NCBI GenBank assembly: GCA_937951345.1
Contig: CALFCF010000092.1
Location: 1 to 62,775 of the forward strand
From: an uncultured Granulosicoccaceae bacterium
GTDB taxonomy: Bacteria; Pseudomonadota; Gammaproteobacteria; Granulosicoccales; Granulosicoccaceae
Direction of reading: 5' to 3'
DNA: 62,775 nucleotides
Shown here: positions 1 through 62,775 of the stretch, piece after piece
How the letters are laid out: the number at the start of each line of letters is the position of its first letter
Position numbering within the stretch: position 1 is the first letter of the stretch
The notes under the pieces: generated by a model
The model's database searches: none
The model's input: the letters and a program-made list of their open reading frames with translations, nothing else
What the model was told of the DNA's origin: nothing
Translations under genes and position numbers: made by a program

Positions 1-16
1 CTGGTATTTTATCCAG
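1..16. promoter_or_regulatory. LexA operator (SOS box) of lexA-imuA-imuB
   Basis: The first 16 bases read CTGGTATTTTATCCAG, a perfect CTG-N10-CAG, the consensus core of gammaproteobacterial LexA operators. A -10-like TATGAT follows at 21-26, so bound LexA would block the promoter. It lies 73 bases before the lexA start, which fits autoregulation. The -35 region is outside the window. Confidence 0.85.
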
Positions 17-88
17 TACTTATGATTTCCATGCAACGGTTTCAGTAGCTTGCAGTAAATCAACAAACAATCAAGTCGCATTCGATTC

Positions 89-694
89 ATGCAAACACTG
101 ACAAAAAGACAACAGCAAATTCTCGATATGATCCGTGATCATATTGATGAAACCGGTGTCCCACCCACACGCGCAGACATCTGTGACTATTTTAATTTTC
201 GCTCACCCACTGCTGCCGATGATCATTTGAAAGCGCTTGCACGCAAACAAGTTATTGAGTTGATGCCTGGAACCTCACGTGGCATACGTCTGCTCGGCGC
301 CCATCAGGAAAACGCTCTTCCTGTTGTTGGCTTTGTTGCAGCAGGTGCGCCGATCATGGCTGAGGAACATATAGAAGATTATTTCGCAATTGATCCGGCT
401 CTTTTTTATCCACGAGCCGACTATCTGTTACGTGTACGCGGTGACAGCATGATTAACGTCGGTATTTTTGATAATGATTTACTGGCAGTCCACTCAACCA
501 CACGCGTTCACAATAATCAGATAGTCGTTGCACGTATTGAGGATGAGGTTACGGTTAAACGTTTTCGTCAGCGTGGCAATATTGTCACCTTGTTTCCGGA
601 AAATGATGACTATGAACCAATCAGGGTGGATTTACGTGAAAAGGAATTTTCCATCGAAGGTATATATACCGGCGTACTTCGTTTCGACGAATAA
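89..694 (+). CDS. lexA: LexA repressor, SOS regulator
   Basis: LexA represses DNA-damage genes and cleaves itself when RecA filaments form on single-stranded DNA. The 201 aa length is close to the 202 aa of E. coli. Residues 1-65 form the winged-helix DNA-binding domain (starts MQTLTKRQQQ). The cleavage site is Ala85-Gly86 in GFVAAGAP. The S24-type catalytic pair is Ser120 (RGDSM) and Lys157 (VTVKRF), one residue offset from E. coli. A perfect SOS box lies upstream at 1-16. imuA and imuB follow on the same strand, the lexA-imuA-imuB arrangement known from many Proteobacteria, though here a 142-bp repeat element separates lexA from imuA. All key residues are intact. Confidence 0.96.
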   Translation: MQTLTKRQQQILDMIRDHIDETGVPPTRADICDYFNFRSPTAADDHLKALARKQVIELMPGTSRGIRLLGAHQENALPVVGFVAAGAPIMAEEHIEDYFAIDPALFYPRADYLLRVRGDSMINVGIFDNDLLAVHSTTRVHNNQIVVARIEDEVTVKRFRQRGNIVTLFPENDDYEPIRVDLREKEFSIEGIYTGVLRFDE

Positions 695-705
695 CACCAG
701 AACCA

Positions 706-847
706 ATCTCAAAATTGATCGGGGCACGCAAACTTGCATATCACCATGGCGTTGCGTATTGCACCAGGGGGACACCGACTCTACTCGCTCAGCACACGCT
801 TTGTTGCGATGAACAATAGCCAGGCGCTCCCCACATAATTTCAAGAT
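706..847. repeat. Short inverted-repeat (MITE-like) element, copy A
   Basis: The lexA-imuA gap begins with ATCTCAAAATTGATCGGGG and ends with AATTTCAAGAT at 837-847, whose reverse complement matches the first 11 bases with two mismatches. A related element with the same ends and partly similar interior lies in opposite orientation at 16607-16720. There is no coding capacity. It is probably a non-autonomous mobile or structural intergenic repeat. The alignment was made by eye. Confidence 0.5.
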
Positions 848-901
848 AAGTTCTACCTACGCCAACAATAGCTGATTACCCACCGGTTTTTATTTATCAG
901 T

Positions 902-1600
902 ATGGATCCTGCACTGACAACGTTGCTCAAGACGGAGCGCGGCTTATGGCAAGGGAGAAGCCAATATTACACACGCAAAACATTATCAACGGGCTTTAAC
1001 GCCCTCGATCGTAAATTGCCGGCTGGTGGTTGGAGTATCGGAACGTTAACCGAGCTGCTCGTCGAACAAAATGGCATCGGCGAGCTCAGCCTGTTATTAC
1101 CGGCACTTGCAACAGTTACTGCTGGCAAACAATGGGGAGCATTTATCAATCCACCTTATACTCCCTATGCACCGGCATTAGCCTGTGCCGGCGTGGATCT
1201 GGATTATTTGCTGATCGTCAATACCAATAACTGCGCAGATACCTTCTGGAGTAGCGAGCAACTATTGCGTAACGGCTCTTTTCATGCCGTAGTCAGCTGG
1301 ATCAATGCTTCGCGTGGGAAACAATACACTAAACAATTACGACGCTTACAGCTGGCAGCGGAACAATCGAACGCTCTAGCAGTTATCTATCAACATGAAC
1401 GTTACAGCACACAACACTCACCAGCCGCATTACGCATCAAGCTTCAACCTGCAACCAACAGCAAGGCCTGCTTTGAACAAAAAATGGATGGCCTTATGCT
1501 TGATGTGATCAAGGTACGCGGTGGCACAGAAACCCGGCTATTCATACCGGCTCCAGCCTTTGACAAACCGCAAGGCATTGAATGGCCTGTTGTACGTTAG
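902..1600 (+). CDS. imuA: ImuA, SOS mutasome accessory protein
   Basis: ImuA is a RecA/SulA-related accessory protein that works with ImuB and DnaE2 (ImuC) in damage-induced translesion synthesis. At 232 aa it has the usual ImuA length. The N-terminal part has the family pattern LSTGFNALDRKLPAGGWSIG, followed by TELLVEQNGIGEL. The Walker A lysine expected in RecA is missing there, as is common in ImuA. It lies 207 bases after lexA and 27 bases before imuB. Expression is probably driven from the LexA-controlled promoter upstream of lexA, since I saw no second SOS box in the gap. Identification rests on the family pattern plus the lexA/imuB context. Confidence 0.87.
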   Translation: MDPALTTLLKTERGLWQGRSQYYTRKTLSTGFNALDRKLPAGGWSIGTLTELLVEQNGIGELSLLLPALATVTAGKQWGAFINPPYTPYAPALACAGVDLDYLLIVNTNNCADTFWSSEQLLRNGSFHAVVSWINASRGKQYTKQLRRLQLAAEQSNALAVIYQHERYSTQHSPAALRIKLQPATNSKACFEQKMDGLMLDVIKVRGGTETRLFIPAPAFDKPQGIEWPVVR

Positions 1601-1627
1601 TCGTTACCGGGGCAAAACCTGAGTCTC

Positions 1628-3205
1628 ATGCAAACAAGAAAACAGGAGCGGTGGGCCGCCGTATTGCTGCCAGAACTTGCACTCGAGCGTTTTGAGCGGT
1701 TTAAAAACCAAAAACAATTTGAAGAAACACCACCGGCAAATTACTCAACCTGCTCAGATGCTCAAAACATTATCGCTCAGGCAACAGGCTCACACTCCTC
1801 AAACAGTCTGTTAAGCACTACCTGCAAACAGGAGCCTCTTGCTGTTGTTCAACACACCGGCAACAAACGCTTAATCGTCAACTGCAATGAAATAGCACAC
1901 GATATCGGTGTCCGATCCGGACTCACACTTAACAATGCATATGCCATCTGCCCTTCACTGTTGACTATCGATTACGACGAAACAAAGCAAAGACAACATA
2001 TTGAATCCCTCTGCCTGTGGGCAACCAACTACTCTTCCCGGGTAGCCCCTGTGATGCCGGATACAATCCTCATTGAAATTGGCGCCAGCCTTCTTTTGTT
2101 TGGTGGTATTGATCGCTTGATACAAAAAATTCAAGGCGATTTAAATGACCAGGGAATTACTGCAGCTATTGGGATAGCACCAACACCTGAAGCTGCACTA
2201 CTGTTATCACAGGTTTATTATCAGTCAGGTATAAACCCTGGCTACGCTGACACAAAAGACCAGATTGCATGTCTGCTATCCGATATACCTGTTAGTGCAT
2301 TGCCACTGGATGAATTCACTCGCAAAGGACTTCGACAATCCGGCATCAAGCAATGCCGACAGTTATTTGATCTGCCAGCTACAGCACTGAGCAGGCGTTT
2401 CGGCCCGGCATGTAGCGAGTTGATTTATAAACTTCTTGGTCGTATTCCGAGCCACTATCCTGAATTCCAACTGCCGGAGACCTTTTGTAGAGGCATCGAT
2501 TTACCACTTGAAGCCCCTGACACATCAGTGCTGCAGTTCCCAATTAATCGATTGATGCATGCACTCTGCGGTTATTTACGAGCGACTGAATCAGGTATCA
2601 GAACATTCGATATATCACTATTGCATGATAAAAAAAGTGCAACACGAGTGACAATAAGGTTTATCGAAGCCAATAACAATCATCAGCACTTATTACGCGT
2701 AGCAACAGAAAAACTTGCGACACTTACATTGCAAGCCCCGGTAACTGCACTGCAACTTAAAGCCGTTGAAGTTGGTCCTGTTGGCCAAAGCAATATGCAG
2801 CTATTCGATCAAAATACCAACCGATCCGAAACAGTCGAGCAGGCTATTGACGTTCTTGGTGCGAGAATCGGGCACGAACAGCTATACAAACCAAAGCTCG
2901 CTCAGGATCACCGACCGGAACACGCTTGGGACACGACCCGACAACCAAACCCTGTAGACAAAACGACTCATACGCGCCCTCTATGGCTACTACCGAAGCC
3001 ACAAGCTGCGCCTGCCTCAATTGTCATTAAGAGTCAGGCAGAGCGTATTGAATATGGATGGTGGGATAGTAACGACGTACGTCGTGACTACTATATTGCA
3101 CAAGACGCCGACGGGCGGTGGCTTTGGGTATTCAAAGAACGGCGTAGCCAACAGGTTACTAACAACGAGTCAGAAAAATTCATGATACATGGATTATTTG
3201 CCTGA
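1628..3205 (+). CDS. imuB: ImuB, inactive Y-family polymerase scaffold
   Basis: ImuB is a Y-family polymerase homologue that has lost catalysis and recruits DnaE2 and the beta clamp to lesions. The 525 aa protein starts with the typical RKQERWAAVLLPELALERF. A palm/fingers-like region follows (NNAYAICPSLLTIDYD; LIEIGASLLLFGG), in which the acidic metal-binding residues of active DinB/UmuC are not seen. A little-finger-like domain comes next. QLFDLP and MQLFDQ are possible clamp-binding peptides. The C-terminus has the conserved WWDSNDVRRDYYIAQDADG and ends in a FMIHGLFA-type tail typical of the family. An unusual Ser/Thr/Gln-rich insert lies near residues 30-75. Confidence 0.94.
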   Translation: MQTRKQERWAAVLLPELALERFERFKNQKQFEETPPANYSTCSDAQNIIAQATGSHSSNSLLSTTCKQEPLAVVQHTGNKRLIVNCNEIAHDIGVRSGLTLNNAYAICPSLLTIDYDETKQRQHIESLCLWATNYSSRVAPVMPDTILIEIGASLLLFGGIDRLIQKIQGDLNDQGITAAIGIAPTPEAALLLSQVYYQSGINPGYADTKDQIACLLSDIPVSALPLDEFTRKGLRQSGIKQCRQLFDLPATALSRRFGPACSELIYKLLGRIPSHYPEFQLPETFCRGIDLPLEAPDTSVLQFPINRLMHALCGYLRATESGIRTFDISLLHDKKSATRVTIRFIEANNNHQHLLRVATEKLATLTLQAPVTALQLKAVEVGPVGQSNMQLFDQNTNRSETVEQAIDVLGARIGHEQLYKPKLAQDHRPEHAWDTTRQPNPVDKTTHTRPLWLLPKPQAAPASIVIKSQAERIEYGWWDSNDVRRDYYIAQDADGRWLWVFKERRSQQVTNNESEKFMIHGLFA

Positions 3206-3591
3206 TCTACCACCAGTAGACAAAATTCCCCGACGTATATTACAAAAAACTCAGATCCGGCACCGTAACTCAAGACTTATATAACCAAGCCGCTAGTTAG
3301 TCAGGAAAAAGGCATGGATGCACAATGAATTAACCCGCACCGGGTGTTCGGATACTTGCCTTATAAATCGCATTAACTGTTATTTACCAGCACATCTAAA
3401 TAACAACGGTGCCGACCTAGTGCACGTATCTACCAGACACAACGGTGAGATATGCTGTACGCCATGACCACCCTCAACTTACATGCAGATCGAATAGAAG
3501 CCCGCATTGGCCGGGTGAATGCCTTACGACTGGTATATATATACCAACGTGTTTTGGAACGGCAATATCAACTACAGAAGACGAGGTGCTC
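3206..3591. other. Intergenic region before the GGDEF-EAL gene
   Basis: This 386-base stretch has no convincing gene. Its clearest feature is the palindrome at 3531-3546. Reading frames that extend the GGDEF-EAL protein upstream to 3445 lack a ribosome binding site and look non-coding. Confidence 0.5.
3531..3546. promoter_or_regulatory. 16-bp perfect palindrome, possible operator
   Basis: TGGTATATATATACCA is a perfect self-complementary 16-mer ending 45 bases before the GTG start of the GGDEF-EAL gene. Its position and symmetry suit a dimeric repressor or activator. No cognate regulator can be named from the sequence. Confidence 0.4.
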
Positions 3592-5601
3592 GTGAAAGGC
3601 ACGCGCAGTCTTCTTGCAAAAACTCGCATACTGATTATCACGGGGTTTGCATCAATATTTCTTATACTCGGTATCGTCTTGTGGTATGCGGTAACAACGC
3701 TTAAAACAACAAACGAAAGCTTCGCTGCACTGATAGCAAATACCGAGGAAAAAACTTCAACCGCCTATCTGATGCGCGATCTTGTGCGCCAACGGGCAAC
3801 AGTTTTAAACAAGCTCCAACAGGATCAGAATCACGCAACTCAGAATTCAATGAAAACCACTCTGGGGGATCTAACAGCGCGCTACAATCAGGCGCAGCTG
3901 GGTCTTGAATCAGAAGAAACTGATGAGCGTGAAGTCCTTATTTCTGAAAAAATCAGCAGTACTGACCAGAGGATCGATCAAGCATATACCAAACTTGGCG
4001 AATCCATGTACTCGATGTATGAGGACAAAAAAAGAGTCAATACAAACATAGGGGAAGTGCAACTACTGGAAGTTGTACTGCTGAACCATCTGAATGACCT
4101 GGTGGAACTCGAAAAAACCATGGCATCAGAATCTTTGAACACAAACCAGAATCGCTATCTGAAGACCCAAACCGTCCTGAGCGTTTTGTCAACACTGGCA
4201 TTCCTGGTTGGTCTGGTTATAGCGATAGTAGTTGTTCGTGGCGCATCACAGGCTAGTCGCCGGATATCTCACCAAGCAAATCATGATGAACTGACCGGGC
4301 TGGGTAATCGACGTCTGTTTGAAACTCAAATTAATACAGCATTAAAAAAGGCTGCAAAGACCAATACGCAGTACGGATTGTTATATCTCGATCTTGATCG
4401 ATTTAAAATAGTAAACGATACCTGCGGGCATCATGCGGGAGATCAACTACTTCTATCTTTGACCAATATTGTTCAAGGTAATCTTGGTCAACACGATCAA
4501 ATGTTCCGGTTGGGTGGAGATGAATTCGGCATCATCGCAACCGCTGATGATTTCAGCAAAATAGTTGAACGTGCCTCATTGATACGACAGGCGGCAGATA
4601 ATTTTATCTTCAAATACCAACGAAGAGAATTCAGCATCAGCACCAGCATCGGGGTTATTCCGTTAACAGGCGAAGAAACAAACATTGAAAGCTTAATGAC
4701 AGAAGTCGACTCAGCATGCTACATCGCCAAGGAGACTGGTAGAAATCGCGTTCATGTAGCGCGCAAGGATGATGCAGAAGTATTGCGATACAGGAGTAAC
4801 CTCGCAAATGTCGAGAAAATACGGAACGCGTTAAATAACGAGGAGTTCGAGCTCTTCTATCAACCCGTGTTTAATATTGCAAATAATCCTCCGACAGTTG
4901 AGCATTGCGAGATTCTTCTCAGAATCAAGAAAGCTGACGGCGAGCTTTATTCACCCGAGGAATTTATCCCGCTGGCGGAAAAGTACAATTTGATGGGTGG
5001 TATCGACAGATGGGTGGTCACCCAGGTTATAAACTGGATCGAAAAGCACCAAAACGCGGTTCAGTTGCCACGTTTTCTGATTAATTTATCTGCACTTTCT
5101 TACACTGATGATTTGTTTCTGGCATTTCTGGTCAAGAAACTTTCAAACTGCAAAATTGACACTTCTCAGCTTGCTTTCGAGATAACCGAAACAGCTGCTG
5201 TGGACAACCTGGACAAAGGTGTTGCCTTCATTAACCGGATACGGGAATTCGGTTGTCGATTTGCGCTGGACGACTTCGGTACAGGTTTCTCGACATTTGC
5301 TTACCTGAAACAACTACCGATCGATTACCTCAAGATCGATGGCTCGCTGGTCCGCAATATATGTCATGAAACGGTGGACTATGAAATGGTTCGGGCAATC
5401 AACCAGGTGGGACACATCGTTGGCGCCCAGACGATTGCCGAATTTGTCGAGAACGACGAGATAATCGACGCGCTGCGCGATATTGGCGTGGACTATGGAC
5501 AGGGCTTCGGGTTACAGCACCCGGGCAAACTGTCCGGACTGCTGAAGCAAGCGCCAAACCGCGCAGATGATGACGATACATCCACAGAATTCGCAGCTTA
5601 G
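3592..5601 (+). CDS. Membrane GGDEF-EAL cyclic-di-GMP enzyme
   Basis: The protein should make and/or break the second messenger cyclic di-GMP at the inner membrane. I chose the GTG at 3592 (669 aa) because ACGAGG precedes it and the first membrane segment then lies near the N-terminus; an upstream ATG at 3445 adds 49 unlikely residues. Transmembrane helices are near residues 13-36 and 195-216 and flank a periplasmic helical sensor region. The GGDEF domain has an intact RLGGDEFG (308-312), but the inhibitory RxxD is GQHD, so canonical product inhibition is probably absent. The EAL domain has EILLR in place of EALLR, with DDFGTGFS and LKIDGSLV intact. Both activities look possible. The gene stands alone. 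Confidence 0.9.
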   Translation: MKGTRSLLAKTRILIITGFASIFLILGIVLWYAVTTLKTTNESFAALIANTEEKTSTAYLMRDLVRQRATVLNKLQQDQNHATQNSMKTTLGDLTARYNQAQLGLESEETDEREVLISEKISSTDQRIDQAYTKLGESMYSMYEDKKRVNTNIGEVQLLEVVLLNHLNDLVELEKTMASESLNTNQNRYLKTQTVLSVLSTLAFLVGLVIAIVVVRGASQASRRISHQANHDELTGLGNRRLFETQINTALKKAAKTNTQYGLLYLDLDRFKIVNDTCGHHAGDQLLLSLTNIVQGNLGQHDQMFRLGGDEFGIIATADDFSKIVERASLIRQAADNFIFKYQRREFSISTSIGVIPLTGEETNIESLMTEVDSACYIAKETGRNRVHVARKDDAEVLRYRSNLANVEKIRNALNNEEFELFYQPVFNIANNPPTVEHCEILLRIKKADGELYSPEEFIPLAEKYNLMGGIDRWVVTQVINWIEKHQNAVQLPRFLINLSALSYTDDLFLAFLVKKLSNCKIDTSQLAFEITETAAVDNLDKGVAFINRIREFGCRFALDDFGTGFSTFAYLKQLPIDYLKIDGSLVRNICHETVDYEMVRAINQVGHIVGAQTIAEFVENDEIIDALRDIGVDYGQGFGLQHPGKLSGLLKQAPNRADDDDTSTEFAA

Positions 5602-6056
5602 TGACAGCAATCACAACCCCCCACCGGGCCGCTGCCACGAATTCAAGCGCCAATCACGTGCACAATAAGTTATCCACAGATTCCTCTGCTAAAGCGTTCG
5701 TCGATTAACAGCCGCTGGCAAATTTGTTTCTATCTAAATTGTTAGGCAACGGCAAGTTATCCACAAGCTAAATGTTGCATGGTCGTGGCGAGAGGCTCCA
5801 CCTGTAACATCATGAACAGTCCGGGCAGCACATGCGAGCCTCAATCCATTTTTCTAATCAAGTTTATCCACAACAGAAAAACCGTCAGGATTAAAAAACG
5901 GTACGCTCTTATTGTTCACTGCAATTGATAATCGATATCCAACTTAGGGTTTTCGGGCGTTGTGTACTGCTAACCGGATCTTTAATGTTTTGCATTAACG
6001 GACGAGTGTAATTATCATGTTCGGAGACCATCACATTTTGATTCTCCTGACAGCTG
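5602..6056. other. Intergenic region with three perfect DnaA boxes
   Basis: The perfect DnaA box TTATCCACA occurs three times, at 5670-5678, 5757-5765 and 5864-5872, all in the same orientation. Two sit in a longer shared AAGTTATCCACA and the third in AAGTTTATCCACA. The 455-base region holds no gene and has an A/T-rich stretch near 5880-5950. GATC sites are sparse and there is no dnaA, dnaN, mnmG or parAB in the window, so a standard oriC is not proven. It could be an origin, a DnaA-titrating (datA-like) locus, or DnaA-dependent control of the downstream ompA-type operon. Confidence 0.6.
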
Positions 6057-6776
6057 ATGCAAGAACATGGGTTGCCCGCCGGTCCGGTAGTAGAAGCTTT
6101 CGGATCTAGCAAACCCGGCCCTATTCCGTGGGTCATAGCGGCGTTGACTCTGCTCTGTCTGTCCTTCACTATCCCCAACCAGTTAGCAGCGATACAAAAC
6201 GACGTGCAATTCGGCGTGCGCTCGATACTGGCGACTTCAGGTACCAGCCAGATTGACGTAGCTATTGACGGCCGTGATCTCACTCTTAACGGCGCTATCG
6301 ATCCAAAATTTGAGCGAGACTGGTTCGTTGAATCTCTAGCCGAACTCCGTCAGGTCCGAGTCGTCACTGATGAACTGGAAGAATACAGCCCCCGTGCCGA
6401 AGCCCGCGAAATGCGCGTTAAATTTCGGGAAGCTGTGCAGAAAATCAACACAGCATCAATTTTATTTGAACCCAGCAGCGCAGACTTCAGTAGCGGCAGC
6501 CAATTGGCACTCGATGAATTGACGTCGTTGCTCAAAGCGCATCCAGAACGACGGGTAAAAATCGCTGGGCATACTGACACGTCAGGTAACAAGCAGAAGA
6601 ATCTTGAACTAAGCCGTGACCGTGCACGCGCCGTCTCAGGCTACCTGATTTCCCGTGGAATACCTCGCGAGCAATTACTGGCACAGGGTTATGGTTCAAG
6701 CCAGCCGATAGCCACAAACGAGACTGAACAGGGTCGTACTCGCAATCGGCGCATCGAAGTCATCGTCATGAATTAA
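6057..6776 (+). CDS. BON-OmpA domain envelope protein
   Basis: A 239 aa envelope protein. A hydrophobic segment (PIPWVIAALTLLCLSF, about residues 23-42) serves as signal anchor. A BON-like fold follows (IDVAIDGRDLTLNGAI, about 60-105). The C-terminal OmpA peptidoglycan-binding domain (about 120-239) has the pattern AGHTDTSGNKQKNLELSRDR...GYGSSQP...NRRIEVIV. OmpA domains bind diaminopimelate in the cell wall, so this probably links membrane and peptidoglycan. No strong ribosome site precedes the ATG. The next gene follows after 17 bases, suggesting one operon with the coiled-coil protein. The DnaA-box cluster lies directly upstream. Confidence 0.85.
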   Translation: MQEHGLPAGPVVEAFGSSKPGPIPWVIAALTLLCLSFTIPNQLAAIQNDVQFGVRSILATSGTSQIDVAIDGRDLTLNGAIDPKFERDWFVESLAELRQVRVVTDELEEYSPRAEAREMRVKFREAVQKINTASILFEPSSADFSSGSQLALDELTSLLKAHPERRVKIAGHTDTSGNKQKNLELSRDRARAVSGYLISRGIPREQLLAQGYGSSQPIATNETEQGRTRNRRIEVIVMN

Positions 6777-6793
6777 ATGAGACGAGGTTTAAC

Positions 6794-8038
6794 GTGACAT
6801 ATCTGGTATCACAAATTGTATTAAGTCTTCTGCTCGCCGCTATTGGAGGTGCTGCGATCGGCTGGATCATTCATGGCCACAAGGCACATCAGCGAGAAAG
6901 GGGTTTACGTACAGCACTTGAACGTCAAGCAGCAGCTACGGCTCATGCGCAGCAAGAGCGTCAAATGATCGCTGACGATTTCGACGATATGAAATTAGGG
7001 CTGGAAAGCAAGCTAACTGAAATTCAATTCGAAAATCGTCAAATTCCCAAGTTGCAGGAAAATCTTGAGAAAAGTCAGCAGATCGTTCAACAAATGATCA
7101 AAAAACACGACTCCGAGATAAACGAGCTGGCAAGTCACAACAATGACTTACATGGCCAGATAGAACGTCTGAAACTGCGGATACAGGAGGTAACGCATGC
7201 TGAGAATAAAACAGACGACACCACCAAGAGCTCAACCGGCACGAAAATCAGCAAAAACGAACCAAGCACTGAAGAACGCTCGTCGAAAGAACAACAAAAA
7301 CCATTAAAAAGCACAAATCCCATTGAACAGAGTAACAATGTAACCGACGTACTCGCGCAGAATGAGCCAGACACCGCCAAAGTAACCGGTGCATGGGGCA
7401 GTAAAACAAAGGAGAGCGATACGATGAGTAAGCCCTCATCGAGTAACGCTTCAGAAACACAAGCCAGTACCCAAACACGCGATTCCGATCTATCGCCCGA
7501 TTCCAGCTTCAATCACTACCACGAGAACTTAACCACCGAAACGCAGGTGCAGAATGAATTGTTCGCACTTGAGCATGAAATCGACGACATGCGTCATGGT
7601 GAAAACGAGTTATTTGGCGCACTCGAGGATGACAATATCGCAGCACCCCTGGATATCGTCGATGAAAGTCAAAAACCTTCTCCACTATTGGCGAAAAGCG
7701 GTGTAACCGATAGCGGTAACAATACAAGCAAGGATCAAAACGGTTCATTCGACAAATTTGCTGCCAAACACGCACACAACGAGATCTCACCTGACGACTT
7801 AAAAAATATACATGGCATTGGACCTGTTATCGAACAATCACTCAATGACATGGGAATAAACAATTACCGTCAAATCGCATCATTGACTCGCAAAGAAATA
7901 GAAGAAATTGCGGATATTCTAAAAATATTTCCAGGCAGAATTGAAAGAGACAATTGGGTGGGCAGCGCAAAAAAATTATTGGACGACGGCAATCCTAGTG
8001 AAAACAAGCATGCTGCACTAGAAACGGAAAACGCCTGA
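6794..8038 (+). CDS. Inner-membrane coiled-coil protein with C-terminal HhH domain (short paralogue)
   Basis: A 414 aa protein of unknown function. The GTG start is preceded by GACGAGG at good spacing. A single membrane helix (about residues 2-26, SQIVLSLLLAAIGGAAIGW) is followed by basic residues, which places the rest in the cytoplasm. Residues 30-130 are helical coiled coil. Residues 130-320 are a low-complexity acidic and polar linker. Residues 336-400 form a helix-hairpin-helix domain (LKNIHGIGPVIEQSLNDMGI, then FPGRIERDNWVGSAKKLL). HhH domains of this type usually contact DNA or mediate assembly. The next gene has the same plan and nearly the same HhH domain. The role is inferred only. 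Confidence 0.8.
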   Translation: MTYLVSQIVLSLLLAAIGGAAIGWIIHGHKAHQRERGLRTALERQAAATAHAQQERQMIADDFDDMKLGLESKLTEIQFENRQIPKLQENLEKSQQIVQQMIKKHDSEINELASHNNDLHGQIERLKLRIQEVTHAENKTDDTTKSSTGTKISKNEPSTEERSSKEQQKPLKSTNPIEQSNNVTDVLAQNEPDTAKVTGAWGSKTKESDTMSKPSSSNASETQASTQTRDSDLSPDSSFNHYHENLTTETQVQNELFALEHEIDDMRHGENELFGALEDDNIAAPLDIVDESQKPSPLLAKSGVTDSGNNTSKDQNGSFDKFAAKHAHNEISPDDLKNIHGIGPVIEQSLNDMGINNYRQIASLTRKEIEEIADILKIFPGRIERDNWVGSAKKLLDDGNPSENKHAALETENA

Positions 8039-8405
8039 GAACAGGTAAATCAGCAATTTGCACATAAAAGGTAAAAACCATTAACAACACGATCGATTAG
8101 AAAATAAAAAACCTGACGAATCGACAAAAAAAATCCAGTGCAATAAGCACCAGAAGCTAACTAACAAGTCACCAATATGACTTAAAACCAATGCGCGACA
8201 ATGGATTACCCAGACGCCAATTATTCCGGAATAACAAACAAAAAAAGATGGCTGGGAATAATCCACAAACGATTACGAAAATGATTTTTGTATGCCAAAA
8301 GATGTTTTGCGGCAAGAAAATAGCGTCTGCACGTCCAGGCATTGCTGAAGACATAAGTGTGCTCACTCGCTTAACTAGCATCGAAGCGATTGCTTTGGAG
8401 GGATA
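8039..8405. other. Intergenic region between the two coiled-coil/HhH genes
   Basis: This 367-base A-rich stretch has no supported gene; a 71-codon frame at 8191-8406 lacks family features. It contains the perfect 14-bp palindrome TTATTCCGGAATAA (8221-8234) and TAATCCACA (8259-8267), one base away from a perfect DnaA box. The giant gene therefore probably has its own promoter. Confidence 0.4.
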
Positions 8406-11400
8406 ATGAACATTATCGAGTTAGCCGGGCACCAGATTACCACCGCTCTGTCACTGCTCACACCAACAGGTATGTTGGCAACAATGGGATTGGCAATTCT
8501 CGGGTTGGCATGTGCGTCTATAGGATGGATATTAAGCGAAATTGGCCACCACACCAGATCCAACAACTCTGACAATACAGCGACAAACGATATCCCCTCC
8601 CTACCAGACTTACGCACCAACTCAAACACGCCAAACACGCAAGCTAGATCAACCACCCTACAGGGCGACCATGCAGGTTTAGTCAACCGCTTGGATGCTT
8701 CGCAAGTCATCGATCTGGACGACACATCTTCGCTACAGGAATCAACTTCATTCCTGAATGCCACTATAGCCGGCACTACACGAACTCTGCGATCACTACA
8801 CAAATCTCGAAACACCCAGAAACCTCGCGAGTACGAGCAATATCGACAACTGCAAATCGATCTTCGCAGCACAAAGTACAAACTTGAAACAAAAGAAGCC
8901 GAGCTGAAAGAGTTCAGAAATCGCGCAACCAAAGAACTCAAATCTGCAAACCTTAAAATAGAAGAACTTGGCAATTCTCAAAGAGCGCATAGAAGCAGCC
9001 ACGCTCAGATTGCAAAGCTTACAGAAACTAATAAACAATTAGCCTCATCACTAAGAAAAGCAGAAGAGCAAATTAATTCTCACAACGAACAACTCAATGC
9101 CAGGTCGGAAACGCAAGTAAAAGAGCGACAGGCATTAAGCAACAAAATACAACATGAACAGAACAAACTCTCAGAACTTGAGGCTAGAAACAACGACCTC
9201 GAACTACACATAACCGAGCAGCAAGAACACATAAAAGACCTGCAACAGGCAAAAATTGACGCAGACAGTCTTAAAGAAGAACAAAGTCAGCGTCAGTCAC
9301 AGCTGGCTGCGGAAAGAAATGCTAGCGTTGAGAAACTAAATCAGGAACTCAAACAGCTTCAAATCAAATACAGCGAGCATTTGCAGAATTCCGGAAAACT
9401 AAAGACACAGATCAACGAATCATACGATCGTACAAATTCACTCGAAAAAGAGCTTATAAGTTCAAAAAAGAATATTTCAAAATACGAAGCACAAATCGAA
9501 GCGCTTAAAAATACTGAAATCTCTCTGAACAAAAAACTTTCTGACTCGGAGAAAAGCACAAATGAGACGCTGTCGTCAAAGCAAAATGAAATTGAGAAAC
9601 TTAGTAAATCTCTGCATACAAACGAGCAAGCAATTGCAGAGATGGAACAGAAGCGCCAAACCTTCCGCGAAGAAACAAGTCGCGAGATAGCCACACTCAG
9701 ATCTAAATTAGCTGAAAGCAAAAAACACGAGTTGACCAATCAAGAGCTATCTCAGCAGGTTAGTCAGCTTCAAGAGAAGCTTGCAGCCACAAATATTCAG
9801 CAACAGAGAATACAGGACAACAACGCCAAAATTGCACAACTAACCAGTGTAAATGACAAAAATACAAAAGAGTTAAAAGAACTAAAAGCCGCTCAGCAGC
9901 AAAAAGACGCCAAATTAGACGAACTACAAACTCAGTTATCAAGTAAACAGAAGGAAATTGAGAGTAATTTAGTCTCGCTCAACAATCTAAAAACAAGGAT
10001 TGACAAATCCGAAGCTAAAAACAATGAACTTCTAGAGAACACAAAGGAGATAGAGCAATTTAAGCGTGCTGAACGCCATAATCAGGAAAAGCTAGAAACA
10101 CTCCTACAAGATCTGGAGCAATCCAACAACCGAGCGAATGAATCCGAGTCAAAAAATAAACAAGCACAAACACTTCTCCAAGTCAGCAATCAAGAACTAT
10201 CAAAGCTTGAACAACAATTAAAAGCAAAAGACCAACGAGTCGATCAGCTGCAAACAAAAACCGCAGCCATGATTGCCGAAATCGAAAGCTACAAATCAAA
10301 TCAGATTGACTCCAAACAGTTATTGGAAAGTAAAGACGCGCAGGTCAATGCTTTACAAGCTGATAACGAAAATCTCAATTCCAGAATTGATAACGCTGTA
10401 CATGAGAAAGGTGTTTTAGAGAAAAAACTTGACGATTCCAGAGCCGAATTGAACCTTCAGACGCGAGAAATTGAAAAGCAGGCAAAGATTTCGGCAGAAC
10501 TAAAGAAGTCGCACAATCAAGAATTACAGGCAATTGCAACAAAATATGCAGAGCAGACAACGCAAGAAACTACCATTTTAAATGACAAGCTGGCCACCGC
10601 ACTTAAACAAGCCGATAGATATCAGCAAGAACTTGACGCACAAACAATCTCATACAAACAACTGGAAGGCCAACTTAGCAAAGCAGAACAGGAAAAAAAG
10701 AGACTCGAAGATAAGCATAATATTGAATCAAAACAAAACGAATCATTTAGAAAGCAAATAGAAGATGCGAGGCATCAAGAGCGACAACTTAAAGAAAAAA
10801 TTGCAAACTATAAATTGGAAAATGACGCAACAAGTCTGAAGTATTCGCAAAAATCGACCGAACTGGAATCGATCACTCAAACACTTGAATCGGTACGTGC
10901 AAATCAAAAAACCCTTGTTGAGAAAGAGGCGGTTCGTTTAACTGCACTTCTTGAAGAAGCTGAACTTTCAAAAACAACCCTATCAAAAGAAAAATCAACG
11001 CTTGAGCATCAATTGGAAAAGACCTCTAAAGATTACGATAAAGCCAAAAGTATCCATACAAACAACATTGCCAAATTTGAATCTGAGCTAAGCAAACTAC
11101 GCGAAGACCTCAACTTATCGCAACAAAACAACTCTGAACTGCGTGAAAAGCGCTCTGAGATAGAAAAGAATATACAGGCCAAGGATGTCTACGTCAGTAA
11201 CATAGAGACAGACTACAAAAAGCAAATTGCAGCAATACAATCAAAACTTAAAGACAGCGAAATACGCTTAAACGCAGAAGTTGAAAAGAATAAAAACAGC
11301 ATTTCAGAAAAAAATGCCCTTGAAGCGCAACTAAAACAGCAATCAGATTCATTAAACACCCTGAAGGCAACCATTGCTGAGAGAGACAGTGCCATTACTC

Positions 11401-12791
11401 AGGCTCGCAAGTCAAAGGATGAACTGGATAAGGTTACACAGTTACATAAGCAACTCTTAGAAGAATCCGCAATTGCTTCCAAAGCGTTGGATAAAAGTGG
11501 CAATGCAAACCAACAGCTAGAAAAACGGATTGCAGTACTGGAATCAGAAAAAGCAAAGTCAGAAAAACTCGCTAGTGATATACAGGCACAAATAGATGAA
11601 AAAGAGCAAAGCTTCGATGCCTCGGCCAAAGCAAATGCAAAGAAATTAGATGAATTAAGCAAAAGAATTGACGTGCTTACAAAAGAAAAGAACCTCTCTG
11701 ACACTAAACTTTCTGAATTACACAAAACACTTGTTGAACGGGACGAAACCATTAAAACCAAAACTCGCGAAAATGAAAAATATTCCTCGCTAAAAGCTGA
11801 TGTTGCTAAAAGGCAAGCGGATATCGAGCAACTCCATCAAAAGATCAGCCACCTCTCTGGTTTAGAAGGCAAATTAATTGAACAGGATAAGGTAATCCAG
11901 CAATTAAGACATGATTTGAAATCAGCAAATGACGGCCTCGCCGAGAAGACCAAAAAAGTCGAAACATTAGGAAGAGCACTTAGTGATGCCAGTAAAAATA
12001 TTACTCAGCGCATCACCGACGAAAATTCCACTACTGACGGTAGTGACGAATCCCTGAACTCCGTTGAACTAACAAGACTTGAAGCTCAGGTCACAAGCTT
12101 AAAAACCGAACGTGATCTTGGCCTTGAAAGGGTGAGAGAATTAAGCACTGAACTCAAATCCATTAAGGAGAAGCAATCAGAGCTCCAGGACTTAAAAGCT
12201 GGCGCCACTGAAGCAAAGCACACCAAACGAGAAGTAGATTTATTGCGATCTAGAATAAGCTCACAAGAAACTGATTTACGCAGTAAAAAACTTACCATAG
12301 ATCAATTGCGCAGGGAACTTGCAAGGATGGGCGTACAGCGTGTAAGCACATCATCTGATACCACTGTTCTTGAACCATTAACTAGACAAAATAGCAGACA
12401 AAAAACAGCAGCATCCGGTACCAACAGCAGCAACGCAAGTGGTTCAACCGCTGTTTTAGAGACTCCAACAAAAAAATCAAAGGCCAGCAAAACAAAGAAG
12501 ATTGCAGCGAAAAAGAATACAAGGGAAGCAACGGAATCGCAAAAAACTAGCATTAGCTCCGATACACAAGAACATGATGACCTGAAGAAAGTCAACGGCA
12601 TCGGACCCAAAATCGAAAAACAGTTACGCGAGCTAGGTATTACCAGTTATCGACAAATCGCAGAGTTCACTCCGGAAACAATAGAGCAGATTTCAAATGA
12701 ATTGGCGTTTCCAGGACGAATTGAGCGTGATGGCTGGGTCAGTGAAGCGAAGAAACTATACCTTGCTAAACACCAATCACGCGACCAGTGA
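8406..12791 (+). CDS. Giant inner-membrane coiled-coil protein with basic linker and C-terminal HhH domain
   Basis: A 1,461 aa protein preceded by a strong GGAGGG site. One membrane helix (about residues 22-43) is followed by a short linker. Residues 141-1323 contain no proline, cysteine or tryptophan and are rich in Glu, Lys, Gln, Ser and Leu in heptad-like order; fully helical, this would be a rod of about 175 nm. A Lys/Ala-rich, histone-tail-like linker (about 1,350-1,370, with KKSKASKTKKIAAKK) leads to the HhH domain at 1393-1461 (LKKVNGIGPKIEKQLRELGI...FPGRIERDGWVSEAKKL), a close match to the upstream paralogue. The architecture resembles SMC- or golgin-like tethers, but there is no ATPase. 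I infer a membrane-to-nucleoid tether or scaffold; the function is unknown. Confidence 0.82.
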   Translation: MNIIELAGHQITTALSLLTPTGMLATMGLAILGLACASIGWILSEIGHHTRSNNSDNTATNDIPSLPDLRTNSNTPNTQARSTTLQGDHAGLVNRLDASQVIDLDDTSSLQESTSFLNATIAGTTRTLRSLHKSRNTQKPREYEQYRQLQIDLRSTKYKLETKEAELKEFRNRATKELKSANLKIEELGNSQRAHRSSHAQIAKLTETNKQLASSLRKAEEQINSHNEQLNARSETQVKERQALSNKIQHEQNKLSELEARNNDLELHITEQQEHIKDLQQAKIDADSLKEEQSQRQSQLAAERNASVEKLNQELKQLQIKYSEHLQNSGKLKTQINESYDRTNSLEKELISSKKNISKYEAQIEALKNTEISLNKKLSDSEKSTNETLSSKQNEIEKLSKSLHTNEQAIAEMEQKRQTFREETSREIATLRSKLAESKKHELTNQELSQQVSQLQEKLAATNIQQQRIQDNNAKIAQLTSVNDKNTKELKELKAAQQQKDAKLDELQTQLSSKQKEIESNLVSLNNLKTRIDKSEAKNNELLENTKEIEQFKRAERHNQEKLETLLQDLEQSNNRANESESKNKQAQTLLQVSNQELSKLEQQLKAKDQRVDQLQTKTAAMIAEIESYKSNQIDSKQLLESKDAQVNALQADNENLNSRIDNAVHEKGVLEKKLDDSRAELNLQTREIEKQAKISAELKKSHNQELQAIATKYAEQTTQETTILNDKLATALKQADRYQQELDAQTISYKQLEGQLSKAEQEKKRLEDKHNIESKQNESFRKQIEDARHQERQLKEKIANYKLENDATSLKYSQKSTELESITQTLESVRANQKTLVEKEAVRLTALLEEAELSKTTLSKEKSTLEHQLEKTSKDYDKAKSIHTNNIAKFESELSKLREDLNLSQQNNSELREKRSEIEKNIQAKDVYVSNIETDYKKQIAAIQSKLKDSEIRLNAEVEKNKNSISEKNALEAQLKQQSDSLNTLKATIAERDSAITQARKSKDELDKVTQLHKQLLEESAIASKALDKSGNANQQLEKRIAVLESEKAKSEKLASDIQAQIDEKEQSFDASAKANAKKLDELSKRIDVLTKEKNLSDTKLSELHKTLVERDETIKTKTRENEKYSSLKADVAKRQADIEQLHQKISHLSGLEGKLIEQDKVIQQLRHDLKSANDGLAEKTKKVETLGRALSDASKNITQRITDENSTTDGSDESLNSVELTRLEAQVTSLKTERDLGLERVRELSTELKSIKEKQSELQDLKAGATEAKHTKREVDLLRSRISSQETDLRSKKLTIDQLRRELARMGVQRVSTSSDTTVLEPLTRQNSRQKTAASGTNSSNASGSTAVLETPTKKSKASKTKKIAAKKNTREATESQKTSISSDTQEHDDLKKVNGIGPKIEKQLRELGITSYRQIAEFTPETIEQISNELAFPGRIERDGWVSEAKKLYLAKHQSRDQ

Positions 12792-12847
12792 AGGCGCGAC
12801 CATTATCCATCTGTCGATTTAATACTTCAAAATTACGTCTATAATTC

Positions 12848-12879
12848 TTGTAGATAACTGTTCATTTGGTTATCTACAA
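12848..12879. terminator. Long inverted repeat after the giant coiled-coil gene
   Basis: TTGTAGATAAC (12848-12858) and GTTATCTACAA (12869-12879) form a perfect 11-bp stem with a 10-base loop, 57 bases after the stop. It is AT-rich with only a weak T run after it. It may be a terminator, an mRNA-end hairpin or an operator for the hydrolase gene downstream. Confidence 0.4.
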
Positions 12880-12973
12880 TGTCTTTGCCTGATGATATTT
12901 GTGACATTTCGAGCTTAAAACCTCATCAAGGCTCTATAAATGCTGCACATACATCCACTATTTTTGCGCAATC

Positions 12974-14596
12974 ATGGCTTTACGGTTTTCTCTCAAATGG
13001 AATACCGCTGACAGCATAGGTATGTACATCAAACAGACCTACCAATCTATCTGTTGCACCGTTTCGAGTAAGCTATTGGCGTTAGTAACCAACGCTTGTC
13101 TCAGGATGCCCAGCGTCAACTCTTTGATGTTCGTTTCGTTTCCAATATTACTGTTACTAGCGATCGCATCAGTTGCGACAGCAGATAGCGATGCAGAGCT
13201 TTCTGCCTGGAATTCCTGTTCTCTAAAAACACCTGACAATGGTTTTTCGGTGCCCGCTGAATGCGCTTACCTAAAGGTTGCCACAGACCCTACGAATCCA
13301 TCCAGTGATAAAATTGACCTTCACGTTGCAAAAATTCCAGCATCAAACAGGAATGCCGAAGCAGATCCGTTGTTGTTTATAACTGGAGGGCCTGGCCAGG
13401 CCGCATCAGAGTCCTGGCCACCGATTCAGGCAGCGTTTCAAAAAGTTTTGAAGAATCGGGATGTCTATGTAATAGACCAACGTGGTACCGGACTGTCGAA
13501 CAAACTGGAATGTCCTGAAGATAACAGTCCTGATGATGTGTTTGTATTTGATGCTGAACTAACGGCGCAAACAGCATTGGCATGTTATAAGCAGCTACCC
13601 AGTGATCCACGCTTCTACACTACCAGTATTGCAGTAACCGATCTAGAGTCACTTCGTCTCGCAGTCGACGTAAAGCAATGGAATATTTACGGAGTTTCAT
13701 ACGGTACCCGAGTAGCGCTTCATTACCTGCGCCGATATCCGGACAGCGTTCGTACAATGACGCTCGACGCGGTTGTGCCGCCCGGGGTTGCGCTGGGTCC
13801 CGGTATATCAATAGACGCACAAAATGCATTGGACCGGATGTTTGAACGATGCGTTAGCGACAATCACTGCAACAGCGCGTTTCCGGGTTTAAAACAGGAT
13901 ACGCTGCGTTTTCTGGACAACTTGCGTGAGAAACCGGAAGAGATTAGGTTTGAAAATTTCGAAACCGGATCACTGGATACAATAAGACTGTCAGTTCATC
14001 ATGTATCACTGACTATGCGCATATTGAGCTATTCCAGCCACGGCGTTTCGATCTTGCCCTATCTACTTCACGAAGCCTATGCCAATCGCAATTTTGCACC
14101 ATTGGCGCGACAGGCCGCGCTTCAACGTAATCAGTTAACACAGACTCTGGCTACCGGGATGCACAACGCAATTATATGCACAGAAGATGCGCCTCTGGCA
14201 CGAAACGATACCAGTAATCCAGCCGAATACGCGAATACGTATCTTGGCGACACACCACTCAAAGCACTAAAAGCCAATTGCACTCACTGGCCAGCCGGTG
14301 TCATCGATCTGGACTTTCACGAGCAAGTAACCAGCGATGCACAGATATTGATCCTTTCGGGTAGCGCTGACCCGGTTACACCCGATACTTACGGTGAGCG
14401 CTTGATGGCAAATCTGCCCAATGCACTGCACATAGTCAACCCCAACCAGGGTCACGTACAAATAGCACTCGGTTGCATGCCTACAGTATTTGCCAGTTTC
14501 GTAAACCGAGGCGCAACCCGTGATGTAGATTACGGTTGTCTCGAGCGACTGCGAGTTGAGCCGTTTTTCATTGATGCGAACGGACCCAGACCATGA
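12974..14596 (+). CDS. Secreted alpha/beta hydrolase, prolyl/tripeptidyl aminopeptidase type
   Basis: An exported serine hydrolase related to proline iminopeptidase and tripeptidyl aminopeptidase. Early fold elements are FITGGPGQAASESW and DQRGTGLS; the nucleophile elbow is GVSYGTR. The late acid is in LILSGSADPVTP and the catalytic His in NPNQGHVQIALGC, in the TAP-like C-terminal domain. Paired cysteines suggest a periplasmic or outside location. The true start is uncertain: the ATG at 13106 gives a compact signal peptide (FPILLLLAIASVATA), while 12974 adds 44 residues. It overlaps the next gene as ATGA, so it is translationally coupled to the exporter, perhaps for peptide processing or efflux. 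The substrate is unknown. Confidence 0.85.
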   Translation: MALRFSLKWNTADSIGMYIKQTYQSICCTVSSKLLALVTNACLRMPSVNSLMFVSFPILLLLAIASVATADSDAELSAWNSCSLKTPDNGFSVPAECAYLKVATDPTNPSSDKIDLHVAKIPASNRNAEADPLLFITGGPGQAASESWPPIQAAFQKVLKNRDVYVIDQRGTGLSNKLECPEDNSPDDVFVFDAELTAQTALACYKQLPSDPRFYTTSIAVTDLESLRLAVDVKQWNIYGVSYGTRVALHYLRRYPDSVRTMTLDAVVPPGVALGPGISIDAQNALDRMFERCVSDNHCNSAFPGLKQDTLRFLDNLREKPEEIRFENFETGSLDTIRLSVHHVSLTMRILSYSSHGVSILPYLLHEAYANRNFAPLARQAALQRNQLTQTLATGMHNAIICTEDAPLARNDTSNPAEYANTYLGDTPLKALKANCTHWPAGVIDLDFHEQVTSDAQILILSGSADPVTPDTYGERLMANLPNALHIVNPNQGHVQIALGCMPTVFASFVNRGATRDVDYGCLERLRVEPFFIDANGPRP

Positions 14597-15420
14597 TTGT
14601 GGTCGAGTCCATTTCAAAAAGCTTCTCCAGAAAAGGCAAGCGTAAACCTGGTGAGCCACGTCGAATAGAAGCTGTAAAAGATGTCAGCTTTACTGCCAGC
14701 GACGGGAGTATCACGGGTTTGTTGGGTTCCAACGGAGCGGGCAAGTCCACGACGTTACGGATGCTTGCAACTTTGATGCAGCCGGATGACGGGACAGCCA
14801 TACTCGACGGACATGACATCATCCGATCGAAACTGGAAGTCAGGCGTACTATTGGATTTATGCCGCACAATGCAGGTATTTACCCACGATTAACAGCACG
14901 TGAGAATATTTATTATTATGCCGACATCTGCGGTGTTGATAGGGTTCAGCGCAACACACGAACAGACGAATTGATCCAGATGTTGGATATGGCATCCTTC
15001 ATTGATCGACGCGCAGATGGATTTTCTCAAGGACAAAAGACTAAAGTCGGTTTGGCGAGAGCATTAGTCCACAGTCCGCGTACATTGATGCTGGATGAGC
15101 CCACTAACGGTTTGGATGTAGTGGCAACCCGAGGATTAAGGGATATTATTCGCAAGCTGGCAGACGATGGCCACTGTGTACTTTTTTCAAGTCATGTGAT
15201 GCAGGAAGTCGAGGCGCTTTGTGATCGCATCGCAGTTATCGCAGATGGACGCATTGCAGCGGAAAGCTCACTCAACGGCTTATTAATATCCACCGGACAA
15301 ACTAACCTTGAGGACGCGTTTGTCAGCATTATCACTACACCTAATACCAAAAATGAAAAGCAAGTAACCGTAGACTCTAATCGATCTGACATGGGTAGGC
15401 ACACGGACGGTCCCGCATGA
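14593..15420 (+). CDS. natA: ABC transporter ATPase, NatA type
   Basis: The ATP-hydrolysing subunit of an ABC-2 exporter. Walker A is GSNGAGKSTT, the signature FSQGQKTKVGLARAL, and Walker B LMLDEPTNGLD, followed by the H-loop FSSHVMQEVE. Length is 275 aa. It overlaps the hydrolase upstream by 4 bases and the permease downstream by 4 bases, so the three are one unit. NatA/NatB pairs were described as Na+ extruders, but many exporters of this family have unknown substrates, so the symbol marks the family only. Confidence 0.88.
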   Translation: MIVVESISKSFSRKGKRKPGEPRRIEAVKDVSFTASDGSITGLLGSNGAGKSTTLRMLATLMQPDDGTAILDGHDIIRSKLEVRRTIGFMPHNAGIYPRLTARENIYYYADICGVDRVQRNTRTDELIQMLDMASFIDRRADGFSQGQKTKVGLARALVHSPRTLMLDEPTNGLDVVATRGLRDIIRKLADDGHCVLFSSHVMQEVEALCDRIAVIADGRIAAESSLNGLLISTGQTNLEDAFVSIITTPNTKNEKQVTVDSNRSDMGRHTDGPA

Positions 15421-16586
15421 GTAGGATATTTACCGTTTGTCTCAAAGAAATTCTGGACAATCTTCGTGATCGCCAAACTCTGTTCTATGCACTGCTGTTC
15501 GGGCCGCTGCTATTACCGCTAATCGTCGCCGGTTCATTAATAGCAGGATTCAAACAGTCCGATATTGACTTTTCTGAAGTTTCCGAACTCGCAGTCCTGC
15601 ACGCCGATCGGGCGCCTAACTTGATAAGCTTTTTACGTCAACAAAATGTGGACGTTACACAGGCACCAGAGAATTACAAAGCTGAATTGCAGGATGGCTC
15701 ACTTGAACTTGTATTGGAAATTCCTGAAAACTATGCATCTAACTTACGAACAGCCAAGCCAGCACCGCTTACGCTGTATGTAAATCACGGAGACCGTAAC
15801 TCAAGTAAAGCTGCCAGAAAATTATCGCGATTGCTGGAGGTTCACAAAAGAACGATCGACACGCTCCGGCTGCAGGCACGCGGACTAAACCCTGATGTAT
15901 TTGATAGCGTTCAGGTTACCGAGATTGATATTTCCGAAGATGGAGCGGGTGTTCAAATTTTGGCTTCGATGCTGCCTTTCCTTTTGATCATGTCGATGGT
16001 CATGGGGGGCTTCTATCTTGCTATTGACACGACAGCCGGTGAGCGGGAACGACAGTCATTGGAACCGCTCCTCAGCCTGCCTGTGCAACGATTTTCCGTA
16101 GTGGCAGGAAAGTACCTGGCTACCTGGTGTTTTGTTACATTATCAGGTTTGCTAACAGCCATAGCACTGGTTTTACTATTTCGCTTTTTCCCGTCAGATG
16201 TGTTGAGCACCCTGCTTCGTTTTGATGCCTTTACGATTGCCAAGGCATTTGTGCTCGCATTACCACTAACTGTACTGATAACCAGTCTCTTACTGGCGGT
16301 GTCAGCTTTCACGCGTAGTAGTAAAGAAGCCCAAACCTACCTTGGTGTTCTAATGGTCATCCCTATGGCGCCATTCTTTCTGCTGCAATTTCTAAACATA
16401 CGCTCCGCAAATGCGATTATGGCTATGCCAATGATGAGTCAGTACAAATTACTGGAAAAAGTCGCAAAAGGTGAAAGCATCCTGCCCGTCCATATTCTCT
16501 TATCTGTTACTGGTACACTTGTATTTGCTACGGCTTTGTTCTCATTGGCTGTTTGGCTGTACAAACGCGATCAAATCATAACCTAA
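15417..16586 (+). CDS. natB: ABC-2 permease, NatB type
   Basis: The membrane subunit paired with the upstream ATPase; the start overlaps its stop as ATGA. It has 389 aa with one N-terminal helix (LFGPLLLPLIVAGSLIAG), a large extracytoplasmic domain (about 45-180), then about five helices in the C-terminal half. The segment DTTAGERERQSLEPLLSLPV is a hallmark of the NatB/COG1668 family. The neighbouring secreted hydrolase suggests a linked substrate. The operon ends here; a repeat element begins 21 bases after the stop. Confidence 0.88.
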   Translation: MSRIFTVCLKEILDNLRDRQTLFYALLFGPLLLPLIVAGSLIAGFKQSDIDFSEVSELAVLHADRAPNLISFLRQQNVDVTQAPENYKAELQDGSLELVLEIPENYASNLRTAKPAPLTLYVNHGDRNSSKAARKLSRLLEVHKRTIDTLRLQARGLNPDVFDSVQVTEIDISEDGAGVQILASMLPFLLIMSMVMGGFYLAIDTTAGERERQSLEPLLSLPVQRFSVVAGKYLATWCFVTLSGLLTAIALVLLFRFFPSDVLSTLLRFDAFTIAKAFVLALPLTVLITSLLLAVSAFTRSSKEAQTYLGVLMVIPMAPFFLLQFLNIRSANAIMAMPMMSQYKLLEKVAKGESILPVHILLSVTGTLVFATALFSLAVWLYKRDQIIT

Positions 16587-16606
16587 CAGGATTTTAGTAG
16601 AGGCTA

Positions 16607-16720
16607 TCTTAAAATTAGGATTCTGCACTCAGGCAAGGCGTGTGGCGCACGAGCAATGCAGAACGGCACACATCGAAGGATAAGCGTGCAGGACTCGGCG
16701 TCCCCGATCAATTTTGAGAT
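16607..16720. repeat. Short inverted-repeat (MITE-like) element, copy B
   Basis: Terminal repeats ATCTTAAAATT (16607-16617) and AATTTTGAGAT (16710-16720) are inverted with one mismatch. Read on the minus strand, it starts with the same 19 bases (ATCTCAAAATTGATCGGGG) as copy A at 706. The interior shares only patches with copy A, so the copies are old or under structural rather than sequence constraint. Confidence 0.5.
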
Positions 16721-16794
16721 GACTTCTAGTCTTTCGGTTAAATACTTTTTTATATTGACACTTAGCCACGTCACCAACAAATGCAGGTATAAAT

Positions 16795-17013
16795 ATGAAG
16801 TACACAATTGAATATTGTGTCATGTGAAATTATGAACCGACTGCTCTCCGTGCGAGAGACCGGCTCATGAAACAACCTGACAACAAAGTAGAGCTTATAA
16901 AAGGCAAAGGCGGGGTGTTTGAGATCACCTGTGAAAACAAACTGGTTTTTTCCAAAAAATCTCTTAATCGATTTCCGACTGATGACGAAATAGATTCAAT
17001 CGCTTCAATGTAA
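16795..17013 (+). CDS. SelW/Rdx-like selenoprotein with in-frame UGA (Sec11)
   Basis: A 72 aa redox protein of the SelW/SelT/SelH (Rdx) family, visible only if TGA at 16825-16827 is read as selenocysteine. The start is MKYTIEYCVMU, so the TGA sits exactly at the second position of the family CxxU motif. After it come NYEPTALRARDRL and the diagnostic KGKGGVFEI, then KLVFSKK and NRFPTDDEI, matching the Rdx pattern through to the C-terminus. AGG at 16785-16787 is a good ribosome site. A bacterial SECIS-like hairpin follows the TGA: stem CTCTC (16844-16848) and GAGAG (16854-16858), loop CGTGC with a G in its first two bases, starting 22 bases after TGA. selA, selB, selC and selD are not in the window, so decoding is inferred. 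Confidence 0.8.
16837..16863 (+). promoter_or_regulatory. Candidate bacterial SECIS hairpin
   Basis: Inner 5-bp stem CTCTC/GAGAG with apical loop CGTGC, plus an outer CCG (16837-16839)/CGG (16861-16863) across an internal loop. The apical loop starts 22 bases after the UGA, within the spacing known for bacterial SECIS elements (about 16-37), and has a G in its second position. Confidence 0.6.
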
Positions 17014-17017
17014 AAAG

Positions 17018-17049
17018 CAAAAAAAAAACGATTGTTTTAACAGCGTTAA
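17018..17049. terminator. Possible bidirectional terminator between selenoprotein gene and paaX
   Basis: An A10 run at about 17021-17030 is followed by short inverted repeats AAAAC-GATT-GTTTT and TTTAAC-AGC-GTTAAA, between two convergent genes. On the minus strand a stem is followed shortly by a T run, so it suits the end of the paa operon. The stems are short and AT-rich. Confidence 0.4.
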
Positions 17050-17786
17050 AGCAATGCAGACTTCAGTCTGGGTGTTTCATGCAAAAATGTGGTTACCGTA
17101 TTTTGGCATTTCGAGAATACACCATCTGGCACATAAAACATGTAGGCCCAGCAACCGGGGCGTAATGCCAGTTTCCGCCAATGGTGCAGAACGAGCAACC
17201 GTAACACCAATGCGTCTTTTCCTGTGCTGCCAGCTATAGTATCTGTTTTATAGTTGGATACGACATCAATCAGCACATTCGCGTTTTTCACAAGGTTCTC
17301 AGGCATTAGCTGCTCAGCAAACCAGTCAGGAATATGAGAATTGGCTAAATCGAATGTTAAACCTTTGATGTTTCGTTCACCTGATCGCACAGGTATAACA
17401 TAAAGATCTTTTGAAATTGCAATAGCGTCGCTGGTATCAGGTTTATCTTTTTGAAAACTAAATTGCCAGCCATCTGGGAATTTCAAAGTTTTCTCGTAGA
17501 TTGTAGAGATCGCTTGATGCGATTTCCGGTGTCCTTGTTCCGAGAGCTTATATAGCGCCTCTCTGCCCTGTTTCTCAGAATCAATCCATCCATCGGATTT
17601 TAAACGGTATAAAGCGGTTCGAATCGCCTCAGGTCTGATTCTTACGTGCCCCAAAAGATTCCGTATCTGACTTCCTGTGAGCTCGCGCCCTTCTAGATCA
17701 CCAAAAAGCGTAACGATCAACGACCAGGTTTTGAGCGTCTCAAGCTCAAGAAGTCTTCCTGTTTCGGGGTGCAAGGAGTTGCCCAT
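17046..17786 (-). CDS. paaX: PaaX-family repressor of phenylacetate catabolism
   Basis: PaaX represses phenylacetate genes and is released by phenylacetyl-CoA. The 246 aa protein has an N-terminal winged helix (LKTWSLIVTLFGD; LTGSQIRNLLGHVRIRPEAI; LYRLKSDGWIDSEKQGREAL) and a C-terminal PaaX domain (VLRLLVLHHWRKLALRPG). The E. coli protein is longer (316 aa), so this is a short family member. It is the last gene of the minus-strand paa cluster, 79 bases after paaE, so it is probably co-transcribed, giving feedback control. A plausible operator lies over the promoter upstream of paaA (21690-21730). Confidence 0.88.
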   Translation of the reverse strand: MGNSLHPETGRLLELETLKTWSLIVTLFGDLEGRELTGSQIRNLLGHVRIRPEAIRTALYRLKSDGWIDSEKQGREALYKLSEQGHRKSHQAISTIYEKTLKFPDGWQFSFQKDKPDTSDAIAISKDLYVIPVRSGERNIKGLTFDLANSHIPDWFAEQLMPENLVKNANVLIDVVSNYKTDTIAGSTGKDALVLRLLVLHHWRKLALRPGCWAYMFYVPDGVFSKCQNTVTTFLHETPRLKSALL

Positions 17787-17865
17787 TCAGTGGACGCCAG
17801 AGGCAATACCGGCAGTTCGAAAATATTGATTACAGTTCAATAGGTTTTTCAATCGGCAGACCGCT

Positions 17866-18936
17866 CTAATGCCCGGCTTCGTCATAATCCCACACAACGT
17901 TTGCAGCTGAAACCGGATAACACTGACAAGTCAGCACAAACCCGGCTTCAACTTCATAATCTTCAAGCGAATGGTTAGCAATCATTTCGACCTCACCTTC
18001 GAGAACTTTTGCTCTACAGGTGGAACATACCCCAGCCTTACATGCATACGGGGCCTCAATATCATTGCCGAGTGCGGCCTCTAACAAACTCGTATGCTCA
18101 GGAATAGTTAAAGTGCGCGCCATTCCTCCGATAATGACCCGCCCTTCAATTCCGTCTTCCATTTCTGAAACATCACTGACCGGCTTTGGCAAGCGTCCGG
18201 ACTGATTACTGGCAAAAAGCTCAAAACGGATTTGATCTTTACTAAGACCATGCGCTTTCAATGCATCCGAGATGGCTAGCATCATGGGTTCTGGACCACA
18301 AATAAACGCCATATCAACACTGCTTAGATCAATCCAGCTATCGAAAAGCGCCGCGCACTTGTTGCCATCGACACGCCCACGAAACAAATCAATCTCCTGA
18401 CTGGCATCTTCCAGAACATGAATAACATTAAATCGTCCAAGATGTTCGTTTTTAAGGTCTTCCAGCTCCTCACGAAACATTACTGTGGTGGAATTACGGT
18501 TGGCGTACACCAATGTATAGCGTCCTTGCCTGTTTTCGTTTAAACCCGAGCGTAGTATCGAAAGAACCGGTGTGATTCCCGACCCTCCGGCAAATGCCAG
18601 GTAGTGCGGATCATCGCTTGCAGCCTTGCAATAGAAATTACCCATCGGCAGCATGGCCTCAACCACATCGCCGACTTCCAGTTCCCGATTCGCCCAAGTC
18701 GAAAAGACGCCACCCGACACACGTTTTATACCGATTTGCAGAACACCATCACCCTGACCTGTACAAATTGAGTAAGACCGGCGGATTTCCTGACCATCGA
18801 AATCACGGCGAAACGTCAGATACTGGCCTTGAATGAATGCAAACTCAACGTCGAGTTGAGGTTCGAGTGTTACCACAACAGCATCGCGGATCGTCTTTTC
18901 AATGCCTGTTACCGCAAGTGGATAAAACTCACTCAC
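17866..18936 (-). CDS. paaE: PaaE, reductase of phenylacetyl-CoA epoxidase
   Basis: PaaE passes electrons from NADPH via FAD and a 2Fe-2S cluster to the PaaABCD oxygenase. I place the start at GTG 18936 (356 aa, the same length as E. coli PaaE), preceded by GGGAAG; the open frame runs 90 codons further upstream only because it overlaps paaD. FAD site: RRSYSIC. NAD(P) domain: FAGGSGITPVLSIL and FICGPEPMML. The C-terminal plant-type ferredoxin domain has CKAGVCSTCRAKV and a later Cys in FVLTCQCYP. The gap to paaD is 25 bases. Confidence 0.93.
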   Translation of the reverse strand: MSEFYPLAVTGIEKTIRDAVVVTLEPQLDVEFAFIQGQYLTFRRDFDGQEIRRSYSICTGQGDGVLQIGIKRVSGGVFSTWANRELEVGDVVEAMLPMGNFYCKAASDDPHYLAFAGGSGITPVLSILRSGLNENRQGRYTLVYANRNSTTVMFREELEDLKNEHLGRFNVIHVLEDASQEIDLFRGRVDGNKCAALFDSWIDLSSVDMAFICGPEPMMLAISDALKAHGLSKDQIRFELFASNQSGRLPKPVSDVSEMEDGIEGRVIIGGMARTLTIPEHTSLLEAALGNDIEAPYACKAGVCSTCRAKVLEGEVEMIANHSLEDYEVEAGFVLTCQCYPVSAANVVWDYDEAGH

Positions 18937-18961
18937 TTTGAACTTCCCGAGCTGACTCGCA

Positions 18962-19501
18962 CTAAATGCATTTGAAATATTCAAACGGCTCAAGACAGTC
19001 GCTACACCGCCATTGCGCTTTGCAGGGTGTGGAACCGAACTGACTGACTTTCTCAACCTCTGTCGATTTGCAATACGGACAATGAGTCGGCCCACCCGTT
19101 GGCTGTGGAGGTGCAATGCCGTAACGCTCCAGGCGAGAACGACCCTTTTCCGATAACCATTCGGTTGTCCAGGGCGGCGAAATTTGTGTCTTGATGGACA
19201 GCTCATCTATACCCTTTGCGTAAAGAGCCGACTCGATATCCTTGGAAATCACTGCCATTGCCGGGCAACCTGAGTACGTTGGAGTGATGGTTATTTCAAC
19301 AGCGATTCCGTCGACTGTAACTTCACGAACCACACCCAGGTCTACAACGGAGATGACCGGTATCTCCGGATCCGGCACGTCTTCAAGCCATTGCCAGACA
19401 ATCGCCTCGTTCAAAACACCTGAAAACGGCCCCCGGGATCGAGGCCGGCTAGCAAACAACTGAAAAACAGGTGCTTCCTGTGTAACTTTTGAATGACTCA
19501 T
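18962..19501 (-). CDS. paaD: PaaD, Fe-S/zinc assembly subunit of phenylacetyl-CoA epoxidase
   Basis: PaaD is a small SufT/DUF59-type protein needed for an active PaaABCE complex. With the ATG at 19501 (1 base after the paaC stop) it has 179 aa; the open frame continues 51 codons upstream into paaC and should be trimmed. The DUF59 domain has VPDPEIPVISVVDLGVVREV and TPTYSGCPAM. The C-terminal zinc ribbon is HCPYCKST...CKAQWRCSDCLEPF. Coupled with paaC and paaE in one operon. Confidence 0.93.
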   Translation of the reverse strand: MSHSKVTQEAPVFQLFASRPRSRGPFSGVLNEAIVWQWLEDVPDPEIPVISVVDLGVVREVTVDGIAVEITITPTYSGCPAMAVISKDIESALYAKGIDELSIKTQISPPWTTEWLSEKGRSRLERYGIAPPQPTGGPTHCPYCKSTEVEKVSQFGSTPCKAQWRCSDCLEPFEYFKCI

Positions 19502-19502
19502 A

Positions 19503-20255
19503 TCACCACACAGCATCAGGGTAGGATCGCTGCAAAATCTGCATTGTCGCAAGCATATGACCGAGATGTTCAGTGTGGCAGGCGCCATTGCGGCCGCCTT
19601 TGTGAGCGAAGTCGCTGGCAGGTTGTTGCAATTGAGCCTTTTCAAGTACGGCATTCACTCTGTCATGCCAGATTTCTTTTATGTCCGATGGTAATGGAGC
19701 AATTCCTTGTTCCTGCATAGCAACGTCTGTTTCATCATCGGCAAAAGCTTCACCTGAATACGGCCATAAATAGTCAAGCGCGATTTGCATACGCTGGTTA
19801 CTCTGTTGTGTCCCGTCACCCAGAGCAATGACGGTTTCAGCCGAACGATCCAGATGATACAGCGCCTCTTTGTGTGACTTTGCAGCGATTTGCGCAACAC
19901 GTTCATCGTCGCTTTGACTCAGCTCTGTTAACCAAGGCACCTGAAACGCGTCAAACAAGAACTGGCGCAGGATTGAGTGACCGAAATCTTTGTTGGGCAC
20001 TTCCAGCAGCAAAAGATTTCGGAAATCATAAGCGTCACGAAGATAGGCCAGCGCGTCAGCGTCACGCCCCTTGCCTTCGACGTCGCCTGCAAGCTCAAGC
20101 CACAGCCTGGTTTGCCCAATCAGGTCAAGTGCAGTGTTGGCCAGTGCAATGTCTTCTTCGAGTGCCGGACCATGACCACACCACTCTGACATGCGGTGCC
20201 CGAGCACCAATGCGTTGTCACCCTGCCGAAGTAAAAACTCAAACAGGTGATTCAT
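19503..20255 (-). CDS. paaC: PaaC, structural subunit of phenylacetyl-CoA epoxidase
   Basis: PaaC is the non-catalytic ferritin-like partner of PaaA. With the ATG at 20255 it has 250 aa (E. coli 248); a GTG one codon upstream is an alternative. Family signatures are LGHRMSEWCGHGPALEEDIALA and LDLIGQTRLWLELAGDVEG (each shortened by trimming at the edges here), and CHTEHLGHMLATMQILQR at the C-terminus. The start overlaps the paaB stop as TGATG, indicating translational coupling. Confidence 0.94.
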   Translation of the reverse strand: MNHLFEFLLRQGDNALVLGHRMSEWCGHGPALEEDIALANTALDLIGQTRLWLELAGDVEGKGRDADALAYLRDAYDFRNLLLLEVPNKDFGHSILRQFLFDAFQVPWLTELSQSDDERVAQIAAKSHKEALYHLDRSAETVIALGDGTQQSNQRMQIALDYLWPYSGEAFADDETDVAMQEQGIAPLPSDIKEIWHDRVNAVLEKAQLQQPASDFAHKGGRNGACHTEHLGHMLATMQILQRSYPDAVW

Positions 20256-20539
20256 CACATCTTTCCGACTTCATCGGGAATATCATAGAACGATGGATGG
20301 CGATAGATTTTGTCGCGCGCCGGATCGTACATCGGCCCTTTATCGGAAGGGCTCGATGAGGTAATTTTTTCAGCCTCTACAACCCAGATACTGACACCTT
20401 CGTTACGACGGGTGTAAACATCGCGAGCGTTCTTTATGGCGTGTTCAGCATCGGTTGCATGCAAAGACCCAACATGCCGGTGGCTCATTCCGTGTTGACC
20501 GCGTATGAATATTTCCCAAAGGGGCCATTCTTTGCTCAT
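20255..20539 (-). CDS. paaB: PaaB, small subunit of phenylacetyl-CoA epoxidase
   Basis: PaaB bridges PaaAC units in the epoxidase complex. At 94 aa it has the expected size (E. coli 95 aa), with the signatures [32 protein letters not shown] and the C-terminal [18 protein letters not shown]. The ATG overlaps the paaA stop by 4 bases. Confidence 0.95.
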
Positions 20540-21519
20540 TGCGCAGCACCGTTAGCCTTCGCACCGCGCTTTTTCTCAGCGTGAGCCATCATCGCGTCTC
20601 GAACCCAGGCCCCCTCATTCCACGCTTTTTGACGGGCTTCGATCCTGTCGGCGTTGCAAGGGCCATTGCCTTTGATTACCTCAAAGAATTCGTTCCAATC
20701 AGGTTCTGTGTAATCGTAATGGCCAGTCTCTTCGTTCCATTTTAAATTTTCGTCCGGTATGGTCAAACCGAGATAGTCCGCCTGTGGCTTGGTTTCATCA
20801 ACAAACTTCTGTCTTAACTCGTCGTTTGTATTCATCTTGATCTTCCAAGCCATCGACTGCGAGGAATGCACGGAGTCTTTGTCAGACGGGCCAAACATCA
20901 TTAAAGCCGGGAACCACATCCGGTTCAGCGCATCCTGAGCCATACGCTTTTGCGCTTCAGTACCTTTAACCATCGCCATCATGATGTGAAACCCCTGCCG
21001 TTGATGAAAGCTTTCTTCCTTACATATACGTACCATCGACCGCGCGTAAGGACCGTAGGAGGTTCGTTGCAAAGGCACTTGATTCATGATCGCCGCACCG
21101 TCAACCAACCATCCAACCGCACCCATATCAGCCCAGGTAAGTGTCGGGTAGTTAAAAATAGATGAGTATTTCATCCGTCCGTCAAGCAACATCTCGGTCA
21201 TTTCGTCGCGGGACACCCCTAGTGTTTCAGCCGCGCAGTACAGATAAAGTCCGTGGCCGGCTTCATCCTGCACCTTGGCCAAAAGATTGGTTTTGCGTTC
21301 CAGCGTTGGCGCCCGCGTAATCCAGTTACCTTCCGGTAGTTGACCGACGATTTCGGAGTGCGCATGCTGGCCGATCTGGCGAATCAACGTTTTACGATAT
21401 CCCTCCGGCATCCAGTCTTTGGGTTCTATTTTTTCACCGGCATCAATGCGTGCCTGAAATTCAGCAAGACGCTGTGGATCATCTTCGGTTGCCTCGGATT
21501 TGATCATTTGTGCATACAT
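20536..21519 (-). CDS. paaA: PaaA, catalytic subunit of phenylacetyl-CoA epoxidase
   Basis: PaaA holds the di-iron centre that epoxidises the aromatic ring of phenylacetyl-CoA. It is 327 aa (E. coli 309), with a short extra C-terminal Lys/Ala tail. Di-iron ligands lie in [18 protein letters not shown] (Glu and His) and in [32 protein letters not shown] is near-invariant in the family. First gene of the paaABCDE-X operon; a sigma70-like promoter lies about 160 bases upstream. The downstream genes of the pathway (paaG, Z, H, J, K) are absent from this window. Confidence 0.96.
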
Positions 21520-21680
21520 TTAGATCTCCTCAAGCCCGTTCCATCATCTGCGTTAAAAACTGCCGGATATCAGTTCTTAGGATTGGCAACTGGCTGCCCA
21601 GTGAGCTGGTAGCATTCTGACTGTTGACGCTATGCACTCCCATGTTTGCTTCACGCATATCATCAAAGGTCTCTCGAACA

Positions 21681-21730
21681 AGATTAGTTCATGTTACAAA
21701 TATTTGTCAAATTAGAATTTTCGTAACATG
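21681..21730 (-). promoter_or_regulatory. paa operon promoter with overlapping inverted repeat
   Basis: Read on the minus strand, TTGACA (21705-21710) and TAATCT (21681-21686) are separated by 18 bases, a good sigma70 promoter for paaA. Half-sites CATGTTAC (21690-21697, in the spacer) and GTAACATG (21723-21730, upstream of -35) form an 8-bp inverted repeat bracketing the -35 element. This is what a repressor operator would look like, and PaaX is the natural candidate, although the site does not resemble the E. coli PaaX box. Little else is visible between 21520 and 21974. Confidence 0.55.
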
Positions 21731-21974
21731 TTATAATGCCTGATGCATCGCAACTGTCATATTCAGCTACCACTCACTAATTTCGATACACAACCAACAA
21801 TCGCATTACAAACCCCGCTTTCTTCCGAAGCCTGCTGGATACGCGCCAATATCTAATGGGTCAGACAAATATGACCTAGATAAACCGGTCAAAATTGTAT
21901 TGCTGTTGTAAAAAACGCTTCGATTAACCCTGTCACGGTAAACTCTAGCAAGAACTACATGCGAATCCTGCGCA

Positions 21975-24527
21975 ATGCCATCCCAAGCCGACTCAAACGC
22001 AACTACCGATCACTTGCACAATGAAAATGCCAGTATCGATACAATTGATGGATACTTACTGACCCGCCATTGGCGTGATTCTTTTCGCTCCAATACCGTT
22101 CCTAATCAAACAGATCGTCGCAACAACAAACAGTCACAATCCGGCAACATCGAATTAACCTATTGGGCAACGACCGCCAAAGGGCCGCTTCGAATTAGTA
22201 TCCCTGAGCAATCTGCGATCTGTTTTATCGATAGAGAACGAGCACTAAATATTGACGCAGGCAAACGGTTTGTACGCAAACCGGTGCAGTTGGAATTGAT
22301 GGACGGCGGGCCTGTCGACGCACTTTACTTTTCGCACCAGCGCGATCTCGCAGATGTACATCGATTATCACTACCGGTGTATGAATCAGATATCAAACCG
22401 AGTGATCGTTACCTTATGGAGCGATTTATTCATGCCGGTTTTACGGCAAATGGCAAAATTATACAGCGCGACGGGTTCAACGAGATGCATAACCCTCGCC
22501 TTACGCCAAAATCAATCAAACCGGTAATTAAATCAGTTTCAATCGATATCGAGATACGTGCGAACACACGCGAATTATATTCAATTGCAGCCAGCACACA
22601 TTCTAGTCATGTTGTGTTTATGGTGGATTCGTCGACGAGTATAGCTGCTACGGAAATACGTTCATTAGCACTACAACACCGACAAGAGACGATTGACTAC
22701 CAATTTACCCGCCTACCCGCAGCGCGTTCCGTCGTCGAGAATTTTTTCGAATGGCTGAAACAAGAAGATCCTGATGTCATTATCGGCTGGAACATCGTTA
22801 ACTTCGATCTGGCCTTTCTACACCGTTACTGCGAAGACGAAAATCTGCCATTCGCAATGGCGCGCGGCACTGAGCAGGCGACCGTATTGCAACCATCACG
22901 CAATACCGGTGGTTCTAATTCGCCGCGTGTTGCCCGTATCCCAGGTCGACCGGTTCTCGATGGCGTCGATTTACTGCGCGCAGGCTTCTGGTCGTTTGAA
23001 AGCTTTTCTCTGGACAATGTGTCACATCAGCTACTCGGTGCACGCAAATTAATCTCATCCGAGGTAGACAAAATTGCGGAAATTAACCGGCAATTCGCTG
23101 AGAACAAACAGCAACTGGCGGATTACAACCTATTGGACTGTATTCTGGTGCAGGATATTTTCGATAAAGCCGATTTGATGCAATTTGCGATTCAGCGATC
23201 AGCAATCACAGGGTTGGCAATAGATCGTATGGGGGGATCGGTTGCTGCATTTGATCATTTGTATCTACCCCGACTACACCGCGCAGGATACGTCGCTCCA
23301 AACGTAAACGGACGGAGCAACGAAGACGGCAGCCCCGGTGGCTATGTTATGGACTCAATACCCGGGCTATATGAAAATGTACTAGTACTTGACTTCAAGA
23401 GTCTATATCCAAGCATTATCCGTACATTCTGTATCGATCCGTTAGGACTGTCACTATTCAATCGTCAACAGAAGGCCGATCCTGAAAATCACTCATCAGA
23501 GGACGAGCTGTTAAAACATTTTATCCCGGGCTTCACGGACGCATGGTTTGACAGAAATAAGCATATTTTACCTGGTCTGATTAAATCTTTATGGCAGCAA
23601 CGCGATGAAGCAAAGTCCGCTAACGATCGTGCTCTTTCTCAAGCAATAAAAATAATCATGAACTCGTTTTATGGTGTACTGGGATCCTCGGGTTGTCGAT
23701 TTCACAAACAGCAACTTGCCTCCAGTATCACTCGCCGAGGACATTCGATTATTACGCAAACCCGTGATTACATCGAATCTCAGGGTTATCGCGTTATTTA
23801 TGGTGATACAGATTCTGTTTTTGTACTTCTGGGACCGGACATCACAGAATCACAAGCAAACAAGACCGGCCAGCAGCTAGCCGAAAAACTTAATGAATGG
23901 TGGCATACCTCCCTGTCTAATGAATTCGCTATCGATTCCGCCCTCGAAGTTGAATTTGAAACGCATTACCTTAAATTTTTGATGCCGACTGTTCGGGGAC
24001 AGCAAACAGGCAGCAAAAAACGCTATGCCGGAATGATAACTGGACCTTCATCTGGAGAATCACCGCACTCTGGCAACTATCAGCTGGTATTTAAGGGGAT
24101 GGAAGCTGCCAGAACTGACTGGACGCCACTAGCGAGGGATTTTCAACGTGAGCTTTTCCGTCGGATTTTTCAAAACGAGCCTTTTGAGGAATACATTAGA
24201 GCCACTAAAGATGACCTGTTAGATGGAAAGCTGGATCAGCAGCTTGTTTATCGAAAGCGAATTCGTCGTAAGCTTGCGGACTATCAGAAAAATGTTCCGC
24301 CACACGTACAGGCTGCTCGCAAATTACCTGATTCAAAAAGCTCAAACCGCAATTGGATTAGCTATGTAATAACGCACACTGGTCCCGAGCCGGCTGACTA
24401 CCTGCAATCAACCCCGGACTACGATCACTATCTTGAAAAACAACTAGCCCCTGCAGCAGATGGCATACTGCATTTTCTCGATACCAGTTTCGATACAATT
24501 AATGATAATCAACTGCAGATGTTTTGA
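21975..24527 (+). CDS. polB: DNA polymerase II (family B)
   Basis: Pol II is a high-fidelity family B polymerase with proofreading that restarts forks and bypasses some lesions. At 850 aa it is somewhat longer than E. coli PolB (783). Exonuclease motifs: VSIDIEIR (Exo I), GWNIVNFDL (Exo II), YNLLDCILV (Exo III). Polymerase motifs: DFKSLYPSIIRTFCIDP (A), KIIMNSFYGVLGSSGCRF (B) and YGDTDSVFV (C). All catalytic aspartates are present. No CTG-N10-CAG LexA site was found in the 455 bases upstream, so SOS control is not evident, unlike in E. coli. The start may be a few codons off because no strong ribosome site is seen. Confidence 0.96.
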   Translation: MPSQADSNATTDHLHNENASIDTIDGYLLTRHWRDSFRSNTVPNQTDRRNNKQSQSGNIELTYWATTAKGPLRISIPEQSAICFIDRERALNIDAGKRFVRKPVQLELMDGGPVDALYFSHQRDLADVHRLSLPVYESDIKPSDRYLMERFIHAGFTANGKIIQRDGFNEMHNPRLTPKSIKPVIKSVSIDIEIRANTRELYSIAASTHSSHVVFMVDSSTSIAATEIRSLALQHRQETIDYQFTRLPAARSVVENFFEWLKQEDPDVIIGWNIVNFDLAFLHRYCEDENLPFAMARGTEQATVLQPSRNTGGSNSPRVARIPGRPVLDGVDLLRAGFWSFESFSLDNVSHQLLGARKLISSEVDKIAEINRQFAENKQQLADYNLLDCILVQDIFDKADLMQFAIQRSAITGLAIDRMGGSVAAFDHLYLPRLHRAGYVAPNVNGRSNEDGSPGGYVMDSIPGLYENVLVLDFKSLYPSIIRTFCIDPLGLSLFNRQQKADPENHSSEDELLKHFIPGFTDAWFDRNKHILPGLIKSLWQQRDEAKSANDRALSQAIKIIMNSFYGVLGSSGCRFHKQQLASSITRRGHSIITQTRDYIESQGYRVIYGDTDSVFVLLGPDITESQANKTGQQLAEKLNEWWHTSLSNEFAIDSALEVEFETHYLKFLMPTVRGQQTGSKKRYAGMITGPSSGESPHSGNYQLVFKGMEAARTDWTPLARDFQRELFRRIFQNEPFEEYIRATKDDLLDGKLDQQLVYRKRIRRKLADYQKNVPPHVQAARKLPDSKSSNRNWISYVITHTGPEPADYLQSTPDYDHYLEKQLAPAADGILHFLDTSFDTINDNQLQMF

Positions 24528-25012
24528 CTGAATCGAGCAGGGATTACAATACGCAAGCTGACGTTGCAATAAAATATACGAGATCAGAAGCTTCGAGGTA
24601 AGGAGCTACAAGGTAAGAAGCCACGAGGTCAAACGCAATAAAATACACTGCAAAAGTTGGACAATCATTGCTCGTCTGAACGCAGCAGAGCCACTACCAT
24701 TCACTGTGCAACCGTAGCCCCGCCCCAACCTAAGTGTACCGCATCCGAACTCGTAGCCGTAGACTAAGACGTATGCGGTAAAACCGTGGTAAAACCGTGG
24801 CAAGAATGCTGCACGAGGCTACATGCTGCACTAAGGCACTACGATGGAATCGCACAATTCAGGTATACCGTACCCGCTTGGTGTCTATCACTTTATCGCG
24901 GCCTGTGAGTTGCATGAACGCTAGTCGAATGCGATTTCTACCCTACAGACACGAAGCAGTTTACCGCAAGCGATTGTTCTACAAATTGCAAAGTGTAATT
25001 AAATTGCAGTGC
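24528..25012. other. Intergenic region, no gene seen
   Basis: This 485-base stretch between polB and the Omp85 gene has only small direct repeats (GAGGTAAGGAGCTAC / AAGGTAAGAAGCCAC near 24595-24630; TAAAACCGTGG twice near 24780-24800). An open frame extends the Omp85 gene upstream to 24797 but looks non-coding. Confidence 0.4.
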
Positions 25013-26692
25013 ATGATTAACTCGTTGAGCCTAAGCCACTACCGTTTGACGATTGCCCCGTTCGTGCTGTGCATTTTTACTGTTACCTTGCCATTAAGCC
25101 CGGCAGTTTCGAGTCAATCACTCCCTATCCATGCGTCTGACTCTCCAACATACGTACTCGATAAAGTAATTATCAATAATCAGAACATCTTTGACTCAGA
25201 CGCTGCGAGAATCTATCAGCTCGTCAATAAGCTTCATTGGATCACCCGGAAAAAAGTCATACAACGCGAAGTCTGGCTCGACTCCGGGGACACATTTAAC
25301 CGTGAGGACATTGCTGAAATTGAACGCAATATCCGAAATCTCGATTTGTTTGCACGCGTGCGTGTTGTTCCTGAAAGTTCTGAATCGAATCCTGGAAAAA
25401 CGAACCTCCTTGTCAACACGTACGACCGCTTATCAATCGTAGCAAGCGCAGGAGGTTCGTTTCTTGGAGGCATTGGCGAAGTCGAATTCTCCGTTGGTGA
25501 CAAGAATTTACTCGGCCTGGGGCATGAACTGCAGTTTGGTTACAGCGAGAACACGGAAGGTGAGCTACTCGGCTCAGTCTCTTACGACAATGTGCTGCTT
25601 TGGTCGACCGATGTATTCGCCGGTTTCCAGGCTGGTGAAACTGAAGAGGGTAATTTTGCTGAGATTAATGTGCGAGATAGATTCCAGCATCATCTGGACA
25701 CAGACGCATGGAGTCTACGATTGCAGCACGAAACAACGCGTCTGGATTTTTTCGAACAAGGTGAGACCGTCGCTGAAGTCCCCAGAAGAAGGGAGAGTGT
25801 ACGTATTGATCGTTTATGGCGACGCGGTCACCGCCTTAGCTATTTTCATTTTGGCCCCGTACTAACTGCAACCCGTAACGACTTTGGTGCAGCGATCGGC
25901 CCGCAGGCTGACGCTATTAATGTACCTGAAGATAACTCGACAGTTTTTGTAGGCGCTTCACTGACAAGCGACCGTACAAGGGAGTTCCGAACTGTCAGGG
26001 GAATCGATTCACTTAGTTTTGAGCAGGACATTACACTCGGCACTAACGTGGAATTAGCGATCGGATTTGAGCAGGATGAACGCGAATCAGCAACACGAAC
26101 TTTACCCACGGTTTTCCTGCGTGGAAGATCGCAAAATGCCCTGGGGCAGAGTAATTATCTTAATATCGGTATCGGCAGCTCTTTTCAGTGGGACGATAGC
26201 GAGTTCGATTCCTGGTCGATATCAACAGCAGCTACCTGGTTTAACAGAAAGCTGGACAACCAGACCTTCGCTGCACGGGTTATTTATGAAAGTGCATTCG
26301 ATGCATCCGGTTTGCCACCCACGCAGACTCTCGGTGAAGATAACGGACTGAGGGGTTATCCAGCTCGCGAATTCAACGCAGAGCAAAGTCTGTTACTTAA
26401 TTTGGAGTACCGTTACACGACACCCATAACGCTGGCAAGCCTTGAACTAGGCGTTATCGGTTTCACCGACGCGGGTTGGGTTGCTGATCGGGCAGGCAGT
26501 CGAAGCCTGGATAACCTTCTTGATGAACCTATCACTTCCGCAGGCCTGGGAATCCGCATAGGATCGCCACAATTGTTAGGATCTACCGTAATAAGGATGG
26601 ATTTCGCTTATCCTTTTCATCGTGTCGAGGGTGAAAGATTTTCACCGACGTTTTCACTCGCTGTAGGCCACGTCTTCGGCTTTCGACCCTGA
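25013..26692 (+). CDS. Omp85-family outer membrane protein with POTRA domain
   Basis: A BamA/TamA-like beta-barrel protein of 559 aa from ATG 25013, where a good signal peptide begins (LTIAPFVLCIFTVTLPLSPA). A POTRA-like domain follows at about 45-130 (REVWLDSGDTFNREDIAEIE; NLDLFARVRVV). The C-terminal two thirds are a bacterial surface antigen barrel (SVGDKNLLGLGHELQFGYSE; LGEDNGLRGYPAREFNAEQS; FTDAGWV) ending with aromatic FRP. Only one clear POTRA is present, so it is not BamA itself. It probably inserts or secretes a partner, or is a TamA-like assembly factor. Its 3' end overlaps the convergent oxidase gene by 39 bases. Confidence 0.85.
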   Translation: MINSLSLSHYRLTIAPFVLCIFTVTLPLSPAVSSQSLPIHASDSPTYVLDKVIINNQNIFDSDAARIYQLVNKLHWITRKKVIQREVWLDSGDTFNREDIAEIERNIRNLDLFARVRVVPESSESNPGKTNLLVNTYDRLSIVASAGGSFLGGIGEVEFSVGDKNLLGLGHELQFGYSENTEGELLGSVSYDNVLLWSTDVFAGFQAGETEEGNFAEINVRDRFQHHLDTDAWSLRLQHETTRLDFFEQGETVAEVPRRRESVRIDRLWRRGHRLSYFHFGPVLTATRNDFGAAIGPQADAINVPEDNSTVFVGASLTSDRTREFRTVRGIDSLSFEQDITLGTNVELAIGFEQDERESATRTLPTVFLRGRSQNALGQSNYLNIGIGSSFQWDDSEFDSWSISTAATWFNRKLDNQTFAARVIYESAFDASGLPPTQTLGEDNGLRGYPAREFNAEQSLLLNLEYRYTTPITLASLELGVIGFTDAGWVADRAGSRSLDNLLDEPITSAGLGIRIGSPQLLGSTVIRMDFAYPFHRVEGERFSPTFSLAVGHVFGFRP

Positions 26693-29600
26693 GAACGCAC
26701 CAACAACTAACCTGTCGAGTAGTTCGGCTACATGCAACGGCGTCTGTCCGGTGGTTGACCGAATTTGTGCACGGCACGATGTGCCATCCGCAACTACGAC
26801 AGTCTCTGCGGATGTACCCGCATTCCGATCTCGCTTTTGTTGTAAATCAAATGCTCGTCTTATTGCCGGTGCCAGATCAAGTTCCGCCATTTCAATGGAT
26901 ACGTCAGCCGTCTCGCGACCGTATCCAAAACTACCTGCCATTCCGCAGCAACTGGATTCAATCATTTTCAGATCGATACCGGGTATTGCAGACAAGACTG
27001 CCTCAATCGAATCTGTTTGGCCAAAAGCCTTCTGATGACAGTGGCCATGCAACAACACATGCAGTGAATTCGGGTCGCTTGTTTCAGAAGATTGGCTACT
27101 ATCGGATTCACGCAACTCAGGTGTTCGCGTGGCTATAAAAAAATCATGCAGATTTCCCGCTTTAAGTTCCTGAGCCAGAAATTCTTCAAACATCAGAACG
27201 CGCCCCTGTAGCCGTGCCGTATCAGCACCCGGCAGCAACGCTTCAATTTCATCACGAAAGGTAAACAGACAACTGGGTTCAAGACCAATTATGACTGCGG
27301 TTTCGTCGCTACCTAGCAGTGACGAAAAATGATCGCGCGTTCGCTTTAGTTCCTGTTTTGCATCATCAGTGCGCCCACACGATAGATACGTGCGACCACA
27401 GCAGAGCGGTTGTTGATCAGGAATTTCAGGTACGGTTACCTGATACCCCACTGCCCGCAGTACGCGCAATGCTGATTCCAGCACATGTGGCTCGAAATAC
27501 CGGTTAAAAGTATCTGCAAACATATAAACGACCGGTTTGTCGGATTCAGATCGCGGTTGCGCTCCACCCTGTTCAACAGCGAACGCAGCAAACGGTTTGC
27601 GAGCTAACAAAGGCAATTGACGTTTGCTTGAAAACCCTGTGATACGTTCAAAAACCGGCCCGGTGAGTTTCGCAACAGACTGCAAACGATTAAACAAACT
27701 GAAAAGGTTTAAGCCGGGTATCCGGCCACAGACCGCAGCAGCCCGTGTCAATCGATGCGCATAGCGCGGTAATTCTGCAATCAGGTATTCGTGTAATCCG
27801 TGTTTGCCGGACTTGTGTTGCGCGGCTAGTACTTCAATTTTCATTCGCGCCATATCAACCCCTGTTGGGCATTCGCGGCGACACGCCTTGCATGAAACAC
27901 AGTATTTCATTGCCTGATGTAACTCATCACTGGCAAGCGCTTGATCCTCGCTGGCAGGACCCAGTTGCCGTCCACCAGACGACAACTCAAGCTGTCCTGA
28001 CAAGGCCAAACGTAACGCATTGGCACGCCCTCGGGTTAGATGCTGTTCATCACGAGTGACGCGGTAAGACGGACACATTGCCCCACCGGCAAGTTTGCGA
28101 CAAGCGCCGTTGTTATTACACATTTCAACCGCTGCCTGCATACCATGCTTAGCCCCAGGCCATGCTGACCAATCGAGTCGCATGGGTGTTTTCGCTGTTT
28201 GGTAATCAGCGTGATAGCGCAACAGCTGCTTATCATTCATGCGTGGCGGATTGACAATTCGTCCGGGATTGAACCGGTTGGCCGGATCGCACAGGCTTTT
28301 CAGTGATTCAAATGCGCCTACCAGACGTTCACCGAACATATCGCGATGAAATTCTGAACGTGAAATACCGTCACCATGCTCGCCTGAATGTGATCCTTTA
28401 TATTGTCGTACCAACGCGAACGCCTCCTCGGCAATCTCACGCATTGCATGGCGGTCTTTTTCAAGCTTTAAATTCAGAACAGGACGAACATGCAAACAGC
28501 CAACAGAAGCATGGGCATACCAGGTGCCGCGAGTGCCATGCTTTTTAAATACCTCCGTTAAACCGGCTGTATATTCAGCCAGATCAGGTAGCGCAACAGC
28601 GCAATCCTCGACAAACGACACCGGCTTACCTTCGCTTTTCATTGACATCATTATGTTGAGTCCTGATTTTCGGACTTCACCAACAGCGGCTTGTAAGCGG
28701 GGTGATTCAATCTCAACAACGCCACCCCAGGATTTTCCATACCCGTCCCAGCTAAAACCGAGGTCACCCATACATTGCGTCAGCCTGTTCAAGCATTGAC
28801 GGTTTTCAGATTTCTGACCGGTTGCGAACTCAACCAATAGCAGTGCAGCAGGCTCCCCACGCACAAACTCACGCATCACCGGCCGGAATGCGGCAATATC
28901 ATTTGCCAGCTCAATCAATGTGGCATCCATCAATTCAACTGCAGTTGGTTTCAGTTCAACCAGATGTTGAGCGGCATCCATCGCTTGATAGAACGTAGGA
29001 AAGTGACAGACACCAACCACACGCTGACCGGGCAATTCAGCAAGTTGTAGCTCAATTGCTGTTGAAACTCCCAGTGTGCCTTCGGAACCCACCAGCACAT
29101 GTGACAGATTGATGCGCTGCTCGTCGTTAGCCAGCAATGCATCCAGGTTATAGCCTCCAACCCGGCGCAGGAGCTTTGGAAAACGTTCGTCGATGTCGGT
29201 TTTGTACTGCTCAGCGATAGACACAGCAGATGCGACAAAACCGCTGTCCGGGTGAGGCAATAGGGTTTCACGTGAGGGTTGATCGGCTTTCCAGTCCTGC
29301 TGATCGGCGTCGGTACAATTCCCGGCACGCCTGTGCTTTCCGAAATAGCATTGCTGCGCTTGCGGGATTTTCGAGTTGTCGATCGATGGATTTATATATG
29401 CATCCATACTGACAACGTTATGACGCATGGTGCCGTAAACGATTGACCGCTGACCGCAGGAATTGTTGCCAGCCATACCACCAATTGTGGCGCGTGAAGC
29501 GGTCGATACATCGACAGGAAACCACAACCCATGCTGTTTTAACTGGCGGTTTAGCGTATCGAGCACCATCCCGGGTTCTACGGTACAACGCTGATTATCC

Positions 29601-29896
29601 AGATCCAGGTCGAGCAGTTGGTTGAAGTACCTGCTGTTGTCAATCACCAGCGCATCATTGACCGTTTGCCCGTTTTGCGATGTACCCGCACCACGCGGCA
29701 GCACAGCCAGCTCGTGCTCACCCGCGAACGCGAGTAATCGCTCAATATCAGATACCGAAGCCGGTCTGGCTACAGCACGCGGCAGGACCTGGTAGACCGA
29801 CGCATCGGTGGAATACAACCCGCGAATAACCTCACTATCACTGCAATCACCCTGCAGCTCACTGTCCAGTATTGAAAATTCCGGGCTTCGGGCCAT
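26654..29896 (-). CDS. ydiJ: YdiJ-like FAD/Fe-S 2-hydroxyacid dehydrogenase
   Basis: A fused flavin and iron-sulfur oxidoreductase (1,080 aa from ATG 29896; E. coli YdiJ 1,018 aa) that probably oxidises a D-2-hydroxy acid such as D-2-hydroxyglutarate or D-lactate and feeds electrons to the quinone pool. The FAD domain has VLPRGAGTSQNGQTVN and GGMAGNNSCGQRSI, then HVLVGSEGTLG. The substrate domain has GEHGDGI. The ferredoxin part has CVSCKACRRECPTGVDM. The C-terminal CCG domains have PLCCGRTYLSCGR and SSCCGMAGSFGY. The frame extends 29 codons further upstream but into the divergent promoter region. It is divergent from the glyoxylate aminotransferase gene, with 98 bases between. Confidence 0.9.
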   Translation of the reverse strand: MARSPEFSILDSELQGDCSDSEVIRGLYSTDASVYQVLPRAVARPASVSDIERLLAFAGEHELAVLPRGAGTSQNGQTVNDALVIDNSRYFNQLLDLDLDNQRCTVEPGMVLDTLNRQLKQHGLWFPVDVSTASRATIGGMAGNNSCGQRSIVYGTMRHNVVSMDAYINPSIDNSKIPQAQQCYFGKHRRAGNCTDADQQDWKADQPSRETLLPHPDSGFVASAVSIAEQYKTDIDERFPKLLRRVGGYNLDALLANDEQRINLSHVLVGSEGTLGVSTAIELQLAELPGQRVVGVCHFPTFYQAMDAAQHLVELKPTAVELMDATLIELANDIAAFRPVMREFVRGEPAALLLVEFATGQKSENRQCLNRLTQCMGDLGFSWDGYGKSWGGVVEIESPRLQAAVGEVRKSGLNIMMSMKSEGKPVSFVEDCAVALPDLAEYTAGLTEVFKKHGTRGTWYAHASVGCLHVRPVLNLKLEKDRHAMREIAEEAFALVRQYKGSHSGEHGDGISRSEFHRDMFGERLVGAFESLKSLCDPANRFNPGRIVNPPRMNDKQLLRYHADYQTAKTPMRLDWSAWPGAKHGMQAAVEMCNNNGACRKLAGGAMCPSYRVTRDEQHLTRGRANALRLALSGQLELSSGGRQLGPASEDQALASDELHQAMKYCVSCKACRRECPTGVDMARMKIEVLAAQHKSGKHGLHEYLIAELPRYAHRLTRAAAVCGRIPGLNLFSLFNRLQSVAKLTGPVFERITGFSSKRQLPLLARKPFAAFAVEQGGAQPRSESDKPVVYMFADTFNRYFEPHVLESALRVLRAVGYQVTVPEIPDQQPLCCGRTYLSCGRTDDAKQELKRTRDHFSSLLGSDETAVIIGLEPSCLFTFRDEIEALLPGADTARLQGRVLMFEEFLAQELKAGNLHDFFIATRTPELRESDSSQSSETSDPNSLHVLLHGHCHQKAFGQTDSIEAVLSAIPGIDLKMIESSCCGMAGSFGYGRETADVSIEMAELDLAPAIRRAFDLQQKRDRNAGTSAETVVVADGTSCRAQIRSTTGQTPLHVAELLDRLVVGAFSGSKAEDVAYSE

Positions 29897-29994
29897 TTTT
29901 GTTGAATCGTTGTTGCCGGTGGGATTACTATGATTGTACCAGTCCAAGAGAAACCGCTCTGACGACTTCGATATCACTTGCACCTCACAACGCT

Positions 29995-31170
29995 ATGCGA
30001 AAATCCGGTAGACACTATCTGCAGATCCCCGGCCCCAGCCCGGTTCCAGAACGCATCATGCGCGCTATTGACATGCCCGTCATGGACCATCGTGGTCCCG
30101 ATTTTGGCGAGCTCGGTCTGCGCGTGCTTGAAGGCTTAAAACGAATTTTTAAAACCACCGGCCCGGTTATCGTCTACCCATCTTCCGGTACCGGTGCCTG
30201 GGAAGCAGCATTGGTTAATGCACTGTCACCGGGTGACACGGCGTTAATGGTTGAAACCGGTCATTTTGCGAGAATCTGGCGTAAGCTTGCCGGCCGCCTT
30301 GGTATCAATGGTGAGTTGCTTGAAACCGATTGGCGACGCGGCGCACCCGCTGCCGCTATTGCAGACAGATTGAAGGCTGACAAAGACCACAAGATCAAAG
30401 CGGTTTGTATCGTACACAATGAAACGTCCACCGGTTGTACAACGCAGGTAGTTGATGTCAGAAAGGCAATCGATGAGTGTGGTCACCCAGCCTTATTACT
30501 GGTCGATACCATTTCAGGACTAGCCTCAGCTGATCTGCAATTCGACAACTGGGGCATCGATGTCGCTATTGCCGGCTCACAAAAAGGACTGATGCTGCCA
30601 CCCGGCCTGTCGTTCAATGCGGTAAGCGAAAAAGCGATGCAAGCGGCAAAGCATACAACCACAGCCCATGCTTACTGGAACTGGCAGGACATGCTCGATG
30701 CCAACAAGAACGGCTACTTTCCCTATACCCCGGCAACCAACCTGTTGTACGGGCTCGATGTTGCGATAAATATGCTTGAAGAAGAAACGCTCGAGCAAGT
30801 ATTTACACGCCACAAACGACATTCGGCAGCCGCCCGGCTGGCTGTGACACACTGGGGTATGGAAACCCAGTGTCAGGTTGACGAAGAGCACTCGCCGGTA
30901 CTGACGGCAGTACGCCTGCCGGAATCACACGATGCAGATCAACTGCGAAAAGTCATCCTTGAGCGCTTCGACCTATCGCTCGGCAACGGTCTGTCCGACT
31001 TGCAGGGACGTGTTTTCCGCATTGGACATCTGGGCGACTTTAACGACCTGACACTGGCCGCTACGCTCTCCGGCATTGAAATGGGTCTCGCTACAACCAA
31101 TATCCCGTTCAATCCGGGTGGCGTACAGACTGCGCTGGATTTTATGCAACGCAGCCCGGCGGCTAACTGA
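29995..31170 (+). CDS. Serine-glyoxylate/alanine-glyoxylate type aminotransferase
   Basis: A class V PLP aminotransferase of 391 aa from ATG 29995 that likely transfers an amino group to glyoxylate, making glycine. Family motifs: RHYLQIPGPSPVPERIMRA, DHRGPDFGELG, PSSGTGAWEAAL, LLVDTISGLAS, and the PLP lysine in AIAGSQKGLMLPPGL. The open frame extends 41 codons upstream into the divergent promoter. Nearby malate synthase G, GlcG-like and CitE-like genes support a glyoxylate role. The amino donor (serine, alanine) cannot be decided. Confidence 0.9.
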   Translation: MRKSGRHYLQIPGPSPVPERIMRAIDMPVMDHRGPDFGELGLRVLEGLKRIFKTTGPVIVYPSSGTGAWEAALVNALSPGDTALMVETGHFARIWRKLAGRLGINGELLETDWRRGAPAAAIADRLKADKDHKIKAVCIVHNETSTGCTTQVVDVRKAIDECGHPALLLVDTISGLASADLQFDNWGIDVAIAGSQKGLMLPPGLSFNAVSEKAMQAAKHTTTAHAYWNWQDMLDANKNGYFPYTPATNLLYGLDVAINMLEEETLEQVFTRHKRHSAAARLAVTHWGMETQCQVDEEHSPVLTAVRLPESHDADQLRKVILERFDLSLGNGLSDLQGRVFRIGHLGDFNDLTLAATLSGIEMGLATTNIPFNPGGVQTALDFMQRSPAAN

Positions 31171-31270
31171 TCCAACACTTGCTATCTTGTATTCTGTTTT
31201 GAATTCGACGTTGTAAAAAACGCCCTGACAACCGATCAACTATTTGTTTGCAGCGCATAGCGATAAAACC

Positions 31271-32056
31271 ATGAGCGACGACGTACTTTTTGATGTGCAG
31301 GACAACATTGCACTGGTTACACTGAATCGCCCGCAAAGACGAAATGCGTTGACCTTCGAGATGTATGACGCATTGCAGACAATCGCAGACGATATTCGCG
31401 AACGAATTGGTGCAGGTGATCGCTCTATCAAAGCACTTGTTATCACAGGAAGTGGAGAAAAAGCTTTTGCAGCGGGCACGGACATGGCTGGCTTTCTTAA
31501 CTTTTCCACTGAGCAGGATGCACTGAATTATGAGCGGCAGATGGATCGGGTGCTGGGTGCATACGAACTCCTACCGATACCCACCATTGCAGCGATCCGG
31601 GGCGCATGTACTGGCGGCGGCGGTGCGATCGCCGTTGCATCAGACTTACGCTACGCCGATACCCAATTGAAGTTCGGATTTCCGATGGCTCGCACACTGG
31701 GCAATTGCCTGTCAGTCACGAATCTATCGCGCCTGGTCATGCTGATGGGACAGGCAAAAACGCGCGAGATTCTGCTAACTGCGCGATTGATTGAGGCTGA
31801 TGAGGCACTTACCTGTGGCATAGTCACCGATATCGTTGAGAATCCATTGCAACATGCTCTAACAGTTGCAGCTCAGCTACAAAGTCATTCGCCACTATTG
31901 ATCGAAGCCAGCAAGGAGTCATTACGGCGCATACGGGAGAAAATGGCTGAAATTGATGACGATGATCTGATCATCAAGTGCTATACCAGTCAGGATTTTA
32001 AAGAAGGCATAGATGCTTTTCTAAACAAACGCCAACCCGAATGGCAAGGCAGGTGA
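31271..32056 (+). CDS. Enoyl-CoA hydratase/isomerase family protein
   Basis: A crotonase-fold enzyme of 261 aa (an ATG 9 codons upstream at 31244 is an alternative). It acts on an acyl-CoA thioester. Oxyanion hole segments are KAFAAGTDMAGF and RGACTGGGGAIAVASDLRYA. In place of the usual catalytic Glu pair I see LSRLVMLMGQAKTREILLTA, so the precise reaction (hydratase, isomerase, or other) is open. It sits 100 bases after the aminotransferase, probably in the same unit. A MITE-like element begins 22 bases after the stop. Confidence 0.85.
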   Translation: MSDDVLFDVQDNIALVTLNRPQRRNALTFEMYDALQTIADDIRERIGAGDRSIKALVITGSGEKAFAAGTDMAGFLNFSTEQDALNYERQMDRVLGAYELLPIPTIAAIRGACTGGGGAIAVASDLRYADTQLKFGFPMARTLGNCLSVTNLSRLVMLMGQAKTREILLTARLIEADEALTCGIVTDIVENPLQHALTVAAQLQSHSPLLIEASKESLRRIREKMAEIDDDDLIIKCYTSQDFKEGIDAFLNKRQPEWQGR

Positions 32057-32077
32057 CAGAATCGGACGAAACAAACA

Positions 32078-32225
32078 TTAAGGAACCTCTGATTTATCGC
32101 CTGCGTTGCCAGGGCTGCGTTGAAATTCGGCTCAAAATGCTCATGTATTCGCATATACACTCCGCCTTTTCGCCAAATTTCGCCTTGCCCTGCCTGCCTC
32201 GCCCAATAAATCAGAGGTTCCTTAA
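32078..32225. repeat. MITE-like element with perfect 20-bp terminal inverted repeats
   Basis: TTAAGGAACCTCTGATTTAT (32078-32097) and its exact reverse complement (32206-32225) bound a 148-bp element between the enoyl-CoA hydratase and GlcG-like genes. The interior is partly symmetric as well. No transposase is encoded. The outer TTAA on both sides may be a target-site duplication or part of the repeat. Confidence 0.75.
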
Positions 32226-32292
32226 CTTTGCTATTATTGATTGACGCGATTTCGCAACAACCTTTCCAATTACCAATTTCGAGAATAATCTT

Positions 32293-32724
32293 ATGACACT
32301 GTCACTGGCAGATGCCAAGAAAATCATTGAACACGCGCTGGCTGCTCAGGCAGACAATAACTTCAAACCCATGGCTGTCGTCGTTTTATCTGAAGGTGCC
32401 AGCATCAAGGCATCCGAGGCCCAGGATGGCACAAGTTTACTGCGCCCCAAGATCGCACACGGTAAAGCCTATGGTGCGTTGACTATGGGTGTGGGATCCA
32501 GAGTGTTGTTTGAGCGAGCCAAGCAAGAACCGTTTTTTGTACAGTCGGTTAATGCGCTCTGCGACGGATCACTGGTACCTGTGCCGGGTGGTGTGCTGAT
32601 CAAGGACAAAGCAGGTGCCACAGTGGGCGCGGTCGGTGTTACGGGCGATATATCCGACAATGATGAAATCTGTGCGGTGGCGGGTATCGAAGCGGCTGGT
32701 TTTGTTGCCGACACGGGTGCGTAA
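32293..32724 (+). CDS. GlcG/HbpS-like protein (DUF336)
   Basis: A 143 aa protein of the GlcG/HbpS family. Related proteins bind haem or haem-degradation products, and glcG sits in the E. coli glycolate operon, but the biochemical role is poorly defined. The fold is shown by LADAKKIIEHALAAQADN, GKAYGALTMG, VPGGVLIKDKAGATVGAVGV and the C-terminal DNDEICAVAGIEAAGF. GAGAA lies before the ATG. No signal peptide, so it is cytoplasmic. The setting next to glyoxylate enzymes matches its E. coli context. Confidence 0.85.
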   Translation: MTLSLADAKKIIEHALAAQADNNFKPMAVVVLSEGASIKASEAQDGTSLLRPKIAHGKAYGALTMGVGSRVLFERAKQEPFFVQSVNALCDGSLVPVPGGVLIKDKAGATVGAVGVTGDISDNDEICAVAGIEAAGFVADTGA

Positions 32725-32809
32725 ACCGGTCAACGGCAACAAGTCCGTCAGCAGGGTTAGCCAATAACCCTGCTGAATCAAACCACTGGCGGGATTGGCT
32801 TATGTCACA

Positions 32810-32856
32810 CATGTAAGCCATGACAACTCATGTAAACCATGACAACCCATGTAGCC
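32810..32856. repeat. 19-bp tandem repeat, about 2.5 copies
   Basis: CATGTAAGCCATGACAACT (32810) is followed by CATGTAAACCATGACAACC (32829) and a partial CATGTAGCC. It lies between convergent genes (GlcG-like and CitE-like) and probably has no coding role. Confidence 0.6.
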
Positions 32857-32952
32857 CGCTCTACCTGCCAGACCTGCTCAATCTATTCAACTTGCACAGA
32901 TAAACCAGCCAAATTGTTCCATCGAAGCGCGAGATCAGATAAACAAGTGTAT

Positions 32953-33804
32953 CTACAGTCTGTCAGCAACTGCGACTATCCGATACATATCACGTAACAC
33001 CGGTTTCTCAATCAACTTACCGTCGATAACAACAAGACCGGTGTCCGCAGCTTCAAACTCCACGATGATACGTCGTGCGCGCTTTACTTGCTCTGTTGTG
33101 GGTGTAAACACGGCATTCAATGCCGGAATTTGCCTGGGATGCACCGAGCCTTTTCCGGAGAAACCCAGAGCGAGGGCAAGCTCCGCTTCTTGCCGCATAC
33201 CGTCACTGTCATCAAGATCAAGAAAGGGCACATCGATAACATCGAGCCCGGCCGACGCTGCAGCATGCACCACACGACTACGCGCATACAACAAGGGTTC
33301 CCAGGCGTTAACACAACGCAGTTCCGCGGCCATATCTACCCCACCAAAAAACAACGCATCTATGCGACCAGAACAATGGGCTATGTCGTGAGCGGCCTCG
33401 AGTCCGGCATTGGTTTCAATAATGATGTGTAGCCGTGTATCGTGGCCACGCTCTGTCAGTAACGCATCGAGCTGCACCACTTCATCCGGGGTCTTAACTT
33501 TTGGCATCATTAACGCTGGTGGCGGACTATCAGTGTTTAATATCGCTGCAACATCAGCAATACCCGCCTGCTCACGCATAGAATTTATACGAACGATGCG
33601 TTCCACGCCATCATCCGCTTGCGGCTGTTTAAACAAAGCCAGTGCTTTTTCACGTGCTTCGGCTTTGTCCTTCGGTGCGATTCCATCTTCAAGCTCGACA
33701 CACACAATATCCGCACCCGAAGCCAACGCCTTCGGGAACATATCAGGGCGCAACCCCGGTGTAAAAATGAAGCTACGACGCGGACGTATAATGGATTCAC
33801 TCAT
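32953..33804 (-). CDS. CitE/HpcH-family lyase (malyl-CoA lyase-like)
   Basis: A 283 aa TIM-barrel enzyme of the HpcH/HpaI and CitE beta family. It splits or forms C-C bonds of CoA esters such as malyl-CoA, giving glyoxylate. Motifs: RRSFIFTPGLRPDMFPKALA, VCVELEDGIAPKDKAEAR (metal Glu/Asp), the RINS segment, FFGGVDMAAEL and GKGSVHPRQIPALN. No citrate lyase alpha, gamma or ligase genes are near, so classic citrate lyase is unlikely. The nearby glyoxylate aminotransferase and malate synthase G favour malyl-CoA-type chemistry. Divergent from the DUF924 gene. Confidence 0.85.
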   Translation of the reverse strand: MSESIIRPRRSFIFTPGLRPDMFPKALASGADIVCVELEDGIAPKDKAEAREKALALFKQPQADDGVERIVRINSMREQAGIADVAAILNTDSPPPALMMPKVKTPDEVVQLDALLTERGHDTRLHIIIETNAGLEAAHDIAHCSGRIDALFFGGVDMAAELRCVNAWEPLLYARSRVVHAAASAGLDVIDVPFLDLDDSDGMRQEAELALALGFSGKGSVHPRQIPALNAVFTPTTEQVKRARRIIVEFEAADTGLVVIDGKLIEKPVLRDMYRIVAVADRL

Positions 33805-33884
33805 AATGTTATTTTTAATACGATACGTTGTTCTAAAGCGCAGTTAAACAAAAACCGCTTAACCCAAAGGACAAGATACTGACA

Positions 33885-34454
33885 ATGACAACACGAGCAA
33901 AGGCACAAACCACGGCGGCTGAAGTCCTGACTTTCTGGTTCGAGGAACTTGAACCAAAACAGCACTTTATCAAAGACCCTGATCTGGATCGAGAGATCAT
34001 TGATCGCTTTGGAGCAATACACGCTGTGCTGGCGGCAGATCAATTACCACAACAGTCAGACTGGAACGCGACGACAAACGGCAAAGTTGCCACGATAATT
34101 GTTCTGGATCAGTTCTCACGCCAGATATATCGCGACAATGAACGCGCATGGGCGTGCGACCCGCTGGCGCTGAAACGTTGCAAAGCGATGATTGACGAAG
34201 GCACTGACAAGTCACTGCCACCAGAGCAACGGCAATTTGTCTACATGCCTCTTATGCACGCAGAGTCCCTGGTGGAGCAGGAACGGTCAGTTGAATTGTT
34301 CACCGCGTTAGGCAACGCATCCAATATTCGCTTTGCAATAGCACACCGTGATGTTATCGCCCGCTTCGGTCGCTTCCCGTACCGCAATGAGCTACTAGGA
34401 CGCACATCGACCATGCAGGAGAAGCAGTATGTAGAGAAGCATGGAAGTTTTTGA
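33885..34454 (+). CDS. DUF924 family protein
   Basis: A 189 aa cytoplasmic protein of the DUF924 family, a TPR-like all-helical fold of unknown function. Family motifs are AAEVLTFWFEELEPKQHF, ATIIVLDQFSRQIYRDN and RQFVYMPLMHAESLVEQERS, with a C-terminal RFPYRNELLGR. Complete length. The convergent trpA ends 60 bases away; a weak inverted repeat lies between them. Confidence 0.88.
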   Translation: MTTRAKAQTTAAEVLTFWFEELEPKQHFIKDPDLDREIIDRFGAIHAVLAADQLPQQSDWNATTNGKVATIIVLDQFSRQIYRDNERAWACDPLALKRCKAMIDEGTDKSLPPEQRQFVYMPLMHAESLVEQERSVELFTALGNASNIRFAIAHRDVIARFGRFPYRNELLGRTSTMQEKQYVEKHGSF

Positions 34455-34514
34455 CAATCTATCAAGCCCATCGACAAACGCACGGTTAAACACGTGCACA
34501 TGTTGCGTGCAAAG

Positions 34515-35297
34515 CTAGGCCACCAGCGCATCAATAAAGGGCCGCACACCCTCAACACCCTCGGTTTCCAGAACACGAATGGTTTCTGAACCGATAACCG
34601 CGATATCCGCCTTGCCTGTTAAAAACTCAATATCCTCACGACTTTTCACACCAAATCCGACAGCCAGCGGCAATGATGTATTTTCGCGACAGGTAGACAG
34701 ATAGTCAGCCAGGTCATCTGTGAAACTGGTTTCTTTACCGGTTACCCCTTTACGCGCAACACTGTAAATAAAACCTTCGCTATTTTGATCCAGGAATTGC
34801 ATACGCTGTGGTGTGGAATTCGGGGTAAAAATATGTACAGGGGCTAGCCTGGCAGCGCGCATAGCATCAAGATAATCCTGCCCCTCGGCTGGCGGTAAAT
34901 CAGGAACAATGCAACCCTGGATACCTATCGACTGACATCGACTAACAAACTTATCAATGCCCTGACAAAACAGGATATTGTAATAAGTCATAAATAGAAA
35001 CGGAATATCAAACCGCTGCGTTAACCACTCGGCCATTTCAAAACTTCGCTCAACAGTTGCCCCGGATTTTAGTGCCTCTGCATTCGCTTTTAATATCACC
35101 GGACCATCAGCCATGGGTTCCGAGAACGGGATCTGCAATTCCATTAAATCAACACCGGCCTCGACCATGTCCTCGACCACACGGGCTGATGAATCAAAGT
35201 CCGGATAACCGAGCACAATATGTGTCATCAAAAGCAGATCTTTTTTCTGACGCGCAGCGCGGATCGATTCCTCAAGCCTGGTTGCATACTCAGCCAT
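34515..35297 (-). CDS. trpA: Tryptophan synthase alpha subunit (divergent)
   Basis: TrpA cleaves indole-3-glycerol phosphate to indole and glyceraldehyde 3-phosphate. The 260 aa barrel keeps the catalytic Glu and Asp (MELQIPFSEPMADGPVI) and the phosphate-binding ends (AVGFGVKSREDIEF; DIAVIGSET). It differs from typical TrpA: LMTHIVLGYPD in place of the usual LMTYVTAGDPD-type strand, and PFSEP in place of PFSDP. It overlaps trpB by 8 bases. No trpF, trpC or trpD is near; instead a GntR repressor precedes trpB. It is either a standard but divergent TrpA or a specialised version. Confidence 0.88.
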   Translation of the reverse strand: MAEYATRLEESIRAARQKKDLLLMTHIVLGYPDFDSSARVVEDMVEAGVDLMELQIPFSEPMADGPVILKANAEALKSGATVERSFEMAEWLTQRFDIPFLFMTYYNILFCQGIDKFVSRCQSIGIQGCIVPDLPPAEGQDYLDAMRAARLAPVHIFTPNSTPQRMQFLDQNSEGFIYSVARKGVTGKETSFTDDLADYLSTCRENTSLPLAVGFGVKSREDIEFLTGKADIAVIGSETIRVLETEGVEGVRPFIDALVA

Positions 35298-36534
35298 TAC
35301 TCATCTCCCGTCGATAGGCGGCCGCCTTATCGATTATGAACTCACGCCATTTCGGATCATGCACAGCATCCGCGACGGTAAAAATATCTTTATCGGCACG
35401 ACCGGACATGTTTATCAGAATATTGTCCTCGTTCGACATCTCGGGCGCTTCGCGGAAAGCCTGCGCAAATGCATGTGATGACTCGAGCGCTGGTATCAAC
35501 CCTTCCCGACGAACAGTGCGCTGCATTGCAGCAACAACCTCTTCGTCTGTGGCAGCTTCAAACCGGACTCTCTTTGTTTCATGCAGATGGCTCAATATCG
35601 GTGAAACGCCGACATAGTCGAGACCGGCAGACACACTATGGGTGTCCTGCATCTGACCATCCATATTCTGCAAAAAGAATGTCTTGTACCCTTGTGCCAC
35701 ACCGATCGTTGCGTCGTCGTACGCCAGTCGCGCAGCATGCTGGCCACTGCCTTTGCCACGACCACCCGCCTCTACACCGATAAGCTCAACGGCGTCATCA
35801 TCGAAAAACCCGCTAAACAAACCCATTGCATTTGAACCACCACCAACGCAGGCATACACACGTTTGGGTAGAACTCCGGTGCGCTCAAGCATTTGCTCGC
35901 GCGCTTCGGTACCGATAATCGACTGGAACCAGCTAACCATTTCCGGAAACGGGTGCGGACCGCAAGCAGTACCAAGCACATAGTGCGTGTCGTCCATATT
36001 GGTAACCCAGTCACGAAACGCTTCATTGATCGCATCCTTTAGTGTCTGACTACCGTCACTTACAGCAACGACCGTTGCACCCATTTGCTCCATCCAGAAT
36101 ACATTGGGCCGTTGCCGGGCAACATCGTGTGCGCCCATGTATATCGTACAGTCAAAACCAAACTTGGCGGCCATGGTTGCTGTTGCAACACCATGCTGTC
36201 CAGCACCTGTTTCGGCAATTACACGTTTTTTCCCCATACGCCGGGTTAACAACCCCTGGCCCATAACGTTATTGGCCTTGTGGGCACCGGTATGATTAAG
36301 ATCTTCCCGCTTGACGTAAATGTTCGCACCACCTAATTCGTCAGACAGATTATCCAGTCGCGTTATGGGGGTTGCTCTGCAGGAATAGGTCGACATAAGC
36401 TCGACGTACTCCTGCCAGAAAGACGGATCATCTCGGGCTTCAAGATACGCCGACTCGAGCTCGTCAAAGGTTGATACCAGTATTTCAGGGATAAACGCGC
36501 CCCCGAACTGGCTGTAGTAACCGCTATTTCTCAT
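35290..36534 (-). CDS. trpB: Tryptophan synthase beta subunit
   Basis: TrpB condenses indole with serine using PLP. At 414 aa it is a TrpB1-type protein. Motifs: YYSQFGGAFIPEIL, the PLP lysine in REDLNHTGAHKANN, AETGAGQHGVATATM, CVGGGSNAMGLF and EAGGRGKGSGQHAARL. Residues for catalysis and alpha-subunit contact look intact. It lies 41 bases after gntR and overlaps trpA, giving the order gntR-trpB-trpA on the minus strand. Confidence 0.95.
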   Translation of the reverse strand: MRNSGYYSQFGGAFIPEILVSTFDELESAYLEARDDPSFWQEYVELMSTYSCRATPITRLDNLSDELGGANIYVKREDLNHTGAHKANNVMGQGLLTRRMGKKRVIAETGAGQHGVATATMAAKFGFDCTIYMGAHDVARQRPNVFWMEQMGATVVAVSDGSQTLKDAINEAFRDWVTNMDDTHYVLGTACGPHPFPEMVSWFQSIIGTEAREQMLERTGVLPKRVYACVGGGSNAMGLFSGFFDDDAVELIGVEAGGRGKGSGQHAARLAYDDATIGVAQGYKTFFLQNMDGQMQDTHSVSAGLDYVGVSPILSHLHETKRVRFEAATDEEVVAAMQRTVRREGLIPALESSHAFAQAFREAPEMSNEDNILINMSGRADKDIFTVADAVHDPKWREFIIDKAAAYRREMSNG

Positions 36535-36575
36535 TTAAGTTGTCCTTTGATCAAATCCATTGGCAGATTATTCGT

Positions 36576-37331
36576 TTATTGTTGAGCAGACGCGATTGTC
36601 GGGTACAACGTTTGCGAAAACTCAAAACTATTTGTGAGACCCTTTATTTCGACCTGGATAGGCGGGATGTCATCGGCGAACTGCAAAGCGCGCAAAACTC
36701 GCAATAAAGGTGTACCGCCAACTACGCCGAATAAATTTGCATCACTTTCATTTGCAGCAAGTGCAGAAAATGTCTGTTTTGCAACCACAGGCTCCAGATA
36801 AAAGTGCTCCCTAACCAATGTAGAGAGCGATACGCCTTCGAGACCCATCGTTAATAAATCAGCAAATACCGAAGCATCAAACAGAAACGTCTCAGTCAAC
36901 AGCACACTTTCGTCTGCCTGCGCATGACGGACTACACGTATCACTTGTTGCGACAATGCATCGGTGCCCGCAATTACCAAACGTTCGCTTTCTTCCAGCT
37001 CTACTAGTTCCGGTTTAATCGCGATAATCAATGATGCATCTATATCACTGCCAGCGAGTGCGTCGGTTGTTCCAGCCAACGAAAACAAATCTATGCTCTG
37101 GCGCGGCGCTAACACGAATGTGCCGGAACCCCGCCGCCGCTCAACACGCCCCTGTTGGACGAGCAAATCGGTAGCCTGTCGCACAGTCGGACGTCCGATT
37201 GCATACCGGCTTGCCAGCGAATGTTCAGAGGGAATACGTCCATCCACCGGATACACGCCCTGCTCGATCTCGCCTTCAATGCGTTTAGCTAGCTGTCGAT
37301 ACAGCGGAATTGGTGAGCGGGGATTGAGCAT
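36576..37331 (-). CDS. GntR-family (HutC/UTRA) regulator of trpBA
   Basis: A 251 aa repressor-type protein. The N-terminal winged helix has IPLYRQLAKRIEGEIEQG, RIPSEHSLASRYAIGRPTVR and RRRGSGTFV. The C-terminal UTRA ligand domain runs from about 95 to 245 (VIRVVRHAQADESVLLTETF; PPIQVEIKGL). UTRA domains bind small metabolites. It is the first gene of an operon with trpB and trpA, an unusual partner for tryptophan synthase. Two dyad sites over its own promoter (37394-37408, 37441-37458) indicate autoregulation of the whole operon. The ligand is unknown. Confidence 0.9.
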   Translation of the reverse strand: MLNPRSPIPLYRQLAKRIEGEIEQGVYPVDGRIPSEHSLASRYAIGRPTVRQATDLLVQQGRVERRRGSGTFVLAPRQSIDLFSLAGTTDALAGSDIDASLIIAIKPELVELEESERLVIAGTDALSQQVIRVVRHAQADESVLLTETFLFDASVFADLLTMGLEGVSLSTLVREHFYLEPVVAKQTFSALAANESDANLFGVVGGTPLLRVLRALQFADDIPPIQVEIKGLTNSFEFSQTLYPTIASAQQ

Positions 37332-37393
37332 GCGTTGGGGCAGTTATCGCGTGAGATATCCGTTTAGCGGTAGTCGCAGAGAATTCGAGGTGT

Positions 37394-37458
37394 ATTTGTC
37401 GGACAAATCCGATTAAAGGCTTATGTTAACTATTTTTGTAAAGTTGTCAATACAACTT
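37394..37458 (-). promoter_or_regulatory. gntR-trpBA promoter with two operator-like palindromes
   Basis: On the minus strand TTGACA (37445-37450) and TAACAT (37423-37428) are 16 bases apart. AAGTTGT-CAAT-ACAACTT (37441-37458, 7-bp perfect arms) covers the -35, and ATTTGTC-G-GACAAAT (37394-37408, 7-bp perfect arms) lies just after the expected transcription start. Both share TTGT...ACAA symmetry, as seen for HutC-type GntR operators. Nothing else is seen between 37332 and 37676. Confidence 0.65.
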
Positions 37459-37676
37459 ATTAATTGTTAGTACGCTATCCCCACCCGCCCGGATCGCAAG
37501 TGACTGCATTGACTGTTGCAAATATTTTGTTAATACATTGATTTGCCACAATAAGGCGGGTTTCTACTCGGGCAGCCACAAAGACCGACCCTGTCTGAGG
37601 TCAACAAAGGCAGACTGCTCAGGCCTCCCGCCACCGTCACCAACAAGGTGCAACAGTCTATGCACCCAGTTTGGGT

Positions 37677-38597
37677 TTAGTGCAGCTGAACCAGCGGTTG
37701 GTAGGCTTGCCCTGAAACCGCCTGCTGCAGCATCAAAAAATCAACCTCGACAAGAATATCCCGTGGCACAGCGTTACGCCTAAGCTCAAACAAGTAACGA
37801 TAGGCTGGTGCAATATCAGTGAGTCCTGCCTCGCGCAGTAAATGAATGATATGAACAGCAGCCCGAGTGCGCTTCTGCGTATACTGAACTGCCAGCTCCA
37901 ACAGCCCCATGCCATGATAGTCAACCGCATCGACGCGTGCACCATGGTCAATCAGCCATTTCGTCGCTGACAGTTTTTCCTCGTAGACAGTAAGATTCAG
38001 TGGCGTCCAACCGTGCAGCGTATCAACATGATTCAGATCGGCACCGGCTTTGTGCAGAATGTCGGCAATATCCATCCGCTGTAATTCAAGTGCTCGAAAA
38101 ATCGGACTACGGCCGTTGCGATCTGTGGCATTCACATTGGCCTGATGTTTAACAAGCAATTCAACAAGTGACGGGATTTTAAGTATTGACGCATTGTGCA
38201 ACGGCGTCGATTGATCGAGTGACTGCTTTACATCCGGATCGACACCGGATGTCAGCAAATACCGCGCAATCGGCACGTCAGCGATGCGAATAGCTGTGTG
38301 CAGTAGACGACCGGCGTCGCGCGGGTTAGCAAGAAGTTGTGGATGGATCGAGAGCCAATCATGCAGCGCATCCAGTCGATGTGCCCGTACAAGAGTCAGC
38401 GCCTTTCTAAAGACACCGGAAGGCTGCGTGTTTGTCGTTGGTGCAGTCGCTGCAGTGATTTCAGTTGCTGTTGCAGCTGTTGAACAGACTGCCAGCCAGC
38501 CGATGGTGATAGCAATGGCTAGCAGCTGATATCTTCTGCGAAGATGGCTTCTGGAGCGTGAACCCGGACAGCGGTTCGGATGATGAGGGCGCCGCAT
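37677..38597 (-). CDS. Secreted ankyrin-repeat protein
   Basis: A 306 aa protein with a basic N-terminus (HLRRRYQLLAIAITIGWLAVC) serving as signal peptide or anchor, then about five ankyrin repeats at 95-260 (e.g. DQSTPLHNASILKIPSLVEL, DRNGRSPIFRALELQRMDIA, HGWTPLNLTVYEEKLSATKW). Ankyrin repeats bind proteins, here probably in the periplasm. It starts 42 bases after the malate synthase G stop on the same strand, so it may be co-transcribed with glcB. No functional link is obvious. Confidence 0.8.
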   Translation of the reverse strand: MRRPHHPNRCPGSRSRSHLRRRYQLLAIAITIGWLAVCSTAATATEITAATAPTTNTQPSGVFRKALTLVRAHRLDALHDWLSIHPQLLANPRDAGRLLHTAIRIADVPIARYLLTSGVDPDVKQSLDQSTPLHNASILKIPSLVELLVKHQANVNATDRNGRSPIFRALELQRMDIADILHKAGADLNHVDTLHGWTPLNLTVYEEKLSATKWLIDHGARVDAVDYHGMGLLELAVQYTQKRTRAAVHIIHLLREAGLTDIAPAYRYLFELRRNAVPRDILVEVDFLMLQQAVSGQAYQPLVQLH

Positions 38598-38639
38598 GTC
38601 GATATCGATCGCTGCGAACGCCGCTCAAGTTCCAGCCGG

Positions 38640-40820
38640 TTAGAGGCCGAGCCCCTTGCTTTTGGCCTCTCGTCGGCGTTCTGTCAGCACAAACTCGGTA
38701 TAACCGTTCGCTTGCTCCCTGCCTTTCAGGACAAGATCAAGTGCAGCCTGGAAAGCCACACTGGCATCAAAATCCGGCGCCATGTTGGTATATCCAGGGT
38801 CACCACTGTTCTGCCCATCGACGACCAGTGCCATACGTTGCATCGTGTCGACAACCTGCTCCTCGGTGATTAATCCGTGGCGCAGCCAATTGGCGAGAAA
38901 CTGACTTGAAATTCGCAGTGTCGCCCGGTCTTCCATCAGACCGACATTATTAATGTCCGGCACTTTCGAGCAACCGACTCCCTGATTAACCCAGCGCACG
39001 ACATAACCCAGGATGCCCTGACAATTGTTGTCCATTTCACGCTGCATGTCGTCCGCGTTGTAGTTCCGTCCCTGTTCTGACAATGGGATGGTAAGTATGT
39101 CATCCAGCGAAGCACGTTGACGACTGCCAAGCTCTTGCTGTCGGGCAAAAACATCGACCTGATGATAGTGCGTTGCATGTAATGTTGCACCGGTTGGCGA
39201 CGGTACCCAGGCGGTATTTGCACCGGCATTAGGATGGCCAATTTTCTGCTCAAGCATTTCAGCCATCATATCCGGCATTGCCCACATGCCCTTACCGACC
39301 TGCGCAGATCCACTCAAGCCACAGCCAAGACCGACGTCTACATTCCAGTCCTCATAGGCAAGCAACCACGGCAGCGCTTTCATTTCGCCTTTGGGCACCA
39401 TCGCGCCGGCTTCCATTGCAGTGTGAATTTCATCACCGGTGCGATCAAGGAAACCGGTATTAATGAATATGCATCGCGTTGATGCGGCACGAATACATTC
39501 CTTCAGATTAACCGTGGTTCTGCGCTCTTCATCCATGATACCGATTTTCAATGTATCCGCATCCAAACCCAACGCTTTTTCGACAAAACCGAACATCTCA
39601 ACGGATAGTGCTACTTCCTCCGGTCCATGTTGTTTCGGTTTGACGATATACACACTGCCTTCGCGTGAATTTTTATTCGACGCCTTTTTAATATCATGAA
39701 TGGCACAAGCACTGGTAACCATTGCATCGAGATATGTCTCTGGAATCTCATTACCGTTACTGTCCAGAACTGCGTCTGTATACATGTGCGCGCCGACGTT
39801 TCTGACCAGCATCACACTGCGCCCCGGCAACACTAAAGATCCGCCTGCTGCTGCAACGTATTCGCGGTCAGGATTTAATCTACGAGCAAGAGTTTTTCCA
39901 TCCTTTTTGAATTCAGCCTGTAAATCGCCTGTCATCAGACCAAGCCAGTTGCGATACACCAGCACCTTGTCTTCAGCATCTACTGCTGCGACTGAATCTT
40001 CGCAATCCTGAATTGTGGTTAACGCAGATTCCAGCAGCACGTCCTTAACACCTGCTGCACTGTCCTTGCCTATCAGGTGTTCGGCATCGACTTGTATTTC
40101 AATGTGCAGACCGTTATTGCACAAAAGAACTGCTTCCGGCGCACTTTCCGATCCGTTATATCCTTTGAATTTACCGGCATCCTGCAGCCCCACCTGACTG
40201 CCATTAGCCAGTTCGACCTGCAACTGCCCATCACTCACGGCGTAGCGTGTGACATCAGCATGGCTACCTGACACCAGTGGTGCTGCACTGTCCAGGAAGT
40301 TTGCCGCCCATGCAATTACACGTGCACCTCGTGCCGGGTTGTACCCACCGCTGCGCTCTGCGCCGCCCGCTTCATCGATGGCATCTGTGCCGTAAAGCGC
40401 ATCATAGAGACTACCCCACCGTGCATTTGCCGCATTGATCGCGTAGCGAGCATTGTTGACAGGTACAACAAGCTGGGGGCCTGCAACCCGTGCCAATTCA
40501 TCATCAACACGACTGACGTTTATTTTGAAATCCGCGCCCTCATCGACCAGATAACCAATCGACTTCAGATGGCTTAAATAAGCATCACGATCGTAAGTAG
40601 CGCCGGCATTGGCGTTGTGCCAATCATCCAAACTTTGCTGCAGCTTGTCGCGCTGTTCGAGTGTCGCCTTGTTGCGTGGCCCAAATGTTTCAACAAGTTC
40701 TCCCAGCGATGACCAAAAGCTATCGTTGTCTACACCGGTGCCCGGTAAAACCTCATCCCTCACCATATCGTGCAATTGTTGATCGATTGACAAATTGCCG
40801 ATCGTTACGCGTTCAGCCAT
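38640..40820 (-). CDS. glcB: Malate synthase G
   Basis: Condenses glyoxylate with acetyl-CoA to malate in the glyoxylate/glycolate pathway. 726 aa from ATG 40820 (E. coli 723), with GGAG before it; the open frame runs 67 codons further without support. Motifs: [66 protein letters not shown] and [20 protein letters not shown]; catalytic Asp in the C-terminal [20 protein letters not shown] region. Complete. Fits with the glyoxylate-linked genes at 26.6-33.8 kb. Confidence 0.96.
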
Positions 40821-41495
40821 AGTTTTAAAATTCTCCGAAAATGTAATTTTAGCCGCTTTTAAATTACCGCTTTTGTTGCCAATAACCCTGGTTTGAGCAG
40901 GGACAAGACCCGCTACAGAGCCCCTGAAGTTTACGTCGATAGACAGAAAAAGGATCGTGCACGAAACGCATAATTGAATAGAGCGCTGGTCTTTGTTACG
41001 GGGCCAAAGTCCAACCTGCAACTTACAAACAATAACAGTCTGAAGGTAGTACAGAAAGAGCCAAAGGCTGACTCCCGCTGGGACAGGTTCGAACCAGCAG
41101 CAGCTACCGTTTCACGTTTGTTGACGATTTACACGTGCCTCAGGAAAAGCTCCAGAACTCACAAACGCCGGGGTCAACACTGCAAGCACCCGGCTAGCCG
41201 TCTTTACCGAACTTTATTTCCTACGCAAAAATCAGATGTCATTGATTGAATGACGTATTTATGGGACACCGTTCCCGCTTCAACACGCATAATTGATTAA
41301 TGTGTACATCAGGCAATAAACCCTCACTCTGCCGCTGGTACAGCGGTAAAGTGGCTGATATGATGAATTACACCTGAATTTTGACAACCTGTCACACGGA
41401 ATTCCAACGGGCAGTGTTGTCAGCCTAGCGCAAAAAGGCCAAAATTCCCCAAATATACACAGCCCTGCCAATATCCAACGGTTGTACTTGAAACT
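40821..41495. other. Intergenic region between glcB and the GH16 lipoprotein gene
   Basis: This 675-base gap between divergent genes has no supported gene. A short hairpin CCGCTG-GTA-CAGCGG lies at 41332-41346. Promoters for both flanking genes must be here, but I could not point to convincing -35/-10 pairs. Confidence 0.4.
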
Positions 41496-43538
41496 ATGAC
41501 GTCTAAACATTTCGCAAGAACCTTAATTTTCGGCGCATCGTCACTGGCTTTAGTAGCCTGTGGCAGCGACTCAAACCCATCAGAAGAAGTGCTCTCACCG
41601 CTGGATGATGTCAATCCAACGGCAGATGCTGGTGGTGGCGTGGTCACACCTGCCCCTTCAGCACCTGTTACTGATGATGGTGCAACGGGATCTCCGGCAG
41701 ACGACGCTCCGGTAACGCCTCCGCCTGCAGTAACGCCTCCGCCTGTCGTAACGCCAACATCGACACCCACTGCGCCTCCGCAGGTTGTAGTGACACCTGA
41801 GCCTCCACCGGAAGTTGTGGTCACGCCCGATCCGGCTCCGGCACCAGCACCGGAAGTTGTGGTCACACCCGATCCCGCTCCGGCACCAGCACCGGAAGTT
41901 GTGGTCACACCCGATCCAGCTCCTGCGCCAGCACCGGAAGTTGTGGTCACACCCGATCCGGCGCCAGCTCCTGAAGCTGCACCCGCGCCCACGGATGATG
42001 GCACGACAGATACTGATGCCGACGACGGCGGTAATGCACCAACGACACCACCGGCCATAGAGCTTCCCACCGGGATAACAGGATCAACCATCATACCGGC
42101 AACGCATGGCCCTATAGCCAGCGTGGACTTTGATTTCGACGACCCGTTTGGTGCTGACATTGAAAGGAGCGTACCGCAACCACAAGGCGCTATACCGACA
42201 CCGCCTGGACGACTGCGGCTTAATCTGCTCAGTAATGACTGGATCGAAATTGACTGGACACCGTCAGCTGATGACGGAGAAGTTGTTGAGTATCGCATCT
42301 ATCGCGATGGTGAGCAGCTCTACACGGTTCGCGGTGACCAGACTCACCCTCAAAGCGGCAGCCGCAATGAAATCAGCAAGTTCTGGGAAACCACATCGTT
42401 TATTGACTGCAACTTTACGCGCTTCGGCGGGCCAAATGATCCGCTGCACCGTTGCGTAGACAATGCGCCTCAGCCTGGCGTGGAGTATGTCTGGACAGTG
42501 ACTGCCGTGGATAACGATGGCAATGAATCCGAGCCCAGTAATTCGCTGACAGCAAGACTGTATAGCAACGATGGTGGTTCACCTGTCGCTTTGTACTCTG
42601 ACATTTTCCTTGATGGTGATGACATCTTTCCGTTCGCTACAAACTTCTCGCGAACAGAAAATTTCCTTGATCAGTTTGTTCAGGTTTTCGCTGATGAGTT
42701 TAACGAACCTGAACTTGATCTCACCAAATGGAACACTGAACTGGTCTGGACTGATGAAGTCATCATCAACGGAGAACAACAGATATTTGTCAACTCAAGT
42801 GACCCGGATAATCAAATCGATTATGACCCGTTCCGTTTAACTGGAGACAGTCTGGTCATTGAAGGCATTCCGACTCGCCCGGGCGATTCCGAATTCTTTC
42901 CGGATGCATGCTTCGAAGAACAGACTCCAGCACGTTGTCAGTTCCTGTCAGGTGCCATCGCATCGCATGACAAATTCGGCTTCACCTATGGTTATGTAGA
43001 AGGCAGAATCCGTGTCAGCGATAACACCGGTGGTCTGTCGTCATTTTATCTTTTCCACCGATTCGGCGGCACGGGCAATGGATTCCATTCGCCTGAAATC
43101 GATATCCTCGAATATCTTGGTGACAACCCGTTTGGCGATGAAGATGCATTCCAGACTTATCATTACAGTGATCCTGTGACGGGGTTGACTAAGTCCTCGC
43201 CAACGATGAACTATGAGAATCCGACGGGTGCTCTGTTCTCTGATGACTTCCATACCTACAGTGTTCTGTGGGAGCCTGGTCTGTCGATCTGGTACATAGA
43301 CGGTCAGGAAATCCGGCGCATCAGTGGACCGCAGATCGGACGTCAACAGATGAATATCGTTGCCTATCTGGTAACTGGTAGTGAGTGGGCACCCACACCT
43401 ACGGGTAATTTCCCGCTGCAAATGGAAATTGACTACATCAGAGCGTATCAACGCCCTGCTTACATATGTAACAACAACCTGACACTCGCCGCGTTTAATA
43501 ACGACCAAGGCGCATGCCAGGCACAGCTAAACCCGTAG
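41496..43538 (+). CDS. GH16 glucanase lipoprotein with Pro-rich linker and FN3 domain
   Basis: A surface-attached glycoside hydrolase of 680 aa. The lipobox LALVAC makes Cys22 the lipid anchor. Residues about 50-170 are a low-complexity linker with a 14-aa unit (EVVVTPDPAPAPAP) repeated, encoded by a 42-bp tandem repeat near 41800-41975. A fibronectin type III domain lies at about 225-350 (PGRLRLNLLSNDWIEIDWTP). The GH16 domain (about 385-665) has the catalytic EIDILE, with Glu534 as nucleophile, Asp536 and Glu539 as acid/base. Likely substrates are beta-1,3-glucans such as laminarin. A close GH16 paralogue is at 59254-61647. Confidence 0.9.
   Translation: MTSKHFARTLIFGASSLALVACGSDSNPSEEVLSPLDDVNPTADAGGGVVTPAPSAPVTDDGATGSPADDAPVTPPPAVTPPPVVTPTSTPTAPPQVVVTPEPPPEVVVTPDPAPAPAPEVVVTPDPAPAPAPEVVVTPDPAPAPAPEVVVTPDPAPAPEAAPAPTDDGTTDTDADDGGNAPTTPPAIELPTGITGSTIIPATHGPIASVDFDFDDPFGADIERSVPQPQGAIPTPPGRLRLNLLSNDWIEIDWTPSADDGEVVEYRIYRDGEQLYTVRGDQTHPQSGSRNEISKFWETTSFIDCNFTRFGGPNDPLHRCVDNAPQPGVEYVWTVTAVDNDGNESEPSNSLTARLYSNDGGSPVALYSDIFLDGDDIFPFATNFSRTENFLDQFVQVFADEFNEPELDLTKWNTELVWTDEVIINGEQQIFVNSSDPDNQIDYDPFRLTGDSLVIEGIPTRPGDSEFFPDACFEEQTPARCQFLSGAIASHDKFGFTYGYVEGRIRVSDNTGGLSSFYLFHRFGGTGNGFHSPEIDILEYLGDNPFGDEDAFQTYHYSDPVTGLTKSSPTMNYENPTGALFSDDFHTYSVLWEPGLSIWYIDGQEIRRISGPQIGRQQMNIVAYLVTGSEWAPTPTGNFPLQMEIDYIRAYQRPAYICNNNLTLAAFNNDQGACQAQLNP
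41800..41975 (+). repeat. 42-bp in-frame tandem repeat in the GH16 linker
   Basis: The 42-base unit encoding EVVVTPDPAPAPAP is repeated about four times with few changes, giving a Pro/Val-rich spacer between the lipid anchor and the enzyme. Copy number is likely to vary between strains without breaking the frame. Confidence 0.8.
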
Positions 43539-43590
43539 CAAACTCAAGCTAAACAGAAAGGCTATTTTTTAGTTTCTTTGTTACTTTCTG

Positions 43591-43622
43591 CTCGACACCG
43601 GTGAGTAATCACCGGTGTCGAG
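43591..43622. terminator. Strong hairpin between convergent genes, probable bidirectional terminator
   Basis: CTCGACACCGGTGA (43591-43604) and TCACCGGTGTCGAG (43609-43622) form a perfect 14-bp stem with a GTAA loop, between the GH16 and HAD genes. T-rich sequence follows 14 bases later on the plus strand (ATTTTTTC), so it is a terminator with a displaced U tract or an mRNA-end stabiliser. Confidence 0.7.
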
Positions 43623-43664
43623 ACCTTTCCTACTGATTTTTTCTCACTTTTTGTTCTGACAGAT

Positions 43665-44312
43665 TCAGTTCTGCTGAACGAAAGCAGCTACGATATCCCT
43701 GATCATTGCACCCACGGTCGCAGTGTCTTTTGCTTGAAAAGCCTGTAGCTGGCACTGCTGTGCAGCGTTGACGTTTTCGGGCATGTCATCCAGAAACACA
43801 CAGTGTTGCGGCACAAGAGCGCAGGTTTTGATCAGATGGTGATAAATGGCCAGATCCGGTTTCAGCATTTTGCAGTCGCAGGAAAGCACCGCATGCTCCA
43901 CCCATGAAAAACACGCGTGGTTCTTAAACAGGTACTGGCCAGCATGAGACGGCATGTTTGACAGGATATACAAAGGCAGTCCGGCGTCACGTGCTTCTTG
44001 CATCGCAGCGACAGTATCCGGCAGCGGTACAAGACTCTCCGGCATTTTCCTGTAGATGGATTCAATCCAATCGTTGTCTTTCGGCCAGCGTTGTTGTGCC
44101 CTTTTAATCGCGACTTCCGGTGTTAAAACGCCACGATCAAGATCCAGCCAGTCGCTCTGCCTGATAGTCGCCTCTACCACCTCAGTCACCACAGACGCAT
44201 CCGGTTGACCCGAGCCCGGGTGCGCACGATAGCCAAGTTTTACCGGGCTCCATTCGCAAATGACATTACCAATGTCGAGAATCAATGCCTGGACAGGCAG
44301 TACGAGTTGCAT
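43665..44312 (-). CDS. HAD-superfamily hydrolase
   Basis: A 215 aa haloacid dehalogenase-like phosphatase. Motif I is LILDIGNVICEW (nucleophile Asp; the usual second Asp is replaced by GNV, as in the YihX-type group), motif II LYILSNMPSH, motif III lysine in DCKMLKPDLAIYHHL, and motif IV VFLDDMPENVNAA. YihX-like members dephosphorylate alpha-D-glucose-1-phosphate, but the substrate here cannot be fixed. Divergent from the class IV aminotransferase gene. Confidence 0.88.
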   Translation of the reverse strand: MQLVLPVQALILDIGNVICEWSPVKLGYRAHPGSGQPDASVVTEVVEATIRQSDWLDLDRGVLTPEVAIKRAQQRWPKDNDWIESIYRKMPESLVPLPDTVAAMQEARDAGLPLYILSNMPSHAGQYLFKNHACFSWVEHAVLSCDCKMLKPDLAIYHHLIKTCALVPQHCVFLDDMPENVNAAQQCQLQAFQAKDTATVGAMIRDIVAAFVQQN

Positions 44313-44409
44313 AGAGTTATCTCCGGTAAGTCGCAGGATTATCGGTATTATCCAACGATTCTACCCGCTGGGTGGGTGCGCTTCTTTATAATAGGCATAC
44401 CTTTAGGCC

Positions 44410-45375
44410 GTGTGTAGAAACACAGTGATCACAAACGACAGCACAGAAAAACAAACGACGCACGACGCCGATGATGATCCTCGCAATCAACATATCCTGA
44501 TTAACATCAATGGTGAGCTCGTCCCCAGAGATCAGGCCACTGTCTCTGTCTACGATTCAGGCTTTCTGCTTGGTGACGGGATGTGGGAGGGTATGCGTCT
44601 CTACAACGGTAAGTGGGCATTTTTCGATGAACACATGGATCGCCTGTTCAACAGCTGTAAGGCTGTATCGCTCGATATCGGCATGTCGCGTGAAGAAATA
44701 CATGATGCGCTTGAAACAACAGCAAGTACCAACGGTATGATCAGCGATGTTCATTGCAGGTTAATGGTAACAAGGGGAGTCAAATCCAAGCCGTTTCAAC
44801 ACCCCTCTTTGTCAAAAACAGGTCCAACGATCGTTATCATCATGGAGCACTCAAAGCCCGTCGATGCGCTGCAGCAGAAAGGAATTCGTCTGGCCAGCGT
44901 CCCTCAGGTACGCGGGCTCCCGCATTCACAGGACGCAAAGCTCAACTCTCATTCAAAACTCAACTGTGTCATTGCCTGCCTGCAGGCAGAAGCTGCCGGT
45001 GCCGACGAGGCACTGATGCTCGACCCCTACGGCTTTGTCAACACGACCAATGCCTGTAACTTTTTTATTGTGCGTAAAGGTGAGGTGTGGACAAGCACGG
45101 GGGACTACTGCATGAACGGTGTGACACGACAGAAAATTATCGATCTGTGCCGCGACAACAGCATTCCAGTCTTTGAAAAAAACTTTTCCCTATATGAATC
45201 CTACAGTGCAGATGAGGCGTTTTTGACCGGCACATTCGGCGCTCAAACACCGGTGGCCAGTATTGATGGCAAAACCATCGGTCAAACCGGTGGCGAATCA
45301 TCCCCTGGAGCCGGAGACATAACCCGTCAGTTACAAATGCTCTATCGCCAATTGATTAATGACGCAACAAGCTAA
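44410..45375 (+). CDS. Class IV PLP aminotransferase (BCAT/D-amino acid type)
   Basis: A fold-type IV aminotransferase of about 321 aa (GTG 44410; another GTG at 44425 is possible). It may act on branched-chain or D-amino acids or on aminodeoxychorismate. Motifs: SVYDSGFLLGDGMWEGMRLY, the PLP lysine in LNSHSKLNCVIACL, EALMLDPYGFVNTTNACNFF and GVTRQKIIDLC. The N-terminal about 30 residues are polar and unlike the family. No ilv genes are near, so the substrate is left open. Confidence 0.87.
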   Translation: MCRNTVITNDSTEKQTTHDADDDPRNQHILININGELVPRDQATVSVYDSGFLLGDGMWEGMRLYNGKWAFFDEHMDRLFNSCKAVSLDIGMSREEIHDALETTASTNGMISDVHCRLMVTRGVKSKPFQHPSLSKTGPTIVIIMEHSKPVDALQQKGIRLASVPQVRGLPHSQDAKLNSHSKLNCVIACLQAEAAGADEALMLDPYGFVNTTNACNFFIVRKGEVWTSTGDYCMNGVTRQKIIDLCRDNSIPVFEKNFSLYESYSADEAFLTGTFGAQTPVASIDGKTIGQTGGESSPGAGDITRQLQMLYRQLINDATS

Positions 45376-45825
45376 AACCGCCGTTACGCTGGGGCTTTGC
45401 TCAACGCTGAATCTTCGCTCAAACCGGTTCTGTTGTTACTGGATCCATTTACTCAGTCTGATCTGCAGATGCGAAAAAAAATTTGAATCTGAAGGAACTA
45501 ATTACGCCGAACAAGATCACAATGAGTGTAGTTACATATTATGTCTACCGACTTAACGCTGACACTCCGTCAGCGATTCAAAGTTACAGCCGGACGGTGA
45601 GCAGCATCAGCGTAGTCAGTACTTACTCCAACCAGTACATACTCTGGACTTTTTAAAAAAGTGGTACCAGAATATTATGCAATATCTTCGAATGTAAAGA
45701 TTTTGCGTACGTTTTAATCATCAACGCCACAAAAAATTGAAGTAGGCTACAATCGCTTTACGGAAACCTCATGTAGCAATACTTTTCCTAATCAAACCGA
45801 CAAACACAGGAAACTGAGCAAACTT
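45376..45825. other. Intergenic region before the spondin lipoprotein gene
   Basis: This 450-base stretch has no supported gene. It contains the palindrome ACTTTTTAAAAAAGT (45648-45662), flanked by CTGG and CCAG, a possible hairpin. The remainder is A/T-rich leader sequence. Confidence 0.4.
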
Positions 45826-46662
45826 ATGAAATATCGCACTAAGAAAACAGCACTAATTGTATGCGCCATCGCGCTGAGTCTCGGGCTATCAGCTTGTTCC
45901 AGTGACGACGATGACGCTGTAGTAGTAGATGAAGTAGTTGATGCAGACGCAGATGCAGATGCAGACGCAGATGCAGATGCAGACGCAGATGCTGATGCAG
46001 ACGCAGATGCAGATGCAGACGCTGGTGCACCACCAGCCCCTGGCACAGTATCAATCACATTCACAAATACATCGGCTGCTCAGCCCATGACTCCGCCGGT
46101 TGCTATCCTGCACAATTCGGAAATTGACTTCCTGGAAGTGGGTCAGCCGGCTTCGGGAGAAGTACGCATGATTGCAGAAGACGGTGTATGGATGCCGCTT
46201 CGTGATGTGGCGCAAGGTCAAATACCAAACGGCACAGTAAGCGCAGTAGGCGTTGGTTTTGCAGATCCTGCGAACCCTGGACCACTTACACCGGGAGCAT
46301 CAGCGACAATTACATTAGATGTTGCTGACGACAACCAGTTACTGACCATCGTCACCATGGTTGTTTGTACCAATGATGGTTTTACCGGTACGGACTCGCG
46401 CCCGCTGGCTACTGAATCATTTACTACACCGATTTATGACGCCGGTAGCGAAACAAACGTTACGACGCTTAACTACTGGGTACAGCCATGCACTAATCTT
46501 ACCGCTACTGATGCCAATCCATTGCCGGCTAGCGAGAACATCACAGATGATGAAGGCGGCTCCATCACACTGCATCCCGGACAGGATGAAGTACTTGAAA
46601 ACCCGAACTTCCAGTTCCCCGGCGGTTCAGAGTTTCTGCAAGTCGACGTAGTCCGCGGTTGA
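45826..46662 (+). CDS. Spondin-domain lipoprotein with Asp-Ala repeat
   Basis: A 278 aa lipoprotein: signal peptide ALIVCAIALSLGLSAC with lipid-anchor Cys. A stretch of 14 Asp-Ala dipeptides follows at about 39-66, encoded by GAYGCA hexamers. The rest resembles the Spondin_N domain found in bacterial surface proteins (VSITFTNTSAAQPMTPPVAI, LHNSEIDFLEVGQPAS, LTIVTMVVCTNDGFTG, then SITLHPG). The role is probably adhesion or matrix binding, but no ligand is known. A strong terminator follows. The DA run suggests a flexible acidic spacer of variable length. Confidence 0.82.
   Translation: MKYRTKKTALIVCAIALSLGLSACSSDDDDAVVVDEVVDADADADADADADADADADADADADADAGAPPAPGTVSITFTNTSAAQPMTPPVAILHNSEIDFLEVGQPASGEVRMIAEDGVWMPLRDVAQGQIPNGTVSAVGVGFADPANPGPLTPGASATITLDVADDNQLLTIVTMVVCTNDGFTGTDSRPLATESFTTPIYDAGSETNVTTLNYWVQPCTNLTATDANPLPASENITDDEGGSITLHPGQDEVLENPNFQFPGGSEFLQVDVVRG
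45940..46023 (+). repeat. Hexanucleotide microsatellite coding for (Asp-Ala)14
   Basis: Fourteen tandem copies of GAYGCW in frame. Unit length is a multiple of three, so slippage changes spacer length, not the reading frame. Confidence 0.9.
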
Positions 46663-46758
46663 TTTCTGCTGGCCTATCGATGTGGTTTATCAAAAAACAG
46701 GCTGATTTTTAACTGAATAGTACTCAGCTAAATATTATTCAGCTAGTAAGTAAGTAAA

Positions 46759-46791
46759 GCCCGGTCATCGAATGATGGCCGGGCTTTTTTT
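46759..46791 (+). terminator. Rho-independent terminator after the spondin lipoprotein gene
   Basis: GCCCGGTCATC, loop GAAT, GATGGCCGGGC, with one G-T wobble, gives an 11-bp stem followed directly by T7. Classic intrinsic terminator, insulating the LexA-controlled dnaE2 gene downstream. Confidence 0.9.
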
Positions 46792-46880
46792 ATGGGTGAT
46801 CTTTCCATTCCTCCTGTGTTGTATTGATGAGTTTTTATATGTCAGTAATTACTGTATATATTTACTGTCTTCATAATATG

Positions 46881-46896
46881 CTGTATATTTAATCAG
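46881..46896. promoter_or_regulatory. LexA operator (SOS box) of dnaE2
   Basis: CTGTATATTTAATCAG is a perfect CTG-N10-CAG, 50 bases before the dnaE2 ATG. A second, imperfect copy, TACTGTATATATTTACTGTC (46850-46869), has a perfect left half and a changed right half, so a tandem or degenerate site is possible. Confidence 0.85.
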
Positions 46897-46946
46897 TATT
46901 TCATACTCAAACTAATCCCCTGACAAAACATTGCACAGAACCCGGC

Positions 46947-49900
46947 ATGGACCGCTATCTATCGATGGCCGCTGATTCCAGACCTTTTTATGCAGAATTA
47001 CATTGCGTGTCCAACTTCAGTTTCCTGCGCGGCGCCTCGCGTCCCGAAGAGCTGGTCGAGACGGCTGTTGAGCGTGGCTATTCAGCACTGGCAATAACAG
47101 ATGAATGCTCACTCGCTGGAGTGGTGCGAGCTTGGGCACGCACGCTGGAACTGGAAAAAGCCTGGCATAACACACACACAACACCCTTCCCTTTCCGGCT
47201 AATTGTCGGCAGTGAATTTTGTCTTGACGATGGTTTCAGACTGATTGCACTGGTACAGCGTTTTAACGGTTACCGCAATCTTTGCCAACTGATCAGCCAG
47301 GCACGATGCGCTGCAGAGAAAGGCAGCTATGACATCTCGCGCGATGCGATTGAGACCGCTGACTTCCACGACTGCTGCCTGCTGTTAAGCCCACCTGTTT
47401 TTCCAGTCTCGGCAACATCACGTGCAGCACTATCTGAATGGTTCGATTGGTTTGCCGGACTATCTGAAAAAACCGGTGCCACCTCAGCGCATGTCGCGAT
47501 GGAACTGCATTACGGTCAGTACGATCAACAACACACGCGCTGGCTGCAGGATGTCACTGCAGCGACCGATGAACGCGATGCTATTCCGATGCTTGCCTGT
47601 GGAGACGTACATATGCACTCGCGCCAGCGCCGTGCATTACAGGATGTTGTCACCTGTATACGCCATGGCTGCACGCTCGATGACGCCGGCACACGACTTT
47701 TCGCTAATGGTGAGCATCATTTACGCAGTGCCTCTGCATTACAGGCTTTGTATCCGGAATCACTACGTGTTGAATCTTTGCGCATCGCCAATGGCTGCAC
47801 GTTTCGTCTGGACGAGTTGCATTACCAGTATCCGCGCGAAGTTGTACCCGATGGCATGACACCACAGTCGTGGTTACGGCAATTGACTGCCAAAGGCATT
47901 GCCCGGCGCTGGCCTGACGGTATTGACGAGCAGCTCTCAGAGCAGATCGAACACGAACTCATACTGATAAGCGAAATGCAGTATGAGCAGTACTTCCTGA
48001 CAGTCTACGATATTGTTCGTTTTGCACGCAGTCGCAGCATACTCTGCCAGGGGCGCGGTTCAGCAGCAAATTCAGCAGTGTGTTTTGCACTGGGCATCAC
48101 TGAGGTCGACCCGACCCGGACTAACTTGTTATTTGAACGATTCATTTCAAAAGAGCGCAATGAACCTCCAGACATTGATGTCGATTTCGAACACGAACGA
48201 CGCGAAGAGGTTATTCAATACATCTATGATAAATACGGTCGTCATCGCGCAGCATTAGCCGCTACGGTTGTGTCTTACCGCAAGCGCAGCGCTGTGCGTG
48301 ATATAGGCAAAGTGCTCGGCCTTGAGCAGGAGCAGATCAACACGCTATCGAAATCCATGGCGTGGTGGGACGGCCCGCAAATCGTCGGCGAACGTCTCGA
48401 AGAAATGGGGTTTGATGCTGATAGCAAATTGTTCCAGCGTTTTGTCTGGTTACTCGAGCAGATTCTCGGGTTTCCGCGCCATTTATCCCAACATGTAGGT
48501 GGCTTTGTTATTACGGACGAATCACTCGCCACCCTGGTACCCGTCGAAAACGCCAGCATGCCGGACAGAACTGTCATTCAATGGGACAAGGATGATCTCG
48601 AAGAACTCGGTCTGCTTAAAGTTGATGTGCTCGCACTAGGCATGTTGACAGCTATTCGTAAATGCTTCGACCTGATTGCAGACTTCAAAGGTATCCGGCA
48701 TACGATGTCCAGTATTCCGGCAAACGATTCACCCACATATGACATGATATGCCGTGCTGACACGATGGGCGTATTCCAGATAGAGTCGCGCGCGCAAATG
48801 TCCATGCTGCCGCGCATGCGACCGCGTAACTATTATGATCTTGTTATAGAGGTTGCCATCGTGCGACCTGGTCCCATTCAGGGTGGTATGGTCAACCCCT
48901 ACCTGAAGAGGCGTCAGGGCATGGAGCCTGTAACCTACCCCAATCTTGAGCTGAAAAAGGTTCTCGAGCGCACTCTCGGCGTGCCTGTTTTTCAGGAGCA
49001 AGTCATGGAAATCGCCATGGTTGCAGCGGGGTTCAGTGCCGGTGAAGCTGATCAGTTACGTCGCTCAATGGCAGCCTGGCGCAGAGTTGGTTCTGTCAGC
49101 CGCTTTCGTGATGCGATGATTGGCGGCATGCTGAAAAAAGGCTATGACAAAACATTTGCCGAAGCTGTCTTCCGCCAGGTTGAAGGTTTTGGCGAATACG
49201 GTTTTCCGGAATCTCATGCGGCAAGCTTTGCATTGCTTGTGTATGTATCATGCTGGCTCAAGTGTCACGAACCGGCAGCCTTCCTGTGCGCAATGCTCAA
49301 TAGCCAGCCACTGGGTTTTTATGACCCGTCAGATCTGACACAGGATGCACGACGTCACGGCGTAGTGGTACTGCCGGTTGATATTAATACCAGCGACTGG
49401 GATCACAAGCTGGTTGGTATCCCTGATACATCGGAAAACAAACACGGCCGGACAGAAGAAACAGACACTATGTCCTCTGACGCAGCTGTACGATTAGGCT
49501 TTAGACAGATAAAAAAACTGTCACGCTCAGGTGCCGAACAAATACTGGATCAACGCAGGCACGGTGATTACACCAGTGCACAGGATCTTGTACACCGCAC
49601 CGGCATTCATCAGGGAGATCAGCAAGCGCTGGCAATAGCTGGCGCTCTGTCCTCGATCAGTGGCAACCGTCATCAGACACAATGGGATCTGCTAGGTGTC
49701 GAGCAATTGCCTGGCATCCTTAAAAACGCATCTGCAAAAGAAAAAAATCTGCAATTGCCGTTACCGACTGAAGGTGAGGATATTGTTGCCGACTACATCA
49801 GTACCGGCTTGACACTCGGACGTCACCCGCTAGCGCTGCTGCGTCAAAAGCTGACAGACAGACGTATCATCAGCTCATCACAATGGCGAAATATACCCAA

Positions 49901-50186
49901 CGGCAGACATGTCCGGCTCGCCGGCATCATCAAGGTCAGACAACGACCCGGTACGGCAACAGGTATAGTATTTATGACACTTGAAGATGAAACCGGTCAC
50001 GTCAACGTGGTTTGCTGGAACACTATCGTTGAAGCCTATCGGCGTGAAATTCTGGGCGCCAGTATGGTAGCTGTATATGGCGAAACACAACGTGCCGGAG
50101 AGGTGGTACACCTGATCGCACGAAAAGTTGAAGATTTGAGCTGGATGCTCGGAGAACTATCAACTCATTCACGCAATTTTCACTAA
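46947..50186 (+). CDS. dnaE2: DnaE2 (ImuC) error-prone DNA polymerase III alpha homologue
   Basis: The catalytic subunit of the ImuABC mutasome, responsible for damage-induced mutagenesis. 1,079 aa, the usual DnaE2 size. N-terminal PHP domain: FYAELHCVSNFSFLRGASRP and ALAITDECSLAGVVRAW. Catalytic Asp residues are in ERNEPPDIDVDFEHERREEV. Further family motifs: GRGSAANSAVCFALGIT, FPRHLSQHVGGFVIT, VRPGPIQGGMVNPYLKRRQG and FGEYGFPESHAASFALLVYV. The OB domain near the C-terminus has HVRLAGIIKVRQRPGTATG. imuA and imuB are 44 kb away beside lexA, but both loci have a perfect LexA box, so they should respond together. Confidence 0.97.
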   Translation: MDRYLSMAADSRPFYAELHCVSNFSFLRGASRPEELVETAVERGYSALAITDECSLAGVVRAWARTLELEKAWHNTHTTPFPFRLIVGSEFCLDDGFRLIALVQRFNGYRNLCQLISQARCAAEKGSYDISRDAIETADFHDCCLLLSPPVFPVSATSRAALSEWFDWFAGLSEKTGATSAHVAMELHYGQYDQQHTRWLQDVTAATDERDAIPMLACGDVHMHSRQRRALQDVVTCIRHGCTLDDAGTRLFANGEHHLRSASALQALYPESLRVESLRIANGCTFRLDELHYQYPREVVPDGMTPQSWLRQLTAKGIARRWPDGIDEQLSEQIEHELILISEMQYEQYFLTVYDIVRFARSRSILCQGRGSAANSAVCFALGITEVDPTRTNLLFERFISKERNEPPDIDVDFEHERREEVIQYIYDKYGRHRAALAATVVSYRKRSAVRDIGKVLGLEQEQINTLSKSMAWWDGPQIVGERLEEMGFDADSKLFQRFVWLLEQILGFPRHLSQHVGGFVITDESLATLVPVENASMPDRTVIQWDKDDLEELGLLKVDVLALGMLTAIRKCFDLIADFKGIRHTMSSIPANDSPTYDMICRADTMGVFQIESRAQMSMLPRMRPRNYYDLVIEVAIVRPGPIQGGMVNPYLKRRQGMEPVTYPNLELKKVLERTLGVPVFQEQVMEIAMVAAGFSAGEADQLRRSMAAWRRVGSVSRFRDAMIGGMLKKGYDKTFAEAVFRQVEGFGEYGFPESHAASFALLVYVSCWLKCHEPAAFLCAMLNSQPLGFYDPSDLTQDARRHGVVVLPVDINTSDWDHKLVGIPDTSENKHGRTEETDTMSSDAAVRLGFRQIKKLSRSGAEQILDQRRHGDYTSAQDLVHRTGIHQGDQQALAIAGALSSISGNRHQTQWDLLGVEQLPGILKNASAKEKNLQLPLPTEGEDIVADYISTGLTLGRHPLALLRQKLTDRRIISSSQWRNIPNGRHVRLAGIIKVRQRPGTATGIVFMTLEDETGHVNVVCWNTIVEAYRREILGASMVAVYGETQRAGEVVHLIARKVEDLSWMLGELSTHSRNFH

Positions 50187-50541
50187 AAATATCGACGGGC
50201 TTTACAGCGATAATGCAGTTCCTTTTTACCCTCCTTTATACCCTGCTTTATACCCTGCTTTTCACCCTTTCGACTGACTACGGCTAACAGCAATTACCCG
50301 CTCACAACACCGACAATCTGGACTACTTGCAATAATACCGATCAACTCAAATTAAGCTGGACGATATATCATATACCGGACTTGTTTCGTATTTGTTAGC
50401 GTATGGGTTAACGCATGGGTTAGCGCATCTGTGTTCGCGTAAGCTTTCGAATCAGTACTACTTCATGCGGTGACTACTTGTATGAGCGTCGCCTGGCAGA
50501 ATTATTCAGCTATTCAGCAATAACGTCGATGATCCGATAGT
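50187..50541. other. Intergenic region, short direct repeats only
   Basis: This 355-base gap has no supported gene. It has a tandem ATACCCTGCTTT-type repeat near 50235-50265 and repeats of GCGTATGGGTTAACGCATGGGTTAGCG type near 50400-50430. No promoter could be assigned. Confidence 0.4.
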
Positions 50542-51219
50542 TTGCCAAATCAGGTTCGTCCGTTTAAAGATATGTTTTTTTCTATAACAAAATATTGTCC
50601 ACCGGAAGGTTCAGTGATCACCACAGGTGTACTGTACCGGGTATCAATCCATGCGCTTTTTCTGATCACGTCGATTCTACCTGCCTATTCAAACGAAGCG
50701 AGAAACATAACAGATGCCGCCAATGTAGCAGCAGGCACTAACACGAACATCGAAAAAATCGTATATAAACCGAATAACAAAATTTCAAAACAATCAGTCA
50801 ATAGTCAAAGTAAAACCAACAGCACCACAAGCAGCAAAGACATTATGGCGAAAGACAGTGCATCAGATGAGAATCGACATGAACCGGTAAGCGGTGTGAC
50901 CTTTGACGGTCAGACTCTGACATTTACAGCTATCAGCAACGGCTGTACACGACCCGATCATTTTGCAATTCAGCATGTAATAGCTGATAACCAGTGCCAC
51001 ATCAACATCGAAAGAATTCAACCGGATTTCTGCAGACGCGTTCCTTTCCCGGCAGAAATTTCGCTTAACTGGCGGTTACCGGACGAATGCGAATCATTTG
51101 AAATCATTGTGGACAACCCACTACTGACCGCTGCAGGTCAAAAATTCCCTTCCACCCAAGATGTAAAAAAAGTCCCAACAGACACTGGAAGTGAAAGCGG
51201 CGAATCTGACACACAGTGA
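50542..51219 (+). CDS. Hypothetical exported protein
   Basis: I do not recognise this 225 aa protein (TTG start at 50542; ATG at 50572 is an alternative). A hydrophobic segment near residues 36-48 (SIHALFLITSILPAYS) could be a signal sequence. A Ser/Thr/Asn/Lys-rich low-complexity region (50-110) precedes a compact domain at about 115-195 with four cysteines (SNGCTRPDHF, ADNQCHINIE, QPDFCRR, PDECESF), likely two disulfides. Such a small Cys-bearing beta domain suggests a periplasmic location. The C-terminal tail is acidic and polar. Confidence 0.6.
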   Translation: MPNQVRPFKDMFFSITKYCPPEGSVITTGVLYRVSIHALFLITSILPAYSNEARNITDAANVAAGTNTNIEKIVYKPNNKISKQSVNSQSKTNSTTSSKDIMAKDSASDENRHEPVSGVTFDGQTLTFTAISNGCTRPDHFAIQHVIADNQCHINIERIQPDFCRRVPFPAEISLNWRLPDECESFEIIVDNPLLTAAGQKFPSTQDVKKVPTDTGSESGESDTQ

Positions 51220-51887
51220 TTCTCACAGCTAAAAATCCAGTCAATGCTATCAATTGATGTGCCTCACAAAAAACGCTGAAGTGAAAACCGGAGCACAAAA
51301 TCCTGATTCATAAAACACCCGACTGATGAGACTCGTATCACTTTTCAAGTGCACAAAATCCGTTTGATCAACGCGGCAACAACGCGAATTAGATTACAAA
51401 CAGGTAAGGCTGCACATACATCACAGGTAAAGCTTTCAAAAGGTACATAGTCAACCTAATTTGAACGCCATTGAGCTAAAATGCATGGTGGGCTTTCGGT
51501 GTTTAGTTTAGGGATCTACCCCGCGGCTAACTACTCAAGGCGTAGCGTCAAAGGAATGATATGCCATCAAATCGATTGTGAATCGGCAGTGCCCCGGTGG
51601 CGAATCGATTCTGCCCCTTCTCGATGACAGCCGAGTTGATCTGTACACCAGATATTTACACAAGATCGGTACATAAGACCGATGACAGTGTGTCGCTAAA
51701 AGACACGCTGTCACGCGTCAGAATTACGTCAAACAAGACACAATATTGGACCCGAATTAAATGCACGAGTCTGAAAGTTGCATCGTTACCCAGCAGTATC
51801 CAGGCAGAGCAGCGCGCAAATAAACGTCATGCAGTTAATAGCGGTTTTATCATCAAGTTCTGGCAGTGTTGGCCTGTTTGAATCCGC
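51220..51887. other. Intergenic region with a conserved-looking hairpin
   Basis: This 668-base stretch lacks a supported gene. GACAGTGTGTC (51684-51694) and GACACGCTGTC (51702-51712) pair over 11 positions with one G-T wobble and a 7-base loop GCTAAAA. No T tract follows, so it is not an ordinary terminator. It could be part of a small RNA or a leader structure. Confidence 0.4.
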
Positions 51888-53882
51888 ATGAGATTCTCTG
51901 TCACCACAGAAGCCTCACAGCACCGGCTGCGCACCCGCGCCCTTATATGCTGTGTGTGGCGTTTTGTATTCCCTATTTTTGCTAGCCTCGCGATGATAGT
52001 CGCCAGCCCACTATCTGTGGTCAACGGTTCCGAACTGTCCTTTGAAGAATTGGCAATTGAGGACAACGCGATAGACCTGTCGCTGATCGAGCAATTCGAC
52101 AGCATTGTTGGAGGGACTGCCACATTACCGGGCGATCTGCGATACACAGCTGCATTGTTCAGGCGAATTAATCCTGCGCGCAGCACGTTCTGGTGCGGCG
52201 CAGTTGTTATCAGTCCCCGACACGTGATTACGGCTGGTCATTGTGCCGTCAACAGTATCAATGAACGGCCGTGGCCTGCCAGCAGCCTTTTTGTCGTCGT
52301 TGGAACCAACGATCGCACTGACCCCGCTGCCGAGCGAGTAGACATTGTCACCAGCACAATACATCCGGATTTTGAGCTCGAAGGTTTCCAGAACGATATA
52401 GCGCTACTGGAACTGGACACCGCTGTTACGGTACCGCCTATCGTAATTCCAGCCCGTATAGGAGGAGTTGATCGCTTCCCGGGCACGGGCGATGTCGCCA
52501 TCGCTGCCGGCTGGGGACAGACTAGCGAGAGCGGATCCGACAGTGATCTCCTGCGGCAGGTTGAACTCCCCGTTACTTCGCACCTGCGCTGTTTTCCCGC
52601 GTTTCAGCAATCACTCGCAATTGAACACAGAATGTGTGCCGGTGGCCTGCGCGACGGCGGGTTGGACGCATGTGCTGGCGACAGTGGTGGTCCGTTAGTC
52701 GTTCATCGAAATGGTATCCCGGTACTTGCCGGACTCACCAGTTCCGGAGCTGGCTGCGCGCGTCCCGGTTTACCGGCCATTTTCACAAGAGTCAGTGCCT
52801 TCAGTGCTTGGCTTGAGACAAACACAGCCGGAGCTGTCAATGTGCAGCGTTTTCAGCCAGTCACCGGACTTGATGAACGTGCAGCCGCCTTGCTACTGGA
52901 TGATGGAGATTCAATTACTGAAACTTTATACACCGGACAAATTCAGGTTTACGAATTTTCCGACAGTCCAATGATTATGATAAACAGCTTAAGCGGTGAC
53001 AGTGACCTGTTTGTCTACGACACTGAAGGGCTTGAGACTGGGCAACCTCTGTGTATTTCCCAGCGAACAGTACCGGAAGATTTTTGCGAAATCGAAGTTG
53101 ACGGCTCGGTTTTCACAGCAGTCGTGTATGGGTTTTCAGATTCATCCTTCACAATAGAAGCAAGAGGTGCATTACCGACTGTCTCACCGTTGATGGTCGC
53201 ACCCGAACCCCAAGAACCCGAACAACCAATGAACGACGATCCGGCATCTGAACCGCCTGCGTCACCTACTCCGACAGCGCCAGATCCGGTAACGCCCTCA
53301 CCAGTTGAGCCCACACCGGCAGCCGACCCTGCACCCGAGCCGATTGCCGACCCTGCACCCGAGCCGATTGCTGACCCTGCACCCGAGCCGATTGCTGACC
53401 CTGCGCCCGAGCCGATTGCTGACCCTGAGCCCGAACCTATAACTGAACCTTTAACTGCGGTTGACCCTGAACCCGAACCTGTTGCAGAACCACAACCGGA
53501 AGAGCCGGACAATCCAGCACCCGAAGTTAGCATGCCGGATATCATGGACGTGGTAATGGAACCTGAGACACCGGAACCGGTAACCATCGTTCTGCCGCTA
53601 CCCCAGGAAGACACCGCTGCGCCGATCGTCGATGAACCGTTGATCGCCAACGATGAATCCGACAACACACCCCCGGACGTTACCGAACCTGACGTAACAA
53701 TTGCCGAGACGCCGGAACCAACTAATGACGACCCGGTTACCGAAGTACTCAGTGAAGGTCCCATCACAGATAGTGGTGGCGGTGGCGGTTCACTCTGGCT
53801 GATGATCCTGATTCTGGGTTGTCTCACCACACTGCGCGGGACAGCTACATCTCTTTTTTTAATTTACAGGTACCAAAACTAA
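51888..53882 (+). CDS. Secreted trypsin-like protease with PPC domain and GlyGly-CTERM-type tail
   Basis: A 664 aa exported S1 protease. A long signal region (about 16-47) and a propeptide end at the zymogen cleavage site before IVGGTATLPG (Ile73). The catalytic triad is His118 (TAGHC), Asp170 (NDIALLELD) and Ser266 (ACAGDSGGPL). A pre-peptidase C-terminal (PPC) domain follows at about 330-430 (GQIQVYEFSDSPMIMINSLS). A proline-rich linker contains the 8-aa unit PAPEPIAD four times. The C-terminus has GGGGGSLWLMILILGCLTTLR, a GlyGly-CTERM-like sorting signal, followed by an unusual 14-aa extension. Such tails are processed by rhombosortase at the inner membrane. alaX starts 19 bases later. Confidence 0.9.
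   Translation: MRFSVTTEASQHRLRTRALICCVWRFVFPIFASLAMIVASPLSVVNGSELSFEELAIEDNAIDLSLIEQFDSIVGGTATLPGDLRYTAALFRRINPARSTFWCGAVVISPRHVITAGHCAVNSINERPWPASSLFVVVGTNDRTDPAAERVDIVTSTIHPDFELEGFQNDIALLELDTAVTVPPIVIPARIGGVDRFPGTGDVAIAAGWGQTSESGSDSDLLRQVELPVTSHLRCFPAFQQSLAIEHRMCAGGLRDGGLDACAGDSGGPLVVHRNGIPVLAGLTSSGAGCARPGLPAIFTRVSAFSAWLETNTAGAVNVQRFQPVTGLDERAAALLLDDGDSITETLYTGQIQVYEFSDSPMIMINSLSGDSDLFVYDTEGLETGQPLCISQRTVPEDFCEIEVDGSVFTAVVYGFSDSSFTIEARGALPTVSPLMVAPEPQEPEQPMNDDPASEPPASPTPTAPDPVTPSPVEPTPAADPAPEPIADPAPEPIADPAPEPIADPAPEPIADPEPEPITEPLTAVDPEPEPVAEPQPEEPDNPAPEVSMPDIMDVVMEPETPEPVTIVLPLPQEDTAAPIVDEPLIANDESDNTPPDVTEPDVTIAETPEPTNDDPVTEVLSEGPITDSGGGGGSLWLMILILGCLTTLRGTATSLFLIYRYQN
53324..53430 (+). repeat. 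24-bp in-frame tandem repeat in the protease linker
   Basis: The unit encoding PAPEPIAD is repeated four times nearly unchanged, extending a Pro/Glu-rich spacer between the PPC domain and the membrane sorting tail. Confidence 0.8.
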
Positions 53883-53901
53883 CCGCACTCGGGATCTGAT
53901 C

Positions 53902-54615
53902 ATGACAGACACCCTTTTTCAGACTGACAGCTATCTCAGACATTGCAGCGCAACAGTTACACAAATCGACGAACGCGGCGTGCAACTCGATCAGACAATT
54001 TTTTATGCGACAGCCGGCGGGCAACCCGGCGATACCGGAACGATTACCAACAGTGACGGCGTTCGACTGAACGTAAGCACCACAGTTAAAGACCGCGATA
54101 GCGCTGAACATATCCATATTGTCGACGATGACACGTCAGGTATCGCCGTAGGTGCAGTCGTCGAGCTCGATATCGATTGGCAACAACGATACCGGTATAT
54201 GCGAATGCATAGTTGCATGCATCTGCTGTGCGCCCTCATCGATGCACCCGTTACCGGTGGATCTATCCAGGATGGCCGTGCCCGACTGGACTTTGACCTG
54301 TCAGAGCCTGTCGACAAAGTAAAGCTGACTCAAGCACTGAATGCCTTGATCGGTGCTGACCACACAATGTCAGTGCAATGGATAACCAACGAGGATCTGG
54401 ATGCCCAACCGGATCTTGTAAGGACGCTCTCCGCTAAACCGCCACGAACCAGCGGTAAAATTCGTCTTGTGAATTTCGAAGGCATTGACCTGCAACCCTG
54501 TGGAGGAACACATGTAGCCTCGACCGCAGAGATCGGAGAAGTTGTTGTAGCCAAGGTAGAGAAAAAGGGGCGTCAAAACAGGCGCATAATCGTAAAGTTT
54601 GCTGATGAGGCATAG
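53902..54615 (+). CDS. AlaX-type alanyl-tRNA editing hydrolase
   Basis: A 237 aa free-standing editing protein that removes serine or glycine from mischarged tRNA-Ala. Zinc ligands lie in the HxxxH of RMHSCMHLLCALI and in the C-terminal LQPCGGTHVAS. The N-terminal segment TIFYATAGGQPGDTGTI matches the AlaRS editing fold. No tRNA-synthetase core is present. It lies 19 bases after the protease and could share its transcript; a functional link is not expected. Confidence 0.93.
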   Translation: MTDTLFQTDSYLRHCSATVTQIDERGVQLDQTIFYATAGGQPGDTGTITNSDGVRLNVSTTVKDRDSAEHIHIVDDDTSGIAVGAVVELDIDWQQRYRYMRMHSCMHLLCALIDAPVTGGSIQDGRARLDFDLSEPVDKVKLTQALNALIGADHTMSVQWITNEDLDAQPDLVRTLSAKPPRTSGKIRLVNFEGIDLQPCGGTHVASTAEIGEVVVAKVEKKGRQNRRIIVKFADEA

Positions 54616-54704
54616 CGCCCCTCAGCAGAACGTTTATAGACGATAAGACTGATAGCACCTGGACTATGTAGGACCAGGTAGAACTACGAAAGATTCTAGC
54701 CTGA

Positions 54705-55931
54705 CTACGAAGATGCGCCGGTAAACAGTTTCAGATAACGCTCAATCATAACTTTTTCATCAAACATTTCCGGTGCGCGCCGTGCACCTAATTCTCCCAT
54801 TGACTGGCGCAATTCTGCATTCGAGAGCAAAAGCCGCAGAGCGTCAGCGAGCGCTTCAGGTGACCTTTCAACCAAAATGCCTGCTGCCAGTGGCAGATTG
54901 TGATCGCTCATCGCAACAGTGCCGTACGTTGCTGCCTGCTTACAGTTAGCTTCTATAACAATAGCATCAGCAGAACCTCCGGCATCGGTCAACACTACCG
55001 GCGTGCCCGTTGTTTGTGCCTCAAGTGCGGTCATCGGATGGCCTTCTCTATCAGAAGACAGCACAAAAACATCCAACGCTCGCAGTATTGACGGCACATC
55101 CCGTCGTGTTCCGGTTAATTCAATGCGGGACTCGAGACCGCTCTCACGAATATGTTTTTTAAGTGAGTCACGCTCTGGTCCGTCACCGACGAAAACTAAT
55201 TTCGTGTCTGGAAACTCAGGCGCAAGCTGTGAAAAAGCATCAACCAATCGCTTATGATTTTTTGCGTCTATCATACGCCCGACCGTGCCGATAAGAAGTT
55301 GATCACCGGTTACCAGTGTATGCCGTACACCGGTTTCTCCAGACGCTTCGTAACGAGACGTATCGATCCCGTTATTAATGACAACGACCTTGGATTCGGG
55401 GACTTTTATTGTCTTAACATAGAAATTAGCTGTGTCATTTGAGACAGCCACCAATTTATGGGTGACGAAAGCAAGTATCCGGTCGATCACGCGGTAATGA
55501 AGCGGTTTCCAAGTATCGCGACTATGCTCCGTTATAACAATACGCTGACCGCTGGCAAGCAATGCTATACGGGTCCACAGGTTTGCAGTCCACAAGTGAC
55601 TGTTAACGGCTAATGGATCAATCTTGCTGATGAGTGAACGCAAGCGTGTTGCGAGCGCAAAATCAACACCCGACTTTTTGTCTAACACATGTAGTGTGAC
55701 AGTTTGTTCGAGACGTTCCGCCAGTTCACCCGCCAGCGTAAGGCAGATCACATGACATTCCCAACCCTGACGCTGCAGGTAATTTGCCATGGCAACCAGC
55801 ATTTGCTCAGCACCACCTACAGTCAATGCCTCTATCACAAACACCAGCCGGTTCATCTCTCCTGCTGGAGTAATATCAGTAGTCGCACTGGACGAACCAG
55901 GGCGGGAATAGTGAGTGGTTGGAGACGACAT
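54705..55931 (-). CDS. GT4-family glycosyltransferase
   Basis: A glycosyltransferase of 408 aa from ATG 55931 (GGAAGAG at good spacing; the frame extends 10 codons further). Two Rossmann domains of the GT-B fold: IEALTVGGAEQMLVAMANYL at the start, and GTVGRMIDAKNHKRLVDAFS, FVLSSDREGHPMTALEAQ near the nucleotide-sugar site with E-x7-E pattern. Cytoplasmic, membrane-associated. Second GT gene of the minus-strand cluster, 68 bases after its neighbour; probably polysaccharide or glycolipid assembly. Substrate unknown. Confidence 0.9.
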   Translation of the reverse strand: MSSPTTHYSRPGSSSATTDITPAGEMNRLVFVIEALTVGGAEQMLVAMANYLQRQGWECHVICLTLAGELAERLEQTVTLHVLDKKSGVDFALATRLRSLISKIDPLAVNSHLWTANLWTRIALLASGQRIVITEHSRDTWKPLHYRVIDRILAFVTHKLVAVSNDTANFYVKTIKVPESKVVVINNGIDTSRYEASGETGVRHTLVTGDQLLIGTVGRMIDAKNHKRLVDAFSQLAPEFPDTKLVFVGDGPERDSLKKHIRESGLESRIELTGTRRDVPSILRALDVFVLSSDREGHPMTALEAQTTGTPVVLTDAGGSADAIVIEANCKQAATYGTVAMSDHNLPLAAGILVERSPEALADALRLLLSNAELRQSMGELGARRAPEMFDEKVMIERYLKLFTGASS

Positions 55932-55999
55932 TATTTGCTCTTCCAGCGAGATTGTCCGCAAGTCAGCATAATCGAATGTTATTGGTGTTTACGATCAAA

Positions 56000-57334
56000 T
56001 TATTCAGGGTCAGCGCTTTGCCACTTAGTACCTGTATAGCTCTCAAAAAACGCCAATAGCTCATCAATGTTTTTATCCTGATTAAACAATTCACCGACTT
56101 TCTGATAAGCACCATTGGAGAGATGCTCGACCAACTGACTGTCTTGCCCCAACTGTGCCAACGCATCAGCAAACGCATTATAATCGTCAACTGCTACCAA
56201 AAGACCGGTAACGCCATCTTCCACGAGCTCAGGTATCGCACTAACCCGCGTCGTAACAACAGGCACACCCAGCGCCATCGCCTCAGCGATAACGTTCGGT
56301 ATGCCGTCGGGTGGATGCCCCGGAATCAAACGGGGCGCGAGGCAGAATGCATCTGCTTCTATCAGTTTTCGAAGTACATCATCAAATTTCAAAGCACCCT
56401 GAAAATTGACACACTCATCGAGCGATAAGCTTTTAGTCAAGTCTCTAAGTGTTTGTTCATCAGGTCCCGAACCAATCAAATCAAGCATAAATTCAACTTG
56501 ATAACGATCGCGCAAATCTGCTAACGCCTTCAGTAAGGTGTCATGCCCTTTGGTAGGGACCAATCTACCAATACTAACCAACTTTAATGGATCAGCAGAC
56601 GAACGGGGCTTACGCATATTCTCTGCAGCAAATGTCATCACACGCGGGTCAAGCCCGTGATAATTCAAGTGAATCTGATTGGGTAATTCAACGCCAATCT
56701 CTTTTTGTAGATGATTACAAAAAAAACCACTGCAAACGACAGTGAATGCAGCCTGGTCCAACTTATAGGGTAGAAACCGGTTAGGCGAGAAAATATCCTC
56801 ACCATGAATTGCAGCAGACCAGGTGAATCCGTAAATTTGTTGTAAATACCAGCAGGCTGTTGTTGGTATATTGGCCCAGTGACCATGCACATGAGTGATA
56901 TTTTGCTTTTGCGCGTGCTCTGCAAAGTGCAGACTCACAGGGAGAATTGCCAGCGCTTTGAAAATATCCAGCGGCCGGTCGTAGCCATTAATCAGTAATC
57001 TGAACAAAGTACGCCCTAAAGCCCTCGGACGTGAAAACATCACTTTAAAAAATGCAGCAATTGTTTTTGCATTGATTAAAGATGAATAGACCGTGCGCTC
57101 TTCAGACAAGCGTATCGCATCCACAAGCGTAATCGGATCACGGGGAAACTGGAGTGAATAGATAGTGAAGTCAACCCCCTTACGTTCAAGAGCTGCAAGT
57201 TCACGCAAAATAAATGTCTCATGGAGTTCCGGAAACATCGAGATGATAATGCCAAGCCTGGCGGCACTACCAGATTGCCCGGTGAGATCGGCATCGCCAT
57301 CAAAGCGGTCTGTATTTGCTGTTTTATCTGACAC
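56000..57334 (-). CDS. GT4-family glycosyltransferase (WcaL-like)
   Basis: A 444 aa GT-B glycosyltransferase resembling the colanic-acid WcaL group. Motifs: ISMFPELHETFILRELAALE, VHGHWANIPTTACWYLQ, SAAIHGEDIF, VSIGRLVPTKGHDTLLKALA and the C-terminal LAPRLIPGHPPDGIPNVIAE sugar-nucleotide site. Upstream partner of the GT gene at 54705 and 178 bases after the acyl-CoA synthetase, all on the minus strand. Suggests an exopolysaccharide or glycolipid pathway. Confidence 0.9.
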   Translation of the reverse strand: MSDKTANTDRFDGDADLTGQSGSAARLGIIISMFPELHETFILRELAALERKGVDFTIYSLQFPRDPITLVDAIRLSEERTVYSSLINAKTIAAFFKVMFSRPRALGRTLFRLLINGYDRPLDIFKALAILPVSLHFAEHAQKQNITHVHGHWANIPTTACWYLQQIYGFTWSAAIHGEDIFSPNRFLPYKLDQAAFTVVCSGFFCNHLQKEIGVELPNQIHLNYHGLDPRVMTFAAENMRKPRSSADPLKLVSIGRLVPTKGHDTLLKALADLRDRYQVEFMLDLIGSGPDEQTLRDLTKSLSLDECVNFQGALKFDDVLRKLIEADAFCLAPRLIPGHPPDGIPNVIAEAMALGVPVVTTRVSAIPELVEDGVTGLLVAVDDYNAFADALAQLGQDSQLVEHLSNGAYQKVGELFNQDKNIDELLAFFESYTGTKWQSADPE

Positions 57335-57512
57335 AGTTAAAGATGATCGGAGAAATAACAGAGGTTAGTATGAAGTTTGAAAATGCACAGAACGGGAATT
57401 CCATATTAAGTGATTATTTACTGGTTATTAGGTAGCTATAGCGAAGTCAAGTCATGCTGATTCGAACAAATAGTTCATTCAGCTTTTTTAGTTACTGACA
57501 CAGCTTTTTCAC

Positions 57513-59228
57513 TCACAACTTCCGTTGGCTAAGCGCCCGCAGTTCAACCCGACGAACCTTACCCGTAACAGTTAACGGCAGCGCATCGATGAACTCGATT
57601 TCGCGTGGATATTCATGTGCGGAAAGCTGCTCTCGAACGCTGAGTTTTATCTCATCGGAGAGAGAGTCAGAAGCAGTAATTCCCTCCCGCAACACAATAA
57701 ACGCTTTAATAATATCCCCTCGTAAGCCATCCGGATCAGGTACCCCGATGACCGCCACTTGCGCAATTGCCGGGTGCTTCAAAATACAATCCTCGATCTC
57801 TCCCGGTCCTATACGATAACCGCTACTGGATATAACATCATCTTTTCGACCAGCAAACCAAATGTACCCGTCCTCGTCTTTGAAACCTACATCACCGGTG
57901 TGGAACCACTCGCCGGTATATTTCTCCTGTGTGGCATCGGGCTGTTGCCAATAACCGAGAAAATGAACCGCGTCCTGTGCATGAGCTACCAACTCACCTT
58001 CTTCACCGGGTGAAGCAAATCGTCCATCAGCGCGCATAATTTCAACGCGGTGACCAGGATAGGGTCGCCCCATTGAGCCAGATTTGACAGCAGCAATTTT
58101 CGAACAATTACCCACCATAAAATTGTGCTCGGTTTGTCCGTACATCTCGTTCAGCGATACGCCCAGCGAACGTTTAGCCCAACTAATCAGTTCAGTGCCA
58201 AGCGTTTCACCACCGGACATGATAGCCCGTAGAGCCAGATCGTATTCATGTTCAATTCCATCAACAGTACGCAGCATTTTCAGCGCTGTTGGTGGAAAAA
58301 AACCACAAGTAACCTGGTGACGCTGTAGCAAAGCCAGCACATCTTCGGGATCAAACTTGCGATAGCGGTAGCCAATGATCGGTTTACCGTAAAACAGCGT
58401 TGGGAACAAACCATCGTAAAGTCCGCCAGTCCATGCCCAGTCGGCCGGAGTGAAGAAAACATCATTTGCGTAGGGGAAAAATTCAAGCGAAAGTTCAAAC
58501 CCCGGCAAATTACCCAATATACTGCGGTGAGCCAGCAAAGCACCTTTTGCAAGACCTGTTGTTCCGGACGTATAAATCAGGCAGGCCGGATCGTTCGCTT
58601 TGGTTTTTACAGGATCAAACTGTTCGGCCTCTACAGGCAATCGCTCAATCTCTTGCCAGAAATTCTTAACCGCAACAGGGCTTTCACCAACTCCACTTGA
58701 AAGCTTGCGCGTATCAGCCTCTACCAGAGGCTGATCACCACAGACAATTACAGTGCGCAGTGACGGTAACTGCTGGCTCAGCGCAAGTAAATTATCGAGA
58801 TGCTGCTGGTCAGCAATAACGATGGTGGCGCAACTGTCGGATAGACGATGCAACAACGCGTCAATACCAAATAGTACCGCCAGCGGTAAAGATACAGCAC
58901 CAAGTTTATGCGCCGCAATATGGGCAAGCGCAGTTTCGAGTTGTTGCGGTAATACTATTGCGACCCGGTCACCCGGCTTGCATCCCTGCTGAGAAAGTAA
59001 ATTCGCAAGGCGGTTGGATAGACGTTCCAGATCGCGAAAAGTACAGATTGACTGATTTAGCGGATCAGATTCAGAAACGCAAATCAGCGCTGTGTCGTTA
59101 GCGGTGGAAGCATTGCGAGCATGACGTGAGCATATTACTTCAGCAATATTGAAGTATTCAGGTACATCCCATTTGAATTGATCAACCAGAGATTCAAAGC
59201 TATTACTTTCAGGTTCAAACAGGCGCAA
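57513..59228 (-). CDS. Acyl-CoA synthetase (AMP-binding, medium-chain/acetyl type)
   Basis: An adenylate-forming ligase of 571 aa that activates a carboxylic acid to its CoA thioester. Motifs: LIYTSGTTGLAKGALLAH (P-loop), EMYGQTEHNF, WFHTGDVGFKDEDGYIWFAG, GRKDDVISSSGYRIGPGEIE and the catalytic Lys in LTVTGKVRRVELR. It resembles the ACSM/AcsA-like group. It begins 25 bases after the GH16 gene on the same strand, so the two are probably co-transcribed, an odd pairing. Substrate not known. Confidence 0.92.
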   Translation of the reverse strand: MRLFEPESNSFESLVDQFKWDVPEYFNIAEVICSRHARNASTANDTALICVSESDPLNQSICTFRDLERLSNRLANLLSQQGCKPGDRVAIVLPQQLETALAHIAAHKLGAVSLPLAVLFGIDALLHRLSDSCATIVIADQQHLDNLLALSQQLPSLRTVIVCGDQPLVEADTRKLSSGVGESPVAVKNFWQEIERLPVEAEQFDPVKTKANDPACLIYTSGTTGLAKGALLAHRSILGNLPGFELSLEFFPYANDVFFTPADWAWTGGLYDGLFPTLFYGKPIIGYRYRKFDPEDVLALLQRHQVTCGFFPPTALKMLRTVDGIEHEYDLALRAIMSGGETLGTELISWAKRSLGVSLNEMYGQTEHNFMVGNCSKIAAVKSGSMGRPYPGHRVEIMRADGRFASPGEEGELVAHAQDAVHFLGYWQQPDATQEKYTGEWFHTGDVGFKDEDGYIWFAGRKDDVISSSGYRIGPGEIEDCILKHPAIAQVAVIGVPDPDGLRGDIIKAFIVLREGITASDSLSDEIKLSVREQLSAHEYPREIEFIDALPLTVTGKVRRVELRALSQRKL

Positions 59229-59253
59229 TCGTTTGTGTCCCCCGGGCTACGGT

Positions 59254-61647
59254 TTAACCGCGCCATGGAAGTCTTTTGTAAGCGCGAATGTAGTCAATTT
59301 CTATTTCAAGAGGAAACGGCGCATCATCGGCCGGCCGTGGCGCCCAAGCGCTGCCGGTGACCAGATATAAAATGATGTTCATGCTTTGTCGCGCTATCTG
59401 ACGACCCGTCAGGCGCTGCACCTCTTGACCATCAATGTACCAGACTACCAAACCTGGCTCCCATAAAACACTGTAGGTGTGGAAGTTTTCAAGATCACTC
59501 ACATCACCAAAATGCCCGTCCTCACGCGGAAAAAACATCGTCGGCGAAGACAGGATATTGCCATGATTCACATCACGATAGTGGTAAGTCTGAAACGCTT
59601 TTTCTTCACCAAACGGGTTCTCGCCCAGATATTCGATTATATCAATCTCGGGTGCATGCTGGCCTTCCCAGCGCCGAAAGAGGTAAAAGCTGGTCAACAT
59701 ACCAGGCACCTGGCCCACTCTGATACGGCCTTCAATATAACCATAGGTCGTGCCGAACTTATCGTTTATCAGATCCCCGTTGTCATCAAACTGGCCAGAG
59801 CGAATGTGATGGGTGGATAACGCACCCGACAAAAAAGGCTGACCCAATGCACGTTCACTTAATTCAGGCGGGGTGCGTATGGCAGAAATCGTTAAAGTTT
59901 CACCATTAAGAATAAACGGATCGTAGCCAAAGTCAGAATCATTCTGGGTATCAACAAAATATTGCATTTCGCCATTGATAATATTCTGATCTTCCTGGCG
60001 CCATGTCAGGCTGGTTGTCCATTTATTCTGGTCAATTTCGTTACCTTCAAATTCATCAGCAAATACCAATTCAAATTGATCCATGAAGTTTGCGGTATTC
60101 GATAAATCGACATCAAAAAGAAAACGATCGTCGCCGTCCAGCCATGGATCTTCGAACTCCGCAACGCGAGCGCCCTGCTCAGCATGGAAACGAACACTGA
60201 GCGCATTAGAGCGAGGCGATTCGTTTCCTTCGTTATCAATCGCTGACACCTGATACGTGTGTAAAGTGCCAACCTCGGGTGTCACTCCAGGTTCGAGGCA
60301 GATGGTTAGATGTGTGAAATTGCAATCGACGAATGTGGTTGTTTGCCAGAAATTATCAAGTGTTGTATTTGTCTCGACGTCACCACTGCTGTCAGTAGAT
60401 TCAAGCAAAAAGGTTTGCCCGTCGTCGCGATAAATTCGGTACGCTATAACCTCCCCGTTATCTACCGACGGACTCCAGTTTAGTTCTACCCAATCATTTC
60501 CGATCAGATTTGCGCGTAAATGACGCGGAGCGGTAGGAATTTCACCGGAATTGTCTACAGGCACATCCGCTTCAAGACTTGAACCAAAGAAATCATTACT
60601 GTCCGTGATAGATGCATCAGCGACTACTGCAGTACCTGTCGGCAAGATTCCGGGCTCAGTTACGACAGGTATTACTGAAGTCGGTGAATTCATACCGGTA
60701 TCGGATTCAGCGGTATCGGATTCAGCGGTACCGGATTCTGCGGTATCGGATTCTGCGGTATCGGATTCTGCGGTATCGGATTCAGCGGTATCGGATTCAG
60801 CGGTATCGGACGCGGTGGTGTCCGTTGAAGGAGTGGTGACAACCAGTGGGTCCGATGACACCGAAAAATTACCGGCATCGTCAAACGCTGTCAGTATGAC
60901 TCGATAGGTTCGCCCGGGTTCGAGCCCTCTGATGGTGTAATTCGGGTTAAATGTTGTTGCTATGTAGCTCGTTCCCAGATAAACGTTGTAACCAAACGGC
61001 TCCGGTAGTGCGCTCGCCGGTAGCCACGATAAACTAATCGTGTGGGTTGTTGCTTCCTCTAATCGTAAATCAACGGGTACGCCTACCGCTGGCAACGTGT
61101 CGGGAATTTGATTTTCGACATTTACAATTTCAGGTGCATCACTCACCTCGGGTACATCAGATGCCTGACCAGTATCACCTGAGTCGACCTGCTGTGATTG
61201 ATTATGCGTTGATGTGCTTAACCGGAAAACAGAAGACCATCTGGACTCTTTGCCGGTGCGATCGATCGCAGATATCTGTACATCGTAATGTCGATTTGGA
61301 TCCAGGCGATCTATGTAAAAACTGGGTCCTTGCGCTTCACTAAACAGTGTCCCTGCAATGTATATGCGATAGAACGCGATGCCGTCAGCATCGGTAGAGG
61401 CGTTCCAGAGTAATTCCGCCGCAGTACTTGAATATATAGCTGCTCGTATACTTGTAGGCTGTGTAGGATTACCGGGGCGACTTGCAAATACGCCACCCGG
61501 TAACATAGATAACAAAAGCAGCAATACAACTACCGATTTCGATGTGCGCAACAACAAAGCCTTGACACGCAGGATTTGCAGGAAAAGTTTTTTACTTTTG
61601 TACGTTTCAGCTGTCGAACGAAAAGCACCAAGTGGCTTGAACGTCAT
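59254..61647 (-). CDS. Secreted GH16 glucanase with three FN3 domains and (SDTAE)n linker
   Basis: A 797 aa secreted enzyme from ATG 61647 (AGGAG at 7 bases). Signal peptide: SVVVLLLLLSMLPGGVFA. Three fibronectin type III domains follow at about 65-145, 195-285 and 360-475. Between the second and third lies a linker with seven to eight SDTAE units. The GH16 domain covers about 510-797, with catalytic EIDIIE (Glu667, Asp669, Glu672) and the C-terminal MEVDYIRAYK-like IEIDYIRAYKRL. It lacks a lipobox, unlike its paralogue at 41496, so it is probably released. First of a minus-strand run with the acyl-CoA synthetase and glycosyltransferases. Confidence 0.9.
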   Translation of the reverse strand: MTFKPLGAFRSTAETYKSKKLFLQILRVKALLLRTSKSVVVLLLLLSMLPGGVFASRPGNPTQPTSIRAAIYSSTAAELLWNASTDADGIAFYRIYIAGTLFSEAQGPSFYIDRLDPNRHYDVQISAIDRTGKESRWSSVFRLSTSTHNQSQQVDSGDTGQASDVPEVSDAPEIVNVENQIPDTLPAVGVPVDLRLEEATTHTISLSWLPASALPEPFGYNVYLGTSYIATTFNPNYTIRGLEPGRTYRVILTAFDDAGNFSVSSDPLVVTTPSTDTTASDTAESDTAESDTAESDTAESDTAESGTAESDTAESDTGMNSPTSVIPVVTEPGILPTGTAVVADASITDSNDFFGSSLEADVPVDNSGEIPTAPRHLRANLIGNDWVELNWSPSVDNGEVIAYRIYRDDGQTFLLESTDSSGDVETNTTLDNFWQTTTFVDCNFTHLTICLEPGVTPEVGTLHTYQVSAIDNEGNESPRSNALSVRFHAEQGARVAEFEDPWLDGDDRFLFDVDLSNTANFMDQFELVFADEFEGNEIDQNKWTTSLTWRQEDQNIINGEMQYFVDTQNDSDFGYDPFILNGETLTISAIRTPPELSERALGQPFLSGALSTHHIRSGQFDDNGDLINDKFGTTYGYIEGRIRVGQVPGMLTSFYLFRRWEGQHAPEIDIIEYLGENPFGEEKAFQTYHYRDVNHGNILSSPTMFFPREDGHFGDVSDLENFHTYSVLWEPGLVVWYIDGQEVQRLTGRQIARQSMNIILYLVTGSAWAPRPADDAPFPLEIEIDYIRAYKRLPWRG
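60696..60813 (-). repeat. 15-bp in-frame tandem repeat (SDTAE) in the GH16 linker
   Basis: Seven to eight copies of a 15-base unit encoding SDTAE, one changed to SGTAE. It forms a flexible acidic spacer between FN3 domains. Confidence 0.85.
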
Positions 61648-62149
61648 ACAGTTTCTCCTGATAGTTACCGTTGACAACGGTGTTATCAAAACAACACTGA
61701 CGCTCTTTGGTGGATCAACCTGCAAACATAGGAACAACCGATTGATTGGAAATAAGCAATAACGTCAAACACAGATTGTTGCGAACAATTCTGTCGCGTC
61801 CAGCGAAGCGCCAGACTCTATAGAAACTTTCAGCTCATCGCAAAACAGAATTTTTGACGTTAACTGCGTGAATGTTATGAAAAAAATCGCAAAAGACGAA
61901 CCGTTCGGGTCTGTTGACCAAAAGGACAAAACAATATGCAGGTGTGCGTCAATATACAGGCACGGCAAGACAGCTATTTTGATTCAATAGACACCGAGAA
62001 AATCACAGCCCAACCAGAGCGCCCTGGAAACTTGAACTTCAGCCTGGCTGGTTGAACCGGAAGTTATACTGATGCCTGCGCATACACGAGCATGCACTTC
62101 AAGCGCAGCGAACGCTAACTGGCCGGAAAGCAATTGTGCGCACTCTTAT
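61648..62149. other. Intergenic region with a 15-bp palindrome
   Basis: This 502-base stretch between the GH16 gene and the partial gene at the end has no supported gene; a 67-codon frame at 61765-61968 looks spurious. ACCGTTGACAACGGT (61667-61681) is a perfect palindrome around one base, 20 bases before the GH16 start, and could be an operator or leader hairpin. Confidence 0.4.
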
Positions 62150-62775
62150 TTACTCAACCGTAGGCGAAATCACCGAACGACGGGATTCACTCAGATCACG
62201 ATAGTAATCCGCAACTTCTTTATCATAGTCGCCAGTACTACCCAAACCACCGGCCCGGTTATTTCGACTGGTTGAAGATGACGCGGCAACTGCAATCTCT
62301 AATTGCTCAAGCAAGCGTAGCGCTTGCTGATATTCACTCTCTATTCTCGCTGTATTAACACCATCACGATCCACCGACGAAAGACCACGCAAACGTCCGG
62401 CCATTTCAATAAGCTCGTCGATGGTCAAGTGCTGAACACCCAATTCACGCAGATCAGGCAGTAGTTGTTCAATCGCCTCTGCTGCGTCCTCGCTACTGAC
62501 TGCTGCTCTTTCACCAGCCCAATCGTAGCGATTGTTACTCCCCTCCTGCAGGTTCCCTGTACCACCACCGGATATCTGCCCACCTTCTACTAACTGGCCG
62601 GAATTGCTCCGAGTGGCCTGCCCTGATTGACCTTGTTGCCCTGATTGACCTTGTTGTCCTGATTGACCTTGTTGTCCTGATTGACCTTGTTGTCCTGATT
62701 GACCTTGTTGTCCTGATTGACCTTGTTGTCCTGATTGACCTTGTTGTCCTGATTGACCTTGTTGTCCTGATTGAC
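62150..62775 (-). CDS. Partial protein with collagen-like Gly-X-Y repeats (N-terminus outside window)
   Basis: The frame is open from the window end to a stop at 62150, so about 208 C-terminal residues are seen and the start lies beyond 62775. The visible part begins with about eight copies of GQSGQQ, i.e. Gly-Gln-Ser-Gly-Gln-Gln, a Gly-X-Y pattern, from an 18-base tandem repeat (62621-62775). A Gly/Asn/Ser-rich linker and an alpha-helical C-terminal domain follow (EDAAEAIEQLLPDLRELGVQ; IESEYQQALRLLEQLEIAVA; YDKEVADYYRDLSESRRS). I do not recognise the family. The start codon TTG at 62443 gives only a fragment of the true gene. Confidence 0.75.
   Translation of the reverse strand, partial: QSGQQGQSGQQGQSGQQGQSGQQGQSGQQGQSGQQGQSGQQGQSGQQGQSGQATRSNSGQLVEGGQISGGGTGNLQEGSNNRYDWAGERAAVSSEDAAEAIEQLLPDLRELGVQHLTIDELIEMAGRLRGLSSVDRDGVNTARIESEYQQALRLLEQLEIAVAASSSTSRNNRAGGLGSTGDYDKEVADYYRDLSESRRSVISPTVE
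62621..62775 (-). repeat. 18-bp tandem repeat encoding GQSGQQ
   Basis: About 8.6 nearly identical copies of an 18-base unit run to the end of the window. The regular coding frame and lack of spacers exclude a CRISPR array. Confidence 0.9.

Follow-up and report, generated by a model that had tools for sequence, protein, structure and literature searches.

A conserved OmpA/BON and transmembrane-HhH gene pair, a candidate wall-membrane-nucleoid tether in Granulosicoccaceae and Alphaproteobacteria

The window, by which we mean the whole 62,775-nucleotide stretch of DNA analysed, corresponds to contig C92 in the draft genome (4.49 Mb, 96% complete) of an uncultured Granulosicoccaceae bacterium. 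Three open reading frames, which we call OMPA, SHORT and GIANT, lie in a row at the positions and with the lengths (239, 414 and 1,461 aa) that an earlier note on this DNA had given them. OMPA is separated from SHORT by 17 bp, and SHORT from GIANT by 367 bp. Upstream of OMPA are what we take, from reading the sequences, to be lexA-imuA-imuB-like genes and then a GGDEF/EAL-like gene; downstream of GIANT there is presumably, again by reading, an alpha/beta-hydrolase-like gene followed by an ABC transporter. The lexA-imuA-imuB-like SOS mutagenesis genes span positions 89-3205, and dnaE2 does not directly adjoin them. The features of the locus are as follows.

5670-5872 (starts at 5670, 5757 and 5864), forward strand: three perfect same-strand DnaA boxes (TTATCCACA), intergenic, upstream of OMPA
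6057-6776, forward strand: OMPA, a 239-aa ORF with a putative N-terminal TM segment of uncleaved type (about residues 24-43), a BON-like region (about 47-107) and a C-terminal, peptidoglycan-binding OmpA domain (136-231)
6462-6749, forward strand: OmpA domain (PF00691) of OMPA, residues 136-231, by Pfam (E=1e-23)
6794-8038, forward strand: SHORT, 414 aa, with a TM anchor, a short coiled coil (29-135), a variable linker and a C-terminal PhaH-type HhH domain
6815-6871, forward strand: SHORT TM anchor, with the conserved motif LAxxxGxxxGW and then the positively charged stretch HGHKAHQRER
7793-7978, forward strand: SHORT HhH domain, residues 334-395
8406-12791, forward strand: GIANT, 1,461 aa, with an N-terminal TM segment (SIGWIL), a coiled-coil rod, a Lys-rich linker and a C-terminal HhH domain
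8826-12374, forward strand: GIANT coiled-coil rod, residues 141-1323, without Pro, Cys or Trp
12462-12539, forward strand: GIANT Lys/Ala-rich linker (TPTKKSKASKTKKIAAKKNTREATES), residues 1353-1378
12576-12758, forward strand: GIANT HhH domain, residues 1391-1451 (AlphaFold2 model, pLDDT 84)

OMPA had been described as an OmpA/BON protein. The OmpA part of this description stands in Pfam for the window copy as for all 15 orthologues, but BON stands at the level of the family: Pfam matched it in 11 of the 15 orthologues (best 1.2e-7) and returned no BON match for the window OMPA. The nearest solved protein covering both domains is ArfA/OmpATb (Rv0899, Mycobacterium tuberculosis, PDB 2l26), which aligned across profile positions 65-232 and, like OMPA, holds BON and OmpA in a single protein, although it comes from a different phylum. 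The N-terminus of OMPA has a hydrophobic segment after a hydrophilic stretch, and inspection of the alignment showed no conserved AxA site. ArfA/OmpATb has an N-terminal TM segment, as OMPA probably does, and we know of no HhH partner for it. OMPA scored 64.8 bits against the Pal model TIGR02802, below the cut-off of 125, and its sequence has no lipobox. A single-sequence AlphaFold2 model of OMPA reached a pLDDT of 42 and was set aside.

The TM helix of SHORT, with its LAxxxGxxxGW motif followed by mostly basic residues (R/K), is common to the gammaproteobacterial and alphaproteobacterial partners of OmpA proteins, with or without an HhH domain. Because of the basic residues after the helix, these partners are predicted to lie N-out/C-in, and for SHORT the prediction, drawn from HGHKAHQRER after the TM segment, agrees with the earlier placement of its C-terminus inside the cell. 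The linkers vary widely in net charge, from +16 in the long g3 proteins described below (PKPKAK-type) to -17 in SHORT of the g4 genomes, where most values fall between -7 and -17.

The P/C/W-free run in GIANT, earlier put at about 1,180 residues, is exactly 1,183 residues long (141-1323), with a chance probability of about 10^-37 at the window P+C+W frequency of 7%. Hydrophobicity along this rod has a period of 3.5 residues (5.4, versus 1.00 +/- 0.22 in shuffles), and 37 of 53 segments scored for periodicity exceed the 99th percentile. Since the period is so sharp, these data support a real coiled coil, up to about 176 nm long if continuous, close to the roughly 175 nm estimated earlier. Codon-position GC of GIANT is as in a coding gene, and the same-genus genome G002 retains the ORF with 28% identity across about 870 residues, to its contig end. 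The histone-tail-like linker is real in GIANT but short, at 26 residues (31% Lys, 15% Ala); it does not extend to a general feature, since linkers of SHORT orthologues go down to -17. We rejected an SMC-like identity for GIANT: the NCBIfam SMC match was far below cut-off and reflects merely generic coiled-coil similarity, the rod scoring on SMC models through its heptad pattern. Unlike SMC/Rad50 proteins, GIANT has no ATPase head by Pfam (no SMC_N or other ATPase match at E<=1) and has a membrane anchor and an HhH domain instead.

Other giant proteins were seen elsewhere. Contig C68 of the window's own genome (L066 8420-12466) encodes another one, a 1,348-aa TM coiled-coil protein with HhH and with no OmpA gene beside it. 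The g3 genomes (L070-L076) encode TM coiled-coil proteins of 2,141-2,627 aa with two HhH domains; most of their linkers are very basic, and several of the genes lie near rnhB-dnaE-accA-like genes. A 1,173-aa gene adjoining the g3 giants had the length of an SMC gene; we discarded that assignment, as by our reading of the sequence it begins like DnaE and is flanked by RnhB- and AccA-like genes.

SHORT and GIANT are membrane coiled-coil paralogues ending in nearly the same HhH domain, as the earlier note had claimed: each has one N-terminal TM segment, and their aligned HhH domains are 54% identical. This 60-residue domain (GIGPxxEKxL ... FPGRIERDxWV) is PhaH-type and COG3743-like. It matches the C-terminal part of NCBIfam NF045508 (PhaH; GIANT 1.4e-18, SHORT 7.1e-13); neither protein belongs to full-length PhaH, the best score being 72 bits versus a curated cut-off of 250, with positions 110-231 of 234 matched. 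Two control genomes were matched by the PhaH model, Caulobacter among them, and in one the match scored above the cut-off. We found the same HhH at the C-terminus of NCBIfam PhaH, in extensions of ribosomal proteins L21 and S2, in NuoE tails, and in PDB chains 9wqv (a complex I subunit) and 8yy9 (RC-LH1 protein-O). The window's own genome encodes an L21 with two C-terminal HhH domains (contig C101, L067 8412-9332). At the sequence level the GIGPxxEKxL hairpin is that of an HhH, with matches to HHH_5, IMS_HHH and Y-family polymerase. The GIG hairpin is conserved, as are K15, R48, R51 and K/R59 among other positions, and the mean net charge over 88 copies is -2. Fold neighbours of the GIANT HhH model include BAF, the HhH domains of RadA/Rad51, SAM domains and others, with modest scores; SAM is among the best (Z 6.6, tied with BAF and near the RadA-type entries), and Foldseek matches are weak (best E 0.27). 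These neighbours do not decide between DNA and protein binding.

Two published systems bear on this domain. In Caulobacter, PhaH is reported in a review to bind PHB granules through its N-terminus and DNA non-specifically through its C-terminal HhH, and to place the granules on the nucleoid (PMC13052382, citing Salinas et al. 2023); among proteins with a PhaH-type HhH, such binding is reported for Caulobacter PhaH only. PhaH and the proteins described here share a same-family C-terminal HhH on a linker; the granule-binding N-terminus that lets PhaH tether granules to the nucleoid is replaced in SHORT and GIANT by a TM helix and a coiled coil, and their genes have a gene for a peptidoglycan-binding protein as neighbour. 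In the RC-LH1 of Dinoroseobacter shibae, protein-O (8yy9) is, like SHORT and GIANT, a membrane protein; its flexible tail ends in this HhH, and the linked ends of its traced TM hairpin face the cytoplasm (PMC12079452). The TM part alone was traceable, the C-terminal domain being flexible or lost, and the authors call the function of the HhH obscure (PMC12079452). Protein-O differs in having a TM hairpin within RC-LH1, no reported OmpA partner and a function that its authors call unknown.

Conservation of the genes as neighbours had been set beforehand as one of the points on which a link between wall, membrane and DNA could be refuted. We read the loci in a family set of 36 genomes (the window's own and 35 relatives), and found an OmpA gene directly upstream of a TM-HhH gene, on the same strand, in 31 of the 36, at several unrelated loci; for OMPA and SHORT the order OmpA/BON then TM-HhH is thus conserved, and the pair withstands refutation on this point. 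Full-length OMPA is followed immediately by SHORT in 17 genomes, our own included. In 13 genomes (g3 and g5) the pair is found elsewhere: an OmpA/BON protein that measures about 510-570 aa (one is clipped by a contig end) directly precedes a TM-HhH protein that starts in the style MSWVLWDI...GWLLWRWRR. A third, divergent version, whose HhH is weak, occurs in G015. The five exceptions are G001, G021 and G026, whose assemblies are less than 90% complete, and both g6 genomes; G010 (g6) and G021 retain an OmpA and TM-coiled-coil pair that lacks the HhH. One genome carries about 26 OmpA genes and 6 HhH genes, which puts chance adjacency at about 2% per genome, a figure for related genomes that is not a formal test.

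GIANT behaves differently. Among the family genomes read, it stands beside SHORT within its genus only, G002 being the sole relative with GIANT in that slot (its contig stops inside the gene). GIANT is not in the slot after SHORT in any g4 genome read at that place; as a rule the hydrolase and ABC genes come straight after SHORT, with L060 as an exception, and the g4 contigs L054 and L056 end too early to show what adjoins it. In the g2 genomes the slot holds a 443-aa TM-HhH protein. GIANT is a local, genus-specific addition, and the conserved unit is the OMPA+SHORT pair; the three genes do not form the one unit that had been proposed.

Several related arrangements turned up in the same genomes. 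A further OmpA/BON and TM-coiled-coil pair without HhH occurs in g3 (L111, L113, L114). In g4, an extra TM-coiled-coil gene lies upstream of OMPA (L047 1070-1789, L048 12027-12614, L049 3146-3961, L060 5404-6264 and others), whose product contains the conserved peptide APEPKSYGxGExVTVSVVDQ and in some cases also a degenerate HhH. G002 encodes a 694-aa protein with one TM segment and three tandem HhH domains (L079 7456-9540).

The pair also occurs beyond the family. In an even sample of the phylum, the PhaH-type HhH is present in 56 of 249 genomes, almost all outside the window's class. By crossing HhH with OmpA matches and then reading the places, we found, in eight genomes from four families, a BON-OmpA gene directly followed by a gene whose product combines a TM segment with one to three HhH domains (four in f48, two in f67, one each in f72 and f81), the OmpA of one f48 locus being cut by a contig end; these genomes were classed as alphaproteobacterial by inference from named records. 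Rhizobium lusitanum (NZ_CP050307) has such a pair, of 503 aa and 379 aa, the latter with two HhH domains, which brings the pair to at least nine alphaproteobacterial records in all. In Rhodobacteraceae-type genomes (L093, L186, L187, L190, L191 and Ruegeria TM1040), BON-OmpA lies beside ubiA, and the protein encoded after it is a TM-coiled-coil protein of just 106-109 aa that has no HhH; the TM1040 pair, WP_011536701/WP_011536702, is annotated 'OmpA family protein' / 'hypothetical protein'. A scan of contigs with OMPA as query returned mostly bare OmpA domains and one useful Rhodobacteraceae locus, L093. No clear pair was found in Methylobacterium aquaticum (L198), where a simple ORF caller may have favoured reverse-strand frames, and the viral contigs searched yielded no HhH.

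Our best reading, which we put a little below an even chance, is that OMPA and SHORT form a peptidoglycan-anchored inner-membrane complex that tethers the nucleoid. The N-terminal helix of OMPA would fix it in the inner membrane, with its periplasmic OmpA domain holding peptidoglycan and its BON domain acting as a spacer or lipid-side contact. SHORT, we infer, would lie against OMPA in the membrane by its GxxxGW helix and extend a coiled coil, probably as a dimer, into the cytoplasm, where its PhaH-type HhH would hold DNA non-specifically and so dock the nucleoid at wall-anchored sites; GIANT would be a genus-specific, long-reach form of the DNA-side arm. This reading draws on the adjacency in the family and in the alphaproteobacteria, on a TM motif common across classes, on an HhH of the PhaH/L21/NuoE family that in PhaH is reported to bind DNA (PMC13052382), and on the protein-O tail topology and the RadA/Rad51 HhH and BAF fold neighbours. 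Of the link between wall, membrane and DNA that the earlier note had attributed to all three genes, the conserved OmpA/BON-TM-HhH order, the predicted C-in topology and the HhH family speak in favour, but the trio falls away as its unit.

Against DNA binding, the negative mean charge of the HhH and the acidic linkers of g4 SHORT are unusual in DNA binders, and the Foldseek matches are weak. The domain may be a SAM-like protein-protein or oligomerisation domain, in which case OMPA-SHORT would be a scaffold in the cytoplasm, anchored to the wall and serving, for example, division, polarity or respiratory complexes, without DNA contact. The acidity of domain and linkers, the modelled resemblance to SAM protein-interaction domains, and the fusion of the HhH to ribosomal proteins, to complex I and to protein-O of RC-LH1 all point that way; yet the hairpin is an HhH at the sequence level, and the PhaH domain is reported to bind DNA (PMC13052382), and we consider a scaffold unlikely, if a serious contender.

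Since complex I and ribosomal proteins carry the same HhH, its ligand may be something other than DNA. It might instead bind RNA or ribosomes and hold mRNA, or ribosomes in the act of translation, at membrane sites anchored to the wall as an aid to transertion, as its presence on the two-copy L21 of the window's own genome and on S2 could suggest. A ribosome-borne domain need not bind the ribosome, however, and the sole biochemistry reported in the literature searched is DNA binding (PMC13052382), which leaves ribosome docking improbable. Nor can DNA contact be the core function in every version, since some OmpA partners have no HhH (f65, L103, L111, L113, L114). The OmpA/BON protein and its GW-helix coiled-coil partner could by themselves form a wall-anchored membrane complex, with HhH tails and GIANT as dispensable lineage additions of unrelated roles; the HhH-less Rhodobacteraceae and extra g3 pairs fit such a complex. 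Retention of the HhH on the OmpA-linked partner in those 31 family genomes and in several alphaproteobacterial families, often in two or three copies, argues otherwise, and we rate this alternative as rather improbable too, by a shade less so than ribosome docking.

Returning to a nucleoid tether, we found no paper describing the OmpA/BON and GW-helix pair, with or without HhH, in the literature searched, whose coverage left most subscription journals outside. Each domain is already known, and the pair can be filed as combining two kinds, a PhaH-type nucleoid tether and an ArfA-type BON-OmpA anchor; we think it doubtful that the pair represents a wall-membrane-DNA linkage of a categorically new kind. 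There is an analogy to eukaryotic LINC (SUN-KASH), in which an outside structure, the membrane and chromatin are joined through coiled coils; we claim no homology, and the prokaryotic wall would stand in place of the cytoskeleton. A wider proposal is equally speculative and to be held at well under even chances: that the pair is an undescribed, deeply conserved two-gene machine of Alphaproteobacteria and the window's family linking peptidoglycan, inner membrane and nucleoid, and that the PhaH-type HhH is a general nucleoid-docking tag on respiratory complexes, ribosomal proteins, granules and the tether. Few protein bridges from wall through inner membrane to DNA are defined, and how the nucleoid keeps its position with respect to the envelope has long been asked. 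Complex I, L21, S2, a PHB-granule protein and RC-LH1 protein-O carry the same HhH, whose role the protein-O paper calls obscure (PMC12079452). Both questions lend themselves to direct testing through a pair that could be deleted in culturable rhizobia or Ruegeria.

All three DnaA boxes fall within the 455-bp intergenic region that precedes OMPA. There are 46 boxes of this kind in the genome, and nowhere else do three of them occur within 1 kb; under random placement, a triple this tight has a probability of 8e-5. The boxes are not present upstream of the gene in G002 or in the other orthologues examined, and their link to the OMPA module is unproven. We rejected the cluster as oriC. Because the boxes are not conserved and the window has no GC-skew switch, they may serve local DnaA control or titration rather than mark an origin.
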